Shown here: positions 1-64,000 of the stretch, piece after piece
Position numbering within the stretch: the stretch's first letter is position 1
Layout of the letters: each line of letters begins with the position of its first letter
IMG/VR virus record: IMGVR_UViG_3300032289_002472
Coordinates: 49,068-113,067 of that record
DNA length: 64,000 bases
DNA from: a virus
Strand: one strand, 5' to 3'
Notes under the pieces: model-generated
What the model saw: the letters and a program-made list of their open reading frames with translations, nothing else
Databases searched by the model: none
Told to the model about the DNA's origin: nothing
Made by a program: the position numbers and the translations under genes

Positions 1-25
1 AGTTTATTTTATATTTTACCATCAT
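1..25 (-). CDS. 5' end of a gene running off the window
   Basis: An ATG on the minus strand at 25 opens a frame (MMVKYKIN) that leaves the window. It is preceded by a G-poor CAACAACAACACATAAAC-type leader like those ahead of several clear genes here. The product cannot be known from eight codons. Confidence 0.4.
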
Positions 26-58
26 AGTTTTGTTGTTGTTTATGTGTTGTTGTTGAGA

Positions 59-128
59 GCGGGATGACGGAATCGAACCGACGTCTCCTGTTTGGAAGAC
101 AGGGGTTTTACCATTAAACTAATCCCGC
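59..128 (-). tRNA. tRNA-Gly (anticodon UCC)
   Basis: The minus strand folds as a cloverleaf: 7-bp acceptor GCGGGAT/ATCCCGC, anticodon arm CTGTCTTCCAAACAG with UCC, and a T-arm with loop TTCGATT. CCA is not encoded. It decodes GGA/GGG and belongs to a scattered set of nine phage tRNAs. Confidence 0.93.
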
Positions 129-135
129 AAGTTTT

Positions 136-170
136 GTGGCTCGAATGCTGACTGTTACACCACGGGCCAC
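136..170 (-). pseudogene. tRNA remnant lacking the anticodon arm
   Basis: A 35-nt minus-strand segment starts like a tRNA (GTGGCCCGTGGTGTAACAGT, acceptor plus D-arm) and jumps directly to TTCGAGCCAC, a T-loop fragment and acceptor 3' strand. GTGGC pairs with GCCAC. The anticodon arm and most of the T-arm are missing, so it looks like a deleted tRNA next to two intact ones. A short hairpin of other origin is possible. Confidence 0.5.
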
Positions 171-171
171 A

Positions 172-315
172 TTAAAATCCTAAAAGTCTCTTTAACAAAA
201 AAATCATTACCCATCCCATAAAAAAGAACCATCCCATTACCCATACAAAAAGAGTAATGTACACAGCTCTTACTATTAATAAGTCTTTCTTGTTTAGTTT
301 TCCACTAGAATTCAT
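172..315 (-). CDS. 47-aa predicted single-span membrane protein
   Basis: The frame starts at ATG 315 and stops at TAA 172-174. Residues 1-16 are polar and basic (MNSSGKLNKKDLL); residues 17-43 are strongly hydrophobic with several Trp and Met, fitting one transmembrane helix, followed by LKRLLGF. No Shine-Dalgarno is visible; an AT-rich run precedes the start. It lies between two tRNA genes. The function is unknown. Confidence 0.5.
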   Translation of the reverse strand: MNSSGKLNKKDLLIVRAVYITLFVWVMGWFFFMGWVMIFLLKRLLGF

Positions 316-332
316 TTTTTATATTAAATGGT

Positions 333-406
333 CGGGATGGCGGGATTTGAACCCACAGTCTTTCGCTCCCAAAGCGAACGCGATAACCAAGTTACGCTAC
401 ATCCCG
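333..406 (-). tRNA. tRNA-Pro (anticodon UGG)
   Basis: A full minus-strand cloverleaf: acceptor CGGGATG pairing with the 3' strand CATCCCG, anticodon arm TTCGCTTTGGGAGCGAA with UGG, and T-arm GTGGGTTCAAATCCCGC. CCA is not encoded. It reads proline CCN codons through U34. Confidence 0.92.
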
Positions 407-507
407 TTTATTTTATTATAGTGTACTTTTCTGTGGCAATTTGCACACAAAAATAAAATTAAATGACTTGGTCAATACTATTTGATCCCAAGTCATTGTT
501 GTTTAAA

Positions 508-1197
508 CTATTTTAATGCATCAACATACATCTGCTTCAAAGACCTTAAAACACTAATTTCAATATTTTTCCTGAATCTGGAATCTTCGACCTTATCTTG
601 CATATATGCTTGAATCTCGTCATCAACTACTCGGGCAGCATACCCCATCTCCATTACGTTTTTCTTGAGCTGCTTATATTGAGCGGGTAAACCTTTTTTA
701 ATTCTTTTTGTTACCCCATCAACAAGCTTCCTGTATTTTAGGTCAGTATAGTATTTGGCATGGCGAATCTCGTGATTGAATAGATCGCCCTCTGTCTTGT
801 CAGTTCCTATAATATATCCATTCAGGCAGTTATGATATCCGACCTCAATAGTTATATCTGCAAGAATATTAGACAATACTTCGTCGTAAGGGGTCTCATA
901 GGTCTCAGTATTCTGTAATGGCATCCAGTGTTCACTGTAACACTTCACAATAACTTCTACCGGAATATTGAATCCTGACCAGTCACCAGGATAACTAAAT
1001 TTACTGTGATGATTTTTAGCGTACCAATCCATGTAGTCCCAAATTGAAAAACCTTTATCCCTAAATTTACGATTTGGAGATTCGTAAAATTCTTGAACAC
1101 GGCAAAACGTCATACCGCGCTCATATTGATCTTTAATTACTACCGCAAATATACGGGGTTCGATAATGCTGATAGTATAATTAACCAAGTGTTTCAT
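508..1197 (-). CDS. Putative zincin-like metallopeptidase, 229 aa
   Basis: The family is not recognised, but the protein has an HEIRH motif (HExxH form) near residue 142 in the context LFNHEIRHAKYY, with a later acidic helix DDEIQAYM near residue 193 that could supply the third zinc ligand, as in gluzincins. The N-terminal half is aromatic-rich with no signal peptide. It overlaps the RNA ligase start codon by one base (TAATG-type junction) and so is co-transcribed downstream of it. The peptidase call is inference from the motif alone. Confidence 0.6.
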   Translation of the reverse strand: MKHLVNYTISIIEPRIFAVVIKDQYERGMTFCRVQEFYESPNRKFRDKGFSIWDYMDWYAKNHHSKFSYPGDWSGFNIPVEVIVKCYSEHWMPLQNTETYETPYDEVLSNILADITIEVGYHNCLNGYIIGTDKTEGDLFNHEIRHAKYYTDLKYRKLVDGVTKRIKKGLPAQYKQLKKNVMEMGYAARVVDDEIQAYMQDKVEDSRFRKNIEISVLRSLKQMYVDALK

Positions 1198-2195
1198 TAG
1201 TCTTTATAGTTTCTGTTAATTATTTTAAAGCTGAGGGGACGACCATTTCCTGAGGTTTTGTAGGTTACTGGACGAACTACAATACCTTCTGCTGGCGTTC
1301 CATGAAGCGTAACAGTTGAGTCTGCCAGCTCTTGAAGAGATTCAATACCAGACTGTACACCATCAAGGGTTTTGAACCCTATCAATGGCACCATATTCAT
1401 TCTGTTGTTAATACAGAAGTCGGCCATCTCATTGAAGTCGTAATACTCATAGTCTTTTTCTTTGACCTGAAATACATACAACGTTGGCTGCATCAGCTTG
1501 AGTTGATTGCCCTGAATTCCAGGACCCATTAACTCTCCCTGAATATATCCACTCCAATCTTCTTGTATTTCGAGCTTCTTGGCAGCAATCCAAAATGCAT
1601 TTGTATCACTCTCTTTTAAAGAAAGCCTTCTGCTGCAAACCTGTGTTATTTTCCCCTTTTCAATAATGATTGTACAAGAGCTACCATCTAATTTTTGAGT
1701 AATAGTGACTCCACCCTCATTAACTTTGAGGATTTCTTCAACTATATCAAAGTTAGAGAGACCATTGTCTTCGTCAGTAGAGGAAATTAAATAGCTAGGA
1801 AAAGGTCCTAGCACCTCTCCAGACAAGCAGGCAGGGATCTCTTTTTCGTATTTCTTAATTCCTAAAGCTCCACCTACGTCTGCTCCTATGTGCCAAGACT
1901 GAACATTCTCTGGTAGAACACTCAGTGGCAACAATAAGCCTTGAGAGTATTGGCCACGCAACTTTATTGTTTTGAGCCTAATCGATTTTTCTGGATCGTT
2001 CTTGTGCGCCAAAAACTCAGACCAATCAGCTGCTGGGAGAATGGTGTCAATAACGACAAAGACAACCTTATCCCCCACTTTAAATTCGTTTTTTTTAACT
2101 ATCGACTGCCATCCCAATACTTTAGCTATCTCTAAACTATCAGCATTGTTGTGTGGCACTATTTCTTTGACTACTTCAATTGAGGCAAGTTTCAT
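1197..2195 (-). CDS. RNA ligase, DRB0094/Rnl5-like
   Basis: An ATP-dependent RNA ligase that would seal nicked RNA, for example host or phage tRNA cut by anticodon nucleases. Residues 1-120 resemble the N-terminal OB-type domain of the DRB0094 family (ADSLEIAKVLGW, VGDKVVFVVIDTILP). The nucleotidyltransferase core follows: motif I KLDGSS with adenylated lysine K168, QGELMGPG near 219-226, motif IV AEGIVVRP at 302-309 and motif V SFKIIN with K324. The length of 332 aa fits the family. It overlaps the upstream 69-aa gene by four bases, indicating an operon. Confidence 0.88.
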   Translation of the reverse strand: MKLASIEVVKEIVPHNNADSLEIAKVLGWQSIVKKNEFKVGDKVVFVVIDTILPAADWSEFLAHKNDPEKSIRLKTIKLRGQYSQGLLLPLSVLPENVQSWHIGADVGGALGIKKYEKEIPACLSGEVLGPFPSYLISSTDEDNGLSNFDIVEEILKVNEGGVTITQKLDGSSCTIIIEKGKITQVCSRRLSLKESDTNAFWIAAKKLEIQEDWSGYIQGELMGPGIQGNQLKLMQPTLYVFQVKEKDYEYYDFNEMADFCINNRMNMVPLIGFKTLDGVQSGIESLQELADSTVTLHGTPAEGIVVRPVTYKTSGNGRPLSFKIINRNYKD

Positions 2196-2401
2196 TTCTT
2201 GTGTGTTTCCGTATTTATATTAAAGGTAGCATTCTTCCAGATTTTGATCTGTTCGCTAGTGAAGTGTTTAATGTGCCCTCCATCTTCTAATACAACCGCA
2301 AAGATGTCGTTTTCCCACATTCCACCATCTTTTACATAAAGAACGTATCCAGGACCAATAGGAGTTACCACTGGGATTGGATTCCTGAACTCGTAGATCA
2401 T
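2192..2401 (-). CDS. Small protein with a possible SH3-like fold, 69 aa
   Basis: Not recognised. The segment GPGYVLYVKDGGMWENDIF followed by VVLEDGG reads as short beta strands typical of small SH3/KOW-like barrels. The C-terminus is polar (NINTETHKK). It overlaps the RNA ligase start by four bases and is probably translated with it. Confidence 0.65.
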   Translation of the reverse strand: MIYEFRNPIPVVTPIGPGYVLYVKDGGMWENDIFAVVLEDGGHIKHFTSEQIKIWKNATFNINTETHKK

Positions 2402-2414
2402 TGACGAAATCTAC

Positions 2415-2678
2415 CTAATTCAGTAAGTTTCGTCCAGCAGAAGAATCGGGCATCATAAAGCCACTGATAACCATGTTATGCTGGTGGGCATACCCATGGG
2501 CATCATTCCAATTATGAGCCCAAATTGTCACATTCCATAGTGCATCATTAAATGTGTAATATGCATTAAATGGTTTTATCTTATCGTGTGGCCCCTCTTT
2601 AATGTCTTCGAGGTTTTCTTCGTCCTCAGTTCCATCATATCCAAAGTGACCATATAGTCGGTTTGTGTTAATATTCAT
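2415..2678 (-). CDS. Hypothetical protein, 87 aa
   Basis: Not recognised. Acidic N-terminal third (DGTEDEENLEDIKEG), then an aromatic and His-rich segment (NVTIWAHNWNDAHGYAHQ). It is the first gene of the minus operon that includes the RNA ligase. Its ATG lies only two bases from the ATG of a divergent plus-strand frame. Confidence 0.6.
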   Translation of the reverse strand: MNINTNRLYGHFGYDGTEDEENLEDIKEGPHDKIKPFNAYYTFNDALWNVTIWAHNWNDAHGYAHQHNMVISGFMMPDSSAGRNLLN

Positions 2679-2680
2679 AA

Positions 2681-2800
2681 ATGTTTGAAGATGTTAAAGA
2701 TATTGTAAAAGGGATTAGATCATTCGGCAGTCGACGAATACTAATATACAAGAATTTCACTTTTGATATTGCAAAAGACGCCAACAATACTGAAAAATAG
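2681..2800 (+). CDS. Small protein, 39 aa
   Basis: ATG 2681 to TAG 2798-2800 encodes MFEDVKDIVKGIRSFGSRR followed by ILIYKNFTF and a polar end. The stop is four bases before the phosphoesterase ATG at 2805, an operon-like spacing that supports both. It is short and could be chance, but it fills the gap in frame. Confidence 0.4.
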   Translation: MFEDVKDIVKGIRSFGSRRILIYKNFTFDIAKDANNTEK

Positions 2801-2804
2801 ATAC

Positions 2805-3470
2805 ATGATACTTGTCATTTCTGACATTCATTTAGGTGCTCCAGTTTGCCAAGCAGAGTTAACTCTAAAGCTTCTTGAAGAAGAAGAGTACGACACACTG
2901 ATTATATGTGGCGATTTACTGGACAGCTATCACCTACACAGGCTTTGCAAGAAGCAATGGAAGGTGCTTTCCACACTTAGAAAGATTTCAAAGAATAAAG
3001 AGTGTATCTTCATCAAAGGCAACCACGACCAGCACATAGAGACAATCACTGCGCTGCTAGGTTTTGAATTCTATGAAGAATTCATTAAGACCATAGGAGA
3101 TAAAAAGATTCTTTTTGTCCATGGTGATAGATGGGATCATTTTGTGATGGCAAAACCAATATTGACAAGCATAGCCTCCTTTTTTTATCATCTGCTCCAA
3201 TTATTTGACAGCAAACAAAAGCTAAGCAGGAAATTAAAAAGAATCATTAAAACTTGGCACAATTCAGCCGATACACTCATGGAGCGTATCTCTAAGTATT
3301 GCGTCGAACACAAATATAATGCAGTATGCTTTGGTCATTCACACATCCCTAAAAAACATTTTTATCACGGCATAGAATGCGTAAACTTAGGATCTCAGTG
3401 CGATCTTCCAGTTACATATGCTGTGATAGATCATATAGGAAACATAATTCTTAAAAACAAAGATTATTAA
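2805..3470 (+). CDS. Calcineurin-like metallophosphoesterase (LpxH/YfcE-like)
   Basis: A two-metal phosphoesterase of 221 aa. The motifs appear in order: DIHLG near residue 7, GDLLDS near 36, GNHDQH near 74, VHGDRW near 107 and GHSHIPK near 183, giving the full metal-binding set. Start 2805 ([11 protein letters not shown]) is preferred over an in-frame ATG at 2763 because the core strand starts at once and the 39-aa frame stops four bases upstream. The sequence looks most like UDP-diacylglucosamine hydrolase-type or small phage phosphoesterases; the substrate is unknown. Confidence 0.85.
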
Positions 3471-3475
3471 TTAAA

Positions 3476-3563
3476 GGATAGGTGGCAGAGTGGTCTATTG
3501 CATCGGTCTTGAAAACCGAAGGGCTGAAAGGCTCCGTGGGTTCGAATCCTACCCTATCCGCCA
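3476..3563 (+). tRNA. tRNA-Ser (anticodon UGA), CCA encoded
   Basis: A class II tRNA: acceptor GGATAGG/CCTATCC-type pairing, anticodon arm TCGGTCTTGAAAACCGA with UGA, a long variable arm (GGGCTGAAAGGCTCC) and T-loop TTCGAAT. The 3' end GCCA is encoded, unlike most tRNAs here. Confidence 0.93.
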
Positions 3564-3574
3564 CTTTAAAAAAT

Positions 3575-3647
3575 GCCCGTATAGCTCAGTTGGTAGAGCA
3601 CCTCACTTGTAATGAGGATGTCGTTGGTTCGAATCCGACTGCGGGCT
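3575..3647 (+). tRNA. tRNA-Thr (anticodon UGU)
   Basis: Acceptor GCCCGTA pairs with TGCGGGC, D-arm AGCTCAGTTGGTAGAGC, anticodon arm CTCACTTGTAATGAG with UGU, T-arm GTTGGTTCGAATCCGAC. CCA is not encoded. It lies 11 bases after tRNA-Ser and is probably on the same transcript as the phosphoesterase. Confidence 0.94.
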
Positions 3648-3663
3648 CTTTTTTAAATAAAAA

Positions 3664-3737
3664 GTACGGCTGCTTCTCATACAACCTTGCGGGTGAGAAA
3701 GCTAACGCGAGCCGTTCACGGGTCGATGGTGACCATC
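3664..3737. ncRNA. Short structured non-coding stretch after tRNA-Thr
   Basis: The 168 bases between tRNA-Thr and the convergent gene ending at 3816 are non-coding. They hold nested pairs ACGGCT (3666-3671) with AGCCGT (3710-3715) around TTCTCA (3674-3679) with TGAGAA (3694-3699), then hairpin GATGG/CCATC (3725-3737). This may be a small RNA or the 3' end of the tRNA transcript. The strand is undetermined. Confidence 0.35.
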
Positions 3738-3815
3738 CCCCTTATTACAGGCATGACCTGCTTCTTTTCATCAGTGGGTTCTGACTAGCGGCTCATTACG
3801 CCACAGCAACTTTTT

Positions 3816-4676
3816 CTACTCAGCGGAAATCTTTGTAGAACACTTTCCTCCACAGCATTTCTTTCCCTTGCTCTCTTTGTCAATTTCCAATATAGCAGCA
3901 ACGTGATTTTTTTGGACGTCAATACCTCCGCGCACAAGAGCATCTGTTAATTCACAGACGGAAGGGCATCTACCAAGCTTTTCTTCAAGCTCCTCTGCTC
4001 CAAAGATAATGTTTTGAACACGTTGATGAAAGTTAAGGTTGATCATACCTTCTTCGGTTGGATCCTCCTCTTGGTTTTTCATTTCAACAACTGCTCTTAC
4101 CTGGTTCTCAGAAAATGAAGAGCCGTAGCTGATGCTTAAAAACTCTGCCATCGTACGTAAGTTAGGTTCAGTTCTAAATCCTAACGTCTGTTTTCTTGAG
4201 TTATATTCACTAATGATTCTTTCAAGCTTTGTGTAAACATTCATAGGAATGAAAGCTAATCCTTCATCAAACTCATCATTGGATTCATCATCAAAATCGC
4301 TTAAATCTTCGTTTGAATCTTCAGGAGTTTGATAGTCATCAAAATCTTCCTCGTCTTCGTCAATGAATTCACCATCACGAGTGTATCCATTAATTTCTAA
4401 GAACTCTGCCAAGACGTCGTTGATGACTTCATTAACACTTACATCTTTCTCACAAGAAACTTTGATGAGATGTTCAAGAATGTCCCTGGGCCATTCTTCT
4501 GTCTCAAGCTCCAGAGTAACGAACTTTTCGAGAAGAATAGATCCGTCATTTTGATGATAAACGCTAAATTTATCTCCCTGATTCAATCCTAGGACTCCTA
4601 ACTCCTCTTCCGTAAAGGAAATTAAAAGGTCTGTGGATTGTTGCAATTTCTTTGTAATAGTCTGTCGTTTGTTCAT
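3816..4676 (-). CDS. AbrB/SpoVT-like N-terminal domain protein with acidic linker
   Basis: A 286-aa protein from ATG 4676. Residues 5-50 look like an AbrB/SpoVT swapped-hairpin (LLISFTEEELGVLGL, NQGDKFSVY, DGSILLEKF), suggesting DNA binding. A highly acidic stretch follows (DEDEEDFDDYQTPED, LSDFDDESNDEFDEG), then a helical C-terminal region ending in Cys-rich KKCCGGKC, a possible metal site. ATG 4676 is preferred to 4721 because the domain starts there. It overlaps the upstream 104-aa frame by 107 bases, which is unusually long. Confidence 0.6.
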   Translation of the reverse strand: MNKRQTITKKLQQSTDLLISFTEEELGVLGLNQGDKFSVYHQNDGSILLEKFVTLELETEEWPRDILEHLIKVSCEKDVSVNEVINDVLAEFLEINGYTRDGEFIDEDEEDFDDYQTPEDSNEDLSDFDDESNDEFDEGLAFIPMNVYTKLERIISEYNSRKQTLGFRTEPNLRTMAEFLSISYGSSFSENQVRAVVEMKNQEEDPTEEGMINLNFHQRVQNIIFGAEELEEKLGRCPSVCELTDALVRGGIDVQKNHVAAILEIDKESKGKKCCGGKCSTKISAE

Positions 4677-4884
4677 ATTTTTGCTTTTCGTATTGGTTGT
4701 ATATTTCTTCCGCCTCAACAACCTCTGGTGAGAGCGGAATCCAGCAAGATGACAGAGAAGGAACGTGAGCGCCAGTTATTTTTTCGATATAGGCATGGTC
4801 CTCCTCCTCAATAGTTACTCTATTAAGAGCTTTAATTACTTGGGAGTTTTTAATTTTTACTTTTAGCATATTTTGGTTTGTCAA
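4570..4884 (-). CDS. Hypothetical protein, 104 aa
   Basis: Not recognised. The N-terminal part reads MLKVKIKNSQVIKALNRV with charged helices after it; the last 35 residues lie over the start of the AbrB-like gene in another frame and look low in information. Either the gene really overlaps its neighbour, or its 3' part is altered by a frameshift. It is preceded by an A-rich leader. Confidence 0.5.
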   Translation of the reverse strand: MTNQNMLKVKIKNSQVIKALNRVTIEEEDHAYIEKITGAHVPSLSSCWIPLSPEVVEAEEIYNQYEKQKYEQTTDYYKEIATIHRPFNFLYGRGVRSPRIESGR

Positions 4885-4938
4885 AAAAAGTAGTTGAATG
4901 GTGCCTTGAAATATGCAAAATGCATCATTGAAAGTAAA

Positions 4939-5011
4939 GGGGGTTTAGCTCATTTGGTAGAGCGTCTGCTTTGCAAGCAGAGGGTGAGGAGTTCGAATCT
5001 CCTAACCTCCA
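4939..5011 (+). tRNA. tRNA-Ala (anticodon UGC)
   Basis: Acceptor GGGGGTT pairs with AACCTCC, with a G3-U70 wobble (the alanine identity signal). Anticodon arm TCTGCTTTGCAAGCAGA has UGC and the T-arm has TTCGAAT. Discriminator A; CCA not encoded. Confidence 0.94.
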
Positions 5012-5031
5012 AACTAAAACACAAACACAAA

Positions 5032-5604
5032 ATGAGCGAAAAAGTACTAAAAAAAGTAATGTCTCCAAAAGACTTCATTGAACATAAAATCACTCTCGAT
5101 CAATACAATTTAATTGAAGAATACGAGAAACACTTAAGAAGAGAAATTGGTAATAGGAATACTCTATTTACTGATGAAAAAGATGACGCAAAACTTAAGG
5201 GTGCCGCCGTTGAGGTTATCTTAAGTTTATATGAAAATATGGTGTTTGGTGATGGGCAAGATTGTGATCTTTATTACAAGGGGTGGGGAGTAGAAGTGAA
5301 AGGTCAAGGATGCAACTCTAAACCAAGCATAGACTTTGAAGTTTGGATGAAGAAATCCCAATCAATTATTACTCCTGCAAAACTATTGGTTGCTGCAAGG
5401 GTTTTAAATAGAAAGAACGAGAACGAAAGGCTTCACACAGCTTGGATATGTGGAATTATTCCAATGGAAGAATTTATATCAATTGCAGACTATATTCCAA
5501 AAGGAACAATGAAAAACTATGGCCCTGTCAAGATAGATAAAATTGAAACGCCGTATAAAAATTTATACGCCCCTAAACAATTTTTTAGAGCGCGGTTAGC
5601 TTAG
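5032..5604 (+). CDS. Putative PD-(D/E)XK nuclease, 190 aa
   Basis: A probable restriction-like nuclease. Near residues 73-92 the sequence DGQDCDLYYKGWGVEVKGQG gives an acidic residue then VEVKG, the D-(x)n-ExK pattern of the PD-(D/E)XK fold, with an upstream helix glutamate (AAVEVILSLYENM). Start 5032 follows the leader AACACAAACACAAA; an upstream in-frame ATG at 4894 would run through tRNA-Ala and is rejected. The stop TAG (5602-5604) lies inside tRNA-Val, so gene and tRNA share 15 bases. The target is unknown. Confidence 0.65.
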   Translation: MSEKVLKKVMSPKDFIEHKITLDQYNLIEEYEKHLRREIGNRNTLFTDEKDDAKLKGAAVEVILSLYENMVFGDGQDCDLYYKGWGVEVKGQGCNSKPSIDFEVWMKKSQSIITPAKLLVAARVLNRKNENERLHTAWICGIIPMEEFISIADYIPKGTMKNYGPVKIDKIETPYKNLYAPKQFFRARLA

Positions 5605-5661
5605 CGGTAGAGCAGGTCCTTTACACGGACAAGGTCGGGGGTTCGATCCCCTCACCGCGCA
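5590..5661 (+). tRNA. tRNA-Val (anticodon UAC)
   Basis: Acceptor GCGCGGT pairs with ACCGCGC, D-arm AGCTTAGCGGTAGAGC, anticodon arm GTCCTTTACACGGAC with UAC, T-loop TTCGATC. Discriminator A. The first 15 bases are also the last codons of the nuclease-like gene. Confidence 0.94.
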
Positions 5662-5662
5662 T

Positions 5663-5884
5663 TTAATTTGAAGCTAAAGCAGAAACTTGCTTTGAGGCCT
5701 CAAGCTCTTTAACTCTTTTTAAGTAAGTATATGGACTACTAGCAAAAACTCCATGAGTAGGACGAGTAAACAAATCCTTAATCTTTCTCTTGATTAAGCC
5801 GTATGCTGATTGATTACTTTCCCCCTCAGCATTTGCAATCTTAGAGGAAAGCTCAATCAAGTATGTTTCAGCATACTTATTCAT
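5663..5884 (-). CDS. MNKY-tag small protein, 73 aa
   Basis: Starts MNKYAETYLIELSSK, closely matching the N-termini of the next two upstream genes (MNKYTKTYLNELSQK and MNKYADIYFGHLKAA). The remainder differs: a basic helical region (GLIKRKIKDLF) and a hydrophilic end. ATG 5884 is chosen because of the shared N-terminus; an upstream ATG at 5947 would add a proline-codon shadow rich in His. The shared tag suggests a common fate such as virion packaging or processing. Confidence 0.7.
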   Translation of the reverse strand: MNKYAETYLIELSSKIANAEGESNQSAYGLIKRKIKDLFTRPTHGVFASSPYTYLKRVKELEASKQVSALASN

Positions 5885-5885
5885 T

Positions 5886-6614
5886 TTAGCCCCCAACTGG
5901 ATATAGTGGTGGTGGTGGTGGAACGGCTTTTCCTGTGTTGGGATCAATTTTATAGAAATTTTGTTTCATTTTATTTCCCAATGGCGTTACTGCATTGGGA
6001 CCCGATACAGAGCCTGGGCCATAATTTGCTAAATCCATCTGCCCCTCATTAATCATTTGCTGTTCTGAAGGCATGATCATTTGACCATTTGGAATTTTTT
6101 CAACCCTCAATTGAGGTAAACTATCCTTTAATCTCATTTGAGGTGCGGATGAATTAATGCTTTTAGCTGCGTTTTCAACCCTCAATTGAGGTAAACTATC
6201 CTTTAATCTCATTTGAGGCGCGGATGAATTAATGCTTTTAGCTGCGCTCCCAATGCCTCCAAACATGGCCCCCAGGCCACCTCCAATAGCGCTTCCAGCT
6301 GCACCCAGAGCGGCTGCAGGATTAACCATAGGATTAGTTGCCAAACCTTTTATGTTCCCAAAAGCAGAACTTACCTGGTTGCCAATTGAATTTGCAACAG
6401 AGCCTAAAATACTGGGCTGTGAATTACCCATATAATTACCTCTTCTGCTTGGAGGAACACCACGAGAAACTGTTTTAGGGTTAAGCAACCCACCTCTTCC
6501 AACTAAGCCGCCTCTATTGCTATAGGGGACTCCCATAACAGTAGGAGGAGTATAAGGATCGGCTGCAGTCTTTTGGCTCAGCTCATTTAAATAGGTTTTT
6601 GTATATTTATTCAT
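5886..6614 (-). CDS. MNKY-tag Gly/Pro-rich repeat protein, 242 aa
   Basis: Starts MNKYTKTYLNELSQK. Next come Gly-rich disordered segments (YSNRGGLVGRGGLL), a Gly/Ala hydrophobic stretch near residues 98-122 (AAALGAAGSAIGGGLGAMFG), and two copies of a 25-residue repeat containing SINSSAPQMRLKDSLPQLRV at about 124-173. It ends in a proline run (VPPPPPLYPVGG). This looks like a structural or virion-associated protein, not an enzyme. It is separated from its downstream MNKY neighbour by one base. Confidence 0.7.
   Translation of the reverse strand: MNKYTKTYLNELSQKTAADPYTPPTVMGVPYSNRGGLVGRGGLLNPKTVSRGVPPSRRGNYMGNSQPSILGSVANSIGNQVSSAFGNIKGLATNPMVNPAAALGAAGSAIGGGLGAMFGGIGSAAKSINSSAPQMRLKDSLPQLRVENAAKSINSSAPQMRLKDSLPQLRVEKIPNGQMIMPSEQQMINEGQMDLANYGPGSVSGPNAVTPLGNKMKQNFYKIDPNTGKAVPPPPPLYPVGG
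6097..6246 (-). repeat. Two tandem 75-bp in-frame repeats
   Basis: The stretch caaccctcaattgaggtaaa begins at 6101 and again at 6176, giving two nearly identical 75-bp units (one t/c difference seen, gaggtgcgg against gaggcgcgg). Each encodes 25 residues, so copy number can change without frameshift. Confidence 0.9.
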
Positions 6615-6626
6615 AGCTCAAATTAT

Positions 6627-6845
6627 TCAGTTTACAGAAGTCCCCTGTGTTATAGCGCTAGCACTAACTTGTGGAATGTTTTTGGTCGGGTCCATTGTAG
6701 CTCCTAGGCCACGTGCTTCTCTACGCTCTTTTCGATAATCTGCGACCATTGTCATTAGCTTATCAAAGTTAGGAATTACTTTGGAAAGCAACCCATCTTG
6801 AGCAGCTTTAAGGTGTCCAAAATAAATATCTGCGTATTTATTCAT
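6627..6845 (-). CDS. MNKY-tag small protein, 72 aa
   Basis: Starts MNKYADIYFGHLKAAQDG, sharing the N-terminal tag with the next two genes downstream. The middle is a basic amphipathic helix (DYRKERREARG) and the end is polar. Its ATG abuts the stop of the phosphoesterase gene upstream (6846), so the four genes form one operon. The function is unknown. Confidence 0.7.
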   Translation of the reverse strand: MNKYADIYFGHLKAAQDGLLSKVIPNFDKLMTMVADYRKERREARGLGATMDPTKNIPQVSASAITQGTSVN

Positions 6846-7619
6846 TTAATAAAGTTTAACAGATAAGACCCCATCGTCAACAACTCCATAATGCTTTTCT
6901 GTGTCCAAACACCAAGATTCATGTGCCTCACCTTGAGCATATATCTCTGGATCAACAAAGGTTGTGTGACCAAAGATTTGCTTACCAATATGCTTTGAAG
7001 GAGTAAACTCATGTCTTCCATCCAGCCAAAGAAGCCCACCTATTTGAGCGCTTCCATATCTGCATCGGCCCACATCGGTAATGAAGTAATTACGATTATG
7101 AGAAAAATTTCTAAAGTTTGACCAAACATCTGGCAATACTTTATCAATTAATTCATCAATTGATTCATTAAAATTAAGATGGTCGGGCATTATTCCAGCA
7201 TGTGAATAAATAATACCCTGAGACTTGTAAGCTAATTTTATATTTTTTGCGAAGAATTCATCTCTCAAGTTGTTATCAAAAAACACCTTACGAAATTGCT
7301 TGGCTTTATTTTTGGTAAAGCCTGAACAATAGTATTCTCTGACTGGAACAATATTAGTGTGGGAGTGAGCCTTGTTTAAATAGATATATTGTACGTCATG
7401 GTTGCCCAACAAGAACACGAACTTGTCCCTTTCGGGATGATCCGTCATTAGGTCTCGCAAGAATAGACAGGTATCTAAAAAAGACGCGACATGCGGAGGT
7501 TCAAAAAAGGAGTCAAACCAGTCACCCAGAAAGACTACCTCATCATAGCTTTCTTTTTTAAGCACATCCTCAACCAAAACAACTCTTTGATGTATATCAG
7601 GGATTATTAAAGTTTTCAT
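6846..7619 (-). CDS. Calcineurin-like metallophosphoesterase, 257 aa
   Basis: A two-metal phosphoesterase with motifs PDIHQR near residue 7, GDWFDSF near 34, GNHDVQY near 69, SHAGI near 131 and GHTTF near 217. The set is complete, so the enzyme should be active; the spacing resembles Ser/Thr-phosphatase-like and ApaH-type phage enzymes. ATG 7619 (MKTLIIPDIH) is preferred over 7643 because the first beta strand starts there. The leader is the structured region at 7640-8101. This is the second phosphoesterase in 4 kb and is only distantly similar to the first. Confidence 0.85.
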   Translation of the reverse strand: MKTLIIPDIHQRVVLVEDVLKKESYDEVVFLGDWFDSFFEPPHVASFLDTCLFLRDLMTDHPERDKFVFLLGNHDVQYIYLNKAHSHTNIVPVREYYCSGFTKNKAKQFRKVFFDNNLRDEFFAKNIKLAYKSQGIIYSHAGIMPDHLNFNESIDELIDKVLPDVWSNFRNFSHNRNYFITDVGRCRYGSAQIGGLLWLDGRHEFTPSKHIGKQIFGHTTFVDPEIYAQGEAHESWCLDTEKHYGVVDDGVLSVKLY

Positions 7620-7639
7620 AAAAAATCGGCTGTCGTGTC

Positions 7640-8101
7640 TCAAGGTCTACGACGAATACTTTCGAACAGATAGGTCTATAGTTAGCGCCCTATCCTAGGT
7701 ATATCAACTCGCCTCGCCTGAAGAAAGTCAAATGAATGACTTTCTAACTCTCGGTGGCCGTCACCGTGCTTATGGTTACAACACCCCATTTTTGCGGAAA
7801 CCATCCGCTTCTATCGTGAGTAGGATCTCACTAGAAGGCTAGTTATGCCCTCACGAATTAATTGAATGGCCCTAAACTATAACGGCGTCGGCTTGCGCTA
7901 CTAACCTCTTTTTCTAGACTATGGTTAGTAGACCATTCAAAGTAAAGAGACGGAAGGCCGTGTACTGTGGCACTCTATACTATAGGTATAGCGCCAAACC
8001 AGCTTCCCGAAATATATTTCGGGAACCCCGAAGCACCGCAACCTTCACCCATTTGGGCAGCTCGGTCTGCCGAATACTCAGCAGCATCTCAAAGTATCTG
8101 T
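7640..8101 (-). ncRNA. Large structured non-coding RNA candidate A
   Basis: About 440 bases without a convincing gene, dense in perfect stems: GAAAGTCA/TGACTTTC (7723-7744), CGGTG/CACCG (7752-7766), CTTCTA-GTGAG/CTCAC-TAGAAG (7808-7837), TTGAATGG/CCATTCAA (7862-7869 with 7933-7940), nested CTACTAACC/GGTTAGTAG (7898-7931), CTATAC/GTATAG (7975-7991), and TTCCCGAAAT/ATTTCGGGAA (8004-8025). ATACTTT near 7656 can pair with AAAGTAT near 8091, closing the domain. Neighbours are all minus, so minus transcription is assumed. It could be an independent RNA or a long phosphoesterase leader. No known RNA class is recognised. Confidence 0.6.
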
Positions 8102-8257
8102 AACAAATTCATTCGGAACCCATAATGTCTGCAAAGTATCTTCATGATAATAGCAAACACAGCTTTGAGTATCACCTTTATCTAAGATAGATTGTAGCTG
8201 AAATTCTGTATAATCAGGAAATATACAAAACTTTTTAATTTGTGTATTTGTATTCAT
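8078..8257 (-). CDS. Hypothetical protein, 59 aa
   Basis: ATG 8257 to TGA 8078-8080. It begins MNTNTQIKKFCIFPDYTEFQ and contains Cys pairs (SCVCYYHEDT, LRCC). It lies between the tmRNA-like RNA and structured region A, just upstream of a phosphoesterase. Codon composition looks protein-like; the last codons overlap the structured region. The function is unknown. Confidence 0.5.
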   Translation of the reverse strand: MNTNTQIKKFCIFPDYTEFQLQSILDKGDTQSCVCYYHEDTLQTLWVPNEFVTDTLRCC

Positions 8258-8264
8258 TTTAAAA

Positions 8265-8342
8265 TGGAGGTGGTCGGAATCGAACCGACGTTATGAGAAC
8301 TATTGATTTGTGTCAACACTCATACGAAGCCAATGCACCCCC
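8265..8342 (-). ncRNA. tmRNA-like mini RNA (tRNA-like domain without tag frame)
   Basis: On the minus strand, GGGGGTG (8342-8336) pairs with CACCTCC (8272-8266), with a G3-U70 wobble and discriminator A73, the alanine identity. A T-arm GTCGG-TTCGATT-CCGAC follows normal geometry. There is no D-stem: the acceptor is followed by CATTGGCTTCG, like the tmRNA 5' consensus (UGGnUUCGAC). In place of an anticodon arm there is TATGAG/CTCATA (8324-8319 with 8297-8292) holding a short inner stem-loop. This matches the acceptor, D-analogue, P2 and T-arm plan of tmRNA, capped instead of carrying a tag ORF. A degenerate tRNA is the alternative. Confidence 0.6.
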
Positions 8343-8347
8343 CTAAA

Positions 8348-8902
8348 TTAGTCTTCTTCGGGCACAGGAGTATAATCTAACTCTTTTGCCTTTTCGGAGC
8401 AAAGAGTTTTAAACCACCCACCCCTAGAGTGCAAGCTTCCAGGAGCTCCTGTCACTTCACACGTTCTGCCAGAAATATATTCGGCAAAGTCTACAGCGCT
8501 TTGAATTCTTTGATCCAATTGCCAGTAGTATGCTTCTACTTTATCTAAGTCTAATTTTTCCCTTCCAGGAAAGTCTTGTTGCATTGCCTTTATGTAAAAA
8601 TAGACCCTAAGAGTAGCATACTTTTCTTTTATCTGTGTGAATATGACCTCAGGAGCTGGAAGATAAACTATATTATCTTCCCAGTGCTCTTTGTCTTTTT
8701 TATAAAACTCATCTTTGACCCCCATGGTATGATTACTTGTAACCATGCGCTTTATATATCCACAAAGGTCATCAAGTATTTTATACCAACCATCGTCGCA
8801 TTCGCACCCAAAACACATTAATGATTCTGTGGGTGGAAGTTTATGTCCTTGAAAAAACTCGGGGTATTTTTCAGTTAGTGACTTTTTTAGCTCTTCTTTC
8901 AT
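8348..8902 (-). CDS. Hypothetical protein, 184 aa
   Basis: Family not recognised. The N-terminus is charged (MKEELKKSLTEKYPEFFQGH), followed by a Cys pair in an acidic context (LMCFGCECDDGWYKILDDL) and a second Cys/Trp-rich segment near the C-terminus (RTCEVTGAPG, GGWFKTLC), possibly a zinc site. It overlaps the upstream 82-aa gene by four bases. The tmRNA-like RNA lies directly downstream. Confidence 0.7.
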   Translation of the reverse strand: MKEELKKSLTEKYPEFFQGHKLPPTESLMCFGCECDDGWYKILDDLCGYIKRMVTSNHTMGVKDEFYKKDKEHWEDNIVYLPAPEVIFTQIKEKYATLRVYFYIKAMQQDFPGREKLDLDKVEAYYWQLDQRIQSAVDFAEYISGRTCEVTGAPGSLHSRGGWFKTLCSEKAKELDYTPVPEED

Positions 8903-9147
8903 TTTTTCGAAGAATGGTTATTAGCAGACTTTTGCCAAACTTCATAATGTATTCCTACACACCCCTTCTTTTTTCTCTTTTTAATTCGTTGAACTAAAGC
9001 CGCATGTCGACAATTTCGTTTAACTTCGTCCATGATTTTGTAAGCCATGGTCATCTCTCCTTCAAGAAAGGGACCAGCTAAAATGTGAAAACCATTAGAC
9101 CTAGCCTCTTTTTCTGTAATGTATTTGTGATTAATTAATTCGCTCAT
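8899..9147 (-). CDS. Small basic protein, 82 aa
   Basis: Starts MSELINHKYITEKEARSNGF at ATG 9147, preceded by the leader AAAGAACAACAAC. It is rich in Lys/Arg near the middle (QRIKKRKKKGC), suggesting nucleic-acid contact. The upstream frame to 9195 would enter tRNA-Leu and is rejected. It overlaps the downstream 184-aa gene by four bases. Confidence 0.6.
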   Translation of the reverse strand: MSELINHKYITEKEARSNGFHILAGPFLEGEMTMAYKIMDEVKRNCRHAALVQRIKKRKKKGCVGIHYEVWQKSANNHSSKK

Positions 9148-9168
9148 GTTGTTGTTCTTTAAAATAAA

Positions 9169-9249
9169 TAGCGTAGGAGGGACTCGAACCCTCAAGACTT
9201 TCGTCGACAGATTTTAAGTCTGTTGTGTATGCCATTCCACCACTACGCC
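9169..9249 (-). tRNA. tRNA-Leu (anticodon UAA)
   Basis: A class II cloverleaf on the minus strand: acceptor GGCGTAG/CTACGCT with a terminal G-U pair, D-arm GTGGAATGGCATACAC, anticodon arm CAGACTTAAAATCTG with UAA, variable arm GACGAAAGTC, T-arm GAGGGTTCGAGTCCCTC, discriminator A. CCA not encoded. Confidence 0.93.
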
Positions 9250-9257
9250 CAAATTTA

Positions 9258-9398
9258 CTATTTAGCTATGCCCCGCTTTTGTAATCTCTTGAGTCTTGCC
9301 TTGCGAGCATATTTGCTCTCGTGCATTGGATCCTCTTCAAGCATTTTGCGACGACGTTCTTCTTTTTCTTTTTGTATCTGTTCTCGTTTCTTAGACAT
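9258..9398 (-). CDS. Small highly charged basic protein, 46 aa
   Basis: ATG 9398 to TAG 9258-9260, beginning MSKKREQIQKEKEERRRKML and ending in a Lys/Arg-rich helix (ARKARLKRLQKRGIAK). It starts two bases after the stop of the methyltransferase-like gene. Almost half the residues are charged; a nucleic-acid-binding or ribosome-associated role is possible but unproven. Confidence 0.55.
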   Translation of the reverse strand: MSKKREQIQKEKEERRRKMLEEDPMHESKYARKARLKRLQKRGIAK

Positions 9399-9400
9399 GT

Positions 9401-10201
9401 TTAAAACATACGTGTAAAGGCGAGCGTCCCCATTGGTATTTGAGGTACTCCATTGCCATAATTTCTCGATCCGTAATAGATGTGTGGGCTGTGAATATAA
9501 AAATGCCCAGCCTTGTTATTTGAGTTTGTCTCTGCCATTTGCCTGATCTCTAAAGCTAGTGCTTTTAATATATTTTTTGTGTTGGGGGAATAAGTATTCT
9601 TATCCACCCTTTTCCACATGTGATCATCATCAACTTGTATATCCTTGAAGGTCGGTGTGTGCTCCCATTTACGAATTAAGTCCGCACAGAAATAAACAGA
9701 ATTTCTAGACTTTAATCCAAGGGTTAACATCAAAACTGAACGAGGACCACTATTTATATCTTTAGACAAAATAGCGTTTATATCATTCATGACAGAAGGA
9801 CAAACATAACCCAAATAATCAGCATAAATAATATCAAAATGATGATCACTAGGAATACCTGTCTGTGGGCTTCTGATTAAAGCTTCTGACAGGTGTCCAT
9901 GCTGATGGGTCATGTTGAATGTAGCTCTACCCCCATAATCGTTTGACAACTGTTCAGCCACAGAAGTAGCCATAGAATGAATACTAGGATTGTTTTCGCA
10001 TCCCCAAAAACAAAATCTGTTCTCAGGAAAACTTTCAACAATGCTTCTTTCATGTGCCCACTCTTGGGCTGGTAGTGTCAGAAAATTAACTGTCTGTCCC
10101 TTTTCAAGGGCTGAAGCTAGTAAGGGAGCGATAAATCTATTACTGTAATCTTGATCCAATCTTTTATTACGATTCTTTTCTGGGCATGATACAAATGACA
10201 T
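9401..10201 (-). CDS. Putative SAM-dependent methyltransferase-like protein, 266 aa
   Basis: A weak call. The segment ENRFCFWGCENNP near residue 62 resembles the end of strand 2 with its acidic residue, and FDIIYADYLGYV near 125 resembles motif IV of Rossmann methyltransferases. No glycine-rich motif I is clear, so the fold could be another Rossmann type. ATG 10201 (MSFVSCPEKNRNKRL) gives a 35-base overlap with the macro-domain gene; an ATG at 10270 would overlap far more. Confidence 0.45.
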   Translation of the reverse strand: MSFVSCPEKNRNKRLDQDYSNRFIAPLLASALEKGQTVNFLTLPAQEWAHERSIVESFPENRFCFWGCENNPSIHSMATSVAEQLSNDYGGRATFNMTHQHGHLSEALIRSPQTGIPSDHHFDIIYADYLGYVCPSVMNDINAILSKDINSGPRSVLMLTLGLKSRNSVYFCADLIRKWEHTPTFKDIQVDDDHMWKRVDKNTYSPNTKNILKALALEIRQMAETNSNNKAGHFYIHSPHIYYGSRNYGNGVPQIPMGTLAFTRMF

Positions 10202-10610
10202 GTTTCTTTGAAATAGACTTGATGCATTTTTCAATTTCTTTCCAGCTACACCCTTGAAGACTGCACCCAAGCTTGTATGGAAAATAAAGATTAATATTAG
10301 GAAATGCTTCGACGATCTTTGATAAAGATTGCTTAAATGCTAAATATTCAAACTTGTTTTGATTGTTATTGGGCATCAAACAATAAATATTAGCGACACT
10401 AAGCTCATCAGTTACACGAACAACAGAAGACTGACCCAACACATCCAATGGAGATCTCTTGAGTGTAGTTTCAATATGTTCCTGCAAAACCTTAGGGAAT
10501 TTTTTGGTAACCTGGAAAGAAAACCCGCCTGACATTTGATCACCGCAGCTCACGGGGTGAACAATCACCCCAGAGCTAACGGTAAGAACGTCTTTTACTA
10601 CTGTAGCCAT
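10167..10610 (-). CDS. Macro domain protein, 147 aa
   Basis: A single macro domain of about the family's minimal length, expected to bind ADP-ribose or hydrolyse ADP-ribose derivatives such as the 1''-phosphate made in tRNA repair. Visible are GVIVHPVSCGDQMSGGFSFQ (the ligand loop region, near residues 15-34) and LYFPYKLGCSLQGCSWKEIE near 107-126, the phosphate loop and following helix. ATG 10610 is chosen; GTG 10616 is an alternative. It follows the 123-aa gene with a near-overlapping junction. The presence of an RNA ligase in the window makes RNA-repair clean-up plausible, though the genes are 8 kb apart. Confidence 0.7.
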   Translation of the reverse strand: MATVVKDVLTVSSGVIVHPVSCGDQMSGGFSFQVTKKFPKVLQEHIETTLKRSPLDVLGQSSVVRVTDELSVANIYCLMPNNNQNKFEYLAFKQSLSKIVEAFPNINLYFPYKLGCSLQGCSWKEIEKCIKSISKKHVICIMPRKES

Positions 10611-10612
10611 GG

Positions 10613-10984
10613 TCACATAGCTCCAACAGTTTTGATTAGATCTTTCTGTTTGCCATAAGTGTAAACAGCATCCAGAGGAATAACTCCATTCTCAAGACCC
10701 TTTACCATGGCATTGAACCCTGTCGATTCGCGCAGTCTTTCATAAGCTAAAATCCAGATCTCTCTGGGCGTAAGCCTTTTTTGAAGCGCTATTGTTTTGA
10801 TCATTTTGTTAAGTCGTTTGCGGTCAGAGTTGGTCTTCTCAGACACTAGCTTCTTAGCAATCTTCTTTTGTTGTTTAGGCAAATTAGATTGATAAATTAA
10901 CTGCAGTGAATCAACAACCTCAGTCGAGGCATCAGAAAATTTTTTAATAGAATTATTTAAGTCTAGTAGTAGTTGTTCAGGCAT
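10613..10984 (-). CDS. Hypothetical helical protein, 123 aa
   Basis: Not recognised. Almost entirely helical, with a basic middle (KQQKKIAKKLVSEKTNSDRK) and LTPREIWILAYERLRE. It starts after the leader AAACAAAAACACACATT. It is the first gene of the short operon with the macro-domain gene. Confidence 0.6.
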   Translation of the reverse strand: MPEQLLLDLNNSIKKFSDASTEVVDSLQLIYQSNLPKQQKKIAKKLVSEKTNSDRKRLNKMIKTIALQKRLTPREIWILAYERLRESTGFNAMVKGLENGVIPLDAVYTYGKQKDLIKTVGAM

Positions 10985-11045
10985 AATGTGTGTTTTTGTT
11001 TATTGTGTAGAAATTAGATCTTGGCGATAAGTCACCAATAAAATT

Positions 11046-11498
11046 TTAAAAACACCCAACAATTTGGTTAGATATTTTAGGTATCTTTGTTGGATGAAGC
11101 TTTAAAGAAATCGATATTGGAGATTTCCTAGAAATAGCTGTAGATATACTTGGACTAATTTTTAGTCCGGTTGGGCAAGTGACAATAAGGTCTTGGTTGC
11201 TATTCCAAAAACCTTGAGATAAAAAATTAATAATTAACTTAGCCTTAGACTGATTAAAAAGCTCTGCCTCAGGATAATCAAAGGGATCTCCATCAAAGCA
11301 GTTAATGCTCAAAATTTCTCTAGGACTAATCTTAAAAGCTTTCTGCAAAAGATCTGCATTGTAAAAATGTGAAGACCTCCAGCCTATTTCGCTTGAAGAA
11401 ACAAAAACCACCCATGGGGGTTTCCCATGGGTGGCATTAGAATCTTGAATCGCACGATTTAGACCTTGATAACAGATAGCCTGAATCGTTCTATTCAT
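11046..11498 (-). CDS. Hypothetical protein, 150 aa
   Basis: Not recognised. It has alternating strand and helix segments (PPWVVFVSSSEIGW, REILSINCFDGDPFDY) and a Ser/Ile/Lys-rich end. It sits one base downstream of the 337-aa gene and is probably translated with it. Confidence 0.6.
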   Translation of the reverse strand: MNRTIQAICYQGLNRAIQDSNATHGKPPWVVFVSSSEIGWRSSHFYNADLLQKAFKISPREILSINCFDGDPFDYPEAELFNQSKAKLIINFLSQGFWNSNQDLIVTCPTGLKISPSISTAISRKSPISISLKLHPTKIPKISNQIVGCF

Positions 11499-11499
11499 C

Positions 11500-12513
11500 T
11501 TAGTAGTTAGACAATATATGATTTAGCAGAGAGTTAGATTCCGACTCATCCATCCTATGCATTGGAATAACATAGAACTGTGTCGTGGTGTCCACCTCGG
11601 GATTGTCTTGGCAATTTGGGAAGATAAAGAAATCTCCCTTCATCTCTACCTGACAATAGTTTTCGTGATTTAGAGCGTCCTTAGATTCTGCAAGCAGAAC
11701 CATGTCGTTTGTCTCACAAAGCCAATGATCATGTGAAACCCCCAACAACTCTCCAGATTCATATAGCGTGAAGTCCTCGCCAAGTCTGATTGGCTCTAAA
11801 TTTAATTTAAGAGTAACACCTTCATTGGGTCCGACCTTCAATGATCCAGCTGACTGATTCAAAATATGGCGAGTTGCCAAAGTTTTGAAATCATCAAGCT
11901 TTTCTTGAATTACTTCCTGAACAGTTATTGAAAGATCAGAAGTCTCAATGAAATCTAAGTACTTTTCTTTAATCTGTTCTTTCTGTTCAGATGTCAGCGT
12001 AAAACCCTTGTGCCTCAATTCAACAATAACATTTTCCCAAGGATTAAACATGCCGTAAACAATTGAATCAGGGTAGCCATCTTCAATTTCTTTGATCTTA
12101 TTGTCAAATGCTTGAGATTCTGAAATATCTACTAGATCGGACCACTTGATTGGTTTAATCTCAAGATTTTCATCCAAATTCTCATGGACTGATTTTGACG
12201 AAATGAGATGTGTCCTAAAGTTGTCAGCAATCTGTGAAAGATCTGTGGTAAAAACCATCAACGACTTTTCAAAAGCTTCAGTAAGTTTAAAGTCACAAAG
12301 ATTCTGTAACGAAATAATAATTCCTGATTCAGCTAATTTAGTGCTGATAACTGCTACAGTAGAAAGAGAAACTTCAGGAAATAATTGCTCAAATTTTTTG
12401 CTGTCAATTTCTTGCTCAAGAAATTCACTTTTAATTTCCACTTCATAAGGAAGTATGTCTCTGGTTGTGTTCCAAAGCTGATTAAAAAGATAGTGTTTAA
12501 TATTTGTTCTCAT
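11500..12513 (-). CDS. Hypothetical protein, 337 aa
   Basis: Not recognised. ATG 12513 (MRTNIKHYLFNQLW) is preferred over an upstream ATG at 12540 that lies in the terminator hairpin. The composition is acidic and mixed alpha/beta, with a probable beta-rich C-terminal half (GVTLKLNLEPIRLGEDFTLY). It opens a new transcription unit just past the terminator of the Ubl operon. Confidence 0.65.
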   Translation of the reverse strand: MRTNIKHYLFNQLWNTTRDILPYEVEIKSEFLEQEIDSKKFEQLFPEVSLSTVAVISTKLAESGIIISLQNLCDFKLTEAFEKSLMVFTTDLSQIADNFRTHLISSKSVHENLDENLEIKPIKWSDLVDISESQAFDNKIKEIEDGYPDSIVYGMFNPWENVIVELRHKGFTLTSEQKEQIKEKYLDFIETSDLSITVQEVIQEKLDDFKTLATRHILNQSAGSLKVGPNEGVTLKLNLEPIRLGEDFTLYESGELLGVSHDHWLCETNDMVLLAESKDALNHENYCQVEMKGDFFIFPNCQDNPEVDTTTQFYVIPMHRMDESESNSLLNHILSNY

Positions 12514-12527
12514 TTTGTAAAAGAAAA

Positions 12528-12554
12528 GGGAGGGGGACAAATGCCCCCCTCCCC
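12528..12554 (-). terminator. G/C hairpin ending the Ubl operon
   Basis: GGGAGGGGG (12528-12536) pairs with CCCCCTCCC (12545-12553) around a short loop, and the minus-strand product is followed by a T-rich run (CTTTTCTTTT). It lies just after the 67-aa gene at 12578. Confidence 0.8.
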
Positions 12555-12577
12555 ATTAGTTAATCTTAATATTAAGA

Positions 12578-12781
12578 TTATTCGGCCATTTCAGCTCCGC
12601 TCGGCTTTTTGCCTGGAAGCTTCATTTGAGCCCTTTTTAAAGGCTCAAAAATTCCGACCTTAACTTTTTCGATAATCTCATCAGAGATATCGTTCGCTTC
12701 GGCGGAATTAATTAATTCTTCGACGCCAGTCAAGGCAAGCTCGACTGAACCTCTAAGACTAGATGTTGATTTTTTTCTCAT
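12578..12781 (-). CDS. Small protein at the end of the Ubl operon, 67 aa
   Basis: Not recognised. It starts MRKKSTSSLRGSVELALTGV, a basic N-terminus, then an acidic helix (INSAEANDISDEIIEKV) and a Lys/Pro-rich end (KLPGKKPSGAEMAE). It lies six bases after the JAMM gene and before a terminator, so it is the last gene of the operon. It may be a substrate, regulator or unrelated passenger. Confidence 0.65.
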   Translation of the reverse strand: MRKKSTSSLRGSVELALTGVEELINSAEANDISDEIIEKVKVGIFEPLKRAQMKLPGKKPSGAEMAE

Positions 12782-12787
12782 ATTTTT

Positions 12788-13981
12788 CTAATAGTAGCCG
12801 TACATTCCGTCATAGCTTCGAGCCATTAAATACTTGCGCTCGTTAATCCACGACTCAATTGTATCGGCAAGTTTCTCTTTTGAGATGCCCCATGTAGCTA
12901 AAATATTAGCGTCCACAGCGGTAAGCACCTCAAGTTTCGTTTCATCTAACTGATGGTCGAAAGTAGTCAAAATGTCACATAGCTCAGCTTGTGTCATCCT
13001 AAAGTTTCGACATATTTTATCTACTGACGGCTCCAATAGGTCTTTAGTTTGTTCCTCCCCAAGACCTAAAGAACCCTGATGGGGGCTTTGGGAATATCCC
13101 ACCTTTTTCTTTTTTTTGTTTTTTTTTGAGGCTTTTTTGGACTCCCACCACTCCCAGTATGGATTTGTGGATCCAGAAGAATAATTGGAAGCATATTCAG
13201 AAGAACCTCCGTAGTTATTAACTACAGTAAAACTCTTCTTTGGTGGCTCCACTCGATTCTTCATCCATTCTTCAATCAAGCCCTCTTCAGCCAACTCTTC
13301 AGTGTTTTGTTTCACCAAAAAATTAGTTGTATATTCTTGAATAGCTTTAGGAGCCCTAGAACCAATGTAGTCACTGGGAATTTCGATGAAGTCACTCATC
13401 TTAACAGGACAGAAAAAGACTTGAGCTTTTTCTACTGTCTCCTCCCCCTCCTCATTGACGACAATTTTCCCAGGAATAACTACCGTAAAACGAACGTGAA
13501 CATCTACTTCTTTCTCGTCAATTTTACCAATAGTTATGTGAATACCTGGAGAATTTTGCTCATCGTTTTTGTCGGTTCCAGATTGGAATGCGCCCATATT
13601 ACAGTGTGAGTGGCATGTCCCCCACTGATAATATTTACCGCCCTCCAATACCTCATTCATTTGAGCCTGAAAGGTTTCATGGTCTGGCAACTCTTTAGTT
13701 GTCATTCCAGTATCCTTTTCTTGAGGGAAGGCCCAAGCCTTCCACTCTTTGGTAACATCACTATAAAAAAGCCTAACTTGTGCCTCAGCTTTTTCATCTT
13801 TATTTACCTTGCGAAAAAAGGAAGCAATTGTCCTCCATAGAGACAGCTTCATCTTTCCACATCTCAACTCCAATGCTGGATCTTCTTTTATTTCTTCATA
13901 TTCCACAGGAAAAAACCCCGACAACTTATCGTTAATTTCTTTTTTGATTAGTGGCTTACCACTATGAATGAATAATTTCAT
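12788..13981 (-). CDS. JAB/MPN (JAMM) metallopeptidase, 397 aa
   Basis: A predicted deubiquitinase-like zinc peptidase that would remove or process the Ubl. The JAMM signature is complete: H124-S-H126, seven residues, S134-x-x-D137 (CHSHCNMGAFQSGTDKND), embedded in beta strands (EAQVRLFYSDVTKEW before, PGIHITIGKIDEKEVDVHVR after). The C-terminal 150 residues contain a Lys-rich linker and a helical domain not seen in minimal JAMM proteins. It overlaps the 536-aa gene by 20 bases. JAMM, E1 and E2-like proteins co-occur in prokaryotic Ubl and PRTRC-type systems, which supports the call. Confidence 0.82.
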   Translation of the reverse strand: MKLFIHSGKPLIKKEINDKLSGFFPVEYEEIKEDPALELRCGKMKLSLWRTIASFFRKVNKDEKAEAQVRLFYSDVTKEWKAWAFPQEKDTGMTTKELPDHETFQAQMNEVLEGGKYYQWGTCHSHCNMGAFQSGTDKNDEQNSPGIHITIGKIDEKEVDVHVRFTVVIPGKIVVNEEGEETVEKAQVFFCPVKMSDFIEIPSDYIGSRAPKAIQEYTTNFLVKQNTEELAEEGLIEEWMKNRVEPPKKSFTVVNNYGGSSEYASNYSSGSTNPYWEWWESKKASKKNKKKKKVGYSQSPHQGSLGLGEEQTKDLLEPSVDKICRNFRMTQAELCDILTTFDHQLDETKLEVLTAVDANILATWGISKEKLADTIESWINERKYLMARSYDGMYGYY

Positions 13982-15572
13982 TTACTTTGATACTAGAGAG
14001 GTTGACTAGGATTTTTATTTCACCACTAGAACGAGTTTTTTGATGTGTCATCTCAGATGTCTTTTTGTAGCGATCCAATTGATACTCATGGATGTTTTCG
14101 TTAAAAGAATTGGCAACATACTGTTTCACAGCAGTCTCCCCCTTCCTAATCACAAACTCAGGAACCATGACTGATTGAGTCTCTTTAGGCTCAATTGTGT
14201 ATCTCTGAATAACAGGTCTCTCAACGGTTGCCGAAAAACTCACCGAAACCTTTTTCTGTAAACTATCTTTAACATCGTTGGCGTTTATCCCAAAATGATA
14301 ATGACCATACATGTTAGTAACTGCTGCTGATGAACTAACCTGAAACCCAGCAGCCATCAAAGCCTTTTTGAAATAGCTACTCCACTTGTTGTTTAGCATA
14401 GTGTCGACACCCCAAAATAAAGGAGTGCCATCCTTAGCTGCTGCAACCGCAAACTCTGATAGCCAGTCGGAATGAACCTTGTCCAAAAGAACTGCTACAA
14501 GAGGAGAAGACTTTTTAGCCAAGGCAAGAGCGAACTCACCAAAGGATGACATGTTTTTGTACTCTGTCGATTTTAGTAGGTTCATCTTGTATGGATCTAA
14601 AAACTCAGATTTAAAGTTTTTAGCTATCATACTCAACAGTTGAGATCGTGGTTGAACAGCTACACGATTATTGGTTATTTCAGAAAACGACCTAAAAGCT
14701 ATCCTCAGTTCATCTTGATCCAGAAGCTTTGAGATTCTTTTGTGTACCTCAATTTCTTTGCCATTAATTTCCAATAGACACGTTTTTTCCAGAAGAACCC
14801 CCTGGGAATCTGTGTCAATTTCTGTAAATTTTGTGCAAAAAGAATTTTTAGCCTTGCGACAGAACGTAGTGGAAACTTTAACAGTTTTCCATTTACCGTC
14901 ATGCCACAGCCAAGTGACAGACCCATTCGGCAACAAAACCAAACCAACTTGTTCTGCGGCGGAAAAGGCCTTTACTGGAATAAAAATATTCTGGACACTA
15001 AATCGATCTATAGTCCATCTAGAGTCAAAAACCTTAAACATCTTGGTTGCATTACCCAAAACCTCGATAGCCTCAAAGAATGGAGTTCGAATAGATCCAG
15101 TGCTTTGTAGTGCTTCATTGTTTTCCGGGCCTTGAACCGTACCCACACTAAAATAACTACCATTTGGCAAGATATTTCCTGTTCCAGACAGTGATTTAAT
15201 ATTTTTAATCACACGAAACGGAACTAGTGGAACAGTCGTAAGAAGCTCAATTATTTTTTGATCATAATGCTTAAACCAATGCCCAGCTGGTTGAGTTAAA
15301 TAAAACAACTTTTCGCTAACTTTTGGGTTTATGGGGTAGCCACAAAAAGAAGGGTTTAAACGTTTCCTTTGTGCAGTGTAATTAACGTATGGACGATCAC
15401 ACAGAGTTAAACACTCAACACTATCTTCGACAAAGATGTGTTTTGAGTTTCTGAGATTTAAAGCCTCTTGTATGAAGCTTTTGCGTTCCTCCTGAACATC
15501 ATGGGGTGTTCTGTATGCCAAATTCTCAAAGTATTGACCCTGAGAAAATGGATAGACTGGTTTATTACTCAT
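13962..15572 (-). CDS. Unrecognised Ubl-operon protein, 536 aa
   Basis: No family recognised. It lies between E1 and JAMM genes with overlaps on both sides (8 and 20 bases), so it is very likely part of the same machinery. The first 130 residues are rich in aromatic and Cys residues (DSVECLTLCDRPYVNY). The middle has several beta-rich segments (QVGLVLLPNGSVTWLWHDGK), and a helical region around 300-420 includes FALALAKKSSPLVAVLLDKV. No P-loop, RING or catalytic motif is evident. It could be a target-recruiting or scaffold subunit. Confidence 0.7.
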   Translation of the reverse strand: MSNKPVYPFSQGQYFENLAYRTPHDVQEERKSFIQEALNLRNSKHIFVEDSVECLTLCDRPYVNYTAQRKRLNPSFCGYPINPKVSEKLFYLTQPAGHWFKHYDQKIIELLTTVPLVPFRVIKNIKSLSGTGNILPNGSYFSVGTVQGPENNEALQSTGSIRTPFFEAIEVLGNATKMFKVFDSRWTIDRFSVQNIFIPVKAFSAAEQVGLVLLPNGSVTWLWHDGKWKTVKVSTTFCRKAKNSFCTKFTEIDTDSQGVLLEKTCLLEINGKEIEVHKRISKLLDQDELRIAFRSFSEITNNRVAVQPRSQLLSMIAKNFKSEFLDPYKMNLLKSTEYKNMSSFGEFALALAKKSSPLVAVLLDKVHSDWLSEFAVAAAKDGTPLFWGVDTMLNNKWSSYFKKALMAAGFQVSSSAAVTNMYGHYHFGINANDVKDSLQKKVSVSFSATVERPVIQRYTIEPKETQSVMVPEFVIRKGETAVKQYVANSFNENIHEYQLDRYKKTSEMTHQKTRSSGEIKILVNLSSIKVNEIIHS

Positions 15573-16275
15573 TTTTTAAGTCTCCTATTGTTATTGTTCC
15601 AAGCTTTGAAAAAGTATTGTTTAATTCAAGAGGCCAGAACTGTAAGGACTGAGTCTCATCTAGAGTCTTAGATTCAATCATCCAAAAATTCCAAAGATGC
15701 AAAGCATGAGAAGCTGCAAACTGATTTGCCAGTGCAGTTTGAGGAACTTCACTCAAACGCTTCTCCGTGTTACACCCATCGGCCCTAATTGGAGAGCCAC
15801 TATCAGTTGTAAGAATTTCAGGATAACGGACCCTAGGATCCAGCGATGTATTTGCCCAAGCTGAGTCATAATAAAATGCTTGAGCACCTATCGTACTGTT
15901 AGCAGCAAAAATAACTTTTGCCTTGTGACGATCTGCAACGGCAAGTAAATCGCGTCGTGCAGGATGATTGTCCACAAACCCCATAATTAAAGACTTGTTC
16001 TCCGGAGAAAACGAATCGTTAATATATTCATTAAGTACATCAATAAAAATACTAGGATGTTGTTGACGATACTGTGATGCCAATGCTTCGGCCTTGTATT
16101 GACCAACAGATTCTTGAGCGAATAGTTGTCGATCAAGATTCTTGGTCTCGAACATGTCGCCATCAACAAGCGTGATTTTACTTTTTTTGAACTGCTTAAG
16201 GTGATTAATGGTTTTAAAGAAGGATGGCAGAAAATAGGTGCAGACTCCGCCGCACCCAACAATGTAATGATTCAT
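15565..16275 (-). CDS. E1-like ThiF-family adenylyltransferase, 236 aa
   Basis: Predicted to adenylate the Ubl C-terminus and pass it on as a thioester. The N-terminal Rossmann motif is GCGGVC at residues 7-12. Next come TLVDGDMFETKNLDRQLF at 35-52 (D38, D40, N46, R49, Q50: the ATP/Mg set), D102 in MGFVDNHPARRDLL, and a candidate catalytic C168 in RADGCNTEKRLSEVPQT. The late PQTALANQFAASHALHLW pattern resembles the compact ThiF proteins of PRTRC systems. It overlaps the 536-aa gene by 8 bases. Confidence 0.85.
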   Translation of the reverse strand: MNHYIVGCGGVCTYFLPSFFKTINHLKQFKKSKITLVDGDMFETKNLDRQLFAQESVGQYKAEALASQYRQQHPSIFIDVLNEYINDSFSPENKSLIMGFVDNHPARRDLLAVADRHKAKVIFAANSTIGAQAFYYDSAWANTSLDPRVRYPEILTTDSGSPIRADGCNTEKRLSEVPQTALANQFAASHALHLWNFWMIESKTLDETQSLQFWPLELNNTFSKLGTITIGDLKNE

Positions 16276-16378
16276 GAATTAATGGTTTGAAATGTGTTTA
16301 AAAAGAAGAAGGGTTAGTTGAGATGAAAAACAAACAAAAACTCTCAACAAAACTACATAGTTCTGTCCCCTCCTAAAG

Positions 16379-16831
16379 TTACCAGTTATTCTCTTGATCG
16401 TCCTCGTCGTCGTCCTCTTCGTTGTCGTCTTCGTCGTCTTCAGGAACTGCATGAGATCGACTTGATGCTGATTCCAATATTTGTTCTTGGGGCTCGAACC
16501 TCTGCCCAACAGAAGCTGGCAGTGTCACGGCGCTTTCAGAACAAAAAATTGGAACCCCAAACGACATAGAGTCTTCCGCTTGAGGATCTATAAAAGATAG
16601 ATATCGTGAAACAAAGCTCTTTAGAGAAAATTCTGCAGGAACTTCTAAAGACTTTTCCTCTATACCTTTAGTTAAGTCTGTGCATCGAAAAAATGACCAC
16701 GTAGACCTGTAAAAAACATAATCATTGTATAATGATAAATGACGCTCTTTTGAGGTGCTGCCAAAAACTGACTCCATTGAGACAGGCAAGGTAGGAGCCT
16801 TCAAAAGATGCTGATACAGCTCTTTACTCAT
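16379..16831 (-). CDS. Acidic-tailed protein of the Ubl operon, 150 aa
   Basis: Not recognised. Residues 1-125 are mixed; the last 23 are almost all Asp/Glu (EDDEDDNEEDDDEDDQ). It overlaps the E2-like gene by four bases, so translation is coupled. The acidic tail may bind a basic partner or mimic DNA. Downstream, 103 bases separate it from the E1 gene. Confidence 0.65.
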   Translation of the reverse strand: MSKELYQHLLKAPTLPVSMESVFGSTSKERHLSLYNDYVFYRSTWSFFRCTDLTKGIEEKSLEVPAEFSLKSFVSRYLSFIDPQAEDSMSFGVPIFCSESAVTLPASVGQRFEPQEQILESASSRSHAVPEDDEDDNEEDDDEDDQENNW

Positions 16832-17664
16832 ATTGTTGGCAATCCATCGATGAAGTAGTTACCCACCTTTTTAACAAATGTTTTTTCGTTAATATGAACC
16901 AAAGACCGAACTTGATTCTTGTTGCAGTCCCACCCAAAAATATTGGATGCAATGGGTGCCCTGGAAACCTCAGACTCAAGAAGGTCTCTATTCATTTTGG
17001 ATTCAAAGAACCAAGTAACCGCTCTTTGAATGTTTTTATCAATTTGATTGTCTGAAATACTGGCGTCAAAGTTATGCCCCATACAAATACTTCCATCATT
17101 GTAGATGTTAGGCAGACAAGGCAAATAGTTACCTAGAAGTTTATTTTCCCTAGCGTTAATCACTTGAAAAAGCAGATGACACTTCATACTGAATCCCCTT
17201 GAGTTAATCCCAGCTCGTTTAGCTCCTGAAGAGCCTCTGTGATTAATCAAAACGGCAAACAACATTTTCATCACAATATCAGACGCACTCAGTGTGTTTT
17301 GTGTGTCAACACTCCAATAAAGTTTGTCGCTAATAGAGTCTGGATTCGACCCAGACAAGTCTGTGATTATCCTGGTTTGACTACCGTGCTCAACTAGGGA
17401 GAACTTCGTGTCAAAAATTAATCCAGGAATATGAGACCAATAAATACAGTCTCCATTATTTGAAAGAGAAAAGTGAAAGGGATGCATGGCATAAGATATT
17501 TCGCCGCGCTGGCATCCAACAGCTACATTGTATTGAGCATAATTATCAATACTGGCAAATTTTTGATTGGCAATTTTTTGAATGACGTCGTCAACATTGT
17601 AAATAGCACTAGGGTCTAGTCGATAAACAATGTTATCTTCGCCAAGGACGATAAGAGGATTCAT
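16828..17664 (-). CDS. E2-like conjugating enzyme (PRTRC-B-like), 278 aa
   Basis: Predicted to carry the Ubl on a cysteine. Residues 184-196, LPNIYNDGSICMG, strongly resemble the E2 active-site strip (HPN-x-Y-x-x-G-x-IC); C194 is the candidate catalytic residue. Preceding strands FSMKCHLLFQVINARENKLL fit the E2 sheet before the flap. The N-terminal 120 residues (VYRLDPSAIYN, ISYAMHPFHFSLS) resemble the beta-rich region of PRTRC system protein B. It is followed by the acidic protein with a four-base overlap. Confidence 0.75.
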   Translation of the reverse strand: MNPLIVLGEDNIVYRLDPSAIYNVDDVIQKIANQKFASIDNYAQYNVAVGCQRGEISYAMHPFHFSLSNNGDCIYWSHIPGLIFDTKFSLVEHGSQTRIITDLSGSNPDSISDKLYWSVDTQNTLSASDIVMKMLFAVLINHRGSSGAKRAGINSRGFSMKCHLLFQVINARENKLLGNYLPCLPNIYNDGSICMGHNFDASISDNQIDKNIQRAVTWFFESKMNRDLLESEVSRAPIASNIFGWDCNKNQVRSLVHINEKTFVKKVGNYFIDGLPTI

Positions 17665-17693
17665 GTGATGTTATTGAATTGTTGAAAAAAAGA

Positions 17694-17725
17694 GCCCCCA
17701 AGCTCGGCGCATCGAGCTTGGGGGC
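17694..17725 (-). terminator. Intrinsic terminator after the Ubl gene
   Basis: GCCCCCAAGCTCG (17694-17706) pairs perfectly with CGAGCTTGGGGGC (17713-17725), and on the minus strand it is followed by TCTTTTTTTC. It lies between the Ubl gene and the E2-like gene, so the Ubl should be made in excess over the enzymes by partial termination. Confidence 0.88.
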
Positions 17726-17765
17726 AAAAAATTAATTATGAGAAATAAACTTCTCTAGATACAAA

Positions 17766-17993
17766 TTAGGCGAGAGCCTTTTCGTGGGAACGATTCTGGA
17801 CAGAAACCAGATCGCCCTCCGAAAGAACCACGTCATCGGAAGCAATGCTTCCATTGACAATGTACTGGACATTGTCAGAGCTGTAGCCGAGGGCTGCAGC
17901 GATGTTGCGGTTGTTACGAAGGCAGCCGAGGTTGCTTCCATTGGGAAGCTCCAAGGTCATGCTATTACCAGCGAAGCCAATATTAACTTGCAT
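17766..17993 (-). CDS. Ubiquitin-like beta-grasp protein, 75 aa
   Basis: Likely the modifier of the operon. The layout is beta-grasp: MQVNIGFAGNSMTLELPNGS (strands 1-2), a helix around residues 28-36 (NRNIAAALG), NVQYIVNGSIASDD (strand 3) and LSEGDLVSVQNRS (GD turn and last strand), close to ThiS/MoaD and the small PRTRC-C Ubl proteins. It ends EKALA, not GG, so either the enzymes accept another C-terminus or processing is absent. ATG 17993 is chosen because strand 1 begins there; a frame to 18023 exists. It is the first gene of the operon. Confidence 0.75.
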   Translation of the reverse strand: MQVNIGFAGNSMTLELPNGSNLGCLRNNRNIAAALGYSSDNVQYIVNGSIASDDVVLSEGDLVSVQNRSHEKALA

Positions 17994-18082
17994 GATGTTA
18001 TATAGTTTTGCTTTGAACGCCAAAGCGAACGGAAGTTTTGTACTGGATCTTCAACCAAGCAGCCCCACTTTGAAACTGCTGG

Positions 18083-18118
18083 GCAAGTATTCGCTATTTG
18101 CGAATAGCGAATACTTGC
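18083..18118. promoter_or_regulatory. Perfect 16-bp hairpin ahead of the Ubl gene
   Basis: GCAAGTATTCGCTATT (18083-18098) and AATAGCGAATACTTGC (18103-18118) pair without mismatch around the loop TGCG. It sits 90 bases upstream of the Ubl ATG and 16 bases after the stop of the 83-aa gene. No T-run follows on the minus strand, so an operator or RNA-stability element is as likely as a terminator. Confidence 0.6.
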
Positions 18119-18133
18119 AATAGCAATCTCAAA

Positions 18134-18385
18134 TTAGTGCGTGAACTCCAACTTAATGCCATACTTTTTGATGGCTTGCCTTAATGTCATTTTATTAACC
18201 CCTGGTTCTATTTCGGACTTATGAGTGAGGAAAAATTTGATGTGTTTACGTTCCTTTGCAGGAATAGAAGAAAGAAAAGTGGTGTAATTGGCGGAACCAG
18301 CTATGACGGCTAAAGGCTGAATAGTAACTTTAACGTTTTGCTTCGATAGTATTTTATAAACAAACGCTTTTTCAGGCTTAGCCAT
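18134..18385 (-). CDS. Hypothetical protein, 83 aa
   Basis: Not recognised. Basic (about 15 Lys), reading MAKPEKAFVYKILSKQNVKV and ending in a possible small helix-turn-helix-like segment (MTLRQAIKKYGIKLEF). It overlaps the 155-aa gene by 8 bases. Confidence 0.6.
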   Translation of the reverse strand: MAKPEKAFVYKILSKQNVKVTIQPLAVIAGSANYTTFLSSIPAKERKHIKFFLTHKSEIEPGVNKMTLRQAIKKYGIKLEFTH

Positions 18386-18845
18386 TTTCGTTGTTTGTCG
18401 TAATTGGCAAGTTCAAAGACTTCAAAACTAAAGCGCTTTCCTTGGTGTATATTTTCCTAGGAAACATATCGCAATGTTTTTTGGGTTTTAGTGTATCAAA
18501 GGTTTCGCCAAGCCTTCTGATATGAGAAGATCGACGCTTTGATTGATTATTAAAATCTCTGGCCTTTTGAATCAAGTGAGGGATTAAAGTATTGTGATCA
18601 GTTTCTGTGTCAATTTGAACAGTGAAAGCTGAAAGCTCATCTGTATTGATGCTTGATAAAGTTTCTTCTGAACCCATCAAAATAGTAACGTTGCGAGTCT
18701 CAGGACGAACCTCAGGTTCTACTTCTTGTTCGTCTGTGTCTGTCAAAAACTCTCTAACGGTTTCAATGATACGTCTTCTTGTTGCTTCGTCGTTTAATTG
18801 TTGTGTTAAGATTTGTTCTAAATCTTCTAGTTTTATTTTATTCAT
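18378..18845 (-). CDS. Hypothetical protein, 155 aa
   Basis: Not recognised. An N-terminal charged helix (MNKIKLEDLEQILTQQLN), a Glu/Thr-rich middle and a basic C-terminal third (NNQSKRRSSHIRRLGE). It overlaps neighbours by a few bases on both sides, so it lies inside an operon. Confidence 0.6.
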   Translation of the reverse strand: MNKIKLEDLEQILTQQLNDEATRRRIIETVREFLTDTDEQEVEPEVRPETRNVTILMGSEETLSSINTDELSAFTVQIDTETDHNTLIPHLIQKARDFNNQSKRRSSHIRRLGETFDTLKPKKHCDMFPRKIYTKESALVLKSLNLPITTNNENG

Positions 18846-19042
18846 AATAGTTTATCTTCCCATTCTTGGCATTTATCTCTCAATTGTTTTATATTTTCTT
18901 GAGATGGAATTAGCTCTAGCTCAGTGCAAGCCTCAAATAATTGTGCCTGACCAAAATCTCGACATAAATTTGCAGCCTCTACTGATCGAAATGTTTTTCC
19001 ATTTATCCTGAAACCGTCCCACTCAAGTGCAGGGCTATACAT
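18842..19042 (-). CDS. Hypothetical small protein, 66 aa
   Basis: Not recognised. Starts MYSPALEWDGFRINGKTFRS and continues as acidic helices (LFEACTELELIPSQENIK). It overlaps the next gene by four bases, and its ATG shares one base with the stop of the 264-aa gene upstream. Confidence 0.6.
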   Translation of the reverse strand: MYSPALEWDGFRINGKTFRSVEAANLCRDFGQAQLFEACTELELIPSQENIKQLRDKCQEWEDKLL

Positions 19043-19836
19043 TAGTATGGAGTATCTTCGTATTCTTCAACGTAAAAAACACGTTTATCTTTTCTGCAGT
19101 CTACGATGATTCTCCAAAGTCCACCACGATATCCAATCTCCCAGTCAACATGGGGGGCTTCTTCACCAACAAACTTTTTAATAAATTTGTCGGCGACTTT
19201 TTTGCAATCGCTTCCATGCACAGAAAACTTTATCTGTGGAGAAGAGTCTTCAGATCTTCTTCCCACCCAAGTTCTTGGGGAGTTTTCTATCCTAGCTTTA
19301 CCAAGCCTAATAACTCCCAGCCTAGTCAATAATTCTATTCCCAGCGTAGTCATGTCATCCTCCCACTGTCTTTCTATCACATCACTATCTACATAATGTG
19401 AATAAAACTCAGAAAAGGATTTTAACTGATGTTCAGAAAGTCCATTTAAAATCGTCTGTAAAGATTCTCCTTCTGCCGTCATTACCCAGGTTGAATATTC
19501 TGGCTCAAGGAGTGGGTGAATTAAAAATTGTTCAGCCCAAATTCTGAATGTCTTGGGTTTAACTAAGTTACCTGAAGAAATGTTATTTTTGACCACATTA
19601 AGCTTTGACCAAACTAAAATAGTCTCAAAGCTTTTGTATGTATCTAAAGGAATTTCTTCTTCAAAAGAAATAGGAGACCCATGTATTTTAGCACTTTTAT
19701 CTAACTCAAACTCTGAGTTGTAAAACACTTGCTTTTCTTCTTCTTGAACAAGTTCATTTTCTGATTCTTCAAAAACCTCTTCTTGATTTTCTTTTTTATC
19801 TAATTCTAGATGTAACTGATCTTTTAAGTTTTTCAT
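19042..19836 (-). CDS. Hypothetical protein, 264 aa
   Basis: Not recognised. The first 60 residues are very acidic (KKENQEEVFEESENELVQEE), then a Trp-containing mixed domain (ETILVWSKLNVVKNN) and a basic C-terminal region (DCKKVADKFIKKFVGEEAP) with beta strands near the end. It is the first gene of the four-gene operon 19836-18134; its leader contains the repeat hairpin at 19886-19990. Confidence 0.65.
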   Translation of the reverse strand: MKNLKDQLHLELDKKENQEEVFEESENELVQEEEKQVFYNSEFELDKSAKIHGSPISFEEEIPLDTYKSFETILVWSKLNVVKNNISSGNLVKPKTFRIWAEQFLIHPLLEPEYSTWVMTAEGESLQTILNGLSEHQLKSFSEFYSHYVDSDVIERQWEDDMTTLGIELLTRLGVIRLGKARIENSPRTWVGRRSEDSSPQIKFSVHGSDCKKVADKFIKKFVGEEAPHVDWEIGYRGGLWRIIVDCRKDKRVFYVEEYEDTPY

Positions 19837-19885
19837 TGTTATTTGATTGTTGTACCTGGATTTCGGGAAAAACCATATACACTCT

Positions 19886-19990
19886 GGCGGTCCCGCTAAT
19901 ACTTGCTGAAAATGCTGCGCTCGCTTCGCTTCGCTTGAATTTTCACCAAGTATTGGCGGTCCCGCAAGCTTCCGCGCCTGCGCGAAGCAG
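19886..19990. promoter_or_regulatory. Repeat-bounded hairpin element in a 220-bp gap
   Basis: GGCGGTCCCGC occurs at 19886-19896 and again at 19955-19965. Between them AATACTTG (19898-19905) pairs with CAAGTATT (19947-19954) and TGAAAAT with ATTTTCA, holding a GCTTCGCTTCGCTT loop. A second hairpin GCTTCCGCG/GCGCGAAGC follows. The gap 19837-20056 has no gene. It could be a leader RNA of the 264-aa gene, a terminator or a small mobile palindrome. Confidence 0.5.
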
Positions 19991-20056
19991 TTTAAGCCTC
20001 CTAAAATTGGCCTTCAAGTATAAACTTACGGTCTTTCTAAAATAGTTTTAAATCAT

Positions 20057-20677
20057 TCATCCAGAAATACCTACAGGGACAAAAGATTTGATTAACTCAG
20101 TAATTTTATTACAAACCGCAGTTGCCTTCATGCTCGGACTAAGACCCAATGGAAAATCCTTGGAACGATAAAATACGTGTACGTCAACCCCCTTATTGAT
20201 AGGATCAAAGGCCATCTTAAGTATTGTATCGTCCTGCACTAAACGAACAATCGGAATATGTATTGAAAGCTTTGGAGTATCTTCTCTGCGCAAAATACGG
20301 TTAATCCCATTCTGTAGTTCTTGTATATGCAGAATTAAATTTTCCCAATCTTTTTGGCAAAAAGCTTTCCAGCATTTTGCATCCCAGTCCGCAAACCATT
20401 CTTCTTGTTTAGAAACATGTTTGCTGTGAGTAAAGAGCTTTCCAACTATGTGGGTTTCGTTTGCAGTTACATAAGAAATAGATTTTGCTTCTTTTGCTTT
20501 TGGCAAAGATTGATTTTTAGGTGGTCTACCCCGTTTTTTAATGAGAGTTGCTGAAGCCTGTTGAATGACAGCTTTGTTTTTGGGAGGTCTTCCCCTTTTT
20601 CTTTTGACGATCACAGGCTCTTGAATTGCTACAACCTTATTCTTGGGGGGTCTGCCCCTCTTGCGTTTGATTGTCAT
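20057..20677 (-). CDS. AT-hook DNA-binding protein, 206 aa
   Basis: Three AT-hook motifs (KRGRPPKN) lie near residues 6-13, 26-33 and 47-54 in near-identical repeats, each joined by a short hydrophobic linker. This is a minor-groove binder for AT-rich DNA, fitting the AT-rich genome. Residues 70-200 form a mixed globular domain (EEWFADWDAKCWKAFCQKDW) that is not recognised. It overlaps the upstream 245-aa gene by 41 bases. A nucleoid-like or transcription-modulating role is inferred. Confidence 0.8.
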   Translation of the reverse strand: MTIKRKRGRPPKNKVVAIQEPVIVKRKRGRPPKNKAVIQQASATLIKKRGRPPKNQSLPKAKEAKSISYVTANETHIVGKLFTHSKHVSKQEEWFADWDAKCWKAFCQKDWENLILHIQELQNGINRILRREDTPKLSIHIPIVRLVQDDTILKMAFDPINKGVDVHVFYRSKDFPLGLSPSMKATAVCNKITELIKSFVPVGISG

Positions 20678-21374
20678 CGATTTGTGTATTGTTATGTTTT
20701 GCTTCTCTTTGTTCTAAATATTTTGGAAACTCTCCATTAGATATCATGTTCAGTTGAAGAGTTTGCCTTATAGTCTCCAAAAGACTTTCTAGCTTTTTTT
20801 TATTTTTGATACCTAACTTAAGTTTTCCGCTATCTTCCTTAAAAGAAGAGAAAAAGTCAATGGCAACAGCCTGTCCATTTCCAGGAGATGTGTTTACAAA
20901 TTCATGTAAGTTAATGCTTACTAAATATTTAGATTTTTTAGATTCGCTTAATTCATACTCTTGAATTAAAGAATTCAATATTTGAGGAACAAAAAAACTA
21001 GTACAAACAATTTTTGTTTTGTCTTCTACAAGCTGTTTTATTTCTTTTGTTTCTTCTGGAAATTGTTCCTCAATGGCTGTCAAAGTTTGAGACAGTCTTT
21101 CGTCAAAACGTTTTCCTCCTGCTTGTCGTTTAACAGAGTTTACAACATTTTTAACTGTTTCAACAGTATCAGACAGGATGTATGGCTGAGAAAAGTCTGT
21201 TTCATAGTCTTCGTCGTTAAAGCTAAGAATAACTTGGGACACCAAGTATGAATGCAACAAGTCTATTTTATCCATTTTGCGAAATGTATCTGAGTCGCAT
21301 TCAAAGCTAAATACTGCGCTAAAGAGTCCTCCCGATTTGTAGTCGGTGGTAATTACATATTTTTTATTTTTCAT
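20637..21374 (-). CDS. Hypothetical protein, 245 aa
   Basis: Not recognised. It begins with beta strands (YVITTDYKSGGLFSAVFSFE) and continues as helices with many Lys/Glu, ending in a Gln-rich tail (QIDDNQTQEGQTPQE). The tail is encoded over the start of the AT-hook gene in another frame (41-base overlap), so it may be loosely constrained. Confidence 0.65.
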   Translation of the reverse strand: MKNKKYVITTDYKSGGLFSAVFSFECDSDTFRKMDKIDLLHSYLVSQVILSFNDEDYETDFSQPYILSDTVETVKNVVNSVKRQAGGKRFDERLSQTLTAIEEQFPEETKEIKQLVEDKTKIVCTSFFVPQILNSLIQEYELSESKKSKYLVSINLHEFVNTSPGNGQAVAIDFFSSFKEDSGKLKLGIKNKKKLESLLETIRQTLQLNMISNGEFPKYLEQREAKHNNTQIDDNQTQEGQTPQE

Positions 21375-21430
21375 AAGTTAAAGTGGCCAGTAGATAAAAA
21401 GATGTCGCACTTTTTATTTTTAAGTTAAAT

Positions 21431-21476
21431 GCTATAACCTCAACACTCAAGTAAGTTTAAGTGTTAAGATTATAGC
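21431..21476. promoter_or_regulatory. Interrupted inverted repeat in a 238-bp gap
   Basis: GCTATAA (21431-21437) pairs with TTATAGC (21470-21476) and AACACT (21442-21447) with AGTGTT (21460-21465). It lies 57 bases upstream of the 245-aa gene start in the gap 21375-21612. An operator or leader hairpin is possible; nothing else is seen apart from the terminator at 21560. Confidence 0.4.
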
Positions 21477-21559
21477 AAAGTATAATCAACCCTTTTTGCA
21501 GATTTCTTGTATTCTTAAAAAATTTTCTTGAAACACGATAATTTAATAGCAAGAAAAAA

Positions 21560-21590
21560 GAGGGGGGAAAGAATAAATCTCTCCCCCCTC
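21560..21590 (-). terminator. G/C hairpin terminator
   Basis: GAGGGGGG (21560-21567) pairs with CCCCCCTC (21583-21590); the minus strand continues into TTTTTTCTTG. It follows the stop of the 344-aa gene at 21613. Confidence 0.82.
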
Positions 21591-21612
21591 CAGCTTCCCC
21601 CACAGGAACTAT

Positions 21613-22647
21613 TTATGCAGTAACTTCCATTTCTTGGCAAATATCAGAAGGACTTGTTTTAGAGATCACTTCTTCTGCCTCGAATGGAGAAGTTTTCCAG
21701 GTTAATGGAAACTTCCAATTATTTGGAAGGTCGACCTGCCCCACAACTACAGGACTGCCGACAACTCCAACTGCAAGAGGTGTGTTTACTTCGTCTACGC
21801 TTGCACATCTTTGTAGCTTTATAGGTCCCTCTGCAACGAGGTCCTGATAAAAATCTATTATTCTGTTTAATTTTGCGCCATGATCAGCAAACCATGGAAA
21901 CTTCAGTTTGCCGGATTCATCACACCACCTAGACTGTGCATGCTCAACAATTTGTTGCCTCAAGCCTTCTTGAATTGCTTCAAGCTGGATCGAGGCTTCG
22001 TGGCCAACCATATACTGTTTGAGCTGCTGTCCGCGAACAACGGCATTCCTCCAAGACTGAGACAGAGAGGGATTGTGTCCCCAGAGATTACTCAGAAAAC
22101 GATTTGTCACCAAAAGGCGAAGTTTTTCTGAGTTCATCTCAAACTCTTCTATTGGATTTGGAGCTCCAATTTCATCTACCACCCATATGTCAAATGGGAT
22201 CGAGACTGCGGCAGGCGTCAAAAGATCAGCAAGCTGGACACATGACTTAAGATTTAGGGAGAGCTTTAGAGTGTCAATGCTGATCGTTTTGAGGTTCTTT
22301 AAGGACAGGTAATAACTGCCCTCGTTGAGCTTGCCGGTTGTCGCTCTTTCCAAGGTTCCTTGAAGCCAATTAATTGGGGCCGCATGGTCAGGGAAGGCAA
22401 CTTTAATTCCATTGGCTCCACCACGATAGTAGAACTTAGAAAGACGAGGAATACCATTTATTATTTTGTAAATACCAAACTGTGTTTTAAGTGTCTTTTG
22501 ATTGTGGACGCCAAATCCAACAAAAATATTTTCTTCATTGTGGATCAACGAAGAAGCATTCTTGTCATCTTTTTTGACATCCAAACTGATCGGAGTTTTG
22601 TTCCTTCTGGAGACGATGGTACGAACGGTTGTGCAGTTGTGTGACAT
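21613..22647 (-). CDS. Hypothetical protein, 344 aa
   Basis: Not recognised. ATG 22647 (MSHNCTTVRTIVSRRNKTPI) follows a G-poor leader AAAACACATAAAACAAAC; an upstream ATG at 22710 would translate that leader and is rejected. The N-terminal half is beta-rich (NIFVGFGVHNQKT, FGIYKIING), followed by helices (IQLEAIQEGLRQQIVEHAQS). It is flanked by terminators on both sides, so it is a single-gene unit, probably well expressed. Confidence 0.7.
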   Translation of the reverse strand: MSHNCTTVRTIVSRRNKTPISLDVKKDDKNASSLIHNEENIFVGFGVHNQKTLKTQFGIYKIINGIPRLSKFYYRGGANGIKVAFPDHAAPINWLQGTLERATTGKLNEGSYYLSLKNLKTISIDTLKLSLNLKSCVQLADLLTPAAVSIPFDIWVVDEIGAPNPIEEFEMNSEKLRLLVTNRFLSNLWGHNPSLSQSWRNAVVRGQQLKQYMVGHEASIQLEAIQEGLRQQIVEHAQSRWCDESGKLKFPWFADHGAKLNRIIDFYQDLVAEGPIKLQRCASVDEVNTPLAVGVVGSPVVVGQVDLPNNWKFPLTWKTSPFEAEEVISKTSPSDICQEMEVTA

Positions 22648-22778
22648 GGACTTAGTTTGTTTTATGTGTTTTGTTTTTGGGCTTTGGGGATGATGAAAAA
22701 AAACAAGCACTAGCGAGTAATTTAATCACCAATATATTATGGTTAATTTTTTAGAAAAATTATTGACCCCATAAAAAA

Positions 22779-22804
22779 ACTGGGGGGCAGTTTTGCCCCC
22801 CAGT
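22779..22804 (-). terminator. G/C hairpin terminator
   Basis: ACTGGGGGGC (22779-22788) pairs perfectly with GCCCCCCAGT (22795-22804), and the minus strand continues into TTTTTTTATGG. It lies 39 bases after the 169-aa gene ends, inside the gap 22648-22842, which holds nothing else clear. Confidence 0.85.
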
Positions 22805-22842
22805 AAAATACTAATAATGAAAAATAAACTTAAACGTATGAA

Positions 22843-23352
22843 CTATAGAATTCCCGACGGGTGAAAAAATAATCTTTTTGAATCAGAGATATTTAAACTT
22901 TTGCAAATTTCTGAAATTTGATTGTGAGCGTGTGAAGGAACATTAGATAAGAATTCAACTTCAAGGATTGCACGAGAGGACTCTTTGGGTTGTCCAATTC
23001 TTGCAAAACAATAAGCACTGTTTGCAGCCTTGATTAATACATAAGTAATGTTGTTGCTAACCTTAGCAATTTGAGCGGTTAATCCATTGCCAGATTTTTT
23101 AAACTCAGAATTTAGTGTGTTGGTAAGCTGAGCCATGTTGTCATTGCTGGACTCAGCAACGTACTCATGTACTTGAGTAGGGACCAACAATGGTTCAGGC
23201 TGCGGATCAATAGCAATTGTTTCCTCTGCGGCTGAAGTAATTTCAGTTGTTTGAGCCTCTGCAACTTCTTCTAAACCTTGTGCGGCAGAACTCAGGGAAA
23301 GTTCTGTTTCAGTTACTTCTACTTCTTTTTCTTTTTTCTTTCTTTTGAGCAT
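22843..23352 (-). CDS. Hypothetical protein, 169 aa
   Basis: Not recognised. A Lys/Glu-rich start (MLKRKKKEKEVEVTETELSL), then a long Glu/Ala/Thr/Pro-rich disordered stretch to about residue 75, then a compact domain (KKSGNGLTAQIAKVSNNITY, LIKAANSAYCFARIG). It follows the 113-aa gene closely and is ended by a strong terminator. Confidence 0.65.
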   Translation of the reverse strand: MLKRKKKEKEVEVTETELSLSSAAQGLEEVAEAQTTEITSAAEETIAIDPQPEPLLVPTQVHEYVAESSNDNMAQLTNTLNSEFKKSGNGLTAQIAKVSNNITYVLIKAANSAYCFARIGQPKESSRAILEVEFLSNVPSHAHNQISEICKSLNISDSKRLFFHPSGIL

Positions 23353-23373
23353 AATACTTAAGGTGTGTTGGAT

Positions 23374-23715
23374 TTATTCTAAATCAAGATAAAAAGCGAT
23401 AGCTTCATTTACGATATCTTGAACTGCCTTGACTTTATATTCATAGGTTATGGGTGTCAACCCAGATTTTGTGAATTTAAAGATTTCTACATGAAACTCT
23501 ACTTTTTCGTATCCTTCTTCCTTTAGTAATAGCTCGGCATCTTCGTCGATATCTTCGTCGTCTTCAGATTCATCTGGATCAATCACTCCATTAAATTTAA
23601 TTAAATATTGTGGGGATGAAGTATAGAGAATGTATTCATTTTCTTCTTTGTCTACCCCATAAATAAATTGTGGTATTTTAGAAGAAAAAACAGATGTAAC
23701 GACGGTATTATTCAT
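23374..23715 (-). CDS. Hypothetical protein, 113 aa
   Basis: Not recognised. Beta-rich N-terminus (FSSKIPQFIYGVDKEENEYI), a strongly acidic centre (DPDESEDDEDIDEDAELLL) and a beta/helix end. It starts one base after the RuvC-like gene stop, so the two are co-transcribed. Confidence 0.65.
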   Translation of the reverse strand: MNNTVVTSVFSSKIPQFIYGVDKEENEYILYTSSPQYLIKFNGVIDPDESEDDEDIDEDAELLLKEEGYEKVEFHVEIFKFTKSGLTPITYEYKVKAVQDIVNEAIAFYLDLE

Positions 23716-23716
23716 A

Positions 23717-24205
23717 CTAAAAGTTGTTTCTTCTAATATATTCAGCGATCAACAAAGAGTCAGCATCATTTTTAAACTTATCTTGAAGATGTTTAAATAA
23801 TCTTTGTCCAACGGCCAAAGATGCAGTTTTAGTTTCGGGACCCTTTACGCCATTTGGCAACATAACCTTTTGCCATTCTTTAGAGTCAATAAAACGATAA
23901 GACAATTTTAGATCTTCCATTAGACACTCTTGAGCTTCAAGGACTCTAATGCCGGATGCAGTAGCTTTAAACCTTCCTGGGTTGACCATTGGGCGTTCTA
24001 TTGCAATGCATGGCATATAACCATCAATCCACTCCAAGAAAATGTCTTTGGTCTTCTCCCTGTCCAATCTAGAAATGTACGACACTTTTTTTGTGTAGTT
24101 TAAACACTTCTTGATTGGAGTTATCTTATACTCTGCTGGCTTGTCGGGCCATATGGCGCTTATATTACCAATACCGTTATCCCATCCAATCCATACCTTA
24201 TTCAT
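23717..24205 (-). CDS. RuvC-like Holliday junction resolvase, 162 aa
   Basis: An RNase H-fold resolvase. Catalytic carboxylates are in place: D9 in WIGWDNGIGNIS, E70 in CIAIERPMV, and D147/D149 in NDADSLLIAEYIRR, the RuvC pattern. The length is typical. It would resolve branched DNA before packaging and sits near the recombinase gene, consistent with recombination-dependent replication. Confidence 0.8.
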   Translation of the reverse strand: MNKVWIGWDNGIGNISAIWPDKPAEYKITPIKKCLNYTKKVSYISRLDREKTKDIFLEWIDGYMPCIAIERPMVNPGRFKATASGIRVLEAQECLMEDLKLSYRFIDSKEWQKVMLPNGVKGPETKTASLAVGQRLFKHLQDKFKNDADSLLIAEYIRRNNF

Positions 24206-24209
24206 AAAA

Positions 24210-24788
24210 TTATTCCTTAACGCTATCTATAAAATTTTTAAGATTAGCTACAAAAAACTTTTGATGTACGCCAGGAATAACAATATACGGTAGGCCAAAA
24301 GTTTCACAAGGATTGTTTTCGATAGGGCCTGATACGTAAATGACGTCTAGTAAAGTATTTGTATGAACAAATACTATATTTTTTCTAGTATTAAACCTTC
24401 GATATTGATCATTGCACTCTTCAAGTCTCTGGCTCATTAACTTCTCAAAGTCTCTAAAAGGAGACTTTTTAGAAGGAGCAAGAAACTCTGAAACAGACCC
24501 CACAAAGAACAGCTGGGTAGCTGAAGACTCAAATACCAGTTCTGATATATGAAAGTTTTCAGCTAGTATTTCCCAGACATGTTCATTGTGAGCAATCTGA
24601 TAGTTTAGAGTGTAAAATGGATCATTGCTTTCACGTATTAAGCTCGTTGGTATCTGAAGCTTCAGTTGACTCAATAGCTTCAGAACCACTTTCTGTTTCT
24701 TCGCTATCGGTATCTGTTGTTGATCCTCTGGATGGAGTTGACTCTGTTGAAGGTATAGATCCCTCGGATCCAGTTCTTGCGATTTCAT
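24210..24788 (-). CDS. Hypothetical protein, 192 aa
   Basis: Not recognised. A Gln-rich N-terminus (YLQQSQLHPEDQQQI), then a mixed domain (KNIVFVHTNTLLDVIYVSG, FGLPYIVIPGVHQKFFV). The ATG at 24788 gives a 158-base overlap with the 3' end of the recombinase gene; no later ATG leaves a whole domain, so either the overlap is real or a non-ATG start near 24630 is used. Confidence 0.55.
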   Translation of the reverse strand: MKSQELDPRDLYLQQSQLHPEDQQQIPIAKKQKVVLKLLSQLKLQIPTSLIRESNDPFYTLNYQIAHNEHVWEILAENFHISELVFESSATQLFFVGSVSEFLAPSKKSPFRDFEKLMSQRLEECNDQYRRFNTRKNIVFVHTNTLLDVIYVSGPIENNPCETFGLPYIVIPGVHQKFFVANLKNFIDSVKE

Positions 24789-25890
24789 ATTTTAATACTT
24801 TGTCTTCCATTACTATTCTAAGTTCTTGTTGGCATATTTCATAATACTCTTTGCTGTGAGCTAATTTATAGACTTCTTCCGCTGTTATAGCTTCAGATTT
24901 GTCGATGCCTAGCTCTTCGCTATAGTAACGCCCACCTTTGGCTTCTTTAATTCCTAGTATCTGTGCTAGTGCCAAAAAATTGGCAGTTGACTCACTAAAA
25001 TTAAGTGTGTCTCCCCATTTAACGCCGAAGTGAAAAACTCTCTTAGGTTCTCCTAATTTGTTCTTTTTGAAGATACCCTTAACTTTGAATCCAGAGATTT
25101 CTCCGCCTTCTTTTGTTGATGCGTGTTTCTTTAGCATTAACCAGTAGGTTGCCGCAAATGGAATGGCTCTTCCTCCAGAACCAATCATTTTGTCGTCATC
25201 TGGGATGAGTGCTTGAAAGCCAGTTTGAATTAAGTCTCTGCCTTGGTTTAAGACGACCCAAAGAGTATTGGTCTCTTTGAGCTTATACTTAATTAAGTTG
25301 GTGGCATCTTTGATTACCTTTGCAGATCCGCCAACTTTGGCTTGAACAAAGTTTTCTTCATCTTTTTGTGCTCTAGCATCAGTTGCTCCGGCAAGACTAT
25401 CTAGAATTAATACCTTTGGAATCTTTCCTTGTGGATCTATTTTTAAGAATAGATTTAACTGATCGATAGTCATTTGAAGCGCTTCTTCAATTGACTCAGC
25501 ATGAAAAATCCTGAACTTTTCAGGGCTCTTGAGATAGTTAAGCATGTGCTTAGTGGAGCTAGCCATTTCGGTTTCAACCATTGCTGCAATTCCACCAGAC
25601 TGCATACACAGATTGGCAATCCATAGGGCAAAGCTGCTTTTGCTTGAGCCCTCAAAACCCATTACTTGCATGATTCTTCCTAGTGCAAATCCCTTGCGAC
25701 CAAGAGTCCATTGAAGCCCTAAGTCTGGTACCTCCAAATATTGAATATTGGCATCTTCTTCAAGGGCAGAGCTTACATGGTCACCGCCATATTTTTCTAA
25801 AATGTTCGATCCAGATTGATAAAAATATTGATCAATAGGATTTAAAAACTCTTCGTTTTCTTCTTTTTTTATTTTTCTTGGTCTTGGCAT
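24631..25890 (-). CDS. RecA/UvsX-like recombinase, 419 aa
   Basis: The strand-exchange ATPase. Walker A is GFEGSSKSS at residues 78-86, with Ser before Lys as in T4 UvsX-type P-loops. Walker B is VLILDSLAG near 164, followed by the LWVVLNQGRDLIQTG and GGRAIPFAATYWLML segments typical of RecA cores. The C-terminal 40 residues are Ser/Thr/Glu-rich and disordered. ATG 25890 (MPRPRKIKKE) is chosen; it overlaps thyX by 22 bases. Confidence 0.88.
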   Translation of the reverse strand: MPRPRKIKKEENEEFLNPIDQYFYQSGSNILEKYGGDHVSSALEEDANIQYLEVPDLGLQWTLGRKGFALGRIMQVMGFEGSSKSSFALWIANLCMQSGGIAAMVETEMASSTKHMLNYLKSPEKFRIFHAESIEEALQMTIDQLNLFLKIDPQGKIPKVLILDSLAGATDARAQKDEENFVQAKVGGSAKVIKDATNLIKYKLKETNTLWVVLNQGRDLIQTGFQALIPDDDKMIGSGGRAIPFAATYWLMLKKHASTKEGGEISGFKVKGIFKKNKLGEPKRVFHFGVKWGDTLNFSESTANFLALAQILGIKEAKGGRYYSEELGIDKSEAITAEEVYKLAHSKEYYEICQQELRIVMEDKVLKYEIARTGSEGSIPSTESTPSRGSTTDTDSEETESGSEAIESTEASDTNELNT

Positions 25891-26552
25891 AATTTGTAAT
25901 AAATGTTGCTCTTCCATTCAAGTGCTTCAGAAATTACCGGAAACTCTTTTATGAGTATGTCCTGAATTCTGTTTGCAATTTCACGGTGGTCTGTTTGTGT
26001 GTCTTTAGATGTTCTTAGGTCTATGTAGTGGATCCAACTTCTAATTGTTCCACTCATATACAGCGTTGTAGAGGTAGAGAGAGGCAGGACCATTCTTGCA
26101 CATTCTCTTGCTACGCCCTTTTCTAATAGTTTTTTGTATAAGTTTTGGCAAGCTAATTGAAGTGTTCCAATTTCTTCTCCCATCTCTACGTAATCACCAA
26201 AGTCAATTAAATCTTCTCCAACCTGCCTATTGGTTTTTCCCTGTTTACGTAACTCAAATTTTTCAAATTCTGTAGCCATAGAATATCTTTGACTAAATTC
26301 TTGAAAAGAAAAACTTCGATGCCTTAAAATTTGTGCAGCGATTGCTCTTGAGGTTTTTATCTGAAACGTGGCCGATACCATCTCAAATGGAGACCAATGT
26401 TTGTTTTTTATCAGATATTTTATAAGCCTAGGAGCCGTCTCGGTAGACATTTGATTTTCTGGATTCGAGACTCGTGCACAATAACTTATTAAGTCTTCTG
26501 GTGTACTTATTCCTTCAATAACAGGCTTTGTTATAGATACTAATTTTACCAT
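25869..26552 (-). CDS. thyX: FAD-dependent thymidylate synthase ThyX, 227 aa
   Basis: Makes dTMP from dUMP with methylene-tetrahydrofolate, FAD and NADPH. The ThyX signature RHRSFSFQEFSQRY is at residues 77-90. Further core segments are HWSPFEMVSATFQIKTSRAI at 52-71 and a C-terminal SWIHYIDLRTSKDTQTDHRE near 175-194. The length is normal. It supplies thymine nucleotides for the AT-rich genome and lies in the replication cluster directly ahead of the recombinase. Confidence 0.95.
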   Translation of the reverse strand: MVKLVSITKPVIEGISTPEDLISYCARVSNPENQMSTETAPRLIKYLIKNKHWSPFEMVSATFQIKTSRAIAAQILRHRSFSFQEFSQRYSMATEFEKFELRKQGKTNRQVGEDLIDFGDYVEMGEEIGTLQLACQNLYKKLLEKGVARECARMVLPLSTSTTLYMSGTIRSWIHYIDLRTSKDTQTDHREIANRIQDILIKEFPVISEALEWKSNIYYKLCQDQEK

Positions 26553-26563
26553 AAAAAAAGAGA

Positions 26564-26586
26564 GGGAGGGCGAGAATCGCCCTCCC
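26564..26586 (-). terminator. G/C hairpin terminator
   Basis: GGGAGGGCGA (26564-26573) pairs with TCGCCCTCCC (26577-26586), then TCTCTTTTTTT on the minus strand. It follows the stop of the gene at 26602 and separates it from thyX. Confidence 0.85.
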
Positions 26587-26601
26587 CCTTTGTTGTAGAT
26601 A

Positions 26602-27783
26602 TTAATCCATTAAGTCTTTCATGCTCAATTTTTTAGAGCTATCAGACCCAATTTTTTTACGTTTAGGAACAGTGATTTCTTCCTCATCATCATCATCGTC
26701 CAAAGAGGATTGTGAAGATGGAGGTGGAAGATCGTCTTCTTGCGGTGCAAAACTACGATCCTCTTCTGAAGCAGTGTCCCTAGGGGCACGTTTAATTTTA
26801 GGCGCAGATACAAAAGACTCTTCAGATCCGCCATCATCTTCCTCTTCTTCAGACACTTTTGTGCTGTAGACAGCTGTGGCTTTAGAGAGAACCTTGTCGA
26901 TGTTTGGAACCCTAGAGGCAAAAGCTCTACGAAGCAGCTTGGGAACGTCACCAAAGTAATAGATTAATCTGTCAATGATTTCTCCTTCGGAGACTTCATG
27001 AAATATTTCATCCAAGTTATAGCGAGTTTCCAATACAGCTTTGTTGATTGAAACTGGCTCTTCGTCATCAACAGGAACCATGTTGTAAATTGAGATTCCA
27101 CCAGCTGGATTTGGTGTAAGCTTCAAGCAGCACGGGATCATGCCTCTTGGGTCGGTAACGTCTCCCCAATAATAGCTGTCAGCGCCATCGCCTTCAGACT
27201 TTCTGTTCTTTCTTTGAAGTTCAGATAAAAGCCCCCAAGACTGAGCAGAATCTTTGGAAGCTTTTCCACTCTTTCTGAAGGCAGTACCAGGAATCTGCAA
27301 TATGATTGCTTTATCTGCATCAATTTCTCGATCAAATAAAACTAAGGCATTTACTGCATATCCCGACCACTTTGAGTTGAGCCTAACCTCTGGATTTTTG
27401 TACGCATTCAACATGCGTTTTCCATCTGGAGTATAGCCAGCAATGTGACAAAGATCTGGATCAGACTTTGCAACTTTAATGAGATCATCAACAGGGTCAT
27501 ACGCTTCGGGATCGAAAGTATGAGGACTAATGATGTTTTGTTCTTTGTTCACGAAAGGGTGGAACTTTAGTCCAACCGCCCACTTCGTAAAAAGACTTGG
27601 ATTTTCTTCATCTCTGTATTTAAGGTAGCTAGCCTTGTCTTTTGGGTCAGCTATCGCTGGTAAGATACAGGCTACGATCTCTTTGTCTTTAGATGGATAT
27701 CTAATCCTAACTCCATCACGATAGACTAAATGCTTAGATTTGTATGTTTCGTTTTCTAATGTTTCGTTAATTCCTAGTGCCAT
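26602..27783 (-). CDS. Candidate single-stranded DNA-binding protein, gp32-like, 393 aa
   Basis: Inferred, not recognised by a clear motif. The protein has a folded N-terminal 290 residues with aromatic and basic segments (LKYRDEENPSLFTKWAVGLK, ADSYYWGDVTDPRG) and a long acidic, Ser-rich tail (SLDDDDDEEEITVPK) ending in a basic/helical tip (SSKKLSMKDLMD). An acidic C-terminal tail, position between polymerase and recombinase genes, its own terminator and the CACAACATAAAACAAAACAC leader (suggesting high expression) all fit an SSB. Confidence 0.5.
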   Translation of the reverse strand: MALGINETLENETYKSKHLVYRDGVRIRYPSKDKEIVACILPAIADPKDKASYLKYRDEENPSLFTKWAVGLKFHPFVNKEQNIISPHTFDPEAYDPVDDLIKVAKSDPDLCHIAGYTPDGKRMLNAYKNPEVRLNSKWSGYAVNALVLFDREIDADKAIILQIPGTAFRKSGKASKDSAQSWGLLSELQRKNRKSEGDGADSYYWGDVTDPRGMIPCCLKLTPNPAGGISIYNMVPVDDEEPVSINKAVLETRYNLDEIFHEVSEGEIIDRLIYYFGDVPKLLRRAFASRVPNIDKVLSKATAVYSTKVSEEEEDDGGSEESFVSAPKIKRAPRDTASEEDRSFAPQEDDLPPPSSQSSLDDDDDEEEITVPKRKKIGSDSSKKLSMKDLMD

Positions 27784-27828
27784 AATTTTGTGTTTTGTTT
27801 TATGTTGTGTTATTTGGGTTTTAATAAG

Positions 27829-30582
27829 TTAAATCAAATCATCTACATCGAAAAATTTGATCGATTCTGCGATGACAGATTTGCGATTGTTATATACATT
27901 TATAGTTCCGTTAATTAATACAGCTTTTTCTTCTTTAATTTTTCCAGAAAGCTCCGCATATAATCTAGGGAAACAAGTAATACTGACTTCATGTTCTTTA
28001 TTGGCAATGTCAATAAAGCACATTTCATCATTTTTCTTTGTTTTTATTCTTTTGATCCTGGAAATTATTCCGGCAGTGCAAACATTCATATCAGCACTTA
28101 TTAACATAAGTGATGGAATGTCTTTGCATTCTTTGTAGCCTTTCTCTTGAAAGTATTCGACAACGTTTGGGCTGCCTATACAAAGACTTTTGCTTTCTAA
28201 AATTTCAACCTTTGTTTTTGCTATCTTTTCGGGAGGTTTTTCGCCCCTCATTTTGTGATACAAAAAATTTAATTCATTTCTGATGTCGGAGATTTCGGTT
28301 AATTCACCGCTGTATAATGCATCAAAAGCCCCCGACCAAATCAGTGCAGATACAACCCTCTTGTTGACGGATTTTTTATCAACCCTCTCATAAAAGTCTT
28401 CAAAAGATTTGTATGGCTTGTTGTTAAAAACTTCCGCAGAGGCAGTCTTTACCCCCTTAATCATTGTTAGTGGATAAACAATTTTTTTGTCGTTGTCATC
28501 GATGATGTAAAAGTCAATTGCGCTAACGTTTACATCTGGCTTTTTGACAACGTGACTAAAATATTTTGCATGTGTCTCTAGGTCTTCATGACTAGAGTTT
28601 TGCAAAATAGCTGTCCACCATTCCAATGGATAATGGGACTTAAGCCACATACAAACATATGCCATATAGGAATATGCTACACTGTGGCTTAGGTTAAAGG
28701 CATAGTTACTACTGGATCTGCACAAACTTACAAATGCATTGATCTGTTGAATGTTCCAGCCATTTTTACTCAAACGATCTTTGATGTCGGGCAGGATCTT
28801 GTTCATTTGATCCATTTTCTTTTTACCAATAATCTCTCGAATTTCGTCAGCCTGTTCTGCATTATAGTTGCAGGACTTTTGGAACATGGCAGATATTTGC
28901 TCCTGAAAAAGAACGATGCCATGAGTTGACGACAAAATTTCTTTAAGGTCATCGTGTAAAAATTTGAATCCTTTATTATTTTGTCTTCTCTTAACCCACA
29001 AATTTATAAGTGTAAATTTTTCTCCTTCGTCCTCCATTTCAGCATACATAGTTCCTGGTCTACAGGCTGCTGTAATTGATGCTAAGTCTAGAATGCTTTG
29101 CGGCTTTATGCTTTTGCAAATATTCGTGGGAATAGCGCCATTGAATTGAAAGATCGTCTCAGTTTTACCCTTAGAAAATTCTTCAAAGATTTCGGGTTCT
29201 TCTTCTAGAGAATAAATATCGATATCTATGTTGTGTCTTTGTTTAATTAAATTAATGCAGTTACCAATGTCTTTGAGTGTATTGAGCCCCAGTAAGTCAA
29301 ATTTGACCAACCCCATGGCTTCAACTGCTTCCATAGTAAACTGGGTACAATCCTCTTCATTGATTCTGCAAATTGGAACAACCTCACTCAGTGGAATATC
29401 TGCCAAGCAGTATGCACTTGCATGACGTCCAAGAGACTTGGGAATACCCAATACTTGTTCAACAAGCTCTTGTATTGCAGGGTGTTCTTCAAAGAAGGTT
29501 CTCAGGGCCTGATTAGTTGTTAGCTCGCCAGGATGATTCCCTTCTTCGTCTTCCCATCCATGCAGCCATTTGACCAGGTCACTAAACCCTTGAGGAACGT
29601 TAGATATAGTTTTGCAAACATTATCTACATGTAGTTTTGCCTCTTCGTCGTTTTTGGTATCAAGCAATACCCTGCTGACATCTCTGATGGCGCTTTTGAT
29701 TTTATTTGTTCCCGTGGTACATATTCTTGCAAATTTGTCTCCATGCTTTGCTTTTAAGAACTCAGCAATCCTGTCTGGTTCACTAAAGTCTATGTCGATG
29801 TCAGGAAGTTTTCCACGATTGATACGACCAGAAGATAAAAAGCGCTCAAAAGATAATCCATATTGAATTGGATCAATGTGAGTTATCTTTAGTAAGTAAG
29901 CTAGCAAGCATCCTCCCGCACTGCCTCGACCAGCACCAATCCAAATGTTTAGCTGCCTAGCACTTTCACAGATATCGTGAAGTGCAAAAAAGTAAGGCAA
30001 TAAATTGATTTTTCCATTACTTGCTATAATAGAAATTTCTTTTTTAAGCCTTTCCACATATTGAGGATCGTCAGGCATTCTTCCGTGTTTGTTGATAAGC
30101 TCAAGTGCATAGTGCTTGCACCGTTTATCGAAGGAATCACAAACTTCTATGGTCTCACGAGGAAATGTAACTTCTGGAAGTCTGTATTCTTTTTGAAGTT
30201 CAATTCTTTCGCATAACCCAGCTAAGTTGTGATTGTTTTCAACAGCCTCGACAAACTCAGAAGAATATTCAGTTCCATGAACTTGAAGCCATTTATTCCA
30301 GGCTTCAGGAGTATTCATCTGATAATATTTGGTATAAAATTTTAATCCTTTTTCTTCTGTCCTTCCGTTTTGAAGAAGAAGGTCTTGTACAATCTTCTGA
30401 TCCTTTTCAACAAAGTGAGCGTCAAGAGTCAACAAAAGAGGAACATTTAAGTTTTTGGCAACCTTCATTATAAGCTCGTTGCCAGCTTTTTGAATATCTC
30501 CACTTTTAGCTAATGGTGTACACTCCTTTCGAACAAAAACCCCTGTGTTAACTTGTTGCCAAGTATTCTTATTAACCCTCAT
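27829..30582 (-). CDS. dnaE: DNA polymerase III alpha-like catalytic subunit (C-terminal 917 aa)
   Basis: A family C replicative polymerase lacking the N-terminal part of its PHP domain, which lies in the next frame upstream. Visible in order: the end of PHP (VPLLLTLDAHFVEKDQK, near 47-63), fingers/palm with GAGRGSAGGCLLAYLLKI near 217-233, catalytic PDIDIDF at 260-266, GRHASAYCLADIP near 385, and GLVKFDLLGLNTLKD with D429. Near the C-terminus VCTAGIISRIKRIKTKK begins an OB domain. The catalytic aspartates are present, so the enzyme should be active. It begins 11 bases inside the upstream frame. Confidence 0.92.
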   Translation of the reverse strand: MRVNKNTWQQVNTGVFVRKECTPLAKSGDIQKAGNELIMKVAKNLNVPLLLTLDAHFVEKDQKIVQDLLLQNGRTEEKGLKFYTKYYQMNTPEAWNKWLQVHGTEYSSEFVEAVENNHNLAGLCERIELQKEYRLPEVTFPRETIEVCDSFDKRCKHYALELINKHGRMPDDPQYVERLKKEISIIASNGKINLLPYFFALHDICESARQLNIWIGAGRGSAGGCLLAYLLKITHIDPIQYGLSFERFLSSGRINRGKLPDIDIDFSEPDRIAEFLKAKHGDKFARICTTGTNKIKSAIRDVSRVLLDTKNDEEAKLHVDNVCKTISNVPQGFSDLVKWLHGWEDEEGNHPGELTTNQALRTFFEEHPAIQELVEQVLGIPKSLGRHASAYCLADIPLSEVVPICRINEEDCTQFTMEAVEAMGLVKFDLLGLNTLKDIGNCINLIKQRHNIDIDIYSLEEEPEIFEEFSKGKTETIFQFNGAIPTNICKSIKPQSILDLASITAACRPGTMYAEMEDEGEKFTLINLWVKRRQNNKGFKFLHDDLKEILSSTHGIVLFQEQISAMFQKSCNYNAEQADEIREIIGKKKMDQMNKILPDIKDRLSKNGWNIQQINAFVSLCRSSSNYAFNLSHSVAYSYMAYVCMWLKSHYPLEWWTAILQNSSHEDLETHAKYFSHVVKKPDVNVSAIDFYIIDDNDKKIVYPLTMIKGVKTASAEVFNNKPYKSFEDFYERVDKKSVNKRVVSALIWSGAFDALYSGELTEISDIRNELNFLYHKMRGEKPPEKIAKTKVEILESKSLCIGSPNVVEYFQEKGYKECKDIPSLMLISADMNVCTAGIISRIKRIKTKKNDEMCFIDIANKEHEVSITCFPRLYAELSGKIKEEKAVLINGTINVYNNRKSVIAESIKFFDVDDLI

Positions 30583-31429
30583 GAATTATACTTCTTTTAA
30601 TTGTTGTTGTGTGAACCTCAGATTCTTCTTCAGAAAGCTCGACTGGAGCATCTATATTACGGCTTGATATTGGGAAATCTTGAGGCCGATTAGTGATCGA
30701 CAAATATATTTCCTCAACCTTCAACTCACAAGCTTCTTTTGCTGTCATCGGGCCTTCTTCGGTTTCTATTAAATCTTTTTCCTTAAAGGTGTATTTGACG
30801 CCATTCTCTCCCTCAACCTGGATTATACCTTTGGTCTCCCAGTCTCTGTCGACTGAGTGCGGCATCACTTCCATGAAGAGTCTATCCCTTTTGCCGAAAA
30901 GATCCATAAGCAACTCTAAGTTGTAGGTTGCCATATCTTTTTCGTTTCTCAGGTAGGGTTTTACTATAGGACCCTCAATGCAGCCGCTTCCACAAATTAT
31001 GCCTTCATTGTATAGGTCTAAGTCTTCCCAAAATACTCTGGGCTTTGGTTGACCAAATTTTTTAACTACTCTTCCAGGACCCCAAGAGGCACTAGAAATT
31101 GCTAAAAGGTTTTTATAGCCAACCTGATTCTGAGCCCAAAGAGTTATGTGAAAATAGTCAAATTTCCTCAGATCATCATTAAATGTGTATTTATCGTGTG
31201 GAGCCAAATAAGCCTCAAGGCCAGGAATGCCTTTGACGCTGGTATCTTTGGTTTTTGTTATTAGGTCATATAGACCCAAAATATATCCGTGGTCTGTACA
31301 GCTACATGCCTCCATGTCGTTTTCTACGCAATATTTAACATACTGCTGAACGTCAGATACTCCATCCATTAAGCTATATGCCGTATGGGTATGAAGAGGC
31401 AAAATTGTTTTTGTTGTTGGAACTTTCAT
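30572..31429 (-). CDS. DNA polymerase III alpha PHP-domain fragment with extra C-terminal segment, 285 aa
   Basis: Residues 1-199 are the front of a PolIII alpha PHP domain: LPLHTHTAYSLMDG (H13, H15), CSCTDHGYI (D46, H47), GIPGLEAYLAP (E72) and LFMEVMPHSVDRDW. From about residue 200 the sequence leaves the PHP fold; VEGENGVKYTFKEKDLIETE and the following EEGPMTAKEACELKVEEI resemble the block-B region of Hint/intein domains. The frame stops at 30572, overlapping the polymerase start by 11 bases in another frame. ATG 31429 (MKVPTTKTILPLHT) is chosen because the upstream extension lies in structured RNA. Confidence 0.85.
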   Translation of the reverse strand: MKVPTTKTILPLHTHTAYSLMDGVSDVQQYVKYCVENDMEACSCTDHGYILGLYDLITKTKDTSVKGIPGLEAYLAPHDKYTFNDDLRKFDYFHITLWAQNQVGYKNLLAISSASWGPGRVVKKFGQPKPRVFWEDLDLYNEGIICGSGCIEGPIVKPYLRNEKDMATYNLELLMDLFGKRDRLFMEVMPHSVDRDWETKGIIQVEGENGVKYTFKEKDLIETEEGPMTAKEACELKVEEIYLSITNRPQDFPISSRNIDAPVELSEEESEVHTTTIKRSIIHEG

Positions 31430-31439
31430 AAGTGTGTGA

Positions 31440-32010
31440 TTTCTGCGAACGAATCCTGAATGAAGCCCGCGAGCAGCCGGAGTCTGCTCCGGCAAGCGCG
31501 GGATACATTCAGGAAGAGTGAAGGCCTTTGAATTCTGAATCTCGAGGATGCCCACGGCAGCCTCGAGAGGAAGAAAGGCGCTCGGGATTAGATCTTTCCC
31601 GAAGACATTACGGCGCGTAATGTCTTTGGAAGGACGATCTCCCGAAGCCGGTTCAAAGGACCCCTTTCTCAGTGTTGTTGCATTGAGATAAGCTACCCAT
31701 CGGGTAGCGAAAAGCCAGAAATCTTTTCAAATGTCTTGCGGAAGATAGAGGGAGGGAGCACGTCGTCACAAGAGAATACTTGTGACGACGCTGCGACTGA
31801 GCGATATCGCACCAGCCCCGCCCCTTGAGTTCGGAAGTCTTCTCCCTGGAGGCCCAGAGCTGCTGGGGCCAGCTGAGGGAGTGCGTAGCCGACTGAAGAT
31901 GGACCCAGCAGCTCTGGGCCTCCAGGGAGAAGCCTGAAGAACTCAAAAGAGCAGCGGGGTTCCATTCTCCATGACGTAGCATCCGAAAATGAGCAACATC
32001 GTTGCTCTAA
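31440..32010 (-). ncRNA. Large ornate structured RNA candidate B
   Basis: About 570 bases, GC-richer than the genes on either side and without a credible gene. Stems include CCTGAATG/CATTCAGG (31455-31513) enclosing CCGCG/CGCGG and GCCGGAG/CTCCGGC, CTCGAGG/CCTCGAG (31541-31567), AAGACATTAC/GTAATGTCTT (31602-31626), GCTACCC/GGGTAGC (31692-31708), and CGTCGTCACAAG with its complement (31761-31790). A perfect 29-bp stem pairs 31839-31867 with 31904-31932, and GAGCAAC/GTTGCTC lies at 31991-32007. Both neighbours are minus, so minus transcription is assumed. Size, number of stems and phage context recall the giant GOLLD/ROOL-type RNAs; identity is unproven. Confidence 0.75.
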
Positions 32011-32024
32011 AGCCAAGACATTAT

Positions 32025-32282
32025 CTAAAACACAGGAAGATCTGTTGGATCAAATTTAATACCTTTGTATAAATTGTTTCCAATCTTCTCTGCCATTCCT
32101 TCGTTACATAAGCGCTGTATAAATCCAAACAGCACTTCGCTATCAATTTCTGTATCAAGCTTTTTCTTTAGCATCCCCGACAGGTCGGCGATGCTAATTC
32201 CATTGCTTGGGTTTGGGATTGAGAGTAGTGATTGATAAATCACATCCTCAAAATCATCGGGATATTTATGGGTGATAGTCAT
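32025..32282 (-). CDS. Hypothetical protein, possible winged helix, 85 aa
   Basis: Not recognised. Helical with a pattern like a small winged helix (FEDVIYQSLLSIPNPSNGIS, LFGFIQRLCNEGMAEKIG). It overlaps the primase gene by 17 bases, and its stop immediately precedes structured RNA region B. Confidence 0.6.
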   Translation of the reverse strand: MTITHKYPDDFEDVIYQSLLSIPNPSNGISIADLSGMLKKKLDTEIDSEVLFGFIQRLCNEGMAEKIGNNLYKGIKFDPTDLPVF

Positions 32283-33315
32283 TTAGATCTCCAAATTTTT
32301 CTGTTATTTGTTTCCATATTTCTCCTGAAGATGCTTCTCCTGGATCGTCAAATCCATGAAGTTTCATATAATTAAAGTAAACCCCATCGAAAGATTTTTC
32401 AAGCATCTTGAACCAATCTTCTTTTTCGTCAACTTCTCCATCAAGAAGCATCAACACATGCGACCAATTTGAACATAAAATTCTTATTTGGTCTTTCGTT
32501 AATCTCTTTCCGAAGGTTGCAACTGAGTTTTTACCTACCTTTATGCAATCAATTGGTCCTTCAACGACTACAACAAATTTTTTGTTTTTAATTGCTGAAT
32601 CGAAGTTTAATAGAGACCGCGAGCGTTGCATTCCTGGACATGTATAATACTTAGGGACTTCATAGTCTTGATATTTTATATCATTAGTGGAGGTTGTAAT
32701 TTTGGGTACATTCCACCAACCAAAGTCATCCCCTTTCCATACATATCTATTTTTTTTAGTATTCAGCTCAATTTGACGAGCTTGCCATCCAGTCAATTTA
32801 TTGCTCATAAAGACTGGAAAAATTAATCTCCCAGAGGTTGTTCCCATTTTTGATGAAAAATGAAAATAACCATTATGGCAGTATTTTATTCCAAAGTTAT
32901 CTGCTTGATCTGGAGATATGTCTCTTAGCTCTAAGTATTCAACAGCGGGATGATCTAAGGCCAAAGAAGATATTTTTTTAAGTATCCCAGGGCTTGGTAC
33001 TCCATCCTTCCACTCTTTTCGGTGCCTTATAAAGGGCAACCTGCCATTCTGTAAGCTTTGTGTAGTGTCAGATCTGTTAATCTTGAATCCACGAAAAAAT
33101 TGTGCACCAAGATCAAAAAACTCTACAAATGCGTTACCAGTATAGCCACAGTCGTGACAAATAAAAGCTCCCGTATCTCCATTGATAGAAAGCTTATATT
33201 TTCCACCTTTTCTGTGGAATTTGGGACAATTAACAATATATTCTAAATGTCCACTTGATGTTGAAGTTCGAACCTCGGGAAATATCTCAGAAACAGTTTC
33301 TATTTCTAAAGACAT
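32266..33315 (-). CDS. DnaG-like primase, 349 aa
   Basis: Makes RNA primers. The N-terminus has a CHC2-type zinc finger: C30, H34, C53 and C56 (NCPKFHRKGGKYKLSING, FICHDCGYTGNAF). The central region has the WQARQIELNTKKNRYVW pattern of the RNA polymerase domain. A Toprim domain follows with KFVVVVEGPIDCIKVG near 245-260 and VLMLLDGEVDEKEDW near 287. It lacks a long C-terminal helicase-binding domain. It starts one base after the helicase stop. Confidence 0.88.
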   Translation of the reverse strand: MSLEIETVSEIFPEVRTSTSSGHLEYIVNCPKFHRKGGKYKLSINGDTGAFICHDCGYTGNAFVEFFDLGAQFFRGFKINRSDTTQSLQNGRLPFIRHRKEWKDGVPSPGILKKISSLALDHPAVEYLELRDISPDQADNFGIKYCHNGYFHFSSKMGTTSGRLIFPVFMSNKLTGWQARQIELNTKKNRYVWKGDDFGWWNVPKITTSTNDIKYQDYEVPKYYTCPGMQRSRSLLNFDSAIKNKKFVVVVEGPIDCIKVGKNSVATFGKRLTKDQIRILCSNWSHVLMLLDGEVDEKEDWFKMLEKSFDGVYFNYMKLHGFDDPGEASSGEIWKQITEKFGDLNDYHP

Positions 33316-33316
33316 T

Positions 33317-34705
33317 TTAATTTTCAGTATTTCTTTGATTTATTGGTGTGAAGTTAGCTAGCTCGGGAGTTGCATGATCTAGGTCTGGAGGTACGTCCTC
33401 AAAGGTTTGTTTATCAAGCCTAGCTTGAATCTGAGTTTCAAAAACAGCTCCATCTCTCATCTTTGTGGCCTTTACAGTCAGCCTACCGTTTTCACGGTCC
33501 TGGTCTGTTGCGCCTATCCCTAAGAATGCAGAACATCTCCAAGCCTTGCTAAAACCTTCTGCAGCGTTCGACATTCTGATCTGTCTTTTGTTGTCGCCGC
33601 TAGAGTTAGCCTGAGTTGTAGCCCAGAGAGCAATATTGTATTTTTTTGCCAAGTCAGAGCATCCACGAGAATAATTTTGTAGTTGATGCCTTAACTCTCT
33701 AGCAACAAATCCATTATTTCTATCACTAGGATCTGTTTCAAGTGCATCTAGCCAGTCCAAGAATAACATGTCTGGTAATACGCCATTTTTCTGTGCTTCT
33801 GCTAATCTCCTGTCTATATTTTTAAGGGAACAGGGACGATCAGCAAAATCCCAAACGTCAAAGTTAGATTTTGTTTGATATGGAATCTTGGCAAGTGCTT
33901 CTTCAATTTCTCGATTAACTGCTGTCATGTCCCCATTGTCCCCAAACCGCACCCTATTATAATCTATCTGTGCTACCTTTGAATAAACCCTTTCAGATAT
34001 TTTCTTTCCAGGAATTTCCAATGTCACAAGCACCGCCCTATTGTAAGTGGCTGCACCCCAGCAAAAATTAGTAGCTAGAGTAGTTTTTCCAAGCCCAGAT
34101 ATTCCGCAAATTACACCAAACTCTCCCTTACCCAATCCACCATTCATTCTAGAATCAATTGCACTAATACCGCATGGAACAACCTGTACAGGTTTGCTGG
34201 TCAACTGTAAATCGATCAGAGGTTTAAATATAATGGGGCCATCATCTTCTGGTCGGGTAGTTTCAATTACTTGACTAACTTTGCTGGCAAATTCTTGAAC
34301 ATTTCCACCACGATAATTTTTAATTAATTTTTTTATTTTTATTTCAGAAAGATATATGGGCAATATATTTTCGAAGTATGATGGATTTAGATCTATTCCA
34401 TACATCTGATCTACTTCAATGCACAATGCCTGTTTTTCTTCTTGGTAGATCGCTCCAGCATTTAACATGGATTTCAGCTGTAAGGCCAAGATACTCATAG
34501 GTACCCCATGGTCTTCCCCAAAGTCGTGAACCTTGAGAACCTCAAACCCAGCCTGTAAAACCGCCTTATGAATTGGCGAGTCTACGTCGCTTTGGGACAC
34601 CTTCCCTGATCGAAGATGTTGAAGTAGGCTCGGGCAGCGAATCGTGTGAGCCACTATCGATCTTTGAAAGTCTTTGTGGAAATAATCTTTGGTATCTTGA
34701 GACAT
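33317..34705 (-). CDS. DnaB-like replicative helicase, 462 aa
   Basis: A hexameric RecA-fold helicase. Walker A is GISGLGKTT at residues 201-209, preceded by GISAIDSRMNGGLGKGEFGV. Walker B is DMLFLDWLDAL near 312, then a conserved WATTQANSSGDNKRQIR near 367 with GluGln-type sensor residues. The N-terminal domain (1-150) is helical. It neighbours the primase as in many phages. Its 5' end lies under the 3' end of the 215-aa gene (140-base overlap). Confidence 0.88.
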   Translation of the reverse strand: MSQDTKDYFHKDFQRSIVAHTIRCPSLLQHLRSGKVSQSDVDSPIHKAVLQAGFEVLKVHDFGEDHGVPMSILALQLKSMLNAGAIYQEEKQALCIEVDQMYGIDLNPSYFENILPIYLSEIKIKKLIKNYRGGNVQEFASKVSQVIETTRPEDDGPIIFKPLIDLQLTSKPVQVVPCGISAIDSRMNGGLGKGEFGVICGISGLGKTTLATNFCWGAATYNRAVLVTLEIPGKKISERVYSKVAQIDYNRVRFGDNGDMTAVNREIEEALAKIPYQTKSNFDVWDFADRPCSLKNIDRRLAEAQKNGVLPDMLFLDWLDALETDPSDRNNGFVARELRHQLQNYSRGCSDLAKKYNIALWATTQANSSGDNKRQIRMSNAAEGFSKAWRCSAFLGIGATDQDRENGRLTVKATKMRDGAVFETQIQARLDKQTFEDVPPDLDHATPELANFTPINQRNTEN

Positions 34706-35213
34706 AATTTTCTTTTATATATTTTTCAATAGATGGATTACTTTTTATCTCTGCATACGCCAACTTGCCGTATTTTTGATAAATTTCTGATAACACTTTC
34801 TCTTCACAAAGCAGAACTCTAATATATGCTTTGATCGGTAAAAAATCTAACAGCAAAACTTCATCCAATGAGTTTTCTTTATTTTTTGCGTATATCCTTA
34901 AACTTTCGTGCACAAGCCTAACTTGATGCATAAATTCTTTTTCGCCAACAGTTTGTCCACTATACAAATATTTTTCATATATTTGTCTAGCTCGCGCCGA
35001 ACAGAGTTGATGAGGAAATGGGGTATTACCCCAACCCTCAAATAAAGACTCTAAATAAATAATTGGGCAAGCCTTAGTTGACTCTAAAAGTTTAGATAAT
35101 TTATACCATTCTTCGTCAAACTTGGGCCCACAATAATAACCTGGAGTGCTTTTTTTTCTAAATTTTTCGTAAATCTTTTGAATGTTTCTTGGAGCGTATT
35201 CTGTTGAATTCAC
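34566..35213 (-). CDS. Hypothetical protein, possible helicase-loading role, 215 aa
   Basis: Not recognised. Helical and basic (NIQKIYEKFRKKSTPGYYCG, SEIYQKYGKLAYAEIKSN), ending in a basic Ser/Pro-rich tail (EGVPKRRRLANS) encoded across the helicase start. Position directly ahead of the replicative helicase suggests a loader or accessory factor, but only by context. Confidence 0.55.
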   Translation of the reverse strand: MNSTEYAPRNIQKIYEKFRKKSTPGYYCGPKFDEEWYKLSKLLESTKACPIIYLESLFEGWGNTPFPHQLCSARARQIYEKYLYSGQTVGEKEFMHQVRLVHESLRIYAKNKENSLDEVLLLDFLPIKAYIRVLLCEEKVLSEIYQKYGKLAYAEIKSNPSIEKYIKENYVSRYQRLFPQRLSKIDSGSHDSLPEPTSTSSIREGVPKRRRLANS

Positions 35214-35217
35214 TTTA

Positions 35218-36657
35218 TTATTTTTCTACGAACTTAATGTTGGATGGCGCACAATCTTTAACAACGGTATAACCTTTATTTTTGTAATGTTTAATTCTGT
35301 TATTTGCTTTTCTGGACATTTTTTCATTCCAGCCATCGTTGAAGTCAATTACCACGCCAAAATTTTTACCCTCAGATAATCGTCTATTTCTGCCAGCTTT
35401 CTGAAGGACAGATACATCTGACTGCATCCAGTTGGCATTGATCATAATAAACAGATTGCTAGGGTCCACCCCTTCAGCAAGACAGTCGGTAGAAATAATT
35501 CTTTTAATCGATCCGTCGTTGAAGCCCTTTAAGATTCTATCTTTTTCAGACTTAGTTAACTTACCGTGAAATATCTCAAAGCCTTCTGGCAAGAAGTTTG
35601 ATATCAACTCTTCTAAGTGTGCAAGCGTTCTAACATAAATTATAAGTTGTTGATCGGCTGGGGACATTTCAACGCACTCACGAATTAGCTTGTTCCTGTG
35701 ACGATTGTACCAAACGCCATTTTTTTCCATTGTCAAATCTTGACTTTTTTCTGTGAAGTTTGGTCCGTTTGGAACATCTAACGCATAAACATTTAAAGGG
35801 GTTGCTCGATTCATGGCTTCAAGCTGTTGATCTGTAAGCTCAAAAACAATTGGCCCAAAAATAGCTTCAAGATAATTTTCTATTCCCTTGAAGCCTGTTC
35901 TTATTGTTGCTGACAAACCATATCGCACGGCTTTCTTGAATCTTAAAAGATCCTGAGACCGTACATTGCTTCCAGCCCCGTGTGCTTCATCATAGATGAT
36001 AAAATCAACTTCACTGGCGTTGAATTTCTTAAGTGATGCCGAAGTGATCACCAGTGTCCTTCCTTTCTTTTTGTTGTTAGAAAGATAGACCCCAGGATCA
36101 CATTCCGGTGCAAGCTCTAACAAATCTTTATACAGTTTGTTGGCCACAGATTGTCGGTTAGTGACCACCAAACCCTTGCCTTTGTGATATGCTCTGCATA
36201 GGGCGGCAATAATTCTAGTCTTTCCAGTATTTGTTGCCGCCTCAACCATACATCCCCCATCGTGGGAGATCATTAGCTCTACGGCACAGCGTTGGTCTGG
36301 ATATAGCCCTTCAAAAATACGTTCACTGATTTCTGGAACGGCATAAAAGTCTTCGGGCTCTACAATTTCAAAGTCTATTGAGTTTAGAGACAGGTAATTC
36401 TTAACACGATGAAGCAAGCCATCGTATGTGATAATGGCAGAGTCATCTGCATTGAAGGAGTATAGATTTTTTTTGATGACCCTAAGTGGACCATCCATGA
36501 CTATGTCACGCATCAAACCCGTTCTTCGGTCAAAGATTCTCTTCTTAATCTTGTCTTTAAACCTATAAAAAAATGACAGTTGTTCTAGCAAGTCAGGATA
36601 AATAGGTTCAATTTTTAGCAAACCCGAAGAACGGGTGATGGTGATTTTATGACTCAT
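35218..36657 (-). CDS. UvsW-like superfamily 2 helicase, 479 aa
   Basis: A DEAH-type helicase for branch migration or annealing. Walker A AATNTGKT at 140-147, motif Ia VVTNRQSVANKLY, DEAH at 223-226 (IYDEAHGAGS), motif III GLSATIRTG near 252, and helicase-C motifs DQQLIIYVRTLAHLEELI, IISTDCLAEGVDPSN and QKAGRNRRLSEG. The N-terminal 110 residues resemble the T4 UvsW N-terminal domain region in size. It overlaps the 77-aa gene by four bases. Confidence 0.88.
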   Translation of the reverse strand: MSHKITITRSSGLLKIEPIYPDLLEQLSFFYRFKDKIKKRIFDRRTGLMRDIVMDGPLRVIKKNLYSFNADDSAIITYDGLLHRVKNYLSLNSIDFEIVEPEDFYAVPEISERIFEGLYPDQRCAVELMISHDGGCMVEAATNTGKTRIIAALCRAYHKGKGLVVTNRQSVANKLYKDLLELAPECDPGVYLSNNKKKGRTLVITSASLKKFNASEVDFIIYDEAHGAGSNVRSQDLLRFKKAVRYGLSATIRTGFKGIENYLEAIFGPIVFELTDQQLEAMNRATPLNVYALDVPNGPNFTEKSQDLTMEKNGVWYNRHRNKLIRECVEMSPADQQLIIYVRTLAHLEELISNFLPEGFEIFHGKLTKSEKDRILKGFNDGSIKRIISTDCLAEGVDPSNLFIMINANWMQSDVSVLQKAGRNRRLSEGKNFGVVIDFNDGWNEKMSRKANNRIKHYKNKGYTVVKDCAPSNIKFVEK

Positions 36658-36887
36658 TGAATATCTTCTTCTAGCAAAAATTGAGGTATATCTTTTTGTG
36701 TGGAGCCTGGACTGTCAATTGTTTTTATGCAGTCGTATAGATCGCCATATTTGTAGGCGCTCATTATATCTTCGTAAAAGCACTGCTGTGCTTCTTGTAT
36801 CATCTCGTGATTTTCAGGGTCAACAACATACCCTAGATCTATAACAAGCCTAGCGTATTTTTTTCTTTTTTTTCTTTGTGACTTCAT
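36654..36887 (-). CDS. Hypothetical protein, 77 aa
   Basis: Not recognised. A basic start (MKSQRKKRKKYARLV) and an acidic helical remainder (QEAQQCFYEDIMSAYKYGDL). Overlaps the upstream gene by 38 bases and the helicase by four. Confidence 0.55.
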   Translation of the reverse strand: MKSQRKKRKKYARLVIDLGYVVDPENHEMIQEAQQCFYEDIMSAYKYGDLYDCIKTIDSPGSTQKDIPQFLLEEDIQ

Positions 36888-37206
36888 ATGGCTTTACTAG
36901 TCGAATCCATTCGGACAAGAACCATATTCCCCCCTGAGAGGCTGGGCGGTTGAATGTCTTTTTATTGCATATTTCAACCTCCCACCATTGTCTTCCATTA
37001 TTCGTCAGGTGTGGTGCCAAGGGTGTTTTCATAGTGTGCCAGCCAGGTCTATGCTTAAAACCTTTGGTCTTGTGGTCCTCAGCTTTAAGCCATACGTTAA
37101 CTGGTAACACTTTTTTGTTGTCAATAAAAAGAGAGCTTATTCCCTTTTGTTTTTTTCTAACCTTAAATAATTTATATGCTTTTTTGGGTGGTTCTATTTT
37201 AATCAT
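36850..37206 (-). CDS. Hypothetical protein, 118 aa
   Basis: Not recognised. Basic with a Trp/His-rich core (FKHRPGWHTMKTPLAPHL, QWWEVEICNKKTF) that looks like one small beta-rich domain, ending in a Lys run. It shares one base with the SbcC-like stop codon, so it is in the recombination operon. Confidence 0.6.
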   Translation of the reverse strand: MIKIEPPKKAYKLFKVRKKQKGISSLFIDNKKVLPVNVWLKAEDHKTKGFKHRPGWHTMKTPLAPHLTNNGRQWWEVEICNKKTFNRPASQGGIWFLSEWIRLVKPYEVTKKKKKKIR

Positions 37207-38987
37207 TAAAATTCTATAGTTTGTCTAAAATATGGCATCAAAGATCTTTCATGTGTCACAATTAGAACCTGCAAATTTTGACTGTCAGAAAGCTCAGAAA
37301 TACTTTCAATAATTGCTTGAAAGCTGTCTACGGTTTCTTTGTCGAGCCATGTTGTAGGTTCGTCAAGAACGATAAGATTGACTCCCGTCGAAAAAACCTC
37401 ACAGGAAGCAAATCGAAACGCCAGTGAAAGAGTGACCTTTTGTCCACAAGATAGATCGCTGGATGGTCTAATCTTGTCCCCAAAGTCACACATGAATTCA
37501 TTGTCTTCTCCAAGCAAGACTCGGTATGCAGCATTAAAGCTTTGCAAATACTGGTTTATGGAAGAACACATCTGATTCATGCGCTGATTTACGTATCTCC
37601 CACTCACCCCATCATGCCTAAAGATATCTCTAATCCTAGAGATCCTAGATTCATGTATCTTGGTATTGTCAAAAACAGACTTAACTCTTTGAGCAATATC
37701 AATGTCTTTGAAGTGCTTCTCTATTTGTGTATTTAACTGAACGTTATTTTCCTCTAAAGACCTAATCTGTGTCTTTAATAATCTAATGGAAGATTGTGTG
37801 GCCTCAATCTGTTTAATTCCTTCTAAATACCTTTCAGAAGAAAACTGAGGAAATTCAGTCTCGGCCAAAACCCTTTCTATTTCAGATTGCTTCTGTTTGG
37901 CTTGCGTAATATATCCCTCATAGACCAGCAAATTTGAGCTATATTTCTGTAGTTGTCTTTTATCGTTCCTAAGCTGATCCTGTGTCTCACTTATTTCTTT
38001 GTTAATTTTTACAAGTTCTTCTTCTGAAGCACGTTGGCGAGCCAACATATTTTCAATTGAATCCTCATTAAGCTTAGAGTCACAAATTGGACAGGAGCTT
38101 TTGCAGTCTTTTGCTGAATCTAACAATTTAATAATCTTCTGAAAACTTCCAGACAAAGAATTTAATGTATTTAGTTCTTTAGATAATTTATCAATGCTTT
38201 CTTGGTCGACCTTGGGCTTTTCAAGATCTCTAATTGCATCGGAATATCTAATAAGGTCAGTTACGGTAGAATTTAATGAAGAAATTAATCCCTCTTTCTC
38301 AAGAGCCAATTCATAGTTCTTTTTAATTTTTTCGGGAACGATGTTTTGGGTTTCTTCTTCCGTTAAAGACAATTCTTCTAAAATATTTTTTAGGTCTGCA
38401 TTATTCTTTTCAATAATTTTTTCTAAGTTTTCTATGGCACTTCTAGATTGCTGCTCATCTATAATTGCTGGATAGGAAATATTCGACTTCCATTGTCCTA
38501 GTGTCAATTCGAGCTTTGCAGCCTTCTCAAGGCCAAAAAACTTTTGAAGCATCTTGTTTCGCTCAGAGGGCCTACCAAAAAGAATCCCAAGTATGTCGGT
38601 TTGACTAACAAAAACCATGTTTGGCAAAAATGCTTTGTCACAACCCAACATGTCCAAAATCTTAGGATTTACAGAATCTGCACCATCAACTGTCGAGCCA
38701 TCATACTCAAGACTGCAATCGTTTAAATTCAGGGATCTTTTGATTATAAAATTCTTGGAGTTGATAATTCCCTCAACATGTATTTCTCCAGATTTTTCTC
38801 CAAACGTTATGTATTCTTTTTTCTTCTTTTTGCCAAACTCTCCGCTTATCGCTATAGAGATGGCTGAAGCGAAGTTGCTTTTGCCAGAACCATTTCTGCC
38901 AACAATTCCTACAATATTTTCCGTCAAGTATTGATCAACAAATTTATGTTGAGCAAAATTTTTAAGTAAAACTCTAGTTATTTGCAT
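37206..38987 (-). CDS. SbcC/Rad50/gp46-like ATPase, 593 aa
   Basis: An SMC-type partner of the Mre11-like nuclease. Walker A GRNGSGKS at residues 30-37, long coiled coils at about 170-290 and 310-430 around a zinc hook C299-P-I-C302, ABC signature SDLSCGQKVTLSLAF near 512-526, and Walker B/D-loop LIVLDEPTTWLD near 541-552. Shorter than cellular SbcC, similar to T4 gp46. It overlaps the nuclease gene by 14 bases. Confidence 0.92.
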   Translation of the reverse strand: MQITRVLLKNFAQHKFVDQYLTENIVGIVGRNGSGKSNFASAISIAISGEFGKKKKKEYITFGEKSGEIHVEGIINSKNFIIKRSLNLNDCSLEYDGSTVDGADSVNPKILDMLGCDKAFLPNMVFVSQTDILGILFGRPSERNKMLQKFFGLEKAAKLELTLGQWKSNISYPAIIDEQQSRSAIENLEKIIEKNNADLKNILEELSLTEEETQNIVPEKIKKNYELALEKEGLISSLNSTVTDLIRYSDAIRDLEKPKVDQESIDKLSKELNTLNSLSGSFQKIIKLLDSAKDCKSSCPICDSKLNEDSIENMLARQRASEEELVKINKEISETQDQLRNDKRQLQKYSSNLLVYEGYITQAKQKQSEIERVLAETEFPQFSSERYLEGIKQIEATQSSIRLLKTQIRSLEENNVQLNTQIEKHFKDIDIAQRVKSVFDNTKIHESRISRIRDIFRHDGVSGRYVNQRMNQMCSSINQYLQSFNAAYRVLLGEDNEFMCDFGDKIRPSSDLSCGQKVTLSLAFRFASCEVFSTGVNLIVLDEPTTWLDKETVDSFQAIIESISELSDSQNLQVLIVTHERSLMPYFRQTIEF

Positions 38988-40068
38988 TAATTTGGCTTTC
39001 TAAATCTTTTCTCAAAACCTCTTCAACGTTTTCGGTATTTGAGTTGTTCCAAATGTCATTAATCAGATCTACGTCTCTGTCTTCCAAGAATTTTTCTTTC
39101 TTAACCAAAGACATGAAATCTGTGTCTTCATCAACTTCTTGAGTTGAATCATCTTTTGTTGCTTTTACTTTTTCGCGATACAGATGAAAACAAAGATTTG
39201 TGAATTCTTCTTTTAATTTTTCTAGATCTTTATTCAGGACCTCATGATCCTTAGATAAATATCTAAAAATGTAAAATCCTTCTGGATCTTTTAGTATAGT
39301 TTTTCTTAGGTCACTGCTTTCAGAAAATTTTATTACCTGAGTCTTTTGTGTCGGCTCAAATGGTATACTTTTGATTGAAGGATTCTCGTCTTCATTGAAA
39401 TCAATTTCTAAATATTTAAATTCAGAGTATGGGTCACAAAGTCTCAAAAAGTCTATGTTTCCTGGGTAAGCAACAACGTTGTTCTTCGAAACTTTCATGA
39501 CCTTATGTATATGTAAATCTCCAAGAGCAACATATCTTGCCTTTTTGGAAACCAATCCTAAAGACTCTTCGTCAATCTCTGGACGCATAATTGAAGACAT
39601 GAAACCAGCGCAGGATTGATGCATCATTAAAATGTCTGACTCTGGAATCTTTTCTATAACATCTTTTAGGTCTCTACGCTTTACGTGATCCAAGTAGTTT
39701 ACTGTAATATTTTTTACTTTAATAGACCCGTAAAGTTGATTGGATTCATAATGATACCTTTTTGCAATAAATGGGCTTAAGTCAACCCACTGACGGGCTG
39801 AATCATATAGCTTGTCGTGATTTCCTACGCTGACAATTGGTATACATCCTTGAGAGTTTACTATTTCTGTAAACCTGAGCCACAAGGAAATGTCATCGGG
39901 AGAAGGAAACGGAGAATCGAAAACATCTCCAGCAATTAAACATATATCGTATTTTTTTAGTTCAGAAGCTAGCTTCAATAAAGTTTCTTTTTGATTAGCT
40001 TTTCTCAAGCTTAATCCATACTGATTGCTGCCGATATGTAAATCTGCAACGTGAGATATTTTAGGCAT
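38974..40068 (-). CDS. SbcD/Mre11/gp47-like nuclease, 364 aa
   Basis: A two-metal DNA nuclease for end processing with the SbcC-like ATPase. Motifs: ADLHIGSN near residue 7, AGDVFDSPF near 47, VGNHDKL near 81, MMHQSCAG near 145 and GDLHIHKV near 179. The C-terminal 120 residues are charged helices, probably the ATPase-binding part. ATG 40068 (MPKISHVADLHIG) is preferred; a start at 40086 would lie in the terminator hairpin of the upstream gene. Confidence 0.9.
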   Translation of the reverse strand: MPKISHVADLHIGSNQYGLSLRKANQKETLLKLASELKKYDICLIAGDVFDSPFPSPDDISLWLRFTEIVNSQGCIPIVSVGNHDKLYDSARQWVDLSPFIAKRYHYESNQLYGSIKVKNITVNYLDHVKRRDLKDVIEKIPESDILMMHQSCAGFMSSIMRPEIDEESLGLVSKKARYVALGDLHIHKVMKVSKNNVVAYPGNIDFLRLCDPYSEFKYLEIDFNEDENPSIKSIPFEPTQKTQVIKFSESSDLRKTILKDPEGFYIFRYLSKDHEVLNKDLEKLKEEFTNLCFHLYREKVKATKDDSTQEVDEDTDFMSLVKKEKFLEDRDVDLINDIWNNSNTENVEEVLRKDLESQINANN

Positions 40069-40078
40069 AGTAAAAAAT

Positions 40079-40102
40079 CCGACCACAATGCGCTGTGGTC
40101 GG
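40079..40102 (-). terminator. Hairpin terminator ahead of the SbcD-like gene
   Basis: CCGACCACA (40079-40087) pairs with TGTGGTCGG (40094-40102); the minus strand continues GATTTTTTAC. It follows the 155-aa gene stop at 40114 by 12 bases. Confidence 0.82.
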
Positions 40103-40113
40103 TTTGTTTGATT

Positions 40114-40581
40114 TTAGGCGTTTTCCATGTCAGGAAACATTGGTAATTCCTCGTGGTCCGAGGAGTGTGTAAGGCTTTCGGAGGAAACGGCGTCCACCTT
40201 AAAAACCTGATCCAGTTCAATGTCCCTGTCAATAATTCTGACGTTTATGGGCTCAGTTTTGCCATCTGTGCGCCATAAACCTGTAATAGTCCCGCTAGCA
40301 ATTTCTAGTGTCAATTCCGAACTAATGCCGTTTATAGTTGATGGTATAACAGAAATAATATGAGACTTTGGAAGCTCAACTATTTCTCCAGGAACTATTT
40401 GCGACGGACCCCTAGACAAAACCACAACATCCATAACTTGACAGACAAAATGATCCGCTTTTTTGGATTTCTTGTCTAGTACCCTTACGGAACACGTTGT
40501 GCTTTGTTTTGGTTGGTTTCTTGGAATTCTCATCACCAGAGTATCACCAGGCACTATTTTTATCATGTTTGTACTACTCAT
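40114..40581 (-). CDS. Hypothetical beta-rich protein after the reverse transcriptase, 155 aa
   Basis: Not recognised. It is rich in strand-forming stretches (MIKIVPGDTLVMRIPRNQ, VCQVMDVVVLSRGPSQIVPG, SELTLEIASGTITGLW) and may be an OB- or Ig-like fold. It overlaps the reverse transcriptase by 8 bases and ends at a terminator, so it is the best candidate for a partner of that enzyme. Confidence 0.6.
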   Translation of the reverse strand: MSSTNMIKIVPGDTLVMRIPRNQPKQSTTCSVRVLDKKSKKADHFVCQVMDVVVLSRGPSQIVPGEIVELPKSHIISVIPSTINGISSELTLEIASGTITGLWRTDGKTEPINVRIIDRDIELDQVFKVDAVSSESLTHSSDHEELPMFPDMENA

Positions 40582-42091
40582 GATCTAGGCTCACCTCAAT
40601 TCTGCGAGTCTCCGAACCACTCGGAGGACTCAGTGTGTTAAATAAGACCAATAATTTTTGAGCTTTTTCTGGGCAGGCAGATTGTATAAAGCTAATTTTG
40701 CCACGTATACTTTCAAGAGAACTCTGATAATTCAGCAAACTCTTATGTTTAGTGGTGGCACTATTCAGGCTTAATATTTCTTTTCTGACTGCTTCTATGT
40801 ATCTGGAAGACACAGTGGGTTTACCGGAGTTTATGATATACCCGACAATGTCCATTCTACCACCAGTACCCAAGATCCTTGTTTTCTTGTTATTAAGCTC
40901 AAAGCCATGGTTTTTAATAATCCCTTGGATAGAAGAAATAAATATATTTATTCGTTTCTTCCCCATGCGTTCTGTCCATGTGAATGACATGTCGTCCGCA
41001 TAGCGGGAATATATTGCCCCATGCTTTTGCGCAAATCCAGTCAACCTATAGTCCATTCTTTTAACGGCAATGTTACTTAGTGTTGGACTGGTTGGAGATC
41101 CTTGCGGTAGAAATCTGTGGCCTGGTTTTATCTGACTTCCTAAATTTAATAGGTCTTTAAAAGCATCAAAAACAGATGATTTATCTATCCATTTGTTTTT
41201 AATGGCTATCTCTATGATCCAACAAATATATTTTGAGAGAAAAGATTTAAAAACAGTACTACTTGTAAGTACCGAATTACCTCTCATATACACCGGAAGC
41301 TGAGCTACCATTTGTTGACTAAAAAAATTGTGTACGTAATTCCAACTTAAAAGAGAAAAACATGCATCAACCATCAGTTTGATGGCATTTTTTTGTGTAA
41401 ATAGAATGGTTGAATTATGTAAAATATATTTTGTATTATCTTTGTCAAAGCCATGAGCTGACAGAGCATTAGTTAGATCACTGCTCAAAACACTTCCGAA
41501 AAAGTTTTTAATGTCTAGGTTCACTAACAATTCTATTTTTTTTTCGTGACCCAATAAATGAAAATTAGCACAGTCAAAAGCAGACCTATTTATTGCAAAT
41601 CCAAATGCGCTTGAATGTACATTAATATAGCTTAGGTCTCTTTGTATCTTAGACTGAACGGCTTTTAGCTCATTAAAAGGAGCTAAAATTATCCTGCAAT
41701 TTTCAGTTTGCTCTTTTGCTTTAGATAAAAATCCAAATACACTAGAACAAATTTCATACAATTCTTTTTCAGTAGTTTTGTTTTTATCTGCCTTTAGCGC
41801 TTTGCTTAGTTTTTGTCTAAACGAAACAAACAGCTTTTCGGCAATGTGTTTATCTATCTTTTCTTTTTCATAGACATTTGTCGTTAAGTCTCTTTTGGCT
41901 AGCTCCTCTATCCTCCATATTGAATACAGAGAATTGTTAAGATGGGAAACAAACCTTGGATAAAAACTTTTGCCAACGAACAAAGATCCTATCAATAGCT
42001 CAGACAAAGATGTGGGAGACGCTGTGCGTCTCCCACTCTTGGGCAAAGAAAAAACCCTATAATTTAAGTTGTTTTCATTATGCGTCGACAT
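40574..42091 (-). CDS. Retron-like reverse transcriptase, 505 aa
   Basis: An RNA-directed DNA polymerase with intact motifs: SAFGFAINRSAFDCANFH at 161-178 (like the AHGF...SI..NA..H region of retron RTs), motif A NLDIKNFF with D193, motif B LPQGSPTSPTLSN at 328-340, motif C YSRYADDMSF with D366/D367, and VGYIINSGKPTVSSRY at 416-431. It has about 155 extra N-terminal residues and a long segment (about 100 aa) between motifs A and B. The PQGSP form argues against a diversity-generating retroelement. There is no gap upstream for an msr-msd. It sits in the recombination region. Confidence 0.85.
   Translation of the reverse strand: MSTHNENNLNYRVFSLPKSGRRTASPTSLSELLIGSLFVGKSFYPRFVSHLNNSLYSIWRIEELAKRDLTTNVYEKEKIDKHIAEKLFVSFRQKLSKALKADKNKTTEKELYEICSSVFGFLSKAKEQTENCRIILAPFNELKAVQSKIQRDLSYINVHSSAFGFAINRSAFDCANFHLLGHEKKIELLVNLDIKNFFGSVLSSDLTNALSAHGFDKDNTKYILHNSTILFTQKNAIKLMVDACFSLLSWNYVHNFFSQQMVAQLPVYMRGNSVLTSSTVFKSFLSKYICWIIEIAIKNKWIDKSSVFDAFKDLLNLGSQIKPGHRFLPQGSPTSPTLSNIAVKRMDYRLTGFAQKHGAIYSRYADDMSFTWTERMGKKRINIFISSIQGIIKNHGFELNNKKTRILGTGGRMDIVGYIINSGKPTVSSRYIEAVRKEILSLNSATTKHKSLLNYQSSLESIRGKISFIQSACPEKAQKLLVLFNTLSPPSGSETRRIEVSLDHE
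42012..42036. promoter_or_regulatory. Perfect 10-bp hairpin inside the RT 5' coding region
   Basis: GTGGGAGACG (42012-42021) pairs with CGTCTCCCAC (42027-42036). It falls within codons about 19-27 of the RT and 42-66 bases beyond the stop of the upstream gene. No T-run follows, so it may control coupling or message level of the RT. Confidence 0.5.
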
Positions 42092-43091
42092 TGAGAAGGC
42101 GTGTTACAGTTGAGGTTACTTCATCCCCGTCATCCTCCTCGACATCACTGGTCATGATGGCTCGCTTGAAGACAAGGAGCTCTTCTGGATTTTTCTCAAT
42201 TTCGTTCACTTCATTTCTAAGGCTGCGAACCAAGTCACTTAATTTAGACTCGATATCTGTCTCATCAACATCCTCTTTTTTCCAGCTGGAAATAGAAGTA
42301 AGAGACCTTTCGGCTCCGCTTAAGATATTGTTGATCTCAGGGTCGGCAAATAAGTTAAGTTGCTTTAATTGATTCATTCTCTGCGTAAAAGCATTAACTG
42401 CTTTTATGTTAACGGTATTTTTTCCGTTTTTGATCGCAGAAACAATAGACTCAGTAGCATCAATGATGTGGCGACGAATTTGTAATCCTGATTGATAGAT
42501 AAGTTCCGTAGAACGTTCTATCAATTTAGATTTAGCGTCAGCCGCAATTTCGGCTATTTCAGTGTGAGACCAAGAATATGGAGTCCAAGCATAAGAAAAC
42601 TTTCCGTGCAGCTCTCTCACCGTTGGATACAATGTATTCATTGTTCCAGCATGATCGGGATATCTTGCATCAAACTTTTCTATCTGCTCTTTGATGAGGC
42701 TTGGGTATTTTTCTAGGAATCTATCTCTTTGTTTAAAGAATTCTGTCTTCTCAGACTCTACGAAGTTTTTGATACTTTCATAAGCATTCTTTGGCACAAA
42801 CCTAGACCCACGCATTCCAGGTACCGGATAAGAAAATCGATCCATGGCTGTGTTTAGCCTAGAACGATACCTTCTAAAGGGACGAGTATGAATTGGAGGA
42901 ATAAGCCACTTGAACCCTGGAGCATAAATATCGTTGTCGATATCTGCATTCAATACTTCAACATCTTGAGAGGTTTGATGAACTTTTCCCTCCCAAAAGC
43001 CTATTGTTACGTTTATTAATGCTCCTTGCTTAAAGATATCTGTAGACAGCTTTTGTGCCCAGGGCAATTCAGATACGTTTGTTTTATCCAT
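42078..43091 (-). CDS. Hypothetical protein, 337 aa
   Basis: Family not securely recognised; size and features loosely recall phage and plasmid DUF3150-type proteins. Features: an N-terminal beta segment (GALINVTIGFWEGKVH), an Arg-rich stretch (RPFRRYRSRLNTAMDRF), long helices from 110 to 260, and an acidic end (SDVEEDDGDEVTSTV). It overlaps the RT by 14 bases and the 145-aa gene by 8, so all are co-translated. Confidence 0.6.
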   Translation of the reverse strand: MDKTNVSELPWAQKLSTDIFKQGALINVTIGFWEGKVHQTSQDVEVLNADIDNDIYAPGFKWLIPPIHTRPFRRYRSRLNTAMDRFSYPVPGMRGSRFVPKNAYESIKNFVESEKTEFFKQRDRFLEKYPSLIKEQIEKFDARYPDHAGTMNTLYPTVRELHGKFSYAWTPYSWSHTEIAEIAADAKSKLIERSTELIYQSGLQIRRHIIDATESIVSAIKNGKNTVNIKAVNAFTQRMNQLKQLNLFADPEINNILSGAERSLTSISSWKKEDVDETDIESKLSDLVRSLRNEVNEIEKNPEELLVFKRAIMTSDVEEDDGDEVTSTVTRLLNVDA

Positions 43092-43521
43092 CTTTTTTTG
43101 TTGTATGTAAATTTTTTGAAGCTTGATTAAGAAATTCCGTAAAAGCTACAAACTTTCTGATTTCAGGAGGAATTACCCCATAAACATTTTTTTTGTGGGT
43201 CATTTGCTCAACAGGAGATTTCTTTTCCTGAAGTCTGCGCATGGCGATTTTTCTCATTTTTCCTTGTAAGTCTAAGCCTATAACGAAATCTTTCCCTTGG
43301 CCTTTAAAATGATCCACTGGCTTTTTAGAAGCACGACTGAGTTTTTTCTTTTTCTCAGTTAAGGATCTTTTAACGCCCCTTAATTTATCGGGGTTTAATT
43401 GGGAAAACATTTTAATGATTTCATAGTTGTCATTGACTTCATTTTGTATGAATACATTGACGACTTCACACAATATTCTTTGATTTTCTTTTTTGCTTAG
43501 TTTTTTAATTTTTTGTTTCAT
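43084..43521 (-). CDS. Basic hypothetical protein, 145 aa
   Basis: Not recognised. Very basic and helical (KRSLTEKKKKLSRASKKP, GKMRKIAMRRLQEKKSP), consistent with nucleic-acid binding. Overlaps neighbours by 8 and 17 bases. Confidence 0.6.
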   Translation of the reverse strand: MKQKIKKLSKKENQRILCEVVNVFIQNEVNDNYEIIKMFSQLNPDKLRGVKRSLTEKKKKLSRASKKPVDHFKGQGKDFVIGLDLQGKMRKIAMRRLQEKKSPVEQMTHKKNVYGVIPPEIRKFVAFTEFLNQASKNLHTTKKDG

Positions 43522-43804
43522 ATGGTTTTATGTCCTTTCCTTGAAAAAGCATTTCTTGAACTATCCTTGCTTCTTCGTTTAGTACGTCTTCACGTTTTTT
43601 GCCCGTAGCGATTATTTCTCCCGTCTTAATTAGTTTCGCTACCCACTGTTGATTTTCGTTATCAAACTCTACATCAGTAACACGATTTACCACCATCTTA
43701 CCGATCAACTTTCCATCACGATCAAAAACGTCGTCATGGTAAATGGAAGATATGGTTCCATCAGGCAGAAAAACTACAGAACGTTGGTTATTTTTTTTAT
43801 CCAT
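43505..43804 (-). CDS. Hypothetical protein, 99 aa
   Basis: Not recognised. A short beta-rich domain (RSVVFLPDGTISSIYHDDVF, GKMVVNRVTDVEFDNEN) followed by a helix. Overlaps the DUF2997-like gene by 8 bases. Confidence 0.6.
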   Translation of the reverse strand: MDKKNNQRSVVFLPDGTISSIYHDDVFDRDGKLIGKMVVNRVTDVEFDNENQQWVAKLIKTGEIIATGKKREDVLNEEARIVQEMLFQGKDIKPYETKN

Positions 43805-43994
43805 TTAGTTTGATGTCTGAACCACAAGATGCACCTTCGTAAAGCTCAGGCTTTTCTTGATAGTCGATAGTATTTGAATAAATTTTTTCAAACACTTTGG
43901 TTGCATCCTTACAGCTTTCACCTTTGAATCCTTCAGCTTCGATAGAAGCCTCTCCTTTTTGTGTAATTGTGATTTTTACGATTTTTTCGCTCAT
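43797..43994 (-). CDS. DUF2997-like small protein, 65 aa
   Basis: Matches the remembered pattern of DUF2997: a strand pair KIVKITITQKGEASIEAEGF followed by KGESCKDATKVFEKI, with the conserved G-F-x-G-x-x-C. ATG 43994 (MSEKIVKITI) is used because the longer frame to 44036 runs through a terminator hairpin. In bacteria such proteins neighbour DUF1257/Ycf35 and Ycf46-type ATPases, as they do here. Confidence 0.65.
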   Translation of the reverse strand: MSEKIVKITITQKGEASIEAEGFKGESCKDATKVFEKIYSNTIDYQEKPELYEGASCGSDIKLNG

Positions 43995-44004
43995 AAAAGA
44001 AAAA

Positions 44005-44032
44005 GGGGGAAGACAGTTTCCTGCCTTCCCCC
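44005..44032 (-). terminator. G/C hairpin terminator
   Basis: GGGGGAAG (44005-44012) pairs with CTTCCCCC (44025-44032), extended by CAG/CTG, followed by TTTTTCTTTT on the minus strand. It lies between the DUF1257-like and DUF2997-like genes. Confidence 0.82.
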
Positions 44033-44050
44033 TCATTGTGGTAGAAGTTT

Positions 44051-44437
44051 CTAAATTTTAACTTTCAGTTCGATATTGCCATTAGAGGGATTTACTCTTT
44101 CTCCAATGATTTCATATCCTTTTTCTCTAGCAATCTTGCGATGCATTTCAATTTGATAAGCTTGACTTAGCTTTCCGGCGTTGTTGCCGACAATTTCCCT
44201 AAGTCTAGAATCATAAAGATCTGCTTGAATTTCATAATTGTTGCCCTTTTTGAGGACGGCAATTTCATATGTACTCTCATTAGAAGAGATGACTGCATCA
44301 CACTGGAGGTTTTGCCCAGCATAATACTTAGCCTGCTTTTTATTGAGGTCCAATTTAAGTCCTATTCTTTTGCATGCCTTTTCCAAGACCTTAAGGTCTG
44401 TGATTTCTGGCATACTCATTACTACCATATGTGACAT
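44051..44437 (-). CDS. DUF1257 (Ycf35)-like protein, 128 aa
   Basis: Begins MSHMVVMSMPEITDLKVLEKA, the typical SH-x-x-x-(x)-T/P-x-I-x-D-x-x-x-L start of DUF1257/Ycf35 proteins, with a normal length near 125 aa and the C-terminal pattern GYEIIGERVNPSNGNIELKV. Its molecular role is not established. It is co-located with the Ycf46-like ATPase and the DUF2997-like protein, a known bacterial and plastid neighbourhood. Confidence 0.7.
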   Translation of the reverse strand: MSHMVVMSMPEITDLKVLEKACKRIGLKLDLNKKQAKYYAGQNLQCDAVISSNESTYEIAVLKKGNNYEIQADLYDSRLREIVGNNAGKLSQAYQIEMHRKIAREKGYEIIGERVNPSNGNIELKVKI

Positions 44438-44438
44438 A

Positions 44439-44621
44439 TTAGTTTTTGCAGATTTCTGCTATCTCCTGTTGAATTTCTTTTTTTGTTTTTAGCCTATAAT
44501 ATCCCTTTGGTTTTTCGACAACCATTCCTTCGGAAATGAAATAATCTAAGACCGCTTGGATATCTTGACGTTGTTCTTGATCTTCTTTTGAAGAACTTAA
44601 TTTATTAAATTTCCGACTCAT
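44439..44621 (-). CDS. Small protein, 60 aa
   Basis: Not recognised. Reads like a small helical domain with a wing (VLDYFISEGMVVEKPKGYYR), basic at both ends. It lies one base from the DUF1257-like start and overlaps the AAA ATPase by 17 bases. Confidence 0.6.
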   Translation of the reverse strand: MSRKFNKLSSSKEDQEQRQDIQAVLDYFISEGMVVEKPKGYYRLKTKKEIQQEIAEICKN

Positions 44622-46341
44622 CTATTGATATCTTTCTTCCAGTCTCTATCTTACCCGAGACATTGAGAATTGGGGTAGACTTAGGCTTAGGCTTAGTCGC
44701 ACTATCGTCATCTTTGTTTGCCATCATGACTTTATGGCTTTTAGCCCAATCATAGAGGCTTTTCGCCTCTTCAGGATTGAGCTCTGCCATAATTTTAACA
44801 TCATCAATCGCGGCAACAAGATGCTTGCTCTGAATTGGAAACTTTTTTCCGAATCCAAGTTCTTTGCCTTTCCTTATCAACCCTTCAATAACAATTTGCT
44901 CTATTTCAGATCCAGTTCGATGTGGTGTCTTTTGAGCTAGGGTAGTGATATCTAATTTATATTCGTTTGGATCCCATCCCCTCTTTTTGAGGTGAATAGA
45001 GAATATTTCTTCACGTTGAGACAGTCCAGGTAATCCAACATACATAACTTCATCAAACCTGCCCTTACGAAGAGCGGGAGCGGGAATATTTTGTATGTTG
45101 TTTGTGGTAGCTACGACGAACACGTCACTTTTTTTGGATTGGGTCCAGGTAAGCCATGTTCCGTACATTCGTTGGAATGTACCACCGTCAGTTACACTTC
45201 CGTTAGCTCCAGCAAATAGTTTCTCGAACTCGTCGACAAAGAGAATACAAGGAGACTGTGCTTCGGCATCTTTGAGCGCTTTTATAAGCTTTCCCTCAGA
45301 CTCACCAAGTAGACTGCCCATGCATGCACCAATGTCTAAGCGTAATACTGTGCGGTCCCACTCTTTTCCAAGAGCTTGTGCCACCCAACTTTTTCCTGTA
45401 CCACCAGGGCCGACAACACACAAACCTTTGGGTAGGTCGATTCCATCTTCTCTTGCCTCATGCTTGAATATAAGGGATCGATCCTTAGCCCAATCTTTTA
45501 GGTTTTCCATGCCACCGACTTGGTCCATTCCCCAGCTGCAATCAACGATTTGAAGAACGCCAGATTTTTGAATTAATCTAGATTTCTCACGTCGTATGAC
45601 CTCATTCTTAAAAGTACGATTACTTTCTTCTGGTTTTTTAAGATAGTCCAAAATGTTTTCTCTGTTTGCCAAAGACAAGACATTCTCAGCCTGTAACTGT
45701 GTTAGACCTGTAAGCTGCTGAGCAATAACATCCAATTCATCTTCTGTAAGAGACATCTTAGGAATGTTTTCTCCGACAATAGATGTTTGACTACCCTTAG
45801 CGATAGACTTCATCTTTTTTACATCGGGAAGCTTATGCTCAACGTATGTAACAATATGTTCCAACTCAATTGGAATGTCTGGATGGTGATTAACAAATAC
45901 AATACTCTTGCCTTGTTGTATAAGGCTAGGCATTGAATTCTTAATACACCTCGTTAGACGGGCATTGGTATGCTTGATTTTGCTTGGATCCGTCATATAG
46001 AACGGAGCATCCAACATAATCATCACAGACTTTTGTGGAAAGCCATGCTCATTAATATCCCAGGTTGACTGTCCATCAATTACAAACTCCTCAAACTTAT
46101 AATTTGAGTTTTTTGTGAAAAGTTGTATTGCGTCAACTGGAGAATCAATCTCTATTAATTGATTATCTTTGCGTTCAATGTCTGCTATTTGATTGGTAGC
46201 ATCATAAACGTAAACTTTATTTCTCATTCTTTTAGACAGAAGAATGCTCGACTCTTCGTTGAGCAACCTGTCCTCTTCAATGCTGTAAACCCAAATAATC
46301 GGTATGCCTGAGGAAATGAATTCCCTAAGTATTGATGCCAT
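44605..46341 (-). CDS. Ycf46-like AAA+ ATPase, 578 aa
   Basis: An N-terminal region (1-190) with a degenerate nucleotide-binding-like fold (FEEFVIDGQSTWDIN, KSVMIMLDAPFY) is followed by an AAA+ module: Walker A GPGGTGKS at 311-318, Walker B CILFVDEFEKLF at 365-376, sensor 1 VFVVATTNNIQNIPAPALRK near 411-430 and a FtsH/katanin-like lid (HRTGSEIEQIVIEGL). This two-part layout and length match Ycf46. A protein-remodelling role is inferred. Confidence 0.8.
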   Translation of the reverse strand: MASILREFISSGIPIIWVYSIEEDRLLNEESSILLSKRMRNKVYVYDATNQIADIERKDNQLIEIDSPVDAIQLFTKNSNYKFEEFVIDGQSTWDINEHGFPQKSVMIMLDAPFYMTDPSKIKHTNARLTRCIKNSMPSLIQQGKSIVFVNHHPDIPIELEHIVTYVEHKLPDVKKMKSIAKGSQTSIVGENIPKMSLTEDELDVIAQQLTGLTQLQAENVLSLANRENILDYLKKPEESNRTFKNEVIRREKSRLIQKSGVLQIVDCSWGMDQVGGMENLKDWAKDRSLIFKHEAREDGIDLPKGLCVVGPGGTGKSWVAQALGKEWDRTVLRLDIGACMGSLLGESEGKLIKALKDAEAQSPCILFVDEFEKLFAGANGSVTDGGTFQRMYGTWLTWTQSKKSDVFVVATTNNIQNIPAPALRKGRFDEVMYVGLPGLSQREEIFSIHLKKRGWDPNEYKLDITTLAQKTPHRTGSEIEQIVIEGLIRKGKELGFGKKFPIQSKHLVAAIDDVKIMAELNPEEAKSLYDWAKSHKVMMANKDDDSATKPKPKSTPILNVSGKIETGRKISIDESEI

Positions 46342-46343
46342 TT

Positions 46344-46736
46344 TTATTGTGCTTGTCTTGGTTCAAAATGTCCGTCTTCAAAAATTTGCATAGATCTGTT
46401 TTTGAATACTCCAGCTGTCCTAGAAAATTCTAGGGCTGCGAGCATAGTAGATTTAGCATTGTTTAGCGCTAATTCATTTGCCTCTTCTTCAGACGACTTT
46501 TGTGTAGGAATTTGATAGAAGGGAAAAGTGCAACTAAATTTGTCGTCAACAATTACAGTTAGAGCAGCAAAAGATATTTTGCCTGCCATGATTTCTCGCG
46601 CTATTGCGGGTGAAATTGCGGCAGCCAGTCTGCCAGCAATCTGTCCCTGAGGTGATGCATTTTCCAGACCAGGCGGTAAATTACCATCCGCTGGAATATT
46701 AGTTTCTTCGTTGTTTGATTCTTTTTCTTTTGCCAT
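46344..46736 (-). CDS. Hypothetical protein, 130 aa
   Basis: Not recognised. A disordered N-terminus (KESNNEETNIPADGNLPPG), then an Ala-rich helical core (AAAISPAIAREIMAGKIS) and a strand pair (ALTVIVDDKFSCTFPFYQI). It lies two bases from the AAA ATPase start and probably works with it. Confidence 0.6.
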   Translation of the reverse strand: MAKEKESNNEETNIPADGNLPPGLENASPQGQIAGRLAAAISPAIAREIMAGKISFAALTVIVDDKFSCTFPFYQIPTQKSSEEEANELALNNAKSTMLAALEFSRTAGVFKNRSMQIFEDGHFEPRQAQ

Positions 46737-46740
46737 AATT

Positions 46741-47190
46741 TTATTTTTCGTATCCGTGATCGATGTTTTTTGCGTTTCTTAGGGCGCTAGTTGCTAGCTT
46801 ATCGCATTCTTCGTTTTCGTAGTGTCCAAAATGCCCCCTAATCCAATACAGTTCAATTTTGTGTTTTTTGTACAAATGCAAAAACTTTTTCCATAAATCA
46901 GAGTTTTTAACTCCGATAAAGTTTGTCTTTACCCACTTATCTATCCAGCGCTGATTTATAGCATCTGTTAAATATTTACTGTCAGAGAATAAAGAAATAT
47001 CATGTTTCTCACCCTCGATTTTAGAGATGGCAAATATTGCTGCCATTAACTCCATCCTGTTGTTTGTGGTAAGCCTATACCCCTTGGAATATGTTTTGGT
47101 AATTTTTTTGTTAATCTTTACTATTACTCCGAAGCCGCCAGGACCAGGATTGCCACTGCAGGCTCCATCCGTATATATTTCAATTTCCAT
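46741..47190 (-). CDS. rnhA: Ribonuclease HI, 149 aa
   Basis: Degrades RNA in RNA-DNA hybrids, such as replication primers or RT products. The catalytic set is present: D8 in YTDGACSGNPGPGGFG, E47 in NNRMELMAAI, D70 in LFSDSKYL, H120 and D130 in the later WIRGHFGHYENEECDKLA. The length is typical of type 1 RNase HI without an N-terminal hybrid-binding domain. Confidence 0.95.
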   Translation of the reverse strand: MEIEIYTDGACSGNPGPGGFGVIVKINKKITKTYSKGYRLTTNNRMELMAAIFAISKIEGEKHDISLFSDSKYLTDAINQRWIDKWVKTNFIGVKNSDLWKKFLHLYKKHKIELYWIRGHFGHYENEECDKLATSALRNAKNIDHGYEK

Positions 47191-47632
47191 TACTTTCTAT
47201 ATAGTTAGAATAGGTTTCATCAAAGGCACCAGAACAAATTCTTAAAAAGTCGAATTTGAGGAGCTCTTTTTTTTCTAGTGTTTTTTCCTCTTCGCTTTCT
47301 TGAAGGAAATTTTCTATAGATTTTTTGATAATGCTCCCTAGTCCAGTAGAGCTTATAGGAGATTTTTTTAATAGGTTTCTCAACTTTATGTTATCTTCAA
47401 GGCTGGAAAAGAGTTGGGCTAAAAACACTTTTTCGTTTTTTGAATTAACATCTCCAGCAACAATTTTAGCAAGTTCTGTTAAAATATAGTTTCCAGACAT
47501 AGGGCAAGAAACCACTATCTCTTCCATTTGCATTGAGCTTGTAGAGTAAATATATGTTTTAAACTCTATGTTTGCCCCCTTTTCTTCAAGCTCTTGGATG
47601 AGCTCACATTCTTGAAGCATTTGTAAATCCAT
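47180..47632 (-). CDS. Hypothetical protein, 150 aa
   Basis: Not recognised. Acidic and helical (MDLQMLQECELIQELEEK, LLKKSPISSTGLGSIIKKSI). Overlaps rnhA by 11 bases. Confidence 0.6.
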   Translation of the reverse strand: MDLQMLQECELIQELEEKGANIEFKTYIYSTSSMQMEEIVVSCPMSGNYILTELAKIVAGDVNSKNEKVFLAQLFSSLEDNIKLRNLLKKSPISSTGLGSIIKKSIENFLQESEEEKTLEKKELLKFDFLRICSGAFDETYSNYIESNGN

Positions 47633-47638
47633 AATAAA

Positions 47639-47974
47639 TTAATGCTCCATCTTCCTAAGCTCAACTATTTTTCTGCCAATCATCGTAAGATATAAAAATA
47701 CGCCAAGCGTCAATGAGACAATCCAGTGTATTTGAAGATAAAAACAAACTCCTATATACATGATAGTAAGAAAAAGTCCTATCCAATAAGATAGGCAATA
47801 GGGACAATTAATTAAATATTCTAATTTTGTTCCAGTATACCTTACTTCAATGTATCCACGAATCTTAGAGCTTATTTCGGCGTCTTGTATCAAGTAAAGC
47901 ATTGAAGTTATGGCATCTTTGCCAAAAAAGGCAAAAATGAGCCACAACAACAAAACGAGAACAAAGTTGTCCAT
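47639..47974 (-). CDS. Membrane protein, DUF1360-like, 111 aa
   Basis: Predicted helices near residues 3-26 and around 65-100. The motif NCPYCLSYWIGLFLTIMYIG at 56-75 matches the CPxCxSxWxG pattern remembered from DUF1360 membrane proteins of phages and bacteria. Function unknown; the paired Cys could bind metal. Confidence 0.65.
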   Translation of the reverse strand: MDNFVLVLLLWLIFAFFGKDAITSMLYLIQDAEISSKIRGYIEVRYTGTKLEYLINCPYCLSYWIGLFLTIMYIGVCFYLQIHWIVSLTLGVFLYLTMIGRKIVELRKMEH

Positions 47975-47980
47975 ATTAAA

Positions 47981-48226
47981 TTATATCAACAATAATATGC
48001 CTAGAACCAAGGAAAATATACCAACCGTTGCAACTGTCTTAACCTCTTCGCTACCCAAGAGATAACTGTCAGTGAGAAGCCTTGACATTTTCCAGCCAGA
48101 ACAAATCCATATTATAAACATTAATGGACCCCAAAAGGCTCCAAGGATAAACAAACAAAATATTAAATATAATACTACAAATAATCCTATAAGTTGATAT
48201 TTGGTGGAATCATTGTCCTGACTCAT
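47981..48226 (-). CDS. Small membrane protein, 81 aa
   Basis: Two or three hydrophobic segments: LIGLFVVLYLIFCLFILGAF with GPLMFIIWICSG after it, and VATVGIFSLVLGILLL at the end. It overlaps the 51-aa membrane protein upstream by 17 bases. Together with the DUF1360-like protein it forms a three-gene membrane cluster. Holin-like function is possible but unsupported. Confidence 0.6.
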   Translation of the reverse strand: MSQDNDSTKYQLIGLFVVLYLIFCLFILGAFWGPLMFIIWICSGWKMSRLLTDSYLLGSEEVKTVATVGIFSLVLGILLLI

Positions 48227-48365
48227 CGGATGCTTCTATGGATTTTTCTATTTTCTGTAATTTATTAAATTTTTCAAGAGCACTTAAGCGCTCTTTGTTT
48301 CTCATAAATGCCGTAACCAAAAAACAAATAATTGAGAACATTATTAAAAAAATGCCCTCGTTCAT
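48210..48365 (-). CDS. Small single-span membrane protein, 51 aa
   Basis: ATG 48365 to TGA 48210-48212. MNEGIFLIMFSIICFLVTAF forms one transmembrane helix, followed by a charged cytoplasmic-type tail (MRNKERLSALEKFNKLQK). Reading direction and overlap with the next membrane gene support it. Confidence 0.55.
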   Translation of the reverse strand: MNEGIFLIMFSIICFLVTAFMRNKERLSALEKFNKLQKIEKSIEASDESGQ

Positions 48366-48379
48366 TTTATTCTGCCCTC

Positions 48380-48547
48380 CTAGGGAGATGACTGACCGTC
48401 TTGCTTCTTAATTTTATTTTCATGTTGCTGTTGTTTTTGTTCAGTTGTTGGTAATTGAGAGAACACTGGGGAACGAGAAGGTTGAAATTTACTGAAAGAA
48501 AGTGTTTTATCTTTCTTCATGTATTTTTTGGGATTTTTTGATCTCAT
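48380..48547 (-). CDS. Small basic protein, 55 aa
   Basis: ATG 48547 (MRSKNPKKYMKKDKTLSFSK) lies just after the stop of the 128-aa gene; the longer frame to 48613 would overlap that gene and is rejected. Gln/Lys/Ser-rich and probably disordered. Function unknown. Confidence 0.45.
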   Translation of the reverse strand: MRSKNPKKYMKKDKTLSFSKFQPSRSPVFSQLPTTEQKQQQHENKIKKQDGQSSP

Positions 48548-48548
48548 T

Positions 48549-48935
48549 TTATTCTTCCTCCTCGTCCCCAGCATCCTGTTTTTTAACGTAAGTTTCGATT
48601 GATTCGTGCCCAACTATTAAATTCTCTGTTTTCTTATTTTTTGTGTCGGGGTCGTATTCGTCTGTTTCGTCGACATCCGTTCCAAATCTTTCTTTTTCCC
48701 ACACCCTTGTGTTGTCGATGCGGTTACAAATAAACTCAGTTCCGATGTCGTCTACTACGATAAGTTTTTTAGGGCGGTGTAGATGATTAGAGCCATTAAT
48801 GCTGGTAAGCTGATGCTCGGGCACGTTTTCTTTGAGTAAATACTCTACTCTGCTAGGTGGAATAATTTCTTGGGTTATACAGCAATAAAACTTTTTGCTT
48901 TTGCTATATTGTTTTAAATTTGTATTTTTATCCAT
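48549..48935 (-). CDS. Hypothetical protein with possible zinc site, 128 aa
   Basis: Not recognised. FYCCITQEIIPPSRVEYL near residue 16 looks like half of a zinc-knuckle or U-box-like turn, later FICNRID, and an acidic end (DAGDEEEE). No partner Cys pair is clear. Confidence 0.55.
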   Translation of the reverse strand: MDKNTNLKQYSKSKKFYCCITQEIIPPSRVEYLLKENVPEHQLTSINGSNHLHRPKKLIVVDDIGTEFICNRIDNTRVWEKERFGTDVDETDEYDPDTKNKKTENLIVGHESIETYVKKQDAGDEEEE

Positions 48936-48963
48936 GAAATTATTGTCCTACCCTAAGATAGTT

Positions 48964-49092
48964 TTATAGAAACCATCTTCCCTGGTATTTGTCAGGGTTT
49001 GTATAAAACTCTTCATAGGTAGGTGCTTGCTTATCCTTATCTATTCTAGTAGGAATATTTGCAAGCACTATTTTCTTACCTATTGTTTCCAT
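48964..49092 (-). CDS. Hypothetical small protein, 42 aa
   Basis: METIGKKIVLANIPTRIDKD from ATG 49092, ending PDKYQGRWFL. In-frame ATGs at 49128 and 49179 would lengthen it into the region between divergent genes, where AT-rich promoter sequence for the terminase is expected. Function unknown. Confidence 0.4.
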   Translation of the reverse strand: METIGKKIVLANIPTRIDKDKQAPTYEEFYTNPDKYQGRWFL

Positions 49093-49164
49093 TGAATTAT
49101 ACAAGAATTGTATTGCTAAACTATACATATATTTTATTTTACCTTTCAACTTAATTTTTAGTTT

Positions 49165-50883
49165 GTGAGCAACATTCAAGTCCCAGTATCAGATACCGAG
49201 TTACAAGATATATATGCTCGTATGGCACATAAGATGGATCTAGTCCATTTAGTGCCCTCTTCGATTACTTTTCAGGGTAAGCCTTTAAACATTCTTCATC
49301 GTAGGCCGATGTTTAAGCGAATGTTTGAGAAGGACAGACCCGTACTCAGGGATGTTTATATTTGTGGACGTCAGTTAGGAAAAACTGTGTCCATAAGCAG
49401 TTCTATATTAATGCATTGTTGGTGGCGTCAATTTTTTAGAATGCTGTATGTAGCTCCAATGTCGATCTACACAACTCGTTTGCATAGTATGTTTATGCAG
49501 CCGATGATTCAGGGAAAAATTTTGCCATGGTCAATAATGGATAATAAGACCTGTATTAATAACGTTAATGAAAAAAGCTTTTTGACTGGAAGTAGGTATG
49601 TAGGAATTTCTTGTTATAATAATGCTTCTAATGCTTTGGGTTTGAGTATTGATTGGGCGATATTTGATGAGGTTCAGGATTTGAATTATGATTTTATTCC
49701 ACAGATTCGTGAGGTTGTTGGAACTTCGGATTATAGATATGAAAGTTATTTTGGTACTGCTCGTGGAATAGACAATACGCTTACTACGCTTTACGAAGGT
49801 TCTACACAAAACGTCTGGAAGATGATCTGTGATAAGTGCAAACACGCTAATTATCCAACTCTTCATGGAAACGTATTAGACATGATTCAAAAAGAGGGAA
49901 TTTGTTGCGTAAAGTGCAAGGCCTTGCTTGATGTAGATAGGGGGGAGTGGGAACGAAGTTTTGAGTTCGACGTTACCGGAAGAAACTCTGAAGGGTATCA
50001 CGTTCCTCAGATCATTGTAAAAGACCGTATCACGCCTCACGCAAGATACATTGATACAATTTACAATAAGCTGCATGGATCAGCTGCGTACTCGGAAGCA
50101 AGATTCTTGCAGGAAGTCTTAGGAATTCCTACCTCACAAGGTGGAGTTCCTATAACCCAGCAGGATATAAAAGCTGTTAGCACCTTAGACGTTCCTCAAG
50201 ATGGAGGGTGGAATGCTCAACAATACCACAGAGTAGCTGGTGGGGTTGACTGGGGTGGAGCAGAAATTGTCAGCTTTACCGTAGGAACTTTGGTGGGCTA
50301 TAGAGATGGAATGTTCGACTGCTTTGCTGCCTTAAGACCTACAGGGCTACCAGACGAACAAAGACACTACGTTATTGGAGACTTCTTAAAAAGAGCTAGC
50401 TCTAGCAGACTTGAGATTGTGGGGGCGGATGCTGGATTCGTTGGTTCTGTGCAAAACCCTAATTTGGCGCTTCACATGCATGTTCCGGTTGGGTCGATTG
50501 CTTATGGCACCACTAAAAAGTTTTTTATTCCGCAGACAAACAATTGTTTTACCGTAGACAGAACAACCTTGATTTATATTGTTCTTACCTTGATTAAAAG
50601 TGGAAGAATAAGATTCCCTAAAGGTGCATGGTTTGAGCAATATAGCAGAGACTTGTTAGCGATTTACACCGAAGACAATGTAAACACTCATGGGATTACA
50701 GTAAGAAGATATAGTCGATACAAAGATCGTCCAGACGACTTTTTACATGCCCTAGGATATGCAATTTTTATGGCATCTCTTGGAATTACAGATTTACCTA
50801 GCATGGCAGGAATGCCGCATGATATGTCCGTAAATGCGCCCTATATAAATGATATTGGCGAAGAAAGAGGATCTTTTTATTAA
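49165..50883 (+). CDS. terL: Terminase large subunit, 572 aa
   Basis: The DNA-packaging motor ATPase and nuclease. Walker A region CGRQLGKTVS at 67-76, Walker B AIFDEVQDL at 165-173 with catalytic E169, coupling segment YFGTAR. A Cys4 insertion (CDKC near 226 and CVKC near 251) lies between ATPase and nuclease, as in GpA-like terminases. Nuclease acidic residues are in GVDWGGAEI, VGADAGFV and DDFLHALGYA. The start is GTG 49165 (MSNIQVPVSD). It is one of few plus-strand genes; no small subunit or portal gene is seen in the window. Confidence 0.93.
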   Translation: MSNIQVPVSDTELQDIYARMAHKMDLVHLVPSSITFQGKPLNILHRRPMFKRMFEKDRPVLRDVYICGRQLGKTVSISSSILMHCWWRQFFRMLYVAPMSIYTTRLHSMFMQPMIQGKILPWSIMDNKTCINNVNEKSFLTGSRYVGISCYNNASNALGLSIDWAIFDEVQDLNYDFIPQIREVVGTSDYRYESYFGTARGIDNTLTTLYEGSTQNVWKMICDKCKHANYPTLHGNVLDMIQKEGICCVKCKALLDVDRGEWERSFEFDVTGRNSEGYHVPQIIVKDRITPHARYIDTIYNKLHGSAAYSEARFLQEVLGIPTSQGGVPITQQDIKAVSTLDVPQDGGWNAQQYHRVAGGVDWGGAEIVSFTVGTLVGYRDGMFDCFAALRPTGLPDEQRHYVIGDFLKRASSSRLEIVGADAGFVGSVQNPNLALHMHVPVGSIAYGTTKKFFIPQTNNCFTVDRTTLIYIVLTLIKSGRIRFPKGAWFEQYSRDLLAIYTEDNVNTHGITVRRYSRYKDRPDDFLHALGYAIFMASLGITDLPSMAGMPHDMSVNAPYINDIGEERGSFY

Positions 50884-50914
50884 GAATTCTTTTCTATAAA
50901 CCGTTGAAAGGATG

Positions 50915-50988
50915 TGTATCCACCTGGGATTGAACCAGGAACCTACAGCTTAGAAGGCTGTTGCTCTATCCAGTTGAGCTATGGATAC
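50915..50988 (-). tRNA. tRNA-Arg (anticodon UCU)
   Basis: Minus-strand cloverleaf: acceptor GTATCCA/TGGATAC, D-arm AGCTCAACTGGATAGAGC, anticodon arm CAGCCTTCTAAGCTG with UCU, T-arm CCTGGTTCAATCCCAGG, discriminator A. Reads AGA/AGG, common in AT-rich phages and rarer in many hosts. Confidence 0.94.
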
Positions 50989-50994
50989 AAAAAT

Positions 50995-51213
50995 TTATTT
51001 ATTCCAATACTTCATTAATTTTTCGATGAATCCCTCATCCTCTAAATACTTCTCAAATGCTGCATACTCTTCAGGATCTGGTGTTTCACCCTTTGGAAAG
51101 CTTGCTACAGCATCCCACAAACTATCATCGCCATCCCCATATGTAGATGGATATACTTGTATGCGATATTCTCTACCACAATATTCTATGGCAATTTTAT
51201 TGTCTTTAATCAT
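50995..51213 (-). CDS. Hypothetical protein, 72 aa
   Basis: Not recognised. A small acidic protein: IAIEYCGREYRIQVYPSTYG then DDSLWDAVASFPKG and a helical end. Overlaps the next gene by 8 bases. Confidence 0.6.
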   Translation of the reverse strand: MIKDNKIAIEYCGREYRIQVYPSTYGDGDDSLWDAVASFPKGETPDPEEYAAFEKYLEDEGFIEKLMKYWNK

Positions 51214-51373
51214 TGTCTTCTGTGGAAAAACTTTCTTCTTCCTTTGATTTTTTCTTAGACCAACTAATTAGTTCGTAATTACTTCTGTAATCATCCGAGA
51301 AACAGTTTCTAGGTCTGTCGCCCTTTCCTGCTTCATTCTTTAGATAAGATCCTCTGGTTTTTAGGTCGTCCAT
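51206..51373 (-). CDS. Hypothetical protein, 55 aa
   Basis: MDDLKTRGSYLKNEAGKGDR from ATG 51373, then RPRNCFSDDYRSNYELIS and a Ser/Glu tail. The segment GKGDRPR recalls small phage proteins with an N-terminal GKGD(R/K)PR-type stretch. Function unknown. Confidence 0.5.
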   Translation of the reverse strand: MDDLKTRGSYLKNEAGKGDRPRNCFSDDYRSNYELISWSKKKSKEEESFSTEDND

Positions 51374-51378
51374 AGTTA

Positions 51379-51480
51379 CTAAAATAAATAATTTGCAACA
51401 AAACACAAACCAATAATAACTAATGCAATCACTGATCCAACTAGTGTTATGTCTATAATATCCAAACTATATTTTTTCAT
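51379..51480 (-). CDS. Tiny membrane protein, 33 aa
   Basis: ATG 51480 to TAG 51379-51381: MKKYSLDIIDITLVGSVIAL followed by VIIGLCFVANYLF, one clear hydrophobic helix. It sits five bases ahead of the 55-aa gene start. Too short for a family call. Confidence 0.45.
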   Translation of the reverse strand: MKKYSLDIIDITLVGSVIALVIIGLCFVANYLF

Positions 51481-51492
51481 ATTTTAAGGGTG

Positions 51493-51519
51493 GGGGACCG
51501 GAAGAATCTTCCGGTCCCC
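51493..51519 (-). terminator. G/C hairpin terminator
   Basis: GGGGACCGGAAG (51493-51504) pairs with CTTCCGGTCCCC (51508-51519). It follows the stop of the 184-aa gene at 51525; a short T-rich run follows on the minus strand. Confidence 0.8.
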
Positions 51520-51524
51520 ACAAA

Positions 51525-52079
51525 TTATTCCTCTAGATCGTTACGATCAATTTTAGGAAATTCAGTTAAATTTATTTTTTTAATTCCGCACCTATCCCAC
51601 TCAGGGGTATATAACTTGTAAGCATATTCCATTGGAAACGACATAGATGTAGCAAAACTTGTAACTACTGCAGTGTAGTTGTGCCACATCATTCCTCCAT
51701 GAAATACAACCCACGAAGACTCTTCGTAGGTCATCCTTACAGAAGCTATAACAACGTGAGCGTCACTCACTATTTTCCCTTCATTAAGTAATCCATATAA
51801 ATATTCTTTGGTTATCTCTTGTGTGTCGAATCCCAACTGCACAAAGTGATTAGACATAACAATAGCAGATAAGCCAGATTGATTTTTATAGATTTTTCTA
51901 AGAAGAAATGGATCCTCTCCGGTAAGAATAGATATCGCCGTATAAGGGCATCCAGCTAGCTTTGCCGTATTTAGATCCCAGGGAAAATAAAGTGGAAGAA
52001 CTTTTACCGCACTTGATTTATTAGAGCTAGGCTTCGACTCTGGCGAATCCAGGCTTAAATACCGAGGTAGGTTTTTCAA
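51525..52079 (-). CDS. Putative papain-like cysteine peptidase fold protein, 184 aa
   Basis: A weak call. LAGCPYTAISILTGEDP near residues 41-57 resembles the helix start of papain/C39-like enzymes with a nucleophile Cys, and AHVVIASVRMTYEESSWVVF followed by HGGMMWHNYTAV near 107-137 could supply the His and Asn. The rest is unrecognised. It overlaps the H1-like gene by 53 bases and ends at a terminator. Confidence 0.45.
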   Translation of the reverse strand: MKNLPRYLSLDSPESKPSSNKSSAVKVLPLYFPWDLNTAKLAGCPYTAISILTGEDPFLLRKIYKNQSGLSAIVMSNHFVQLGFDTQEITKEYLYGLLNEGKIVSDAHVVIASVRMTYEESSWVVFHGGMMWHNYTAVVTSFATSMSFPMEYAYKLYTPEWDRCGIKKINLTEFPKIDRNDLEE

Positions 52080-52215
52080 CTTTTTTAGTGCTGACTTTTT
52101 TATCTGTGTTCGGCTTCTTTGAGGCGGCTTTTTTGGCTGGAGCCTTTTTGGATGTAGCCTTCTTAGCAGATGTTTTAGGTGCCAATTTTTTAGCAGGTTT
52201 CTTTTTCTGTGCCAT
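52027..52215 (-). CDS. Histone H1-like Lys/Ala-rich protein, 62 aa
   Basis: MAQKKKPAKKLAPKTSAKKA and further AKKA/SKKA repeats to residue 48, then PTSVFKPGFARVEA. The composition matches the C-terminal tails of histone H1 and bacterial H1-like proteins, expected to bind and compact DNA without sequence preference. Preceded by the leader AACACAAAACATAAAACACA. Confidence 0.75.
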   Translation of the reverse strand: MAQKKKPAKKLAPKTSAKKATSKKAPAKKAASKKPNTDKKVSTKKVEKPTSVFKPGFARVEA

Positions 52216-52246
52216 TGTAGTTTATGTGTTTTATGTTTTGTGTTTA

Positions 52247-52320
52247 CGGAGTCAACGAGGCTCGAACTCGCAACCCCCGCCGTGACAGGGCGGTGCTCTA
52301 ACCAGTTGAGCTATGACTCC
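52247..52320 (-). tRNA. tRNA-Asp (anticodon GUC)
   Basis: Minus-strand cloverleaf: acceptor GGAGTCA/TGACTCC, D-arm AGCTCAACTGGTTAGAGC, anticodon arm CGCCCTGTCACGGCG with GUC, T-arm GCGAGTTCGAGCCTCGT, discriminator G as usual for Asp. It is the only tRNA here without U34. Confidence 0.92.
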
Positions 52321-52583
52321 AGGTTAAGTGGTATTGATGGATTTTGTCCTAGGTTTTGTTCCATCACTAAACGTAACGTCCGCGATACGCAGACCCAATT
52401 ACGTCCATAGTTTGTGTTGTGTCAATGCTTGGGATCGTGACTTTCGCAGCTTCGCTCCCCCAGCCCAGATGTTTTCCCCAACTTCACCAACAAACAAAGG
52501 AAAACTTCCTAGCGCGGTGATTGACTGCTACCGCGCTGTTAATAAGGGGTTTCCCCCCTCAAATTTCAAAGAACTAGCTGATA
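52321..52583. other. 263-base gap with a hairpin
   Basis: Between tRNA-Asp and the next gene. AGCGCGGT (52511-52518) pairs with ACCGCGCT (52530-52537). A plus-strand open frame of 90 codons crosses it, but its composition (Cys, Pro and Ser scattered, no domain) and its run into the neighbouring gene make it doubtful. Possibly a leader for tRNA-Asp or a small RNA. Confidence 0.35.
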
Positions 52584-52946
52584 TTATGTATCAGCCATAA
52601 AAGGATCAACTTCTTTTTCAATTTTCTTTGGAGTACCCATCCAAGCAGCAGGTTTTATGTTTACAAACCAATCTTGAATACTGGGTATTCTTCCAAGGTC
52701 TTCAACAACGTGTTGTTCCGCGACCCATCGAGTCGGGATAGTCCTGCCACTAGAAAGTTTGAGTATTACCCCAAACTCTCGCTCGCACTGAAAAACCCCT
52801 TCAGAGTGATGACGTAAAGCTCTGTGCCTAAAGTCGGCAAACATTTCTTTACTTGCATCAAACCAGTTATGAATCTTTAAATAATCATCGATCTCTCCTC
52901 CCCATTTCTTGACGGAAGAAAGGCTGTGATGATATGGATGACTCAT
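52584..52946 (-). CDS. DUF6915-like protein, 120 aa
   Basis: Begins MSHPYHHSLSSVKKWGGEID and has WFDASKEMFADFRHRALRHH, then PTRWVAEQHVVEDLGRIPS, a pattern seen in a widely spread phage and bacterial family (DUF6915) of about this length. The many conserved His suggest a metal site; no activity is known. Overlaps the 154-aa gene by four bases. Confidence 0.65.
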   Translation of the reverse strand: MSHPYHHSLSSVKKWGGEIDDYLKIHNWFDASKEMFADFRHRALRHHSEGVFQCEREFGVILKLSSGRTIPTRWVAEQHVVEDLGRIPSIQDWFVNIKPAAWMGTPKKIEKEVDPFMADT

Positions 52947-53407
52947 ATATTGTGTTCGGTAGTTTCTGTGCTCTCAATTACATCGTGATGGTGCCAATTG
53001 ATAGAGCTTTCTGGAACCGAAAAAATAAATTCTCCACTAGATCCAGAATTAATCTCCCAGCCACCATGATGTTCTTCTAGCAAATCATAGCACATATCTT
53101 TTATTATAGATTTTATATTTGAAGTTGATGGTACGTCTACATATGACCTTGTATGCTGAAAGCGTCCATCAATCATGTTATATGCTAGGTTACACTTCTT
53201 AAGGCCAGATATAATTAAACCATTAGTTAATTTATCAATATCGATGCTCTTTTTCGATGAACGGAAGAAACAAACAGAATCAATCTGTCCACTATCTCCG
53301 TAGCCATTGTAGTCAACCGTGACTTTTTTAATTTTTAAGGCTTTTAATGTTTTAAATATTATTTGCTTATTTGAATTTAATACTTGTTGGTATTCTGTAT
53401 CACTCAT
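52943..53407 (-). CDS. Hypothetical protein, 154 aa
   Basis: Not recognised. Strand-rich (IKKVTVDYNGYGDSGQIDSV) with a His/Trp-containing end (SSINWHHHDVIESTETTEH). Overlaps the 402-aa gene by 8 bases. Confidence 0.65.
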   Translation of the reverse strand: MSDTEYQQVLNSNKQIIFKTLKALKIKKVTVDYNGYGDSGQIDSVCFFRSSKKSIDIDKLTNGLIISGLKKCNLAYNMIDGRFQHTRSYVDVPSTSNIKSIIKDMCYDLLEEHHGGWEINSGSSGEFIFSVPESSINWHHHDVIESTETTEHNI

Positions 53408-54608
53408 CTGAGTTTACCTCGTTGTACATTTCTTCTAATAGTTGTTGTTTTGTATATCCTATGATGTGTAACATTTCACAGTCCAAAGCTTCGCCCCAAA
53501 ATTGACCGGACAAAATTTCATAAAATGCAGAATCAAAAGTTGCATCATAGTTCCAATCTTTTATCCACGATATGTCTAATGGTTCATTGTTTTGTTCGTG
53601 AGACAGAACAGTCTTTTCGAAAGAAGTTCTTAGTCTCCTAATCGCTTCCTCAACGTTATCGGCCTTTGACTGAATAAAGGAAACATTGTGATCATACAGT
53701 CCTCTCTTGTAGATACCGGCATTAAACTCTCCAGTATCCATGCCCTCGGTTACAATATAATTAATGTTTTCTGACTCTCCTTGAAGTATTCCAACCAGTC
53801 GAATCATTACGTCTTTACCTAAATCTAGGGCAGGCCAATAAAGTGGCTGCCAAATTGTAGATACTGGAGATATAGAAAGACTAGGATACTTTTCAGGAAT
53901 AATTCCAGAGCTTTTGTTGTAACTGGAATCGATGAATGTGTCTGGACGCCCAAATGCAGCAGAATAAATTCTTATGTTAATTTCTTCTTCTGTAGACTTG
54001 GTACTATCTATGTCCAAGACGGTTTTCTTTCTAAAGTACTCTTCAGATATGCTGCCATCATCATTAACTAAAAATGAATCTCCCTTTCCCATGAGTTGAT
54101 CTTGGGTTGGAAGCCTTTGAGCAGTAAATTTTTTTACAGTATTTCTACCGTCAATTACTATTGCTCTGGCAGCAACAGCAGAAACTCGCTCTAGAAAATT
54201 AAACATTCCAAGTTTAAATGATTTAAATGTTTTATTTATTAAATATTCTGGAATGTTTACTTCTTCATCAAATTCATTTGTTTTGGGAATGAAGCATCTT
54301 GCCGCACCAAATTCTTTATCTATCTGGATTTGATCTGCGCCTGGAAAGCTTTTTTCTCTGGCGATCCCAAAGGAAATGTTTTTTAGGCTACTCTTATGGC
54401 TTGCTGTAAGGTTTAAAAAACTTTCCTGTGTAAGTATAGATTTCAGTATTACATTATCTTTTACGAAATCAATACTTGGCCCAATTCTGCCACACTTTAA
54501 GCAGCACGAATGCTGTTGGCTTATGGCTACTTCTTTGGATCCACATTTTGGACATGGATCATATTTTAGCTCTTCAATTACTGAAGCGAAAGGTGTCTCA
54601 TCTTGCAT
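53400..54608 (-). CDS. Zinc-ribbon protein of unknown function, 402 aa
   Basis: An N-terminal zinc ribbon CPKC...CCLKC (residues about 18-40: DPCPKCGSKEVAISQ, SCCLKCGRIGPS) is followed by about 360 residues not recognised. ENINYIVTEGMDTGEFNAG near 297-315 is faintly like a Toprim EGxxD strip. A primase, topoisomerase-like or transcription-factor role is possible. It overlaps the 804-aa gene by 31 bases, implying joint expression. Confidence 0.65.
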   Translation of the reverse strand: MQDETPFASVIEELKYDPCPKCGSKEVAISQQHSCCLKCGRIGPSIDFVKDNVILKSILTQESFLNLTASHKSSLKNISFGIAREKSFPGADQIQIDKEFGAARCFIPKTNEFDEEVNIPEYLINKTFKSFKLGMFNFLERVSAVAARAIVIDGRNTVKKFTAQRLPTQDQLMGKGDSFLVNDDGSISEEYFRKKTVLDIDSTKSTEEEINIRIYSAAFGRPDTFIDSSYNKSSGIIPEKYPSLSISPVSTIWQPLYWPALDLGKDVMIRLVGILQGESENINYIVTEGMDTGEFNAGIYKRGLYDHNVSFIQSKADNVEEAIRRLRTSFEKTVLSHEQNNEPLDISWIKDWNYDATFDSAFYEILSGQFWGEALDCEMLHIIGYTKQQLLEEMYNEVNSDE

Positions 54609-56992
54609 TCTTTGTCTTGGTTAATTGTGTTAAAAATATTTGGAGACGCTAATAGTATTCCAGTCTGATGCGTTCCTTTTCTCCTGATGTGTGGATACTT
54701 GGTTGAGTCATGCAACTGTCTTATTTTTCCAATAACGTCCATTTTGTCGAAGCTGTAGCCCATGGTCTTAAGCTCTCGAAAAACTTTAATGTCAATAAAT
54801 GTACTATTATTTTCCTCTACAACAAATTTCTTTAAATTATTATTTTCTTTGATGGAGTCTAAAAATTCATTAATTGTGTGTTCAACTCCACTTATTTTTT
54901 TTCTCATTACCCTAAAATTAGCTATGCGATTTTTTTTCTGTAAAATAGTTTCAATATAGTCAACCGACCTTCCGGAACCCAAAACGAAAACTATTTCACA
55001 AAAAAACAAAAGTAATGTGTCTGCAAACAAAATTAGTTCTTCTTTTGGCGATTGCTTAAAATATATGCAACGGCGATTAGGTGCTGTTCCTACATCGTAA
55101 AGAGATATTGTAGCGCTATGCTTGAGCAATGTTTTATGATTTATTGCTTTATCAACATATTGAATCATGTTGATTGGTATAAACTCTTTCTGTGAGCCAA
55201 GGCCTAATATAGAGGCAACCCCCGAAGCAATACTATGTGGAACCACTAAGTGTGCCCTTCCACGATCATTCAAGTGGCAGATCATTTCTAGTGCGCAAAC
55301 GACACACGCTGCACCAAATTGAGTTTCACATAGTGATCTTAAAGCTTCTTTTGAAACCTCTCGATATTTTGAGAGATCATTTAAATAGTTTGGGTGTTTT
55401 ATTTGTTGTTGAATGTCGCCCACAAATCCATCCCTAACTTTAATTCCTTGCTGTGAACATATATATTTATCTGTACTAATCTCTTTGCCACGGAATCCAT
55501 AATCATCTTTTTTATGAAATGAATGAGATTCTCCAGAAAGCCCTCTTACTATTTGAGGTAAAAACGTTTGAACAGTCTTTGTAGAGTTCCACATTGGACA
55601 TTCAAGACCATTCAATAGAGCCACAGAAGTCAATTTTCTCAGAAATCTCAATGAAGAGGAAAAAGTTTTATGATCAATATAAAACTCCTTGGACGAGGCT
55701 CCTATGTGTAAGCAAACAAAATACTGAACATCTTTTTTTCCATCTGAAATAATATGCTTTATTTCAACCCAAAAATTACTCAAACATGAATAAGTAAGGT
55801 CTGGCTGTCTTTGGAAATATTTGCCATGAGATAACTTAAAGGTTTTTCCTCCTATAACAAACTCAGAGAAGCCTATGCTATAGTTCTTGATAGCAGATCT
55901 TACATCTTCGATGCTCTCTTTAGATGCTGAGCAATAATCTTGAGTAATTTCTTCACGTAATACAGAAGAGCTATATCCAAGTTTTGACATGGATTTTATC
56001 AAGTCTGGAATAGTAAGATTTTTTCTCTGAACTAAAGATGACACTAAGCAACGAGACAAAGTCTGTGGCTTTATTCTAGAAAGCTCTTCTTCAAGTTTTC
56101 TGCTTATCCCAAAGCCAGTCTGTAGGGTACCTGGAAGCTTGTACACAGATATAGGCGACGTATTTCCATGAAAGGAAACACACAGTCCAGGTTCTTCATT
56201 GTCGGCCAAAATCAAAGAAACCACAGGATGAACCCTTGAAAAATATTTGGCAGTAGATTTTACAGCAAACGGCATCAAAACAGGGTAATCAAAGGTTTTA
56301 TTATCCCCTGAAATAGATTTAGAAAGTATTTGTGCCAATGCGGGATCCTGAGCCAGTACTAGTTTAGACTGCCAGGAGACAAAATCAGACCATCTTTCTG
56401 CGACACTGAATATATTCCCAGAGGGAATCGGATACTGAACTTCCCCCACGAAAGACCCTAGCATAGTATAAATATACCCCATTCCTGGAATTCCGTTTTC
56501 ATCCCTGAGGGTTAGAACAGTATATTTGGACTTAGGGTTTACTTTAGTGGTACTTTTTCTAAAAAATAAATCGTTAATCTCTAGCCCTGAGGCTTCTGCC
56601 CAGTCTCCATATTTCTTGTGCCGTCTGTCATCTGCCTCAAGTCTCTCTCTATATAGTATCCGTCCCTTTTCCAGTAACTTCATTAAACGAAGGTACTTCA
56701 TAGCTCTGTAAATCATTGCATTTGCATCTGCACCAGAAACTTCTGACATCAATAAGTTTTCATAAACTTGCTCTTGACCAAGACCAAGCTTTTTAATCAT
56801 ATAGGAGGTGGCGCAAAGAGAATCACCACAAGTAAGACACCTAAAAATTGGTTCTGATCCATCTAATAAAATATCCATGCTATGCTCATCTTGCATTTTT
56901 AGATGGCATGCACATGGCGAGGATAATATAATGGATGATGAAGGAAGAACCTTGCAACAGGCCAATAACTTCGCTACATTAAGAGAAAACAT
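54578..56992 (-). CDS. Large zinc-binding protein of unknown function, 804 aa
   Basis: The N-terminus has a CHC2-like zinc finger: CACHLKMQDEHSMDILLD followed by FRCLTCGDSLCATS (residues about 27-62), as in primases. The rest is not recognised; no P-loop or palm motif is evident. Segments such as YTVLTLRDENGIPGMGYIY and SRVHPVVSLILADNEEP suggest folded alpha/beta domains. ATG 56992 lies two bases from the divergent ATG 56995. Together with the zinc-ribbon gene it may form a second priming or DNA-remodelling module. Confidence 0.65.
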   Translation of the reverse strand: MFSLNVAKLLACCKVLPSSSIILSSPCACHLKMQDEHSMDILLDGSEPIFRCLTCGDSLCATSYMIKKLGLGQEQVYENLLMSEVSGADANAMIYRAMKYLRLMKLLEKGRILYRERLEADDRRHKKYGDWAEASGLEINDLFFRKSTTKVNPKSKYTVLTLRDENGIPGMGYIYTMLGSFVGEVQYPIPSGNIFSVAERWSDFVSWQSKLVLAQDPALAQILSKSISGDNKTFDYPVLMPFAVKSTAKYFSRVHPVVSLILADNEEPGLCVSFHGNTSPISVYKLPGTLQTGFGISRKLEEELSRIKPQTLSRCLVSSLVQRKNLTIPDLIKSMSKLGYSSSVLREEITQDYCSASKESIEDVRSAIKNYSIGFSEFVIGGKTFKLSHGKYFQRQPDLTYSCLSNFWVEIKHIISDGKKDVQYFVCLHIGASSKEFYIDHKTFSSSLRFLRKLTSVALLNGLECPMWNSTKTVQTFLPQIVRGLSGESHSFHKKDDYGFRGKEISTDKYICSQQGIKVRDGFVGDIQQQIKHPNYLNDLSKYREVSKEALRSLCETQFGAACVVCALEMICHLNDRGRAHLVVPHSIASGVASILGLGSQKEFIPINMIQYVDKAINHKTLLKHSATISLYDVGTAPNRRCIYFKQSPKEELILFADTLLLFFCEIVFVLGSGRSVDYIETILQKKNRIANFRVMRKKISGVEHTINEFLDSIKENNNLKKFVVEENNSTFIDIKVFRELKTMGYSFDKMDVIGKIRQLHDSTKYPHIRRKGTHQTGILLASPNIFNTINQDKECKMRHLSLQ

Positions 56993-56994
56993 AT

Positions 56995-57996
56995 ATGAAA
57001 GACTTTTATCAAGATTTTGGACACAATTTTATCAAATTGTTTAAAGACAAAGAAGTTCCTTCTTTTGTTAAAGAAGCAGAAATGCTCGAACCAGAAACAT
57101 TAGATAGTTTGCCAGCTTCGGCATTCGCCTGTGTAGAAACCAAAAGTTTGCCCATAAATGATGCTGCAAATACTTACGTAAGTGCGGCTTATTATTACGG
57201 TGCTAATTCTAAAAATGCAAGCGTAGAAGAAAGAATTTTAAAAGCTGCCGAGCTTTTTGAAATCTTGGACAACGTCAAAAACCTCTCAGAATTAGCAAAC
57301 CATGAAAAGCAGGCTGAGGAAGAGAAAGGCTGGGAAATTTCAATCAACACCGAAAATGGAACAAAATCCTTTTCTGGAAAAAGTCCTACAAGCATTAAAA
57401 AGTTTGCAGAATTTTATGTTAATGAGCTTTTCGATAAACTTAATTTTAATGAAAAAGTAGAGTGCGCTCAAAAAATTGCAGAAGTTTTTTCTCAAAACAA
57501 CCTTGAAGCTCCAGAAAGAATTTTGCAAGTTTCAGGTCAATATTTGCCAAATGTAGAAAAATTGGCAGAACAAGTTAGAGCTAGAGCGGTCAGAGTTTTT
57601 GAAGACGACAAAAAAGCTCAATTGTGTCAAATGGCAAACGATCTTTTGCATTCAGAAGAAAAAAGCTTAAAGGGTATGCACAAGATTGCTGAAATCTTGG
57701 ACACTATCGACAGGCAAAATTATCTCACTCGTTTTTACGGAAAATCTATCTTGGACCCTTTTGAAAGCGTTTTTAATACTCCAAAAGAAGAAGCTGCAAA
57801 GTTGGCAACCGTTGTCTCTATTGGTGAAAAAGACTATTCTTTTGATGAGCTTCAAGATATCTCTGTTGATATTCTAAAGTTGGCTCTTTCGCCAGACTCA
57901 TGTGAAAGAATTGGTTTATTCAACGACACATACAATCCAAGCAAACTGGCAGAGCTTGACTCAGACGAAAGAGACTTGTTAGCTTCTTATTTATAA
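56995..57996 (+). CDS. Hypothetical helical protein, 333 aa
   Basis: Not recognised. Begins MKDFYQDFGHNFIKLFKDKE, then long acidic helices with many Lys/Glu. Codons are homogeneous and the frame is clean. It has one base between its stop and the next plus-strand start, so the two form a unit. The composition (helical, no catalytic motif) fits a structural, scaffold or virion protein. Confidence 0.7.
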   Translation: MKDFYQDFGHNFIKLFKDKEVPSFVKEAEMLEPETLDSLPASAFACVETKSLPINDAANTYVSAAYYYGANSKNASVEERILKAAELFEILDNVKNLSELANHEKQAEEEKGWEISINTENGTKSFSGKSPTSIKKFAEFYVNELFDKLNFNEKVECAQKIAEVFSQNNLEAPERILQVSGQYLPNVEKLAEQVRARAVRVFEDDKKAQLCQMANDLLHSEEKSLKGMHKIAEILDTIDRQNYLTRFYGKSILDPFESVFNTPKEEAAKLATVVSIGEKDYSFDELQDISVDILKLALSPDSCERIGLFNDTYNPSKLAELDSDERDLLASYL

Positions 57997-57997
57997 G

Positions 57998-58702
57998 ATG
58001 CTACCATATAAAACTAAAGACCAAGAAGTTGCCGGTAGAATAATGGCAACACCTGGGACACTTGCTACAGTTTCTCACGCAATTGCTTTGCACTTTTTTA
58101 GCGAAGAAATTTATACATGGGAACCTGAAACTCTGTCTCTTGAATTAGCAGATATATTGGATATTAAAATTGATGAAGATAATTTAGATCGTCTTCATGC
58201 AATAATTGCCGCTATTACTAGCAACAGTTTTTACAAGGATTGGGCAGCATTTACTGCAATATGTTCTGCCTTGAGCGGAGAGAATGACCCAACAGAAGTT
58301 GCTGAAATGACTGTAGCAGAGTTTGTGTGGGGAGTAATTGAAGTATCTCTAAACGATGGAGATGATGAGCCACAATTGTTTTCTCCAGATGTTGCATCAC
58401 TGGTTGGTGTCGTTTTAGATGAAGAAGGTTTTACCGCACCACCAGAACCAGTTTCTTTTGCCATAATGCCAGAGAGATATATGGGAAGCACCTTTGGGGC
58501 AGAACAAGACCAAGCTGATGCACAGTCAGATTATCATCTTGGTCTATTGTCTGAATACATTAGAGATCAATCACTTCTTCTGTATAAACAAATTTCTTTA
58601 TTACCTTGGATTTCTTCTGAAGACCTTGAAACAATTTCAGAGGATCTATCAAAAGAAATTAGCCCAGTAGCTAAGAAAAACGTAGGCGACCCCGTTTACT
58701 AA
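57998..58702 (+). CDS. Hypothetical acidic protein, 234 aa
   Basis: Not recognised. Starts MLPYKTKDQEVAGRIMATPG. Acidic, Leu/Ala-rich helices (LSLELADILDIKIDEDNLDR) and a C-terminal part ending VAKKNVGDPVY. Probably partners the 333-aa protein. Followed at once by structured region C. Confidence 0.7.
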   Translation: MLPYKTKDQEVAGRIMATPGTLATVSHAIALHFFSEEIYTWEPETLSLELADILDIKIDEDNLDRLHAIIAAITSNSFYKDWAAFTAICSALSGENDPTEVAEMTVAEFVWGVIEVSLNDGDDEPQLFSPDVASLVGVVLDEEGFTAPPEPVSFAIMPERYMGSTFGAEQDQADAQSDYHLGLLSEYIRDQSLLLYKQISLLPWISSEDLETISEDLSKEISPVAKKNVGDPVY

Positions 58703-58707
58703 GTTAG

Positions 58708-59167
58708 CCTTGCATTGCCAAAGTTGCAGCAACACATCCGTTTTATGGATTGTTACTAGCAAACTTGACAATGCAAGGTAAGGTTCTGATGAATTAATGA
58801 TCAGAGGGAAAGCAAGAACACCTAAAGACTTTTGGGTCGTTTGTGAGTTTTGGTCTTTGATGTTCTAAAGTGTAGTGTGCGCCACGTTCTCTTTGTAAGC
58901 AACTGCAATCACTTACATCAAGCGAATGATTTGTTGAATAGACTTGCAGATCTATTCAGGTTGTCATCGCACAGGATCAAGGTGGATCAGAGTAACTGAT
59001 TCACCCCCTATGAACCTTGTGTAGTCGGGATGTTTTTGTTCCCTGAGCAACAACGCCTTTTGAGCCCTTTGTCACCCGAGCGCACCATGGACGATCAGTC
59101 CAAATTTAAAAAAGGTTTAGGATATAAAATACATCCATATTATTATGGCTACATTAGCCATTGTTTT
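58708..59167 (+). ncRNA. Structured RNA candidate C, with its own terminator
   Basis: About 460 bases with no good frame. CCTTGCATTG (58708-58717) pairs with CAATGCAAGG (58769-58778), enclosing AAGTT/AACTT and ATCC/GGAT stems. Further stems are TCTGAT/ATCAGA (58785-58805), an imperfect GAACA-AAAGAC pairing near 58816-58865, GTAAG/CTTAC near 58895-58915 and GAATAGA/TCTATTC (58936-58957). A hairpin with T-run at 59145 ends it on the plus strand. It may be a separate RNA or the long 3' tail of the 234-aa gene message. Confidence 0.55.
59145..59167 (+). terminator. Plus-strand intrinsic terminator
   Basis: ATGGCTA (59145-59151) pairs with TAGCCAT (59155-59161) and is followed by TGTTTTT on the plus strand. 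It ends the transcript from 56995 onward or of structured RNA C. Confidence 0.7.
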
Positions 59168-59168
59168 T

Positions 59169-59218
59169 GACCCCCCTACCCCAAGGTAGATTTCTCTACC
59201 TTGGGGCTGAATAGGGTC
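59169..59218 (-). terminator. Minus-strand terminator of the IS110-like gene
   Basis: CCCCAAGGTAGA (59179-59190) pairs with TCTACCTTGGGG (59195-59206), closed further out by GACCC/GGGTC; the minus strand continues TCAAAAACAATGG. It overlaps the stop of the gene at 59217. The facing terminators separate two convergent units. Confidence 0.82.
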
Positions 59219-60398
59219 AAGCAGCTTTGCGGTATTTGTCCGCACTACCATGCACCATGCCAAGCTTTGCCTCTGAGTATTCAGGAGCAACAACAAGGCC
59301 TTCAAGAGGTCTCCACTCTTTATAGAGATCTGCCAAGAACCTCTTGATGCAATACCTCAGTGAAGCGTTGTGAATGTGCGCCTTAGCTTTCTTAGCCCAA
59401 GACGGATCGTTCTGCTTCCTGTTTCGGTAATTGAGATAAGACTGCACATACGGATGGTCATTGATGACTACCTGTTTGTAGAAAGTCTTATTATCTCCTT
59501 TTACCTCTTCCGCCCTCATGCTTTCTGGAAGACCGTTGAACTCTTGTTCAGAGATCTCGATCCAGCGAAGACTGTCCTTGAGCATGCAGTTGGCCATAAC
59601 CCACAACTTAGATTTAAGCCATGGATTGTAAGTAAGTCCAAGCCATTCTTTTAGGACGGTACCTTCATCATCAACCAAGCGTTTCTTGACTAGATGATGT
59701 TTGTATTTACCCCGTCCTTCAGTGATCATATTGAACTCACCCCAAGATCTTTCATTCAGCTCTGCAAAGGTAACGGCTGAAGTGTCGTTAGCAATGATGT
59801 CAGAAATTGTTTCGTTTCCAAAGTCTCTGACATTCAATGTAATAGCTGGTGAATTGCTAACCTTGTCACGTCCAACAAGAACAACATCATACCCGCAATA
59901 CTTCCACAACGAGCTGACATATTCCGCCTTGTGAATGTCTATGCTCGAGATGATTGCTCCTGCCATTGCAGGTCCGCATCCACGAACATTTTTCAAGAAT
60001 TTTGTCCAGATAGGACAATCTTCGAGTAGTGTTCCAAGGCGACGAAACTGAGATTCTTCTTCTCGTTCCATTACCATGTATTGATGGACCATAACCAGCT
60101 CTGCGTATTCGCTGATGATACCTTCTTCCTTGAAGTTATTCCTCGATGGCAGCTCTCTCTTGATGCCGTCAGTAATCTTTTTGTAAGACTGTTTAATCTC
60201 TTTGACGATCTCCATGGAGTCATCTTCAAGACTGTCTTTTTCTTTGGTTCCAGGAACATATCCTAGCTTAACCTTGAACTGAGCAACCAAACGGTTGCCA
60301 ATTGAGATGCGGAGTTTTTGGAGATCATAGACTCCACGGACGGCTGACTTTAAAAGCATATTCAATGCCTTCTTGGTGGCGCTTTGTATTTGATTCAT
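59217..60398 (-). CDS. IS110-type HhH (Transposase_20-like) protein without RuvC domain, 393 aa
   Basis: The stretch LKNVRGCGPAMAGAIISSID then SLWKYCGYDVV near residues 132-165 matches the helix-hairpin-helix part of IS110-family transposases (Transposase_20). The first 120 residues are helical and show no D-x-x-K/DEDD strand, so the RuvC-like catalytic domain is missing; 'transposase' would be misleading. The rest (ASLRYCIKRFLADLYKEWRP) is basic. ATG 60398 follows a CACAACACAAACACACAGAA leader. It may act on DNA or RNA junctions. No terminal inverted repeats are seen. Confidence 0.65.
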   Translation of the reverse strand: MNQIQSATKKALNMLLKSAVRGVYDLQKLRISIGNRLVAQFKVKLGYVPGTKEKDSLEDDSMEIVKEIKQSYKKITDGIKRELPSRNNFKEEGIISEYAELVMVHQYMVMEREEESQFRRLGTLLEDCPIWTKFLKNVRGCGPAMAGAIISSIDIHKAEYVSSLWKYCGYDVVLVGRDKVSNSPAITLNVRDFGNETISDIIANDTSAVTFAELNERSWGEFNMITEGRGKYKHHLVKKRLVDDEGTVLKEWLGLTYNPWLKSKLWVMANCMLKDSLRWIEISEQEFNGLPESMRAEEVKGDNKTFYKQVVINDHPYVQSYLNYRNRKQNDPSWAKKAKAHIHNASLRYCIKRFLADLYKEWRPLEGLVVAPEYSEAKLGMVHGSADKYRKAA

Positions 60399-60462
60399 GT
60401 GTTTGTGTTTTCTGTGTGTTTGTGTTGTGATTGTTTTTTGTTGCACTTCTTGCACAACAAAA

Positions 60463-60492
60463 AAAGGATCAAGTAATAAAACTTGATCCTTT
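60463..60492 (-). terminator. 12-bp perfect hairpin terminator
   Basis: AAAGGATCAAGT (60463-60474) pairs with ACTTGATCCTTT (60481-60492), followed by TTTTTTTGTTG on the minus strand. It ends the fibre cassette. Confidence 0.88.
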
Positions 60493-60533
60493 ATATTATG
60501 GTTAAATATTGGGTTAATTTAACGGCCCCCGCA

Positions 60534-60689
60534 TTACGGGATACCTGTATCTGTGAGTTGTTTTTCAATACTTACCGCAACTGGCAGTAGCTGAGATGCG
60601 GCGTTAAGCCCTCCGGCTTTGGTTGCGATGTCCAGGGCCTGCATGACGAGCTTGGCTTCGGCCTCCGTGAGTGTGACTTGCTTATTCAT
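60534..60689 (-). CDS. Small protein at the end of the fibre cassette, 51 aa
   Basis: ATG 60689 to TAA 60534-60536: MNKQVTLTEAEAKLVMQALD and a hydrophobic second helix. It overlaps the 136-aa gene by 8 bases. GC-richer like the fibre genes. Many phage tail cassettes carry such small helical proteins; the role is not known. Confidence 0.6.
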   Translation of the reverse strand: MNKQVTLTEAEAKLVMQALDIATKAGGLNAASQLLPVAVSIEKQLTDTGIP

Positions 60690-61092
60690 TGATAGGTTCC
60701 TCCTGTTGGACTGTCTCTGGTTCGATAATCTCCGGTTCGATGATCTCCGGTTCGATGATCTCCGGTTCGACTGTTTCCGGTTCGACAGTTTCTTGCTCGC
60801 TGGTCAAGCTGGCCAAGTAGGCTTGGGTCGCGGGGATCGCGGCCAATACCGCTTGGAACGCAGCAGCCAATTCTGGCACCGCTGCCATGATTTCTGGCGT
60901 CAACGGCGCGGTCATGCGCTGGACGAACGAGCCGTTGGCCAGTTCGCCGCTTTCGGTGCATGGAAGAAGCTCGACGGTGATGGAGCCAGAGTCCGTTGTC
61001 GGCTGAATAGCCGAGAGCGTATAGACATGGAGTTTATCGAACACCTTCGCAGGGATGGGTTCGACGGTTATGGGTGTTGGATTGGTTAACAT
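60682..61092 (-). CDS. Fibre-associated protein with EPEII repeats, 136 aa
   Basis: MLTNPTPITVEPIPAKVFDK from ATG 61092. A beta-rich first half (TDSGSITVELLPCTESG) and an Ala-rich helix are followed by tandem EPEII/EPETV pentapeptides (15-bp DNA repeats at about 60713-60790). It sits directly downstream of the fibre gene and may be a tail-fibre chaperone or small fibre protein. Base composition matches the fibre, not the rest of the window. Confidence 0.65.
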   Translation of the reverse strand: MLTNPTPITVEPIPAKVFDKLHVYTLSAIQPTTDSGSITVELLPCTESGELANGSFVQRMTAPLTPEIMAAVPELAAAFQAVLAAIPATQAYLASLTSEQETVEPETVEPEIIEPEIIEPEIIEPETVQQEEPINE

Positions 61093-61096
61093 AAGA

Positions 61097-64000
61097 TTAA
61101 GCCGCAACGCATGGCACCTTGTAGGCCGTGCCAGCGGCATCATAGAGGGTCAGCGTGTGGGTCGCGGTGATCGTCTCGGAGACGGCATTCTGGTGAATGC
61201 GGAGTTGGCCCTGCATTGGCGCAAAGTCGCTATCGTCCGCGAGACGAGATTGAAGAACGGTGCTACTGCGCTTCAGCGCGGGAAAGCTGGTCGTTGTGCC
61301 GCCGAATTGTAGTCGATCAAATCCGTTTAACGCAGCATTCAGCAATGTTAGCACACCAGCCGATGCGTTAATTGGGCGCATGAAACAGTTGCCGCTCCAT
61401 CCGATCAATGCCGTGGATTGCCCTGTCTGCGGCCCGAAGCCAACGGTTCCTCCAGTGCTAATGCCCATCCTCGTCACCCCATCGGTCTGAAACTCCAGTG
61501 CCCTCGCCGTGCCAGTGCCAAGTTTCTCCGCGCCGATCTGCAAGACGTTAGAACTCCAGCGGAGGTAGCCGCGCTCGTAGTTCGCCAGCCCTGCGTCTGT
61601 GGTGTTGTAGATGCGGAAGGTTTGGGCGTTGGCTCCATTTCTTTGACCAATTACGTTGGCAGCATCGTCCCGCAACAAAAAGGTGTCTTCAACAGTGCTG
61701 GTTCCCCAGCATAGTGCAACAGCAGAAGCCAATCCAAATTTGCTTCCAGCCCGTATAGTGACAACATCTGAACCGCTTCGCTGAATGCCCATACTGCTGG
61801 TGCTTTTATCGACAAAGCTCCAGTTTCCACTTGGCCCAGCAAATCCAAGCGTCAGTTGTCCGTTGCCGTCTACGCGAAATTTGCTGACCGAATCAACTTG
61901 AAGGTTAATGAGTGTGTTTGCCGATAGAGTCGGGGCAAGAGTTGCAACGGCATTGCCAGTGAAAAAAGAAAACGCATTTGTTCCCGTCAGCGAGGCTGAT
62001 GTTCTGGTTTGAGAAATGCTCACTGTGTATGTTCCAGTCCCGCCAGATCCAGTCCCGAATGCCGTTATTTGCGTCAAGCTGCTTGTGCTGCCGCCCGTGA
62101 CAAACATTCCGACTTGAATTGTGCCAGATGCCACGGCTGTAACGGTCATGGTCGTTGTAGAAATTGATGCCGTAAAAGATGCGGTGGCAGAGTTCCAAGT
62201 CTGCGCCAGATTCAGCACAGGCGCGGATGCCGTGAGGGTTCCGTTGTTGGCGGTAAGCGTGGTGAATGCTCCTGTGTTTCTGGTGGTGTTGCCGATGGCT
62301 GGCGGGGCGGCGAAGGTTTCGTTGATCAAGCCGCCGCCAATCGAAGTCCACTTGAGGTCAAAATTATAGTCTGAGTCTGGAACAACGGCTAACACTTGAT
62401 TCGGACCACTTGGCGCACCCAAAGGTTGCAAACAGCCCTGGTTTGCGACAGTCATGGAATTAGTCCACGAATAATTCCACACTGGCGTCACCAATTTTGA
62501 GCTGCCCGCGTTTGGGCCGCTCCCTGTTATTTCGGAAAGCAAAGTGATGCTCTCGTAATCGCCGTCACTATTTAAATTAGTTTGGACAATTTTGAAACTA
62601 CTTAAGTGACTCCCAAATGTAGGTCGGAAAGAGAAATTTATGGTCGGACCTAATACCGTAGTCTGCGCGATTAAGTTTGCTGTGGCAAAACTGCCTGTCG
62701 TTGCGGTCCAGAGTTCAAGCTGCTCTGGGCCGGAAGCTGCATTTCCAGTGGAAGGATAATCAACAACATAAGCGTATTGCGTTCCGCCTGCGGTGAAAAA
62801 CTGCATTACCTTGCGCGAACCTCCTCCTTGCACCGGAACAGTGCCGCCTGACTGTGCAAACTGAGGCGAGGTTGGCTGTCCTGTAGGTGATGTGACGCCA
62901 ATATTGTCGTAAGAATGATATCGCCTCAACGTAGCCAGTGCTTGGCTTCCCAAATACGGCAAAGTCGGGCTGTAACGCAGCGTTACAAAGCGTTGACCGT
63001 CAAAGTCGGAGGCCGACCATTCCAGTTGATTCTGGAAAAACGTGAGGTTTAATTGATTGTCTCTTGACGGTTTCAGCACGAGTGTGCCGCCTAACTGAAC
63101 ACGCGGTATGCTTGTTCTAATGTCAGGAAGACCTAAACGAAACAGTTGGGCAAAATCTTCATCCAGAGTAGAATATAAGACAGGGGTCGTGGTGCTAAAT
63201 TCTGGCGGATCAAACGTGGTGGTGGCAACCGCACCGTCCAACTTGTTTTTATCGGCAACCGAAAGAAACCCTGCTGCTGACGCAGTTGCGTCGGGATGCG
63301 TATGAACCGTCGGAGCGGCCCCAACCTGCGTCGCGGTAGGATACTGGTGAGTGTGATCGGCTCGAGCTGCGTAAGTAGAAGTGCCTTCGCCCCCCGTGGT
63401 GCTTAAGGCGGCTACCGCCACACGGGGAAGCTGACCTTTTATAACACTTACCCCTGCGGGCCAAGTTGCAAGCCACGGATAGACGCCGCTGGATGTTGAT
63501 GTGTAGTCAAAAAGGTCAGTGCAGTCTTCGGACCCACAAAGCTGATGCTGGAGCCGCCACAGATTGCCGCTGTTCGGGATTCTAAAAATGAACGTCCTAT
63601 CAAAATCACCGATCCCATAGTCACCCTCCCCTCTTCGAGGCAGAAGCAATCTGTCCACATCGCCGCCCTGGCCGAAGTTGCCAGGAGCAGTAACTGTTAC
63701 CCCAGACTGTTCATCGGGAAGTGTTTCTGGATTCGGCTGGAAACTTGCCTCTCCAGTGTCACCTTTAACTCCCTGCGGCCCTTGAGGCCCAACGGGTCCA
63801 ATTGCTCCGGCAGGTCCAACGGGTCCAATTGCTCCGGCAGGTCCAAAAGGTCAAATTGCTCCAGCAGGTCCAGCAGGTCCAATTGCTCCAGCAGGTCTAA
63901 TTGCTCCAGCAGGTCCAACAGGTCCAATTGCTCCAGGAGGTCCAACAGGTCCAATTGCTCCAGGAGGTCCAACAGGTCCAATTGCTCCAGGAGGTCCAAC
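61097..64000 (-). CDS. Tail fibre protein with collagen-like repeats, interrupted by TGA, partial
   Basis: The frame stops at 61097 and runs to the window edge, with one in-frame TGA at 63851-63853 inside the collagen-like GPxGAI tract. Downstream of it: [12 protein letters not shown], then [16 protein letters not shown] and [13 protein letters not shown], both common in phage fibre shafts, a long Gly/Thr/Ser-rich shaft ([19 protein letters not shown]) and an end [19 protein letters not shown]. If TGA is a true stop, translation must restart, perhaps at GTG 63658. The cassette is clearly GC-richer than the rest, suggesting transfer. Confidence 0.8.
63775..64000 (-). repeat. Collagen-like tandem repeat tract
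   Basis: Units such as GGTCCAATTGCTCCAGGAGG (plus strand), mostly 27 or 18 bp, encode GPxGPxGAI triplets. Copies differ at few bases; one unit has GGA changed to TGA and another to AGA. It continues past the window edge. Such tracts form triple-helix shafts in fibres and expand or contract easily. Confidence 0.88.

Follow-up and report, generated by a model that had tools for sequence, protein, structure and literature searches.

Prokaryotic ubiquitin-like protein (Ubl) conjugation has recently been studied mainly as a host defence against phages. A minus-strand gene cassette in a viral genome raises the question of whether a phage may run such a cascade for itself, and with a modifier that ends in alanine. 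The cassette lies in a stretch of 64,000 nucleotides (hereafter the window), which spans positions 49068-113067 within a virus record 113 kb long. Judged by its genes for a large terminase, DNA polymerase and helicases, the record is that of a phage; a DnaB-like helicase, a UvsX-like recombinase and a tail fibre are also encoded in it. Among the cultured phages listed, the best match to its terminase is Salmonella phage Arash (26.5% identity).

Organization of the Cassette

All of the open reading frames (ORFs) and residues named in the original prediction are present at the positions given there. The features discussed here are as follows, in window coordinates.

11500-12513, minus strand: X346, conserved neighbour on the downstream side, its start taken from the relatives
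12527-12554, minus strand: putative intrinsic terminator 3' of the cassette (12-bp stem, T-rich tail)
12578-12781, minus strand: 67-amino-acid ORF, doubtful member, absent from relatives
12788-17993, minus strand: cassette, gene order Ubl-E2-X150-E1-X536-JAMM
12788-13981, minus strand: JAMM peptidase, relative of PRTRC_A with a C-terminal extension (E66, H124, H126, S134, D137)
13962-15572, minus strand: X536, lineage-specific, 24-26% identity to the copies in two relatives (L001 and L007)
15565-16275, minus strand: E1, ThiF-type adenylating enzyme (D38/D40, R49, K61, D102, C168)
16379-16831, minus strand: X150, conserved in L001 and L007 only; the C-terminus of the window copy is an acidic tail
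16828-17664, minus strand: E2-like protein, relative of PRTRC_B and Prok-E2_D (C194)
17694-17725, minus strand: putative intrinsic terminator between the Ubl and E2 genes (13-bp stem with 10 GC, T run)
17766-17993, minus strand: Ubl, 75 amino acids, ubiquitin beta-grasp, C-terminus ...SHEKALA, without Gly
18134-18385, minus strand: X83, conserved upstream neighbour
18378-18845, minus strand: X155, conserved upstream neighbour, 155 amino acids in all three phages
49165-50883: large terminase

The genes had been described as one minus-strand operon with short overlaps. The minus-strand cassette stands, but the single overlapping operon is only partly right, because the Ubl gene is succeeded by a strong terminator; a 103-nt gap also separates the genes for X150 (150 amino acids) and E1. 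Counterparts of the Ubl terminator are found at 7918-7949 in L001 and at 6657-6690 in L007, and the relatives have further hairpins before Ubl and before E1. Since a terminator-like hairpin follows the Ubl gene in all three phages, the Ubl and the enzymes are probably produced in unequal amounts. Three unrecognised members had been counted; two of them, X150 and X536, are kept in the relatives, but the 67-amino-acid ORF is not conserved, and in L001 and L007 the JAMM gene adjoins X346 directly.

Whether IMG/VR was scanned with patterns from single proteins or from alignments, the same three records came back; two of these have identical DNA over the stretch compared. The relatives keep Ubl, E2, X150, E1, X536 and JAMM in identical order, with invariant catalytic residues, and the conserved block runs beyond the cassette on both sides (about 10167-19836), taking in X264, X155 and X83 upstream and X346, a PTP-loop-like protein and a macro-like protein downstream. 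Identities between the window and L001 or L007 are 54-55% for E1, 44-45% for JAMM, 42-46% for Ubl and 32-35% for the E2-like protein. Between L001 and L007, dN/dS is 0.04-0.13 over the six cassette genes, with dS near saturation, and is lowest for E1.

The enzymes were also searched for among 9,913 ORFs with leave-out profiles, from which the three related phages had been omitted; a small circularity remains, since all families had served as seeds in collecting the leave-out sets. In a matrix of profile comparisons only the expected pairs score, and there, as in the leave-out searches, E1, E2 and JAMM each match only their PRTRC and phage counterparts. A PHROGs family search of the cassette proteins gave no useful model, and X150 had no match in family searches. 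Chance origin of the cassette is excluded on sequence grounds: E1 passes the ThiF cut-off, the leave-out profiles match, the set recurs in L001 and L007, and dN/dS is low.

The Three Enzymes

The E1, predicted to be of ThiF type from its GCGGVC, D38/D40 and C168, passes the Pfam ThiF cut-off at 53 bits and is almost certainly what it was taken to be. It is a single ThiF domain of 236 amino acids that retains DGD, N46, R49, K61, D102 and C168, with Cys in place of the third Gly of the GxGGxG loop. C168, the DxD motif and K61 align with plasmid and phage E1s, and C168 is invariant in that alignment. The leave-out profile finds it with an E-value of 5e-35, and hhalign relates it to PRTRC ThiF (E-value 8.6e-17), although the NCBIfam model PRTRC_ThiF gives 39.8 bits against a cut-off of 144.75. 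In an E1 tree the window and its two relatives form a deep, unplaced branch of their own. A search of genome contigs with the E1 gave as its sole match a ThiF of Cetobacterium, which is unrelated.

The JAMM assignment, of which we are equally sure, bears out the complete set of H124, H126, S134 and D137 reported before, and E66 can be added as the JAMM Glu. The HSH-S-D residues and the Glu align with those of distant homologues, and the leave-out profile gives an E-value of 6.6e-31, while the PRTRC_A model (NCBIfam) gives 4.7e-7 and 29.6 bits, under its cut-off of 101.8. A conserved W49-R50 pair precedes the JAB core. A PDB sequence search with the JAMM profile had no match.

The E2-like strip is likewise present, with C194 in LPNIYNDGSICMG. 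Prediction of an E2 fold around C194 was one of the tests set in advance; the AF2 model, built from a three-sequence alignment, has a pLDDT of 42, too low for a meaningful fold search (it had no PDB match), so the assignment rests on profile similarity to Prok-E2_D and PRTRC_B. Pfam Prok-E2_D matches under its cut-off (E-value 2.1e-4), as does NCBIfam PRTRC_B (11.6 bits, cut-off 131); hhalign against PRTRC_B and phage E2s gives an E-value of 2.2e-5 with Cys aligned to Cys, and the leave-out phage E2 profile gives 7.6e-9. N186 and C194 are invariant across 18 aligned E2s, 15 of which match Prok-E2_D. A PDB sequence search with the E2 profile found no match. From these profiles the protein is very probably an E2, a shade less surely than the other two enzymes are identified.

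A Ubiquitin Fold Ending in Alanine

Whether the 75-amino-acid protein would give a beta-grasp prediction had been set in advance as a test. The AlphaFold (AF2) model is confident (pLDDT 85.6), and Foldseek matches it in the PDB to ubiquitins (E-value 1.6e-5, TM 0.71-0.73); the 50 leading PDB matches consist of ubiquitins (from Caldiarchaeum and eukaryotes), SUMO and ubiquitin-like domains. That this is a Ubl we regard as close to certain. A weak ThiS-like Pfam similarity was also noted in the family search.

The reported lack of a C-terminal GG holds in all three phages, which end in HEKALA or HEKAA; that is, K-A replaces K-G and is followed by one or two further residues. K/R-G stands at the domain end in 52 of 54 distinct PRTRC_C-type Ubl domains, and a KG end was read by eye within two residues in 13 of 14 further divergent Ubls. 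The other exception is a related phage locus, L087, with tandem Ubls ending in SKA. It has no ThiF match, and the protein in its E1 slot is unrecognisable as an E1, so loss of the Gly can accompany loss of conjugation. Among other sources of a Gly end, frameshift or readthrough of the Ubl gene was rejected, there being no convincing in-frame extension in the three phages.

Comparison with Known Systems

PRTRC is a plasmid system, ParB-E-C-F-B-A-ThiF, corresponding to operon type 6d of Iyer et al. 2006 (PMC1779556), who presented 6d operons as predicted systems. The suggested relation to PRTRC-type sets is borne out for the enzymes: E1, E2 and JAMM are distantly homologous to PRTRC ThiF, B and A, their active sites align, and both sets have a small beta-grasp Ubl upstream. 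The phage-borne cassette differs in its order (Ubl-E2-X150-E1-X536-JAMM) and in its two lineage-specific proteins. The 6d E2-like protein has an absolutely conserved downstream His, PRTRC_C a conserved C-terminal Gly, and the JAB an N-terminal domain with conserved Arg and Trp (PMC1779556). In the cassette, no invariant His lies downstream of C194 across the three phages (L007 has Q in place of H197, which follows the E2 Cys), and the Ubl, without a terminal Gly, belongs to another sequence family, matching PRTRC_C in neither the family search nor the profile matrix. PRTRC_parB, PRTRC_E and PRTRC_C were not found in the phage records searched (G000-G003, possibly incomplete), whereas a control plasmid gives all three, and no cassette protein matches a profile for the F-like protein. 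Since PRTRC_C, ParB and E were not found and the E2 His and Ubl Gly are lacking, the cassette is not to be filed as PRTRC; by sequence comparison its enzymes come from the same stock.

Several proteins were considered for the missing roles and rejected. X155, which ends in G in all three phages, was examined as the true modifier and has no PRTRC_C or other match. The profile matrix shows no similarity of X536, X150, X155, X83 or X346 to PRTRC E or F, and none of X536 to anything outside its lineage.

Like BilABCD, the cassette has separate Ubl, E2, JAMM and E1 components at one locus, and as far as a shared toolkit the comparison with Bil-type defence in the original prediction is supported. 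The Bil E1 consists of inactive and active adenylation domains plus a Cys domain (PMC11354881), unlike the single 236-residue ThiF domain of the window. Among PADLOC models only generic E1-E2 models match, weakly and for E1 alone, with no meaningful model for E2, JAMM or Ubl. The lambda-type tail assembly proteins I (Ubl) and K (JAB fused to NlpC/P60) also pair a phage Ubl with a JAB peptidase, but that set lacks E1 and E2 (PMC1779556).

The nearest counterparts are other phage-borne modules. Two scans of IMG/VR yielded 98 loci, and E1, E2 and JAMM occur together in 81 of 101 scored loci, most with a KG-ended Ubl. Co-occurrence in homologues, also chosen beforehand as a test, is therefore found, and argues that the components form one functional set. 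A large terminase match (to either of two models, the union counted by hand) is present in 36 of 49 tested records, and some of the others may be plasmids. Searches of other records for the enzymes showed that large phages commonly carry modules of this kind, dozens of which were found. Examples with names, for only some of which the E2 and Ubl assignments are firm, are Salmonella phage Arash (L011), Bacillus phage KLEB27-3 (L012), which has a tetra-Ubl, Acinetobacter ME3 (L013), Vibrio phage D69 (L014) and crAss-like cr111_1 (L015).

These modules share with the window the enzyme set, here within about 5 kb on one strand, the E2 motif N...C.G...FN.DL and the JAMM motif HSH...S..D. They differ in order, most having the Ubl upstream as Ubl-E2-JAMM-E1, in some cases with another gene after the Ubl, and in their KG-ended, often tandem Ubls, whereas the window lineage's Ubl is not KG-ended and its E1 is a separate deep branch. 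In Arash-type phages related modules adjoin the terminase gene. Virion mass spectrometry of Arash includes Gp246-Gp249, the region of its E1, JAMM and E2 (PMC10585845), which is weak evidence for the reading proposed below because 116 proteins were detected (PMC10585845) and the numbering does not correspond exactly to GenBank. A search of mainly open-access literature, without bioRxiv, found no paper on phage-borne E1/E2/JAMM/Ubl modules.

A Proposed Conjugation Cascade and Its Alternatives

From the homology, catalytic residues, co-occurrence, selection and terminator seen in the sequence, we infer the biochemical steps that follow, and we lean, with somewhat better than even confidence, towards a phage-encoded, reversible Ubl-conjugation cascade with an Ala-ended modifier. 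The E1 would adenylate the C-terminus of the 75-residue Ubl and then load it onto C168; from there the Ubl would be handed to the E2-like protein, at C194, before reaching a target protein, and the JAMM would trim the Ubl, strip it from targets, or both. With Ala at the end of this Ubl, in contrast to the K-Gly of its relatives, it is Ala that would form the bond, possibly once the JAMM has removed one or two terminal residues. The Ubl gene's own terminator would put the Ubl in excess over the enzymes, and X150 and X536 may be subunits that recognise targets or act as adaptors. As Arash-type modules adjoin the terminase gene, a first guess is that the target may be a phage protein made during infection. 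Points that speak against the cascade are the Ubl without a terminal Gly, the Cys in the GxGGxG loop of the E1, the low-confidence model of the E2-like protein and the change of H197 to Q in L007.

The main rival is that the Ubl is no longer conjugated and serves as a free or non-covalently bound scaffold or inhibitor, with E1, E2 and JAMM binding it without completing transfer. The KA(L)A ending in place of KG suits this reading, and L087, with its KA-ended tandem Ubls and no recognisable E1, gives it a partial precedent in one related phage, which is the strongest point against conjugation. Yet the catalytic residues of E1, E2 and JAMM are all kept, and an intact E1 that is also the most constrained cassette gene is the strongest support for conjugation; moreover, a Gly-to-Ala change at its last residue leaves ubiquitin open to activation and conjugation. 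We consider the rival unlikely, though it deserves serious weight. Less probable again is counter-defence, in which the phage proteins would mimic and jam, or reverse, a Ubl-based host defence, for instance Bil or type II CBASS. That hosts direct Ubl conjugation against phages is described for CBASS (PMC10097602) and reviewed for Bil (PMC11354881), and the E1 does weakly match the PADLOC E1-E2 models, but it is closest to PRTRC and phage E1s, E2, JAMM and Ubl lack a meaningful PADLOC model, and a full writer and eraser with their own modifier exceed what an antagonist needs.

Sulfur-carrier chemistry, in which the E1 would make a Ubl thiocarboxylate for processing by the JAMM, as in ThiS/MoaD-type pathways, would accord with the ThiF family of the E1 and the ThiS-like similarity. 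It sits poorly with an E2-like protein bearing an invariant Cys, with a Ubl without GG and with a cassette in which no sulfur-metabolism genes were seen, and we think it highly improbable. We give just as little credence to an ordinary plasmid PRTRC module kept for maintenance on a phage-plasmid: the kinship of E1, E2 and JAMM with PRTRC ThiF, B and A would be explained, but not the different gene order, the failure to find in the phage records the ParB, E and C proteins that the control plasmid shows, or scores that all fall under the NCBIfam cut-offs.

The full writer and eraser set kept in several phage lineages suggests that phages run Ubl systems themselves, and the Ala-ended Ubl is a direct test case for the need for a terminal Gly; with cultured relatives available, such as Salmonella phage Arash and Bacillus phage KLEB27-3, the question can already be put to the test. 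More speculatively, and with slightly more doubt than for the main rival, conjugates joined through Ala may resist glycine-specific isopeptidases, or the tag may deliver phage-chosen proteins, or unconjugated Ubl, to a host protease. The protease reading comes from the ends ...ALA and ...KAA, which are similar to ClpXP C-degrons.

Neighbors of the Cassette

The Ubl/E2-like/E1/JAMM cassette is accompanied in the window by the following genes:

10167-10616, conserved macro-domain-like protein, adjoining the cassette
11046-11498, conserved protein with a PTP-loop-like motif
18378-18845 (minus strand), conserved protein X155, encoded upstream of the cassette
20057-20677, protein with AT-hook-like repeats

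The macro-domain-like product has weak matches to macroH2A, ADP-ribose phosphatases, and DarG. The motif CPTGLKISPS in its conserved neighbor resembles a PTP loop but lacks the Arg, and a search for structural support for a PTP-like identity of this product found none. X155 is 155 amino acids long and ends in Gly in the window phage and in both of its relatives (L001 and L007). The AT-hook-like repeat KRGRPPKN occurs three times in its protein, which is also present in L001.

Modules in Related Phages

Three loci from phages with related modules are described here:

L036:31-738 (minus strand), polyubiquitin-like gene gp199 of Bacillus phage KLEB27-3, four Ubl repeats
L087:725-1114 and 3566-4636, tandem-Ubl locus
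L013:1718-4828, split JAMM gene of Acinetobacter phage ME3

The gp199 product comprises four near-identical 57-amino-acid Ubl repeats, each ending in GVKG, and a short tail; the number of Ubl domains is three in Vibrio phage D69, five in L043, and four in L129. The tandem Ubls of L087 end in SKA, and the same locus has an intact E2 and JAMM; in the protein at the E1 position, ThiF features are not recognizable. In phages resembling Salmonella phage Arash, the Ubl-E2-JAMM-E1 module adjoins the large terminase gene (L041, L074, L078, and other loci; ends of OQ632216). The ME3 JAMM gene is interrupted exactly at the ...DIH active-site motif by an insert of approximately 2 kb that holds small ORFs, an interruption resembling insertion of an intron.
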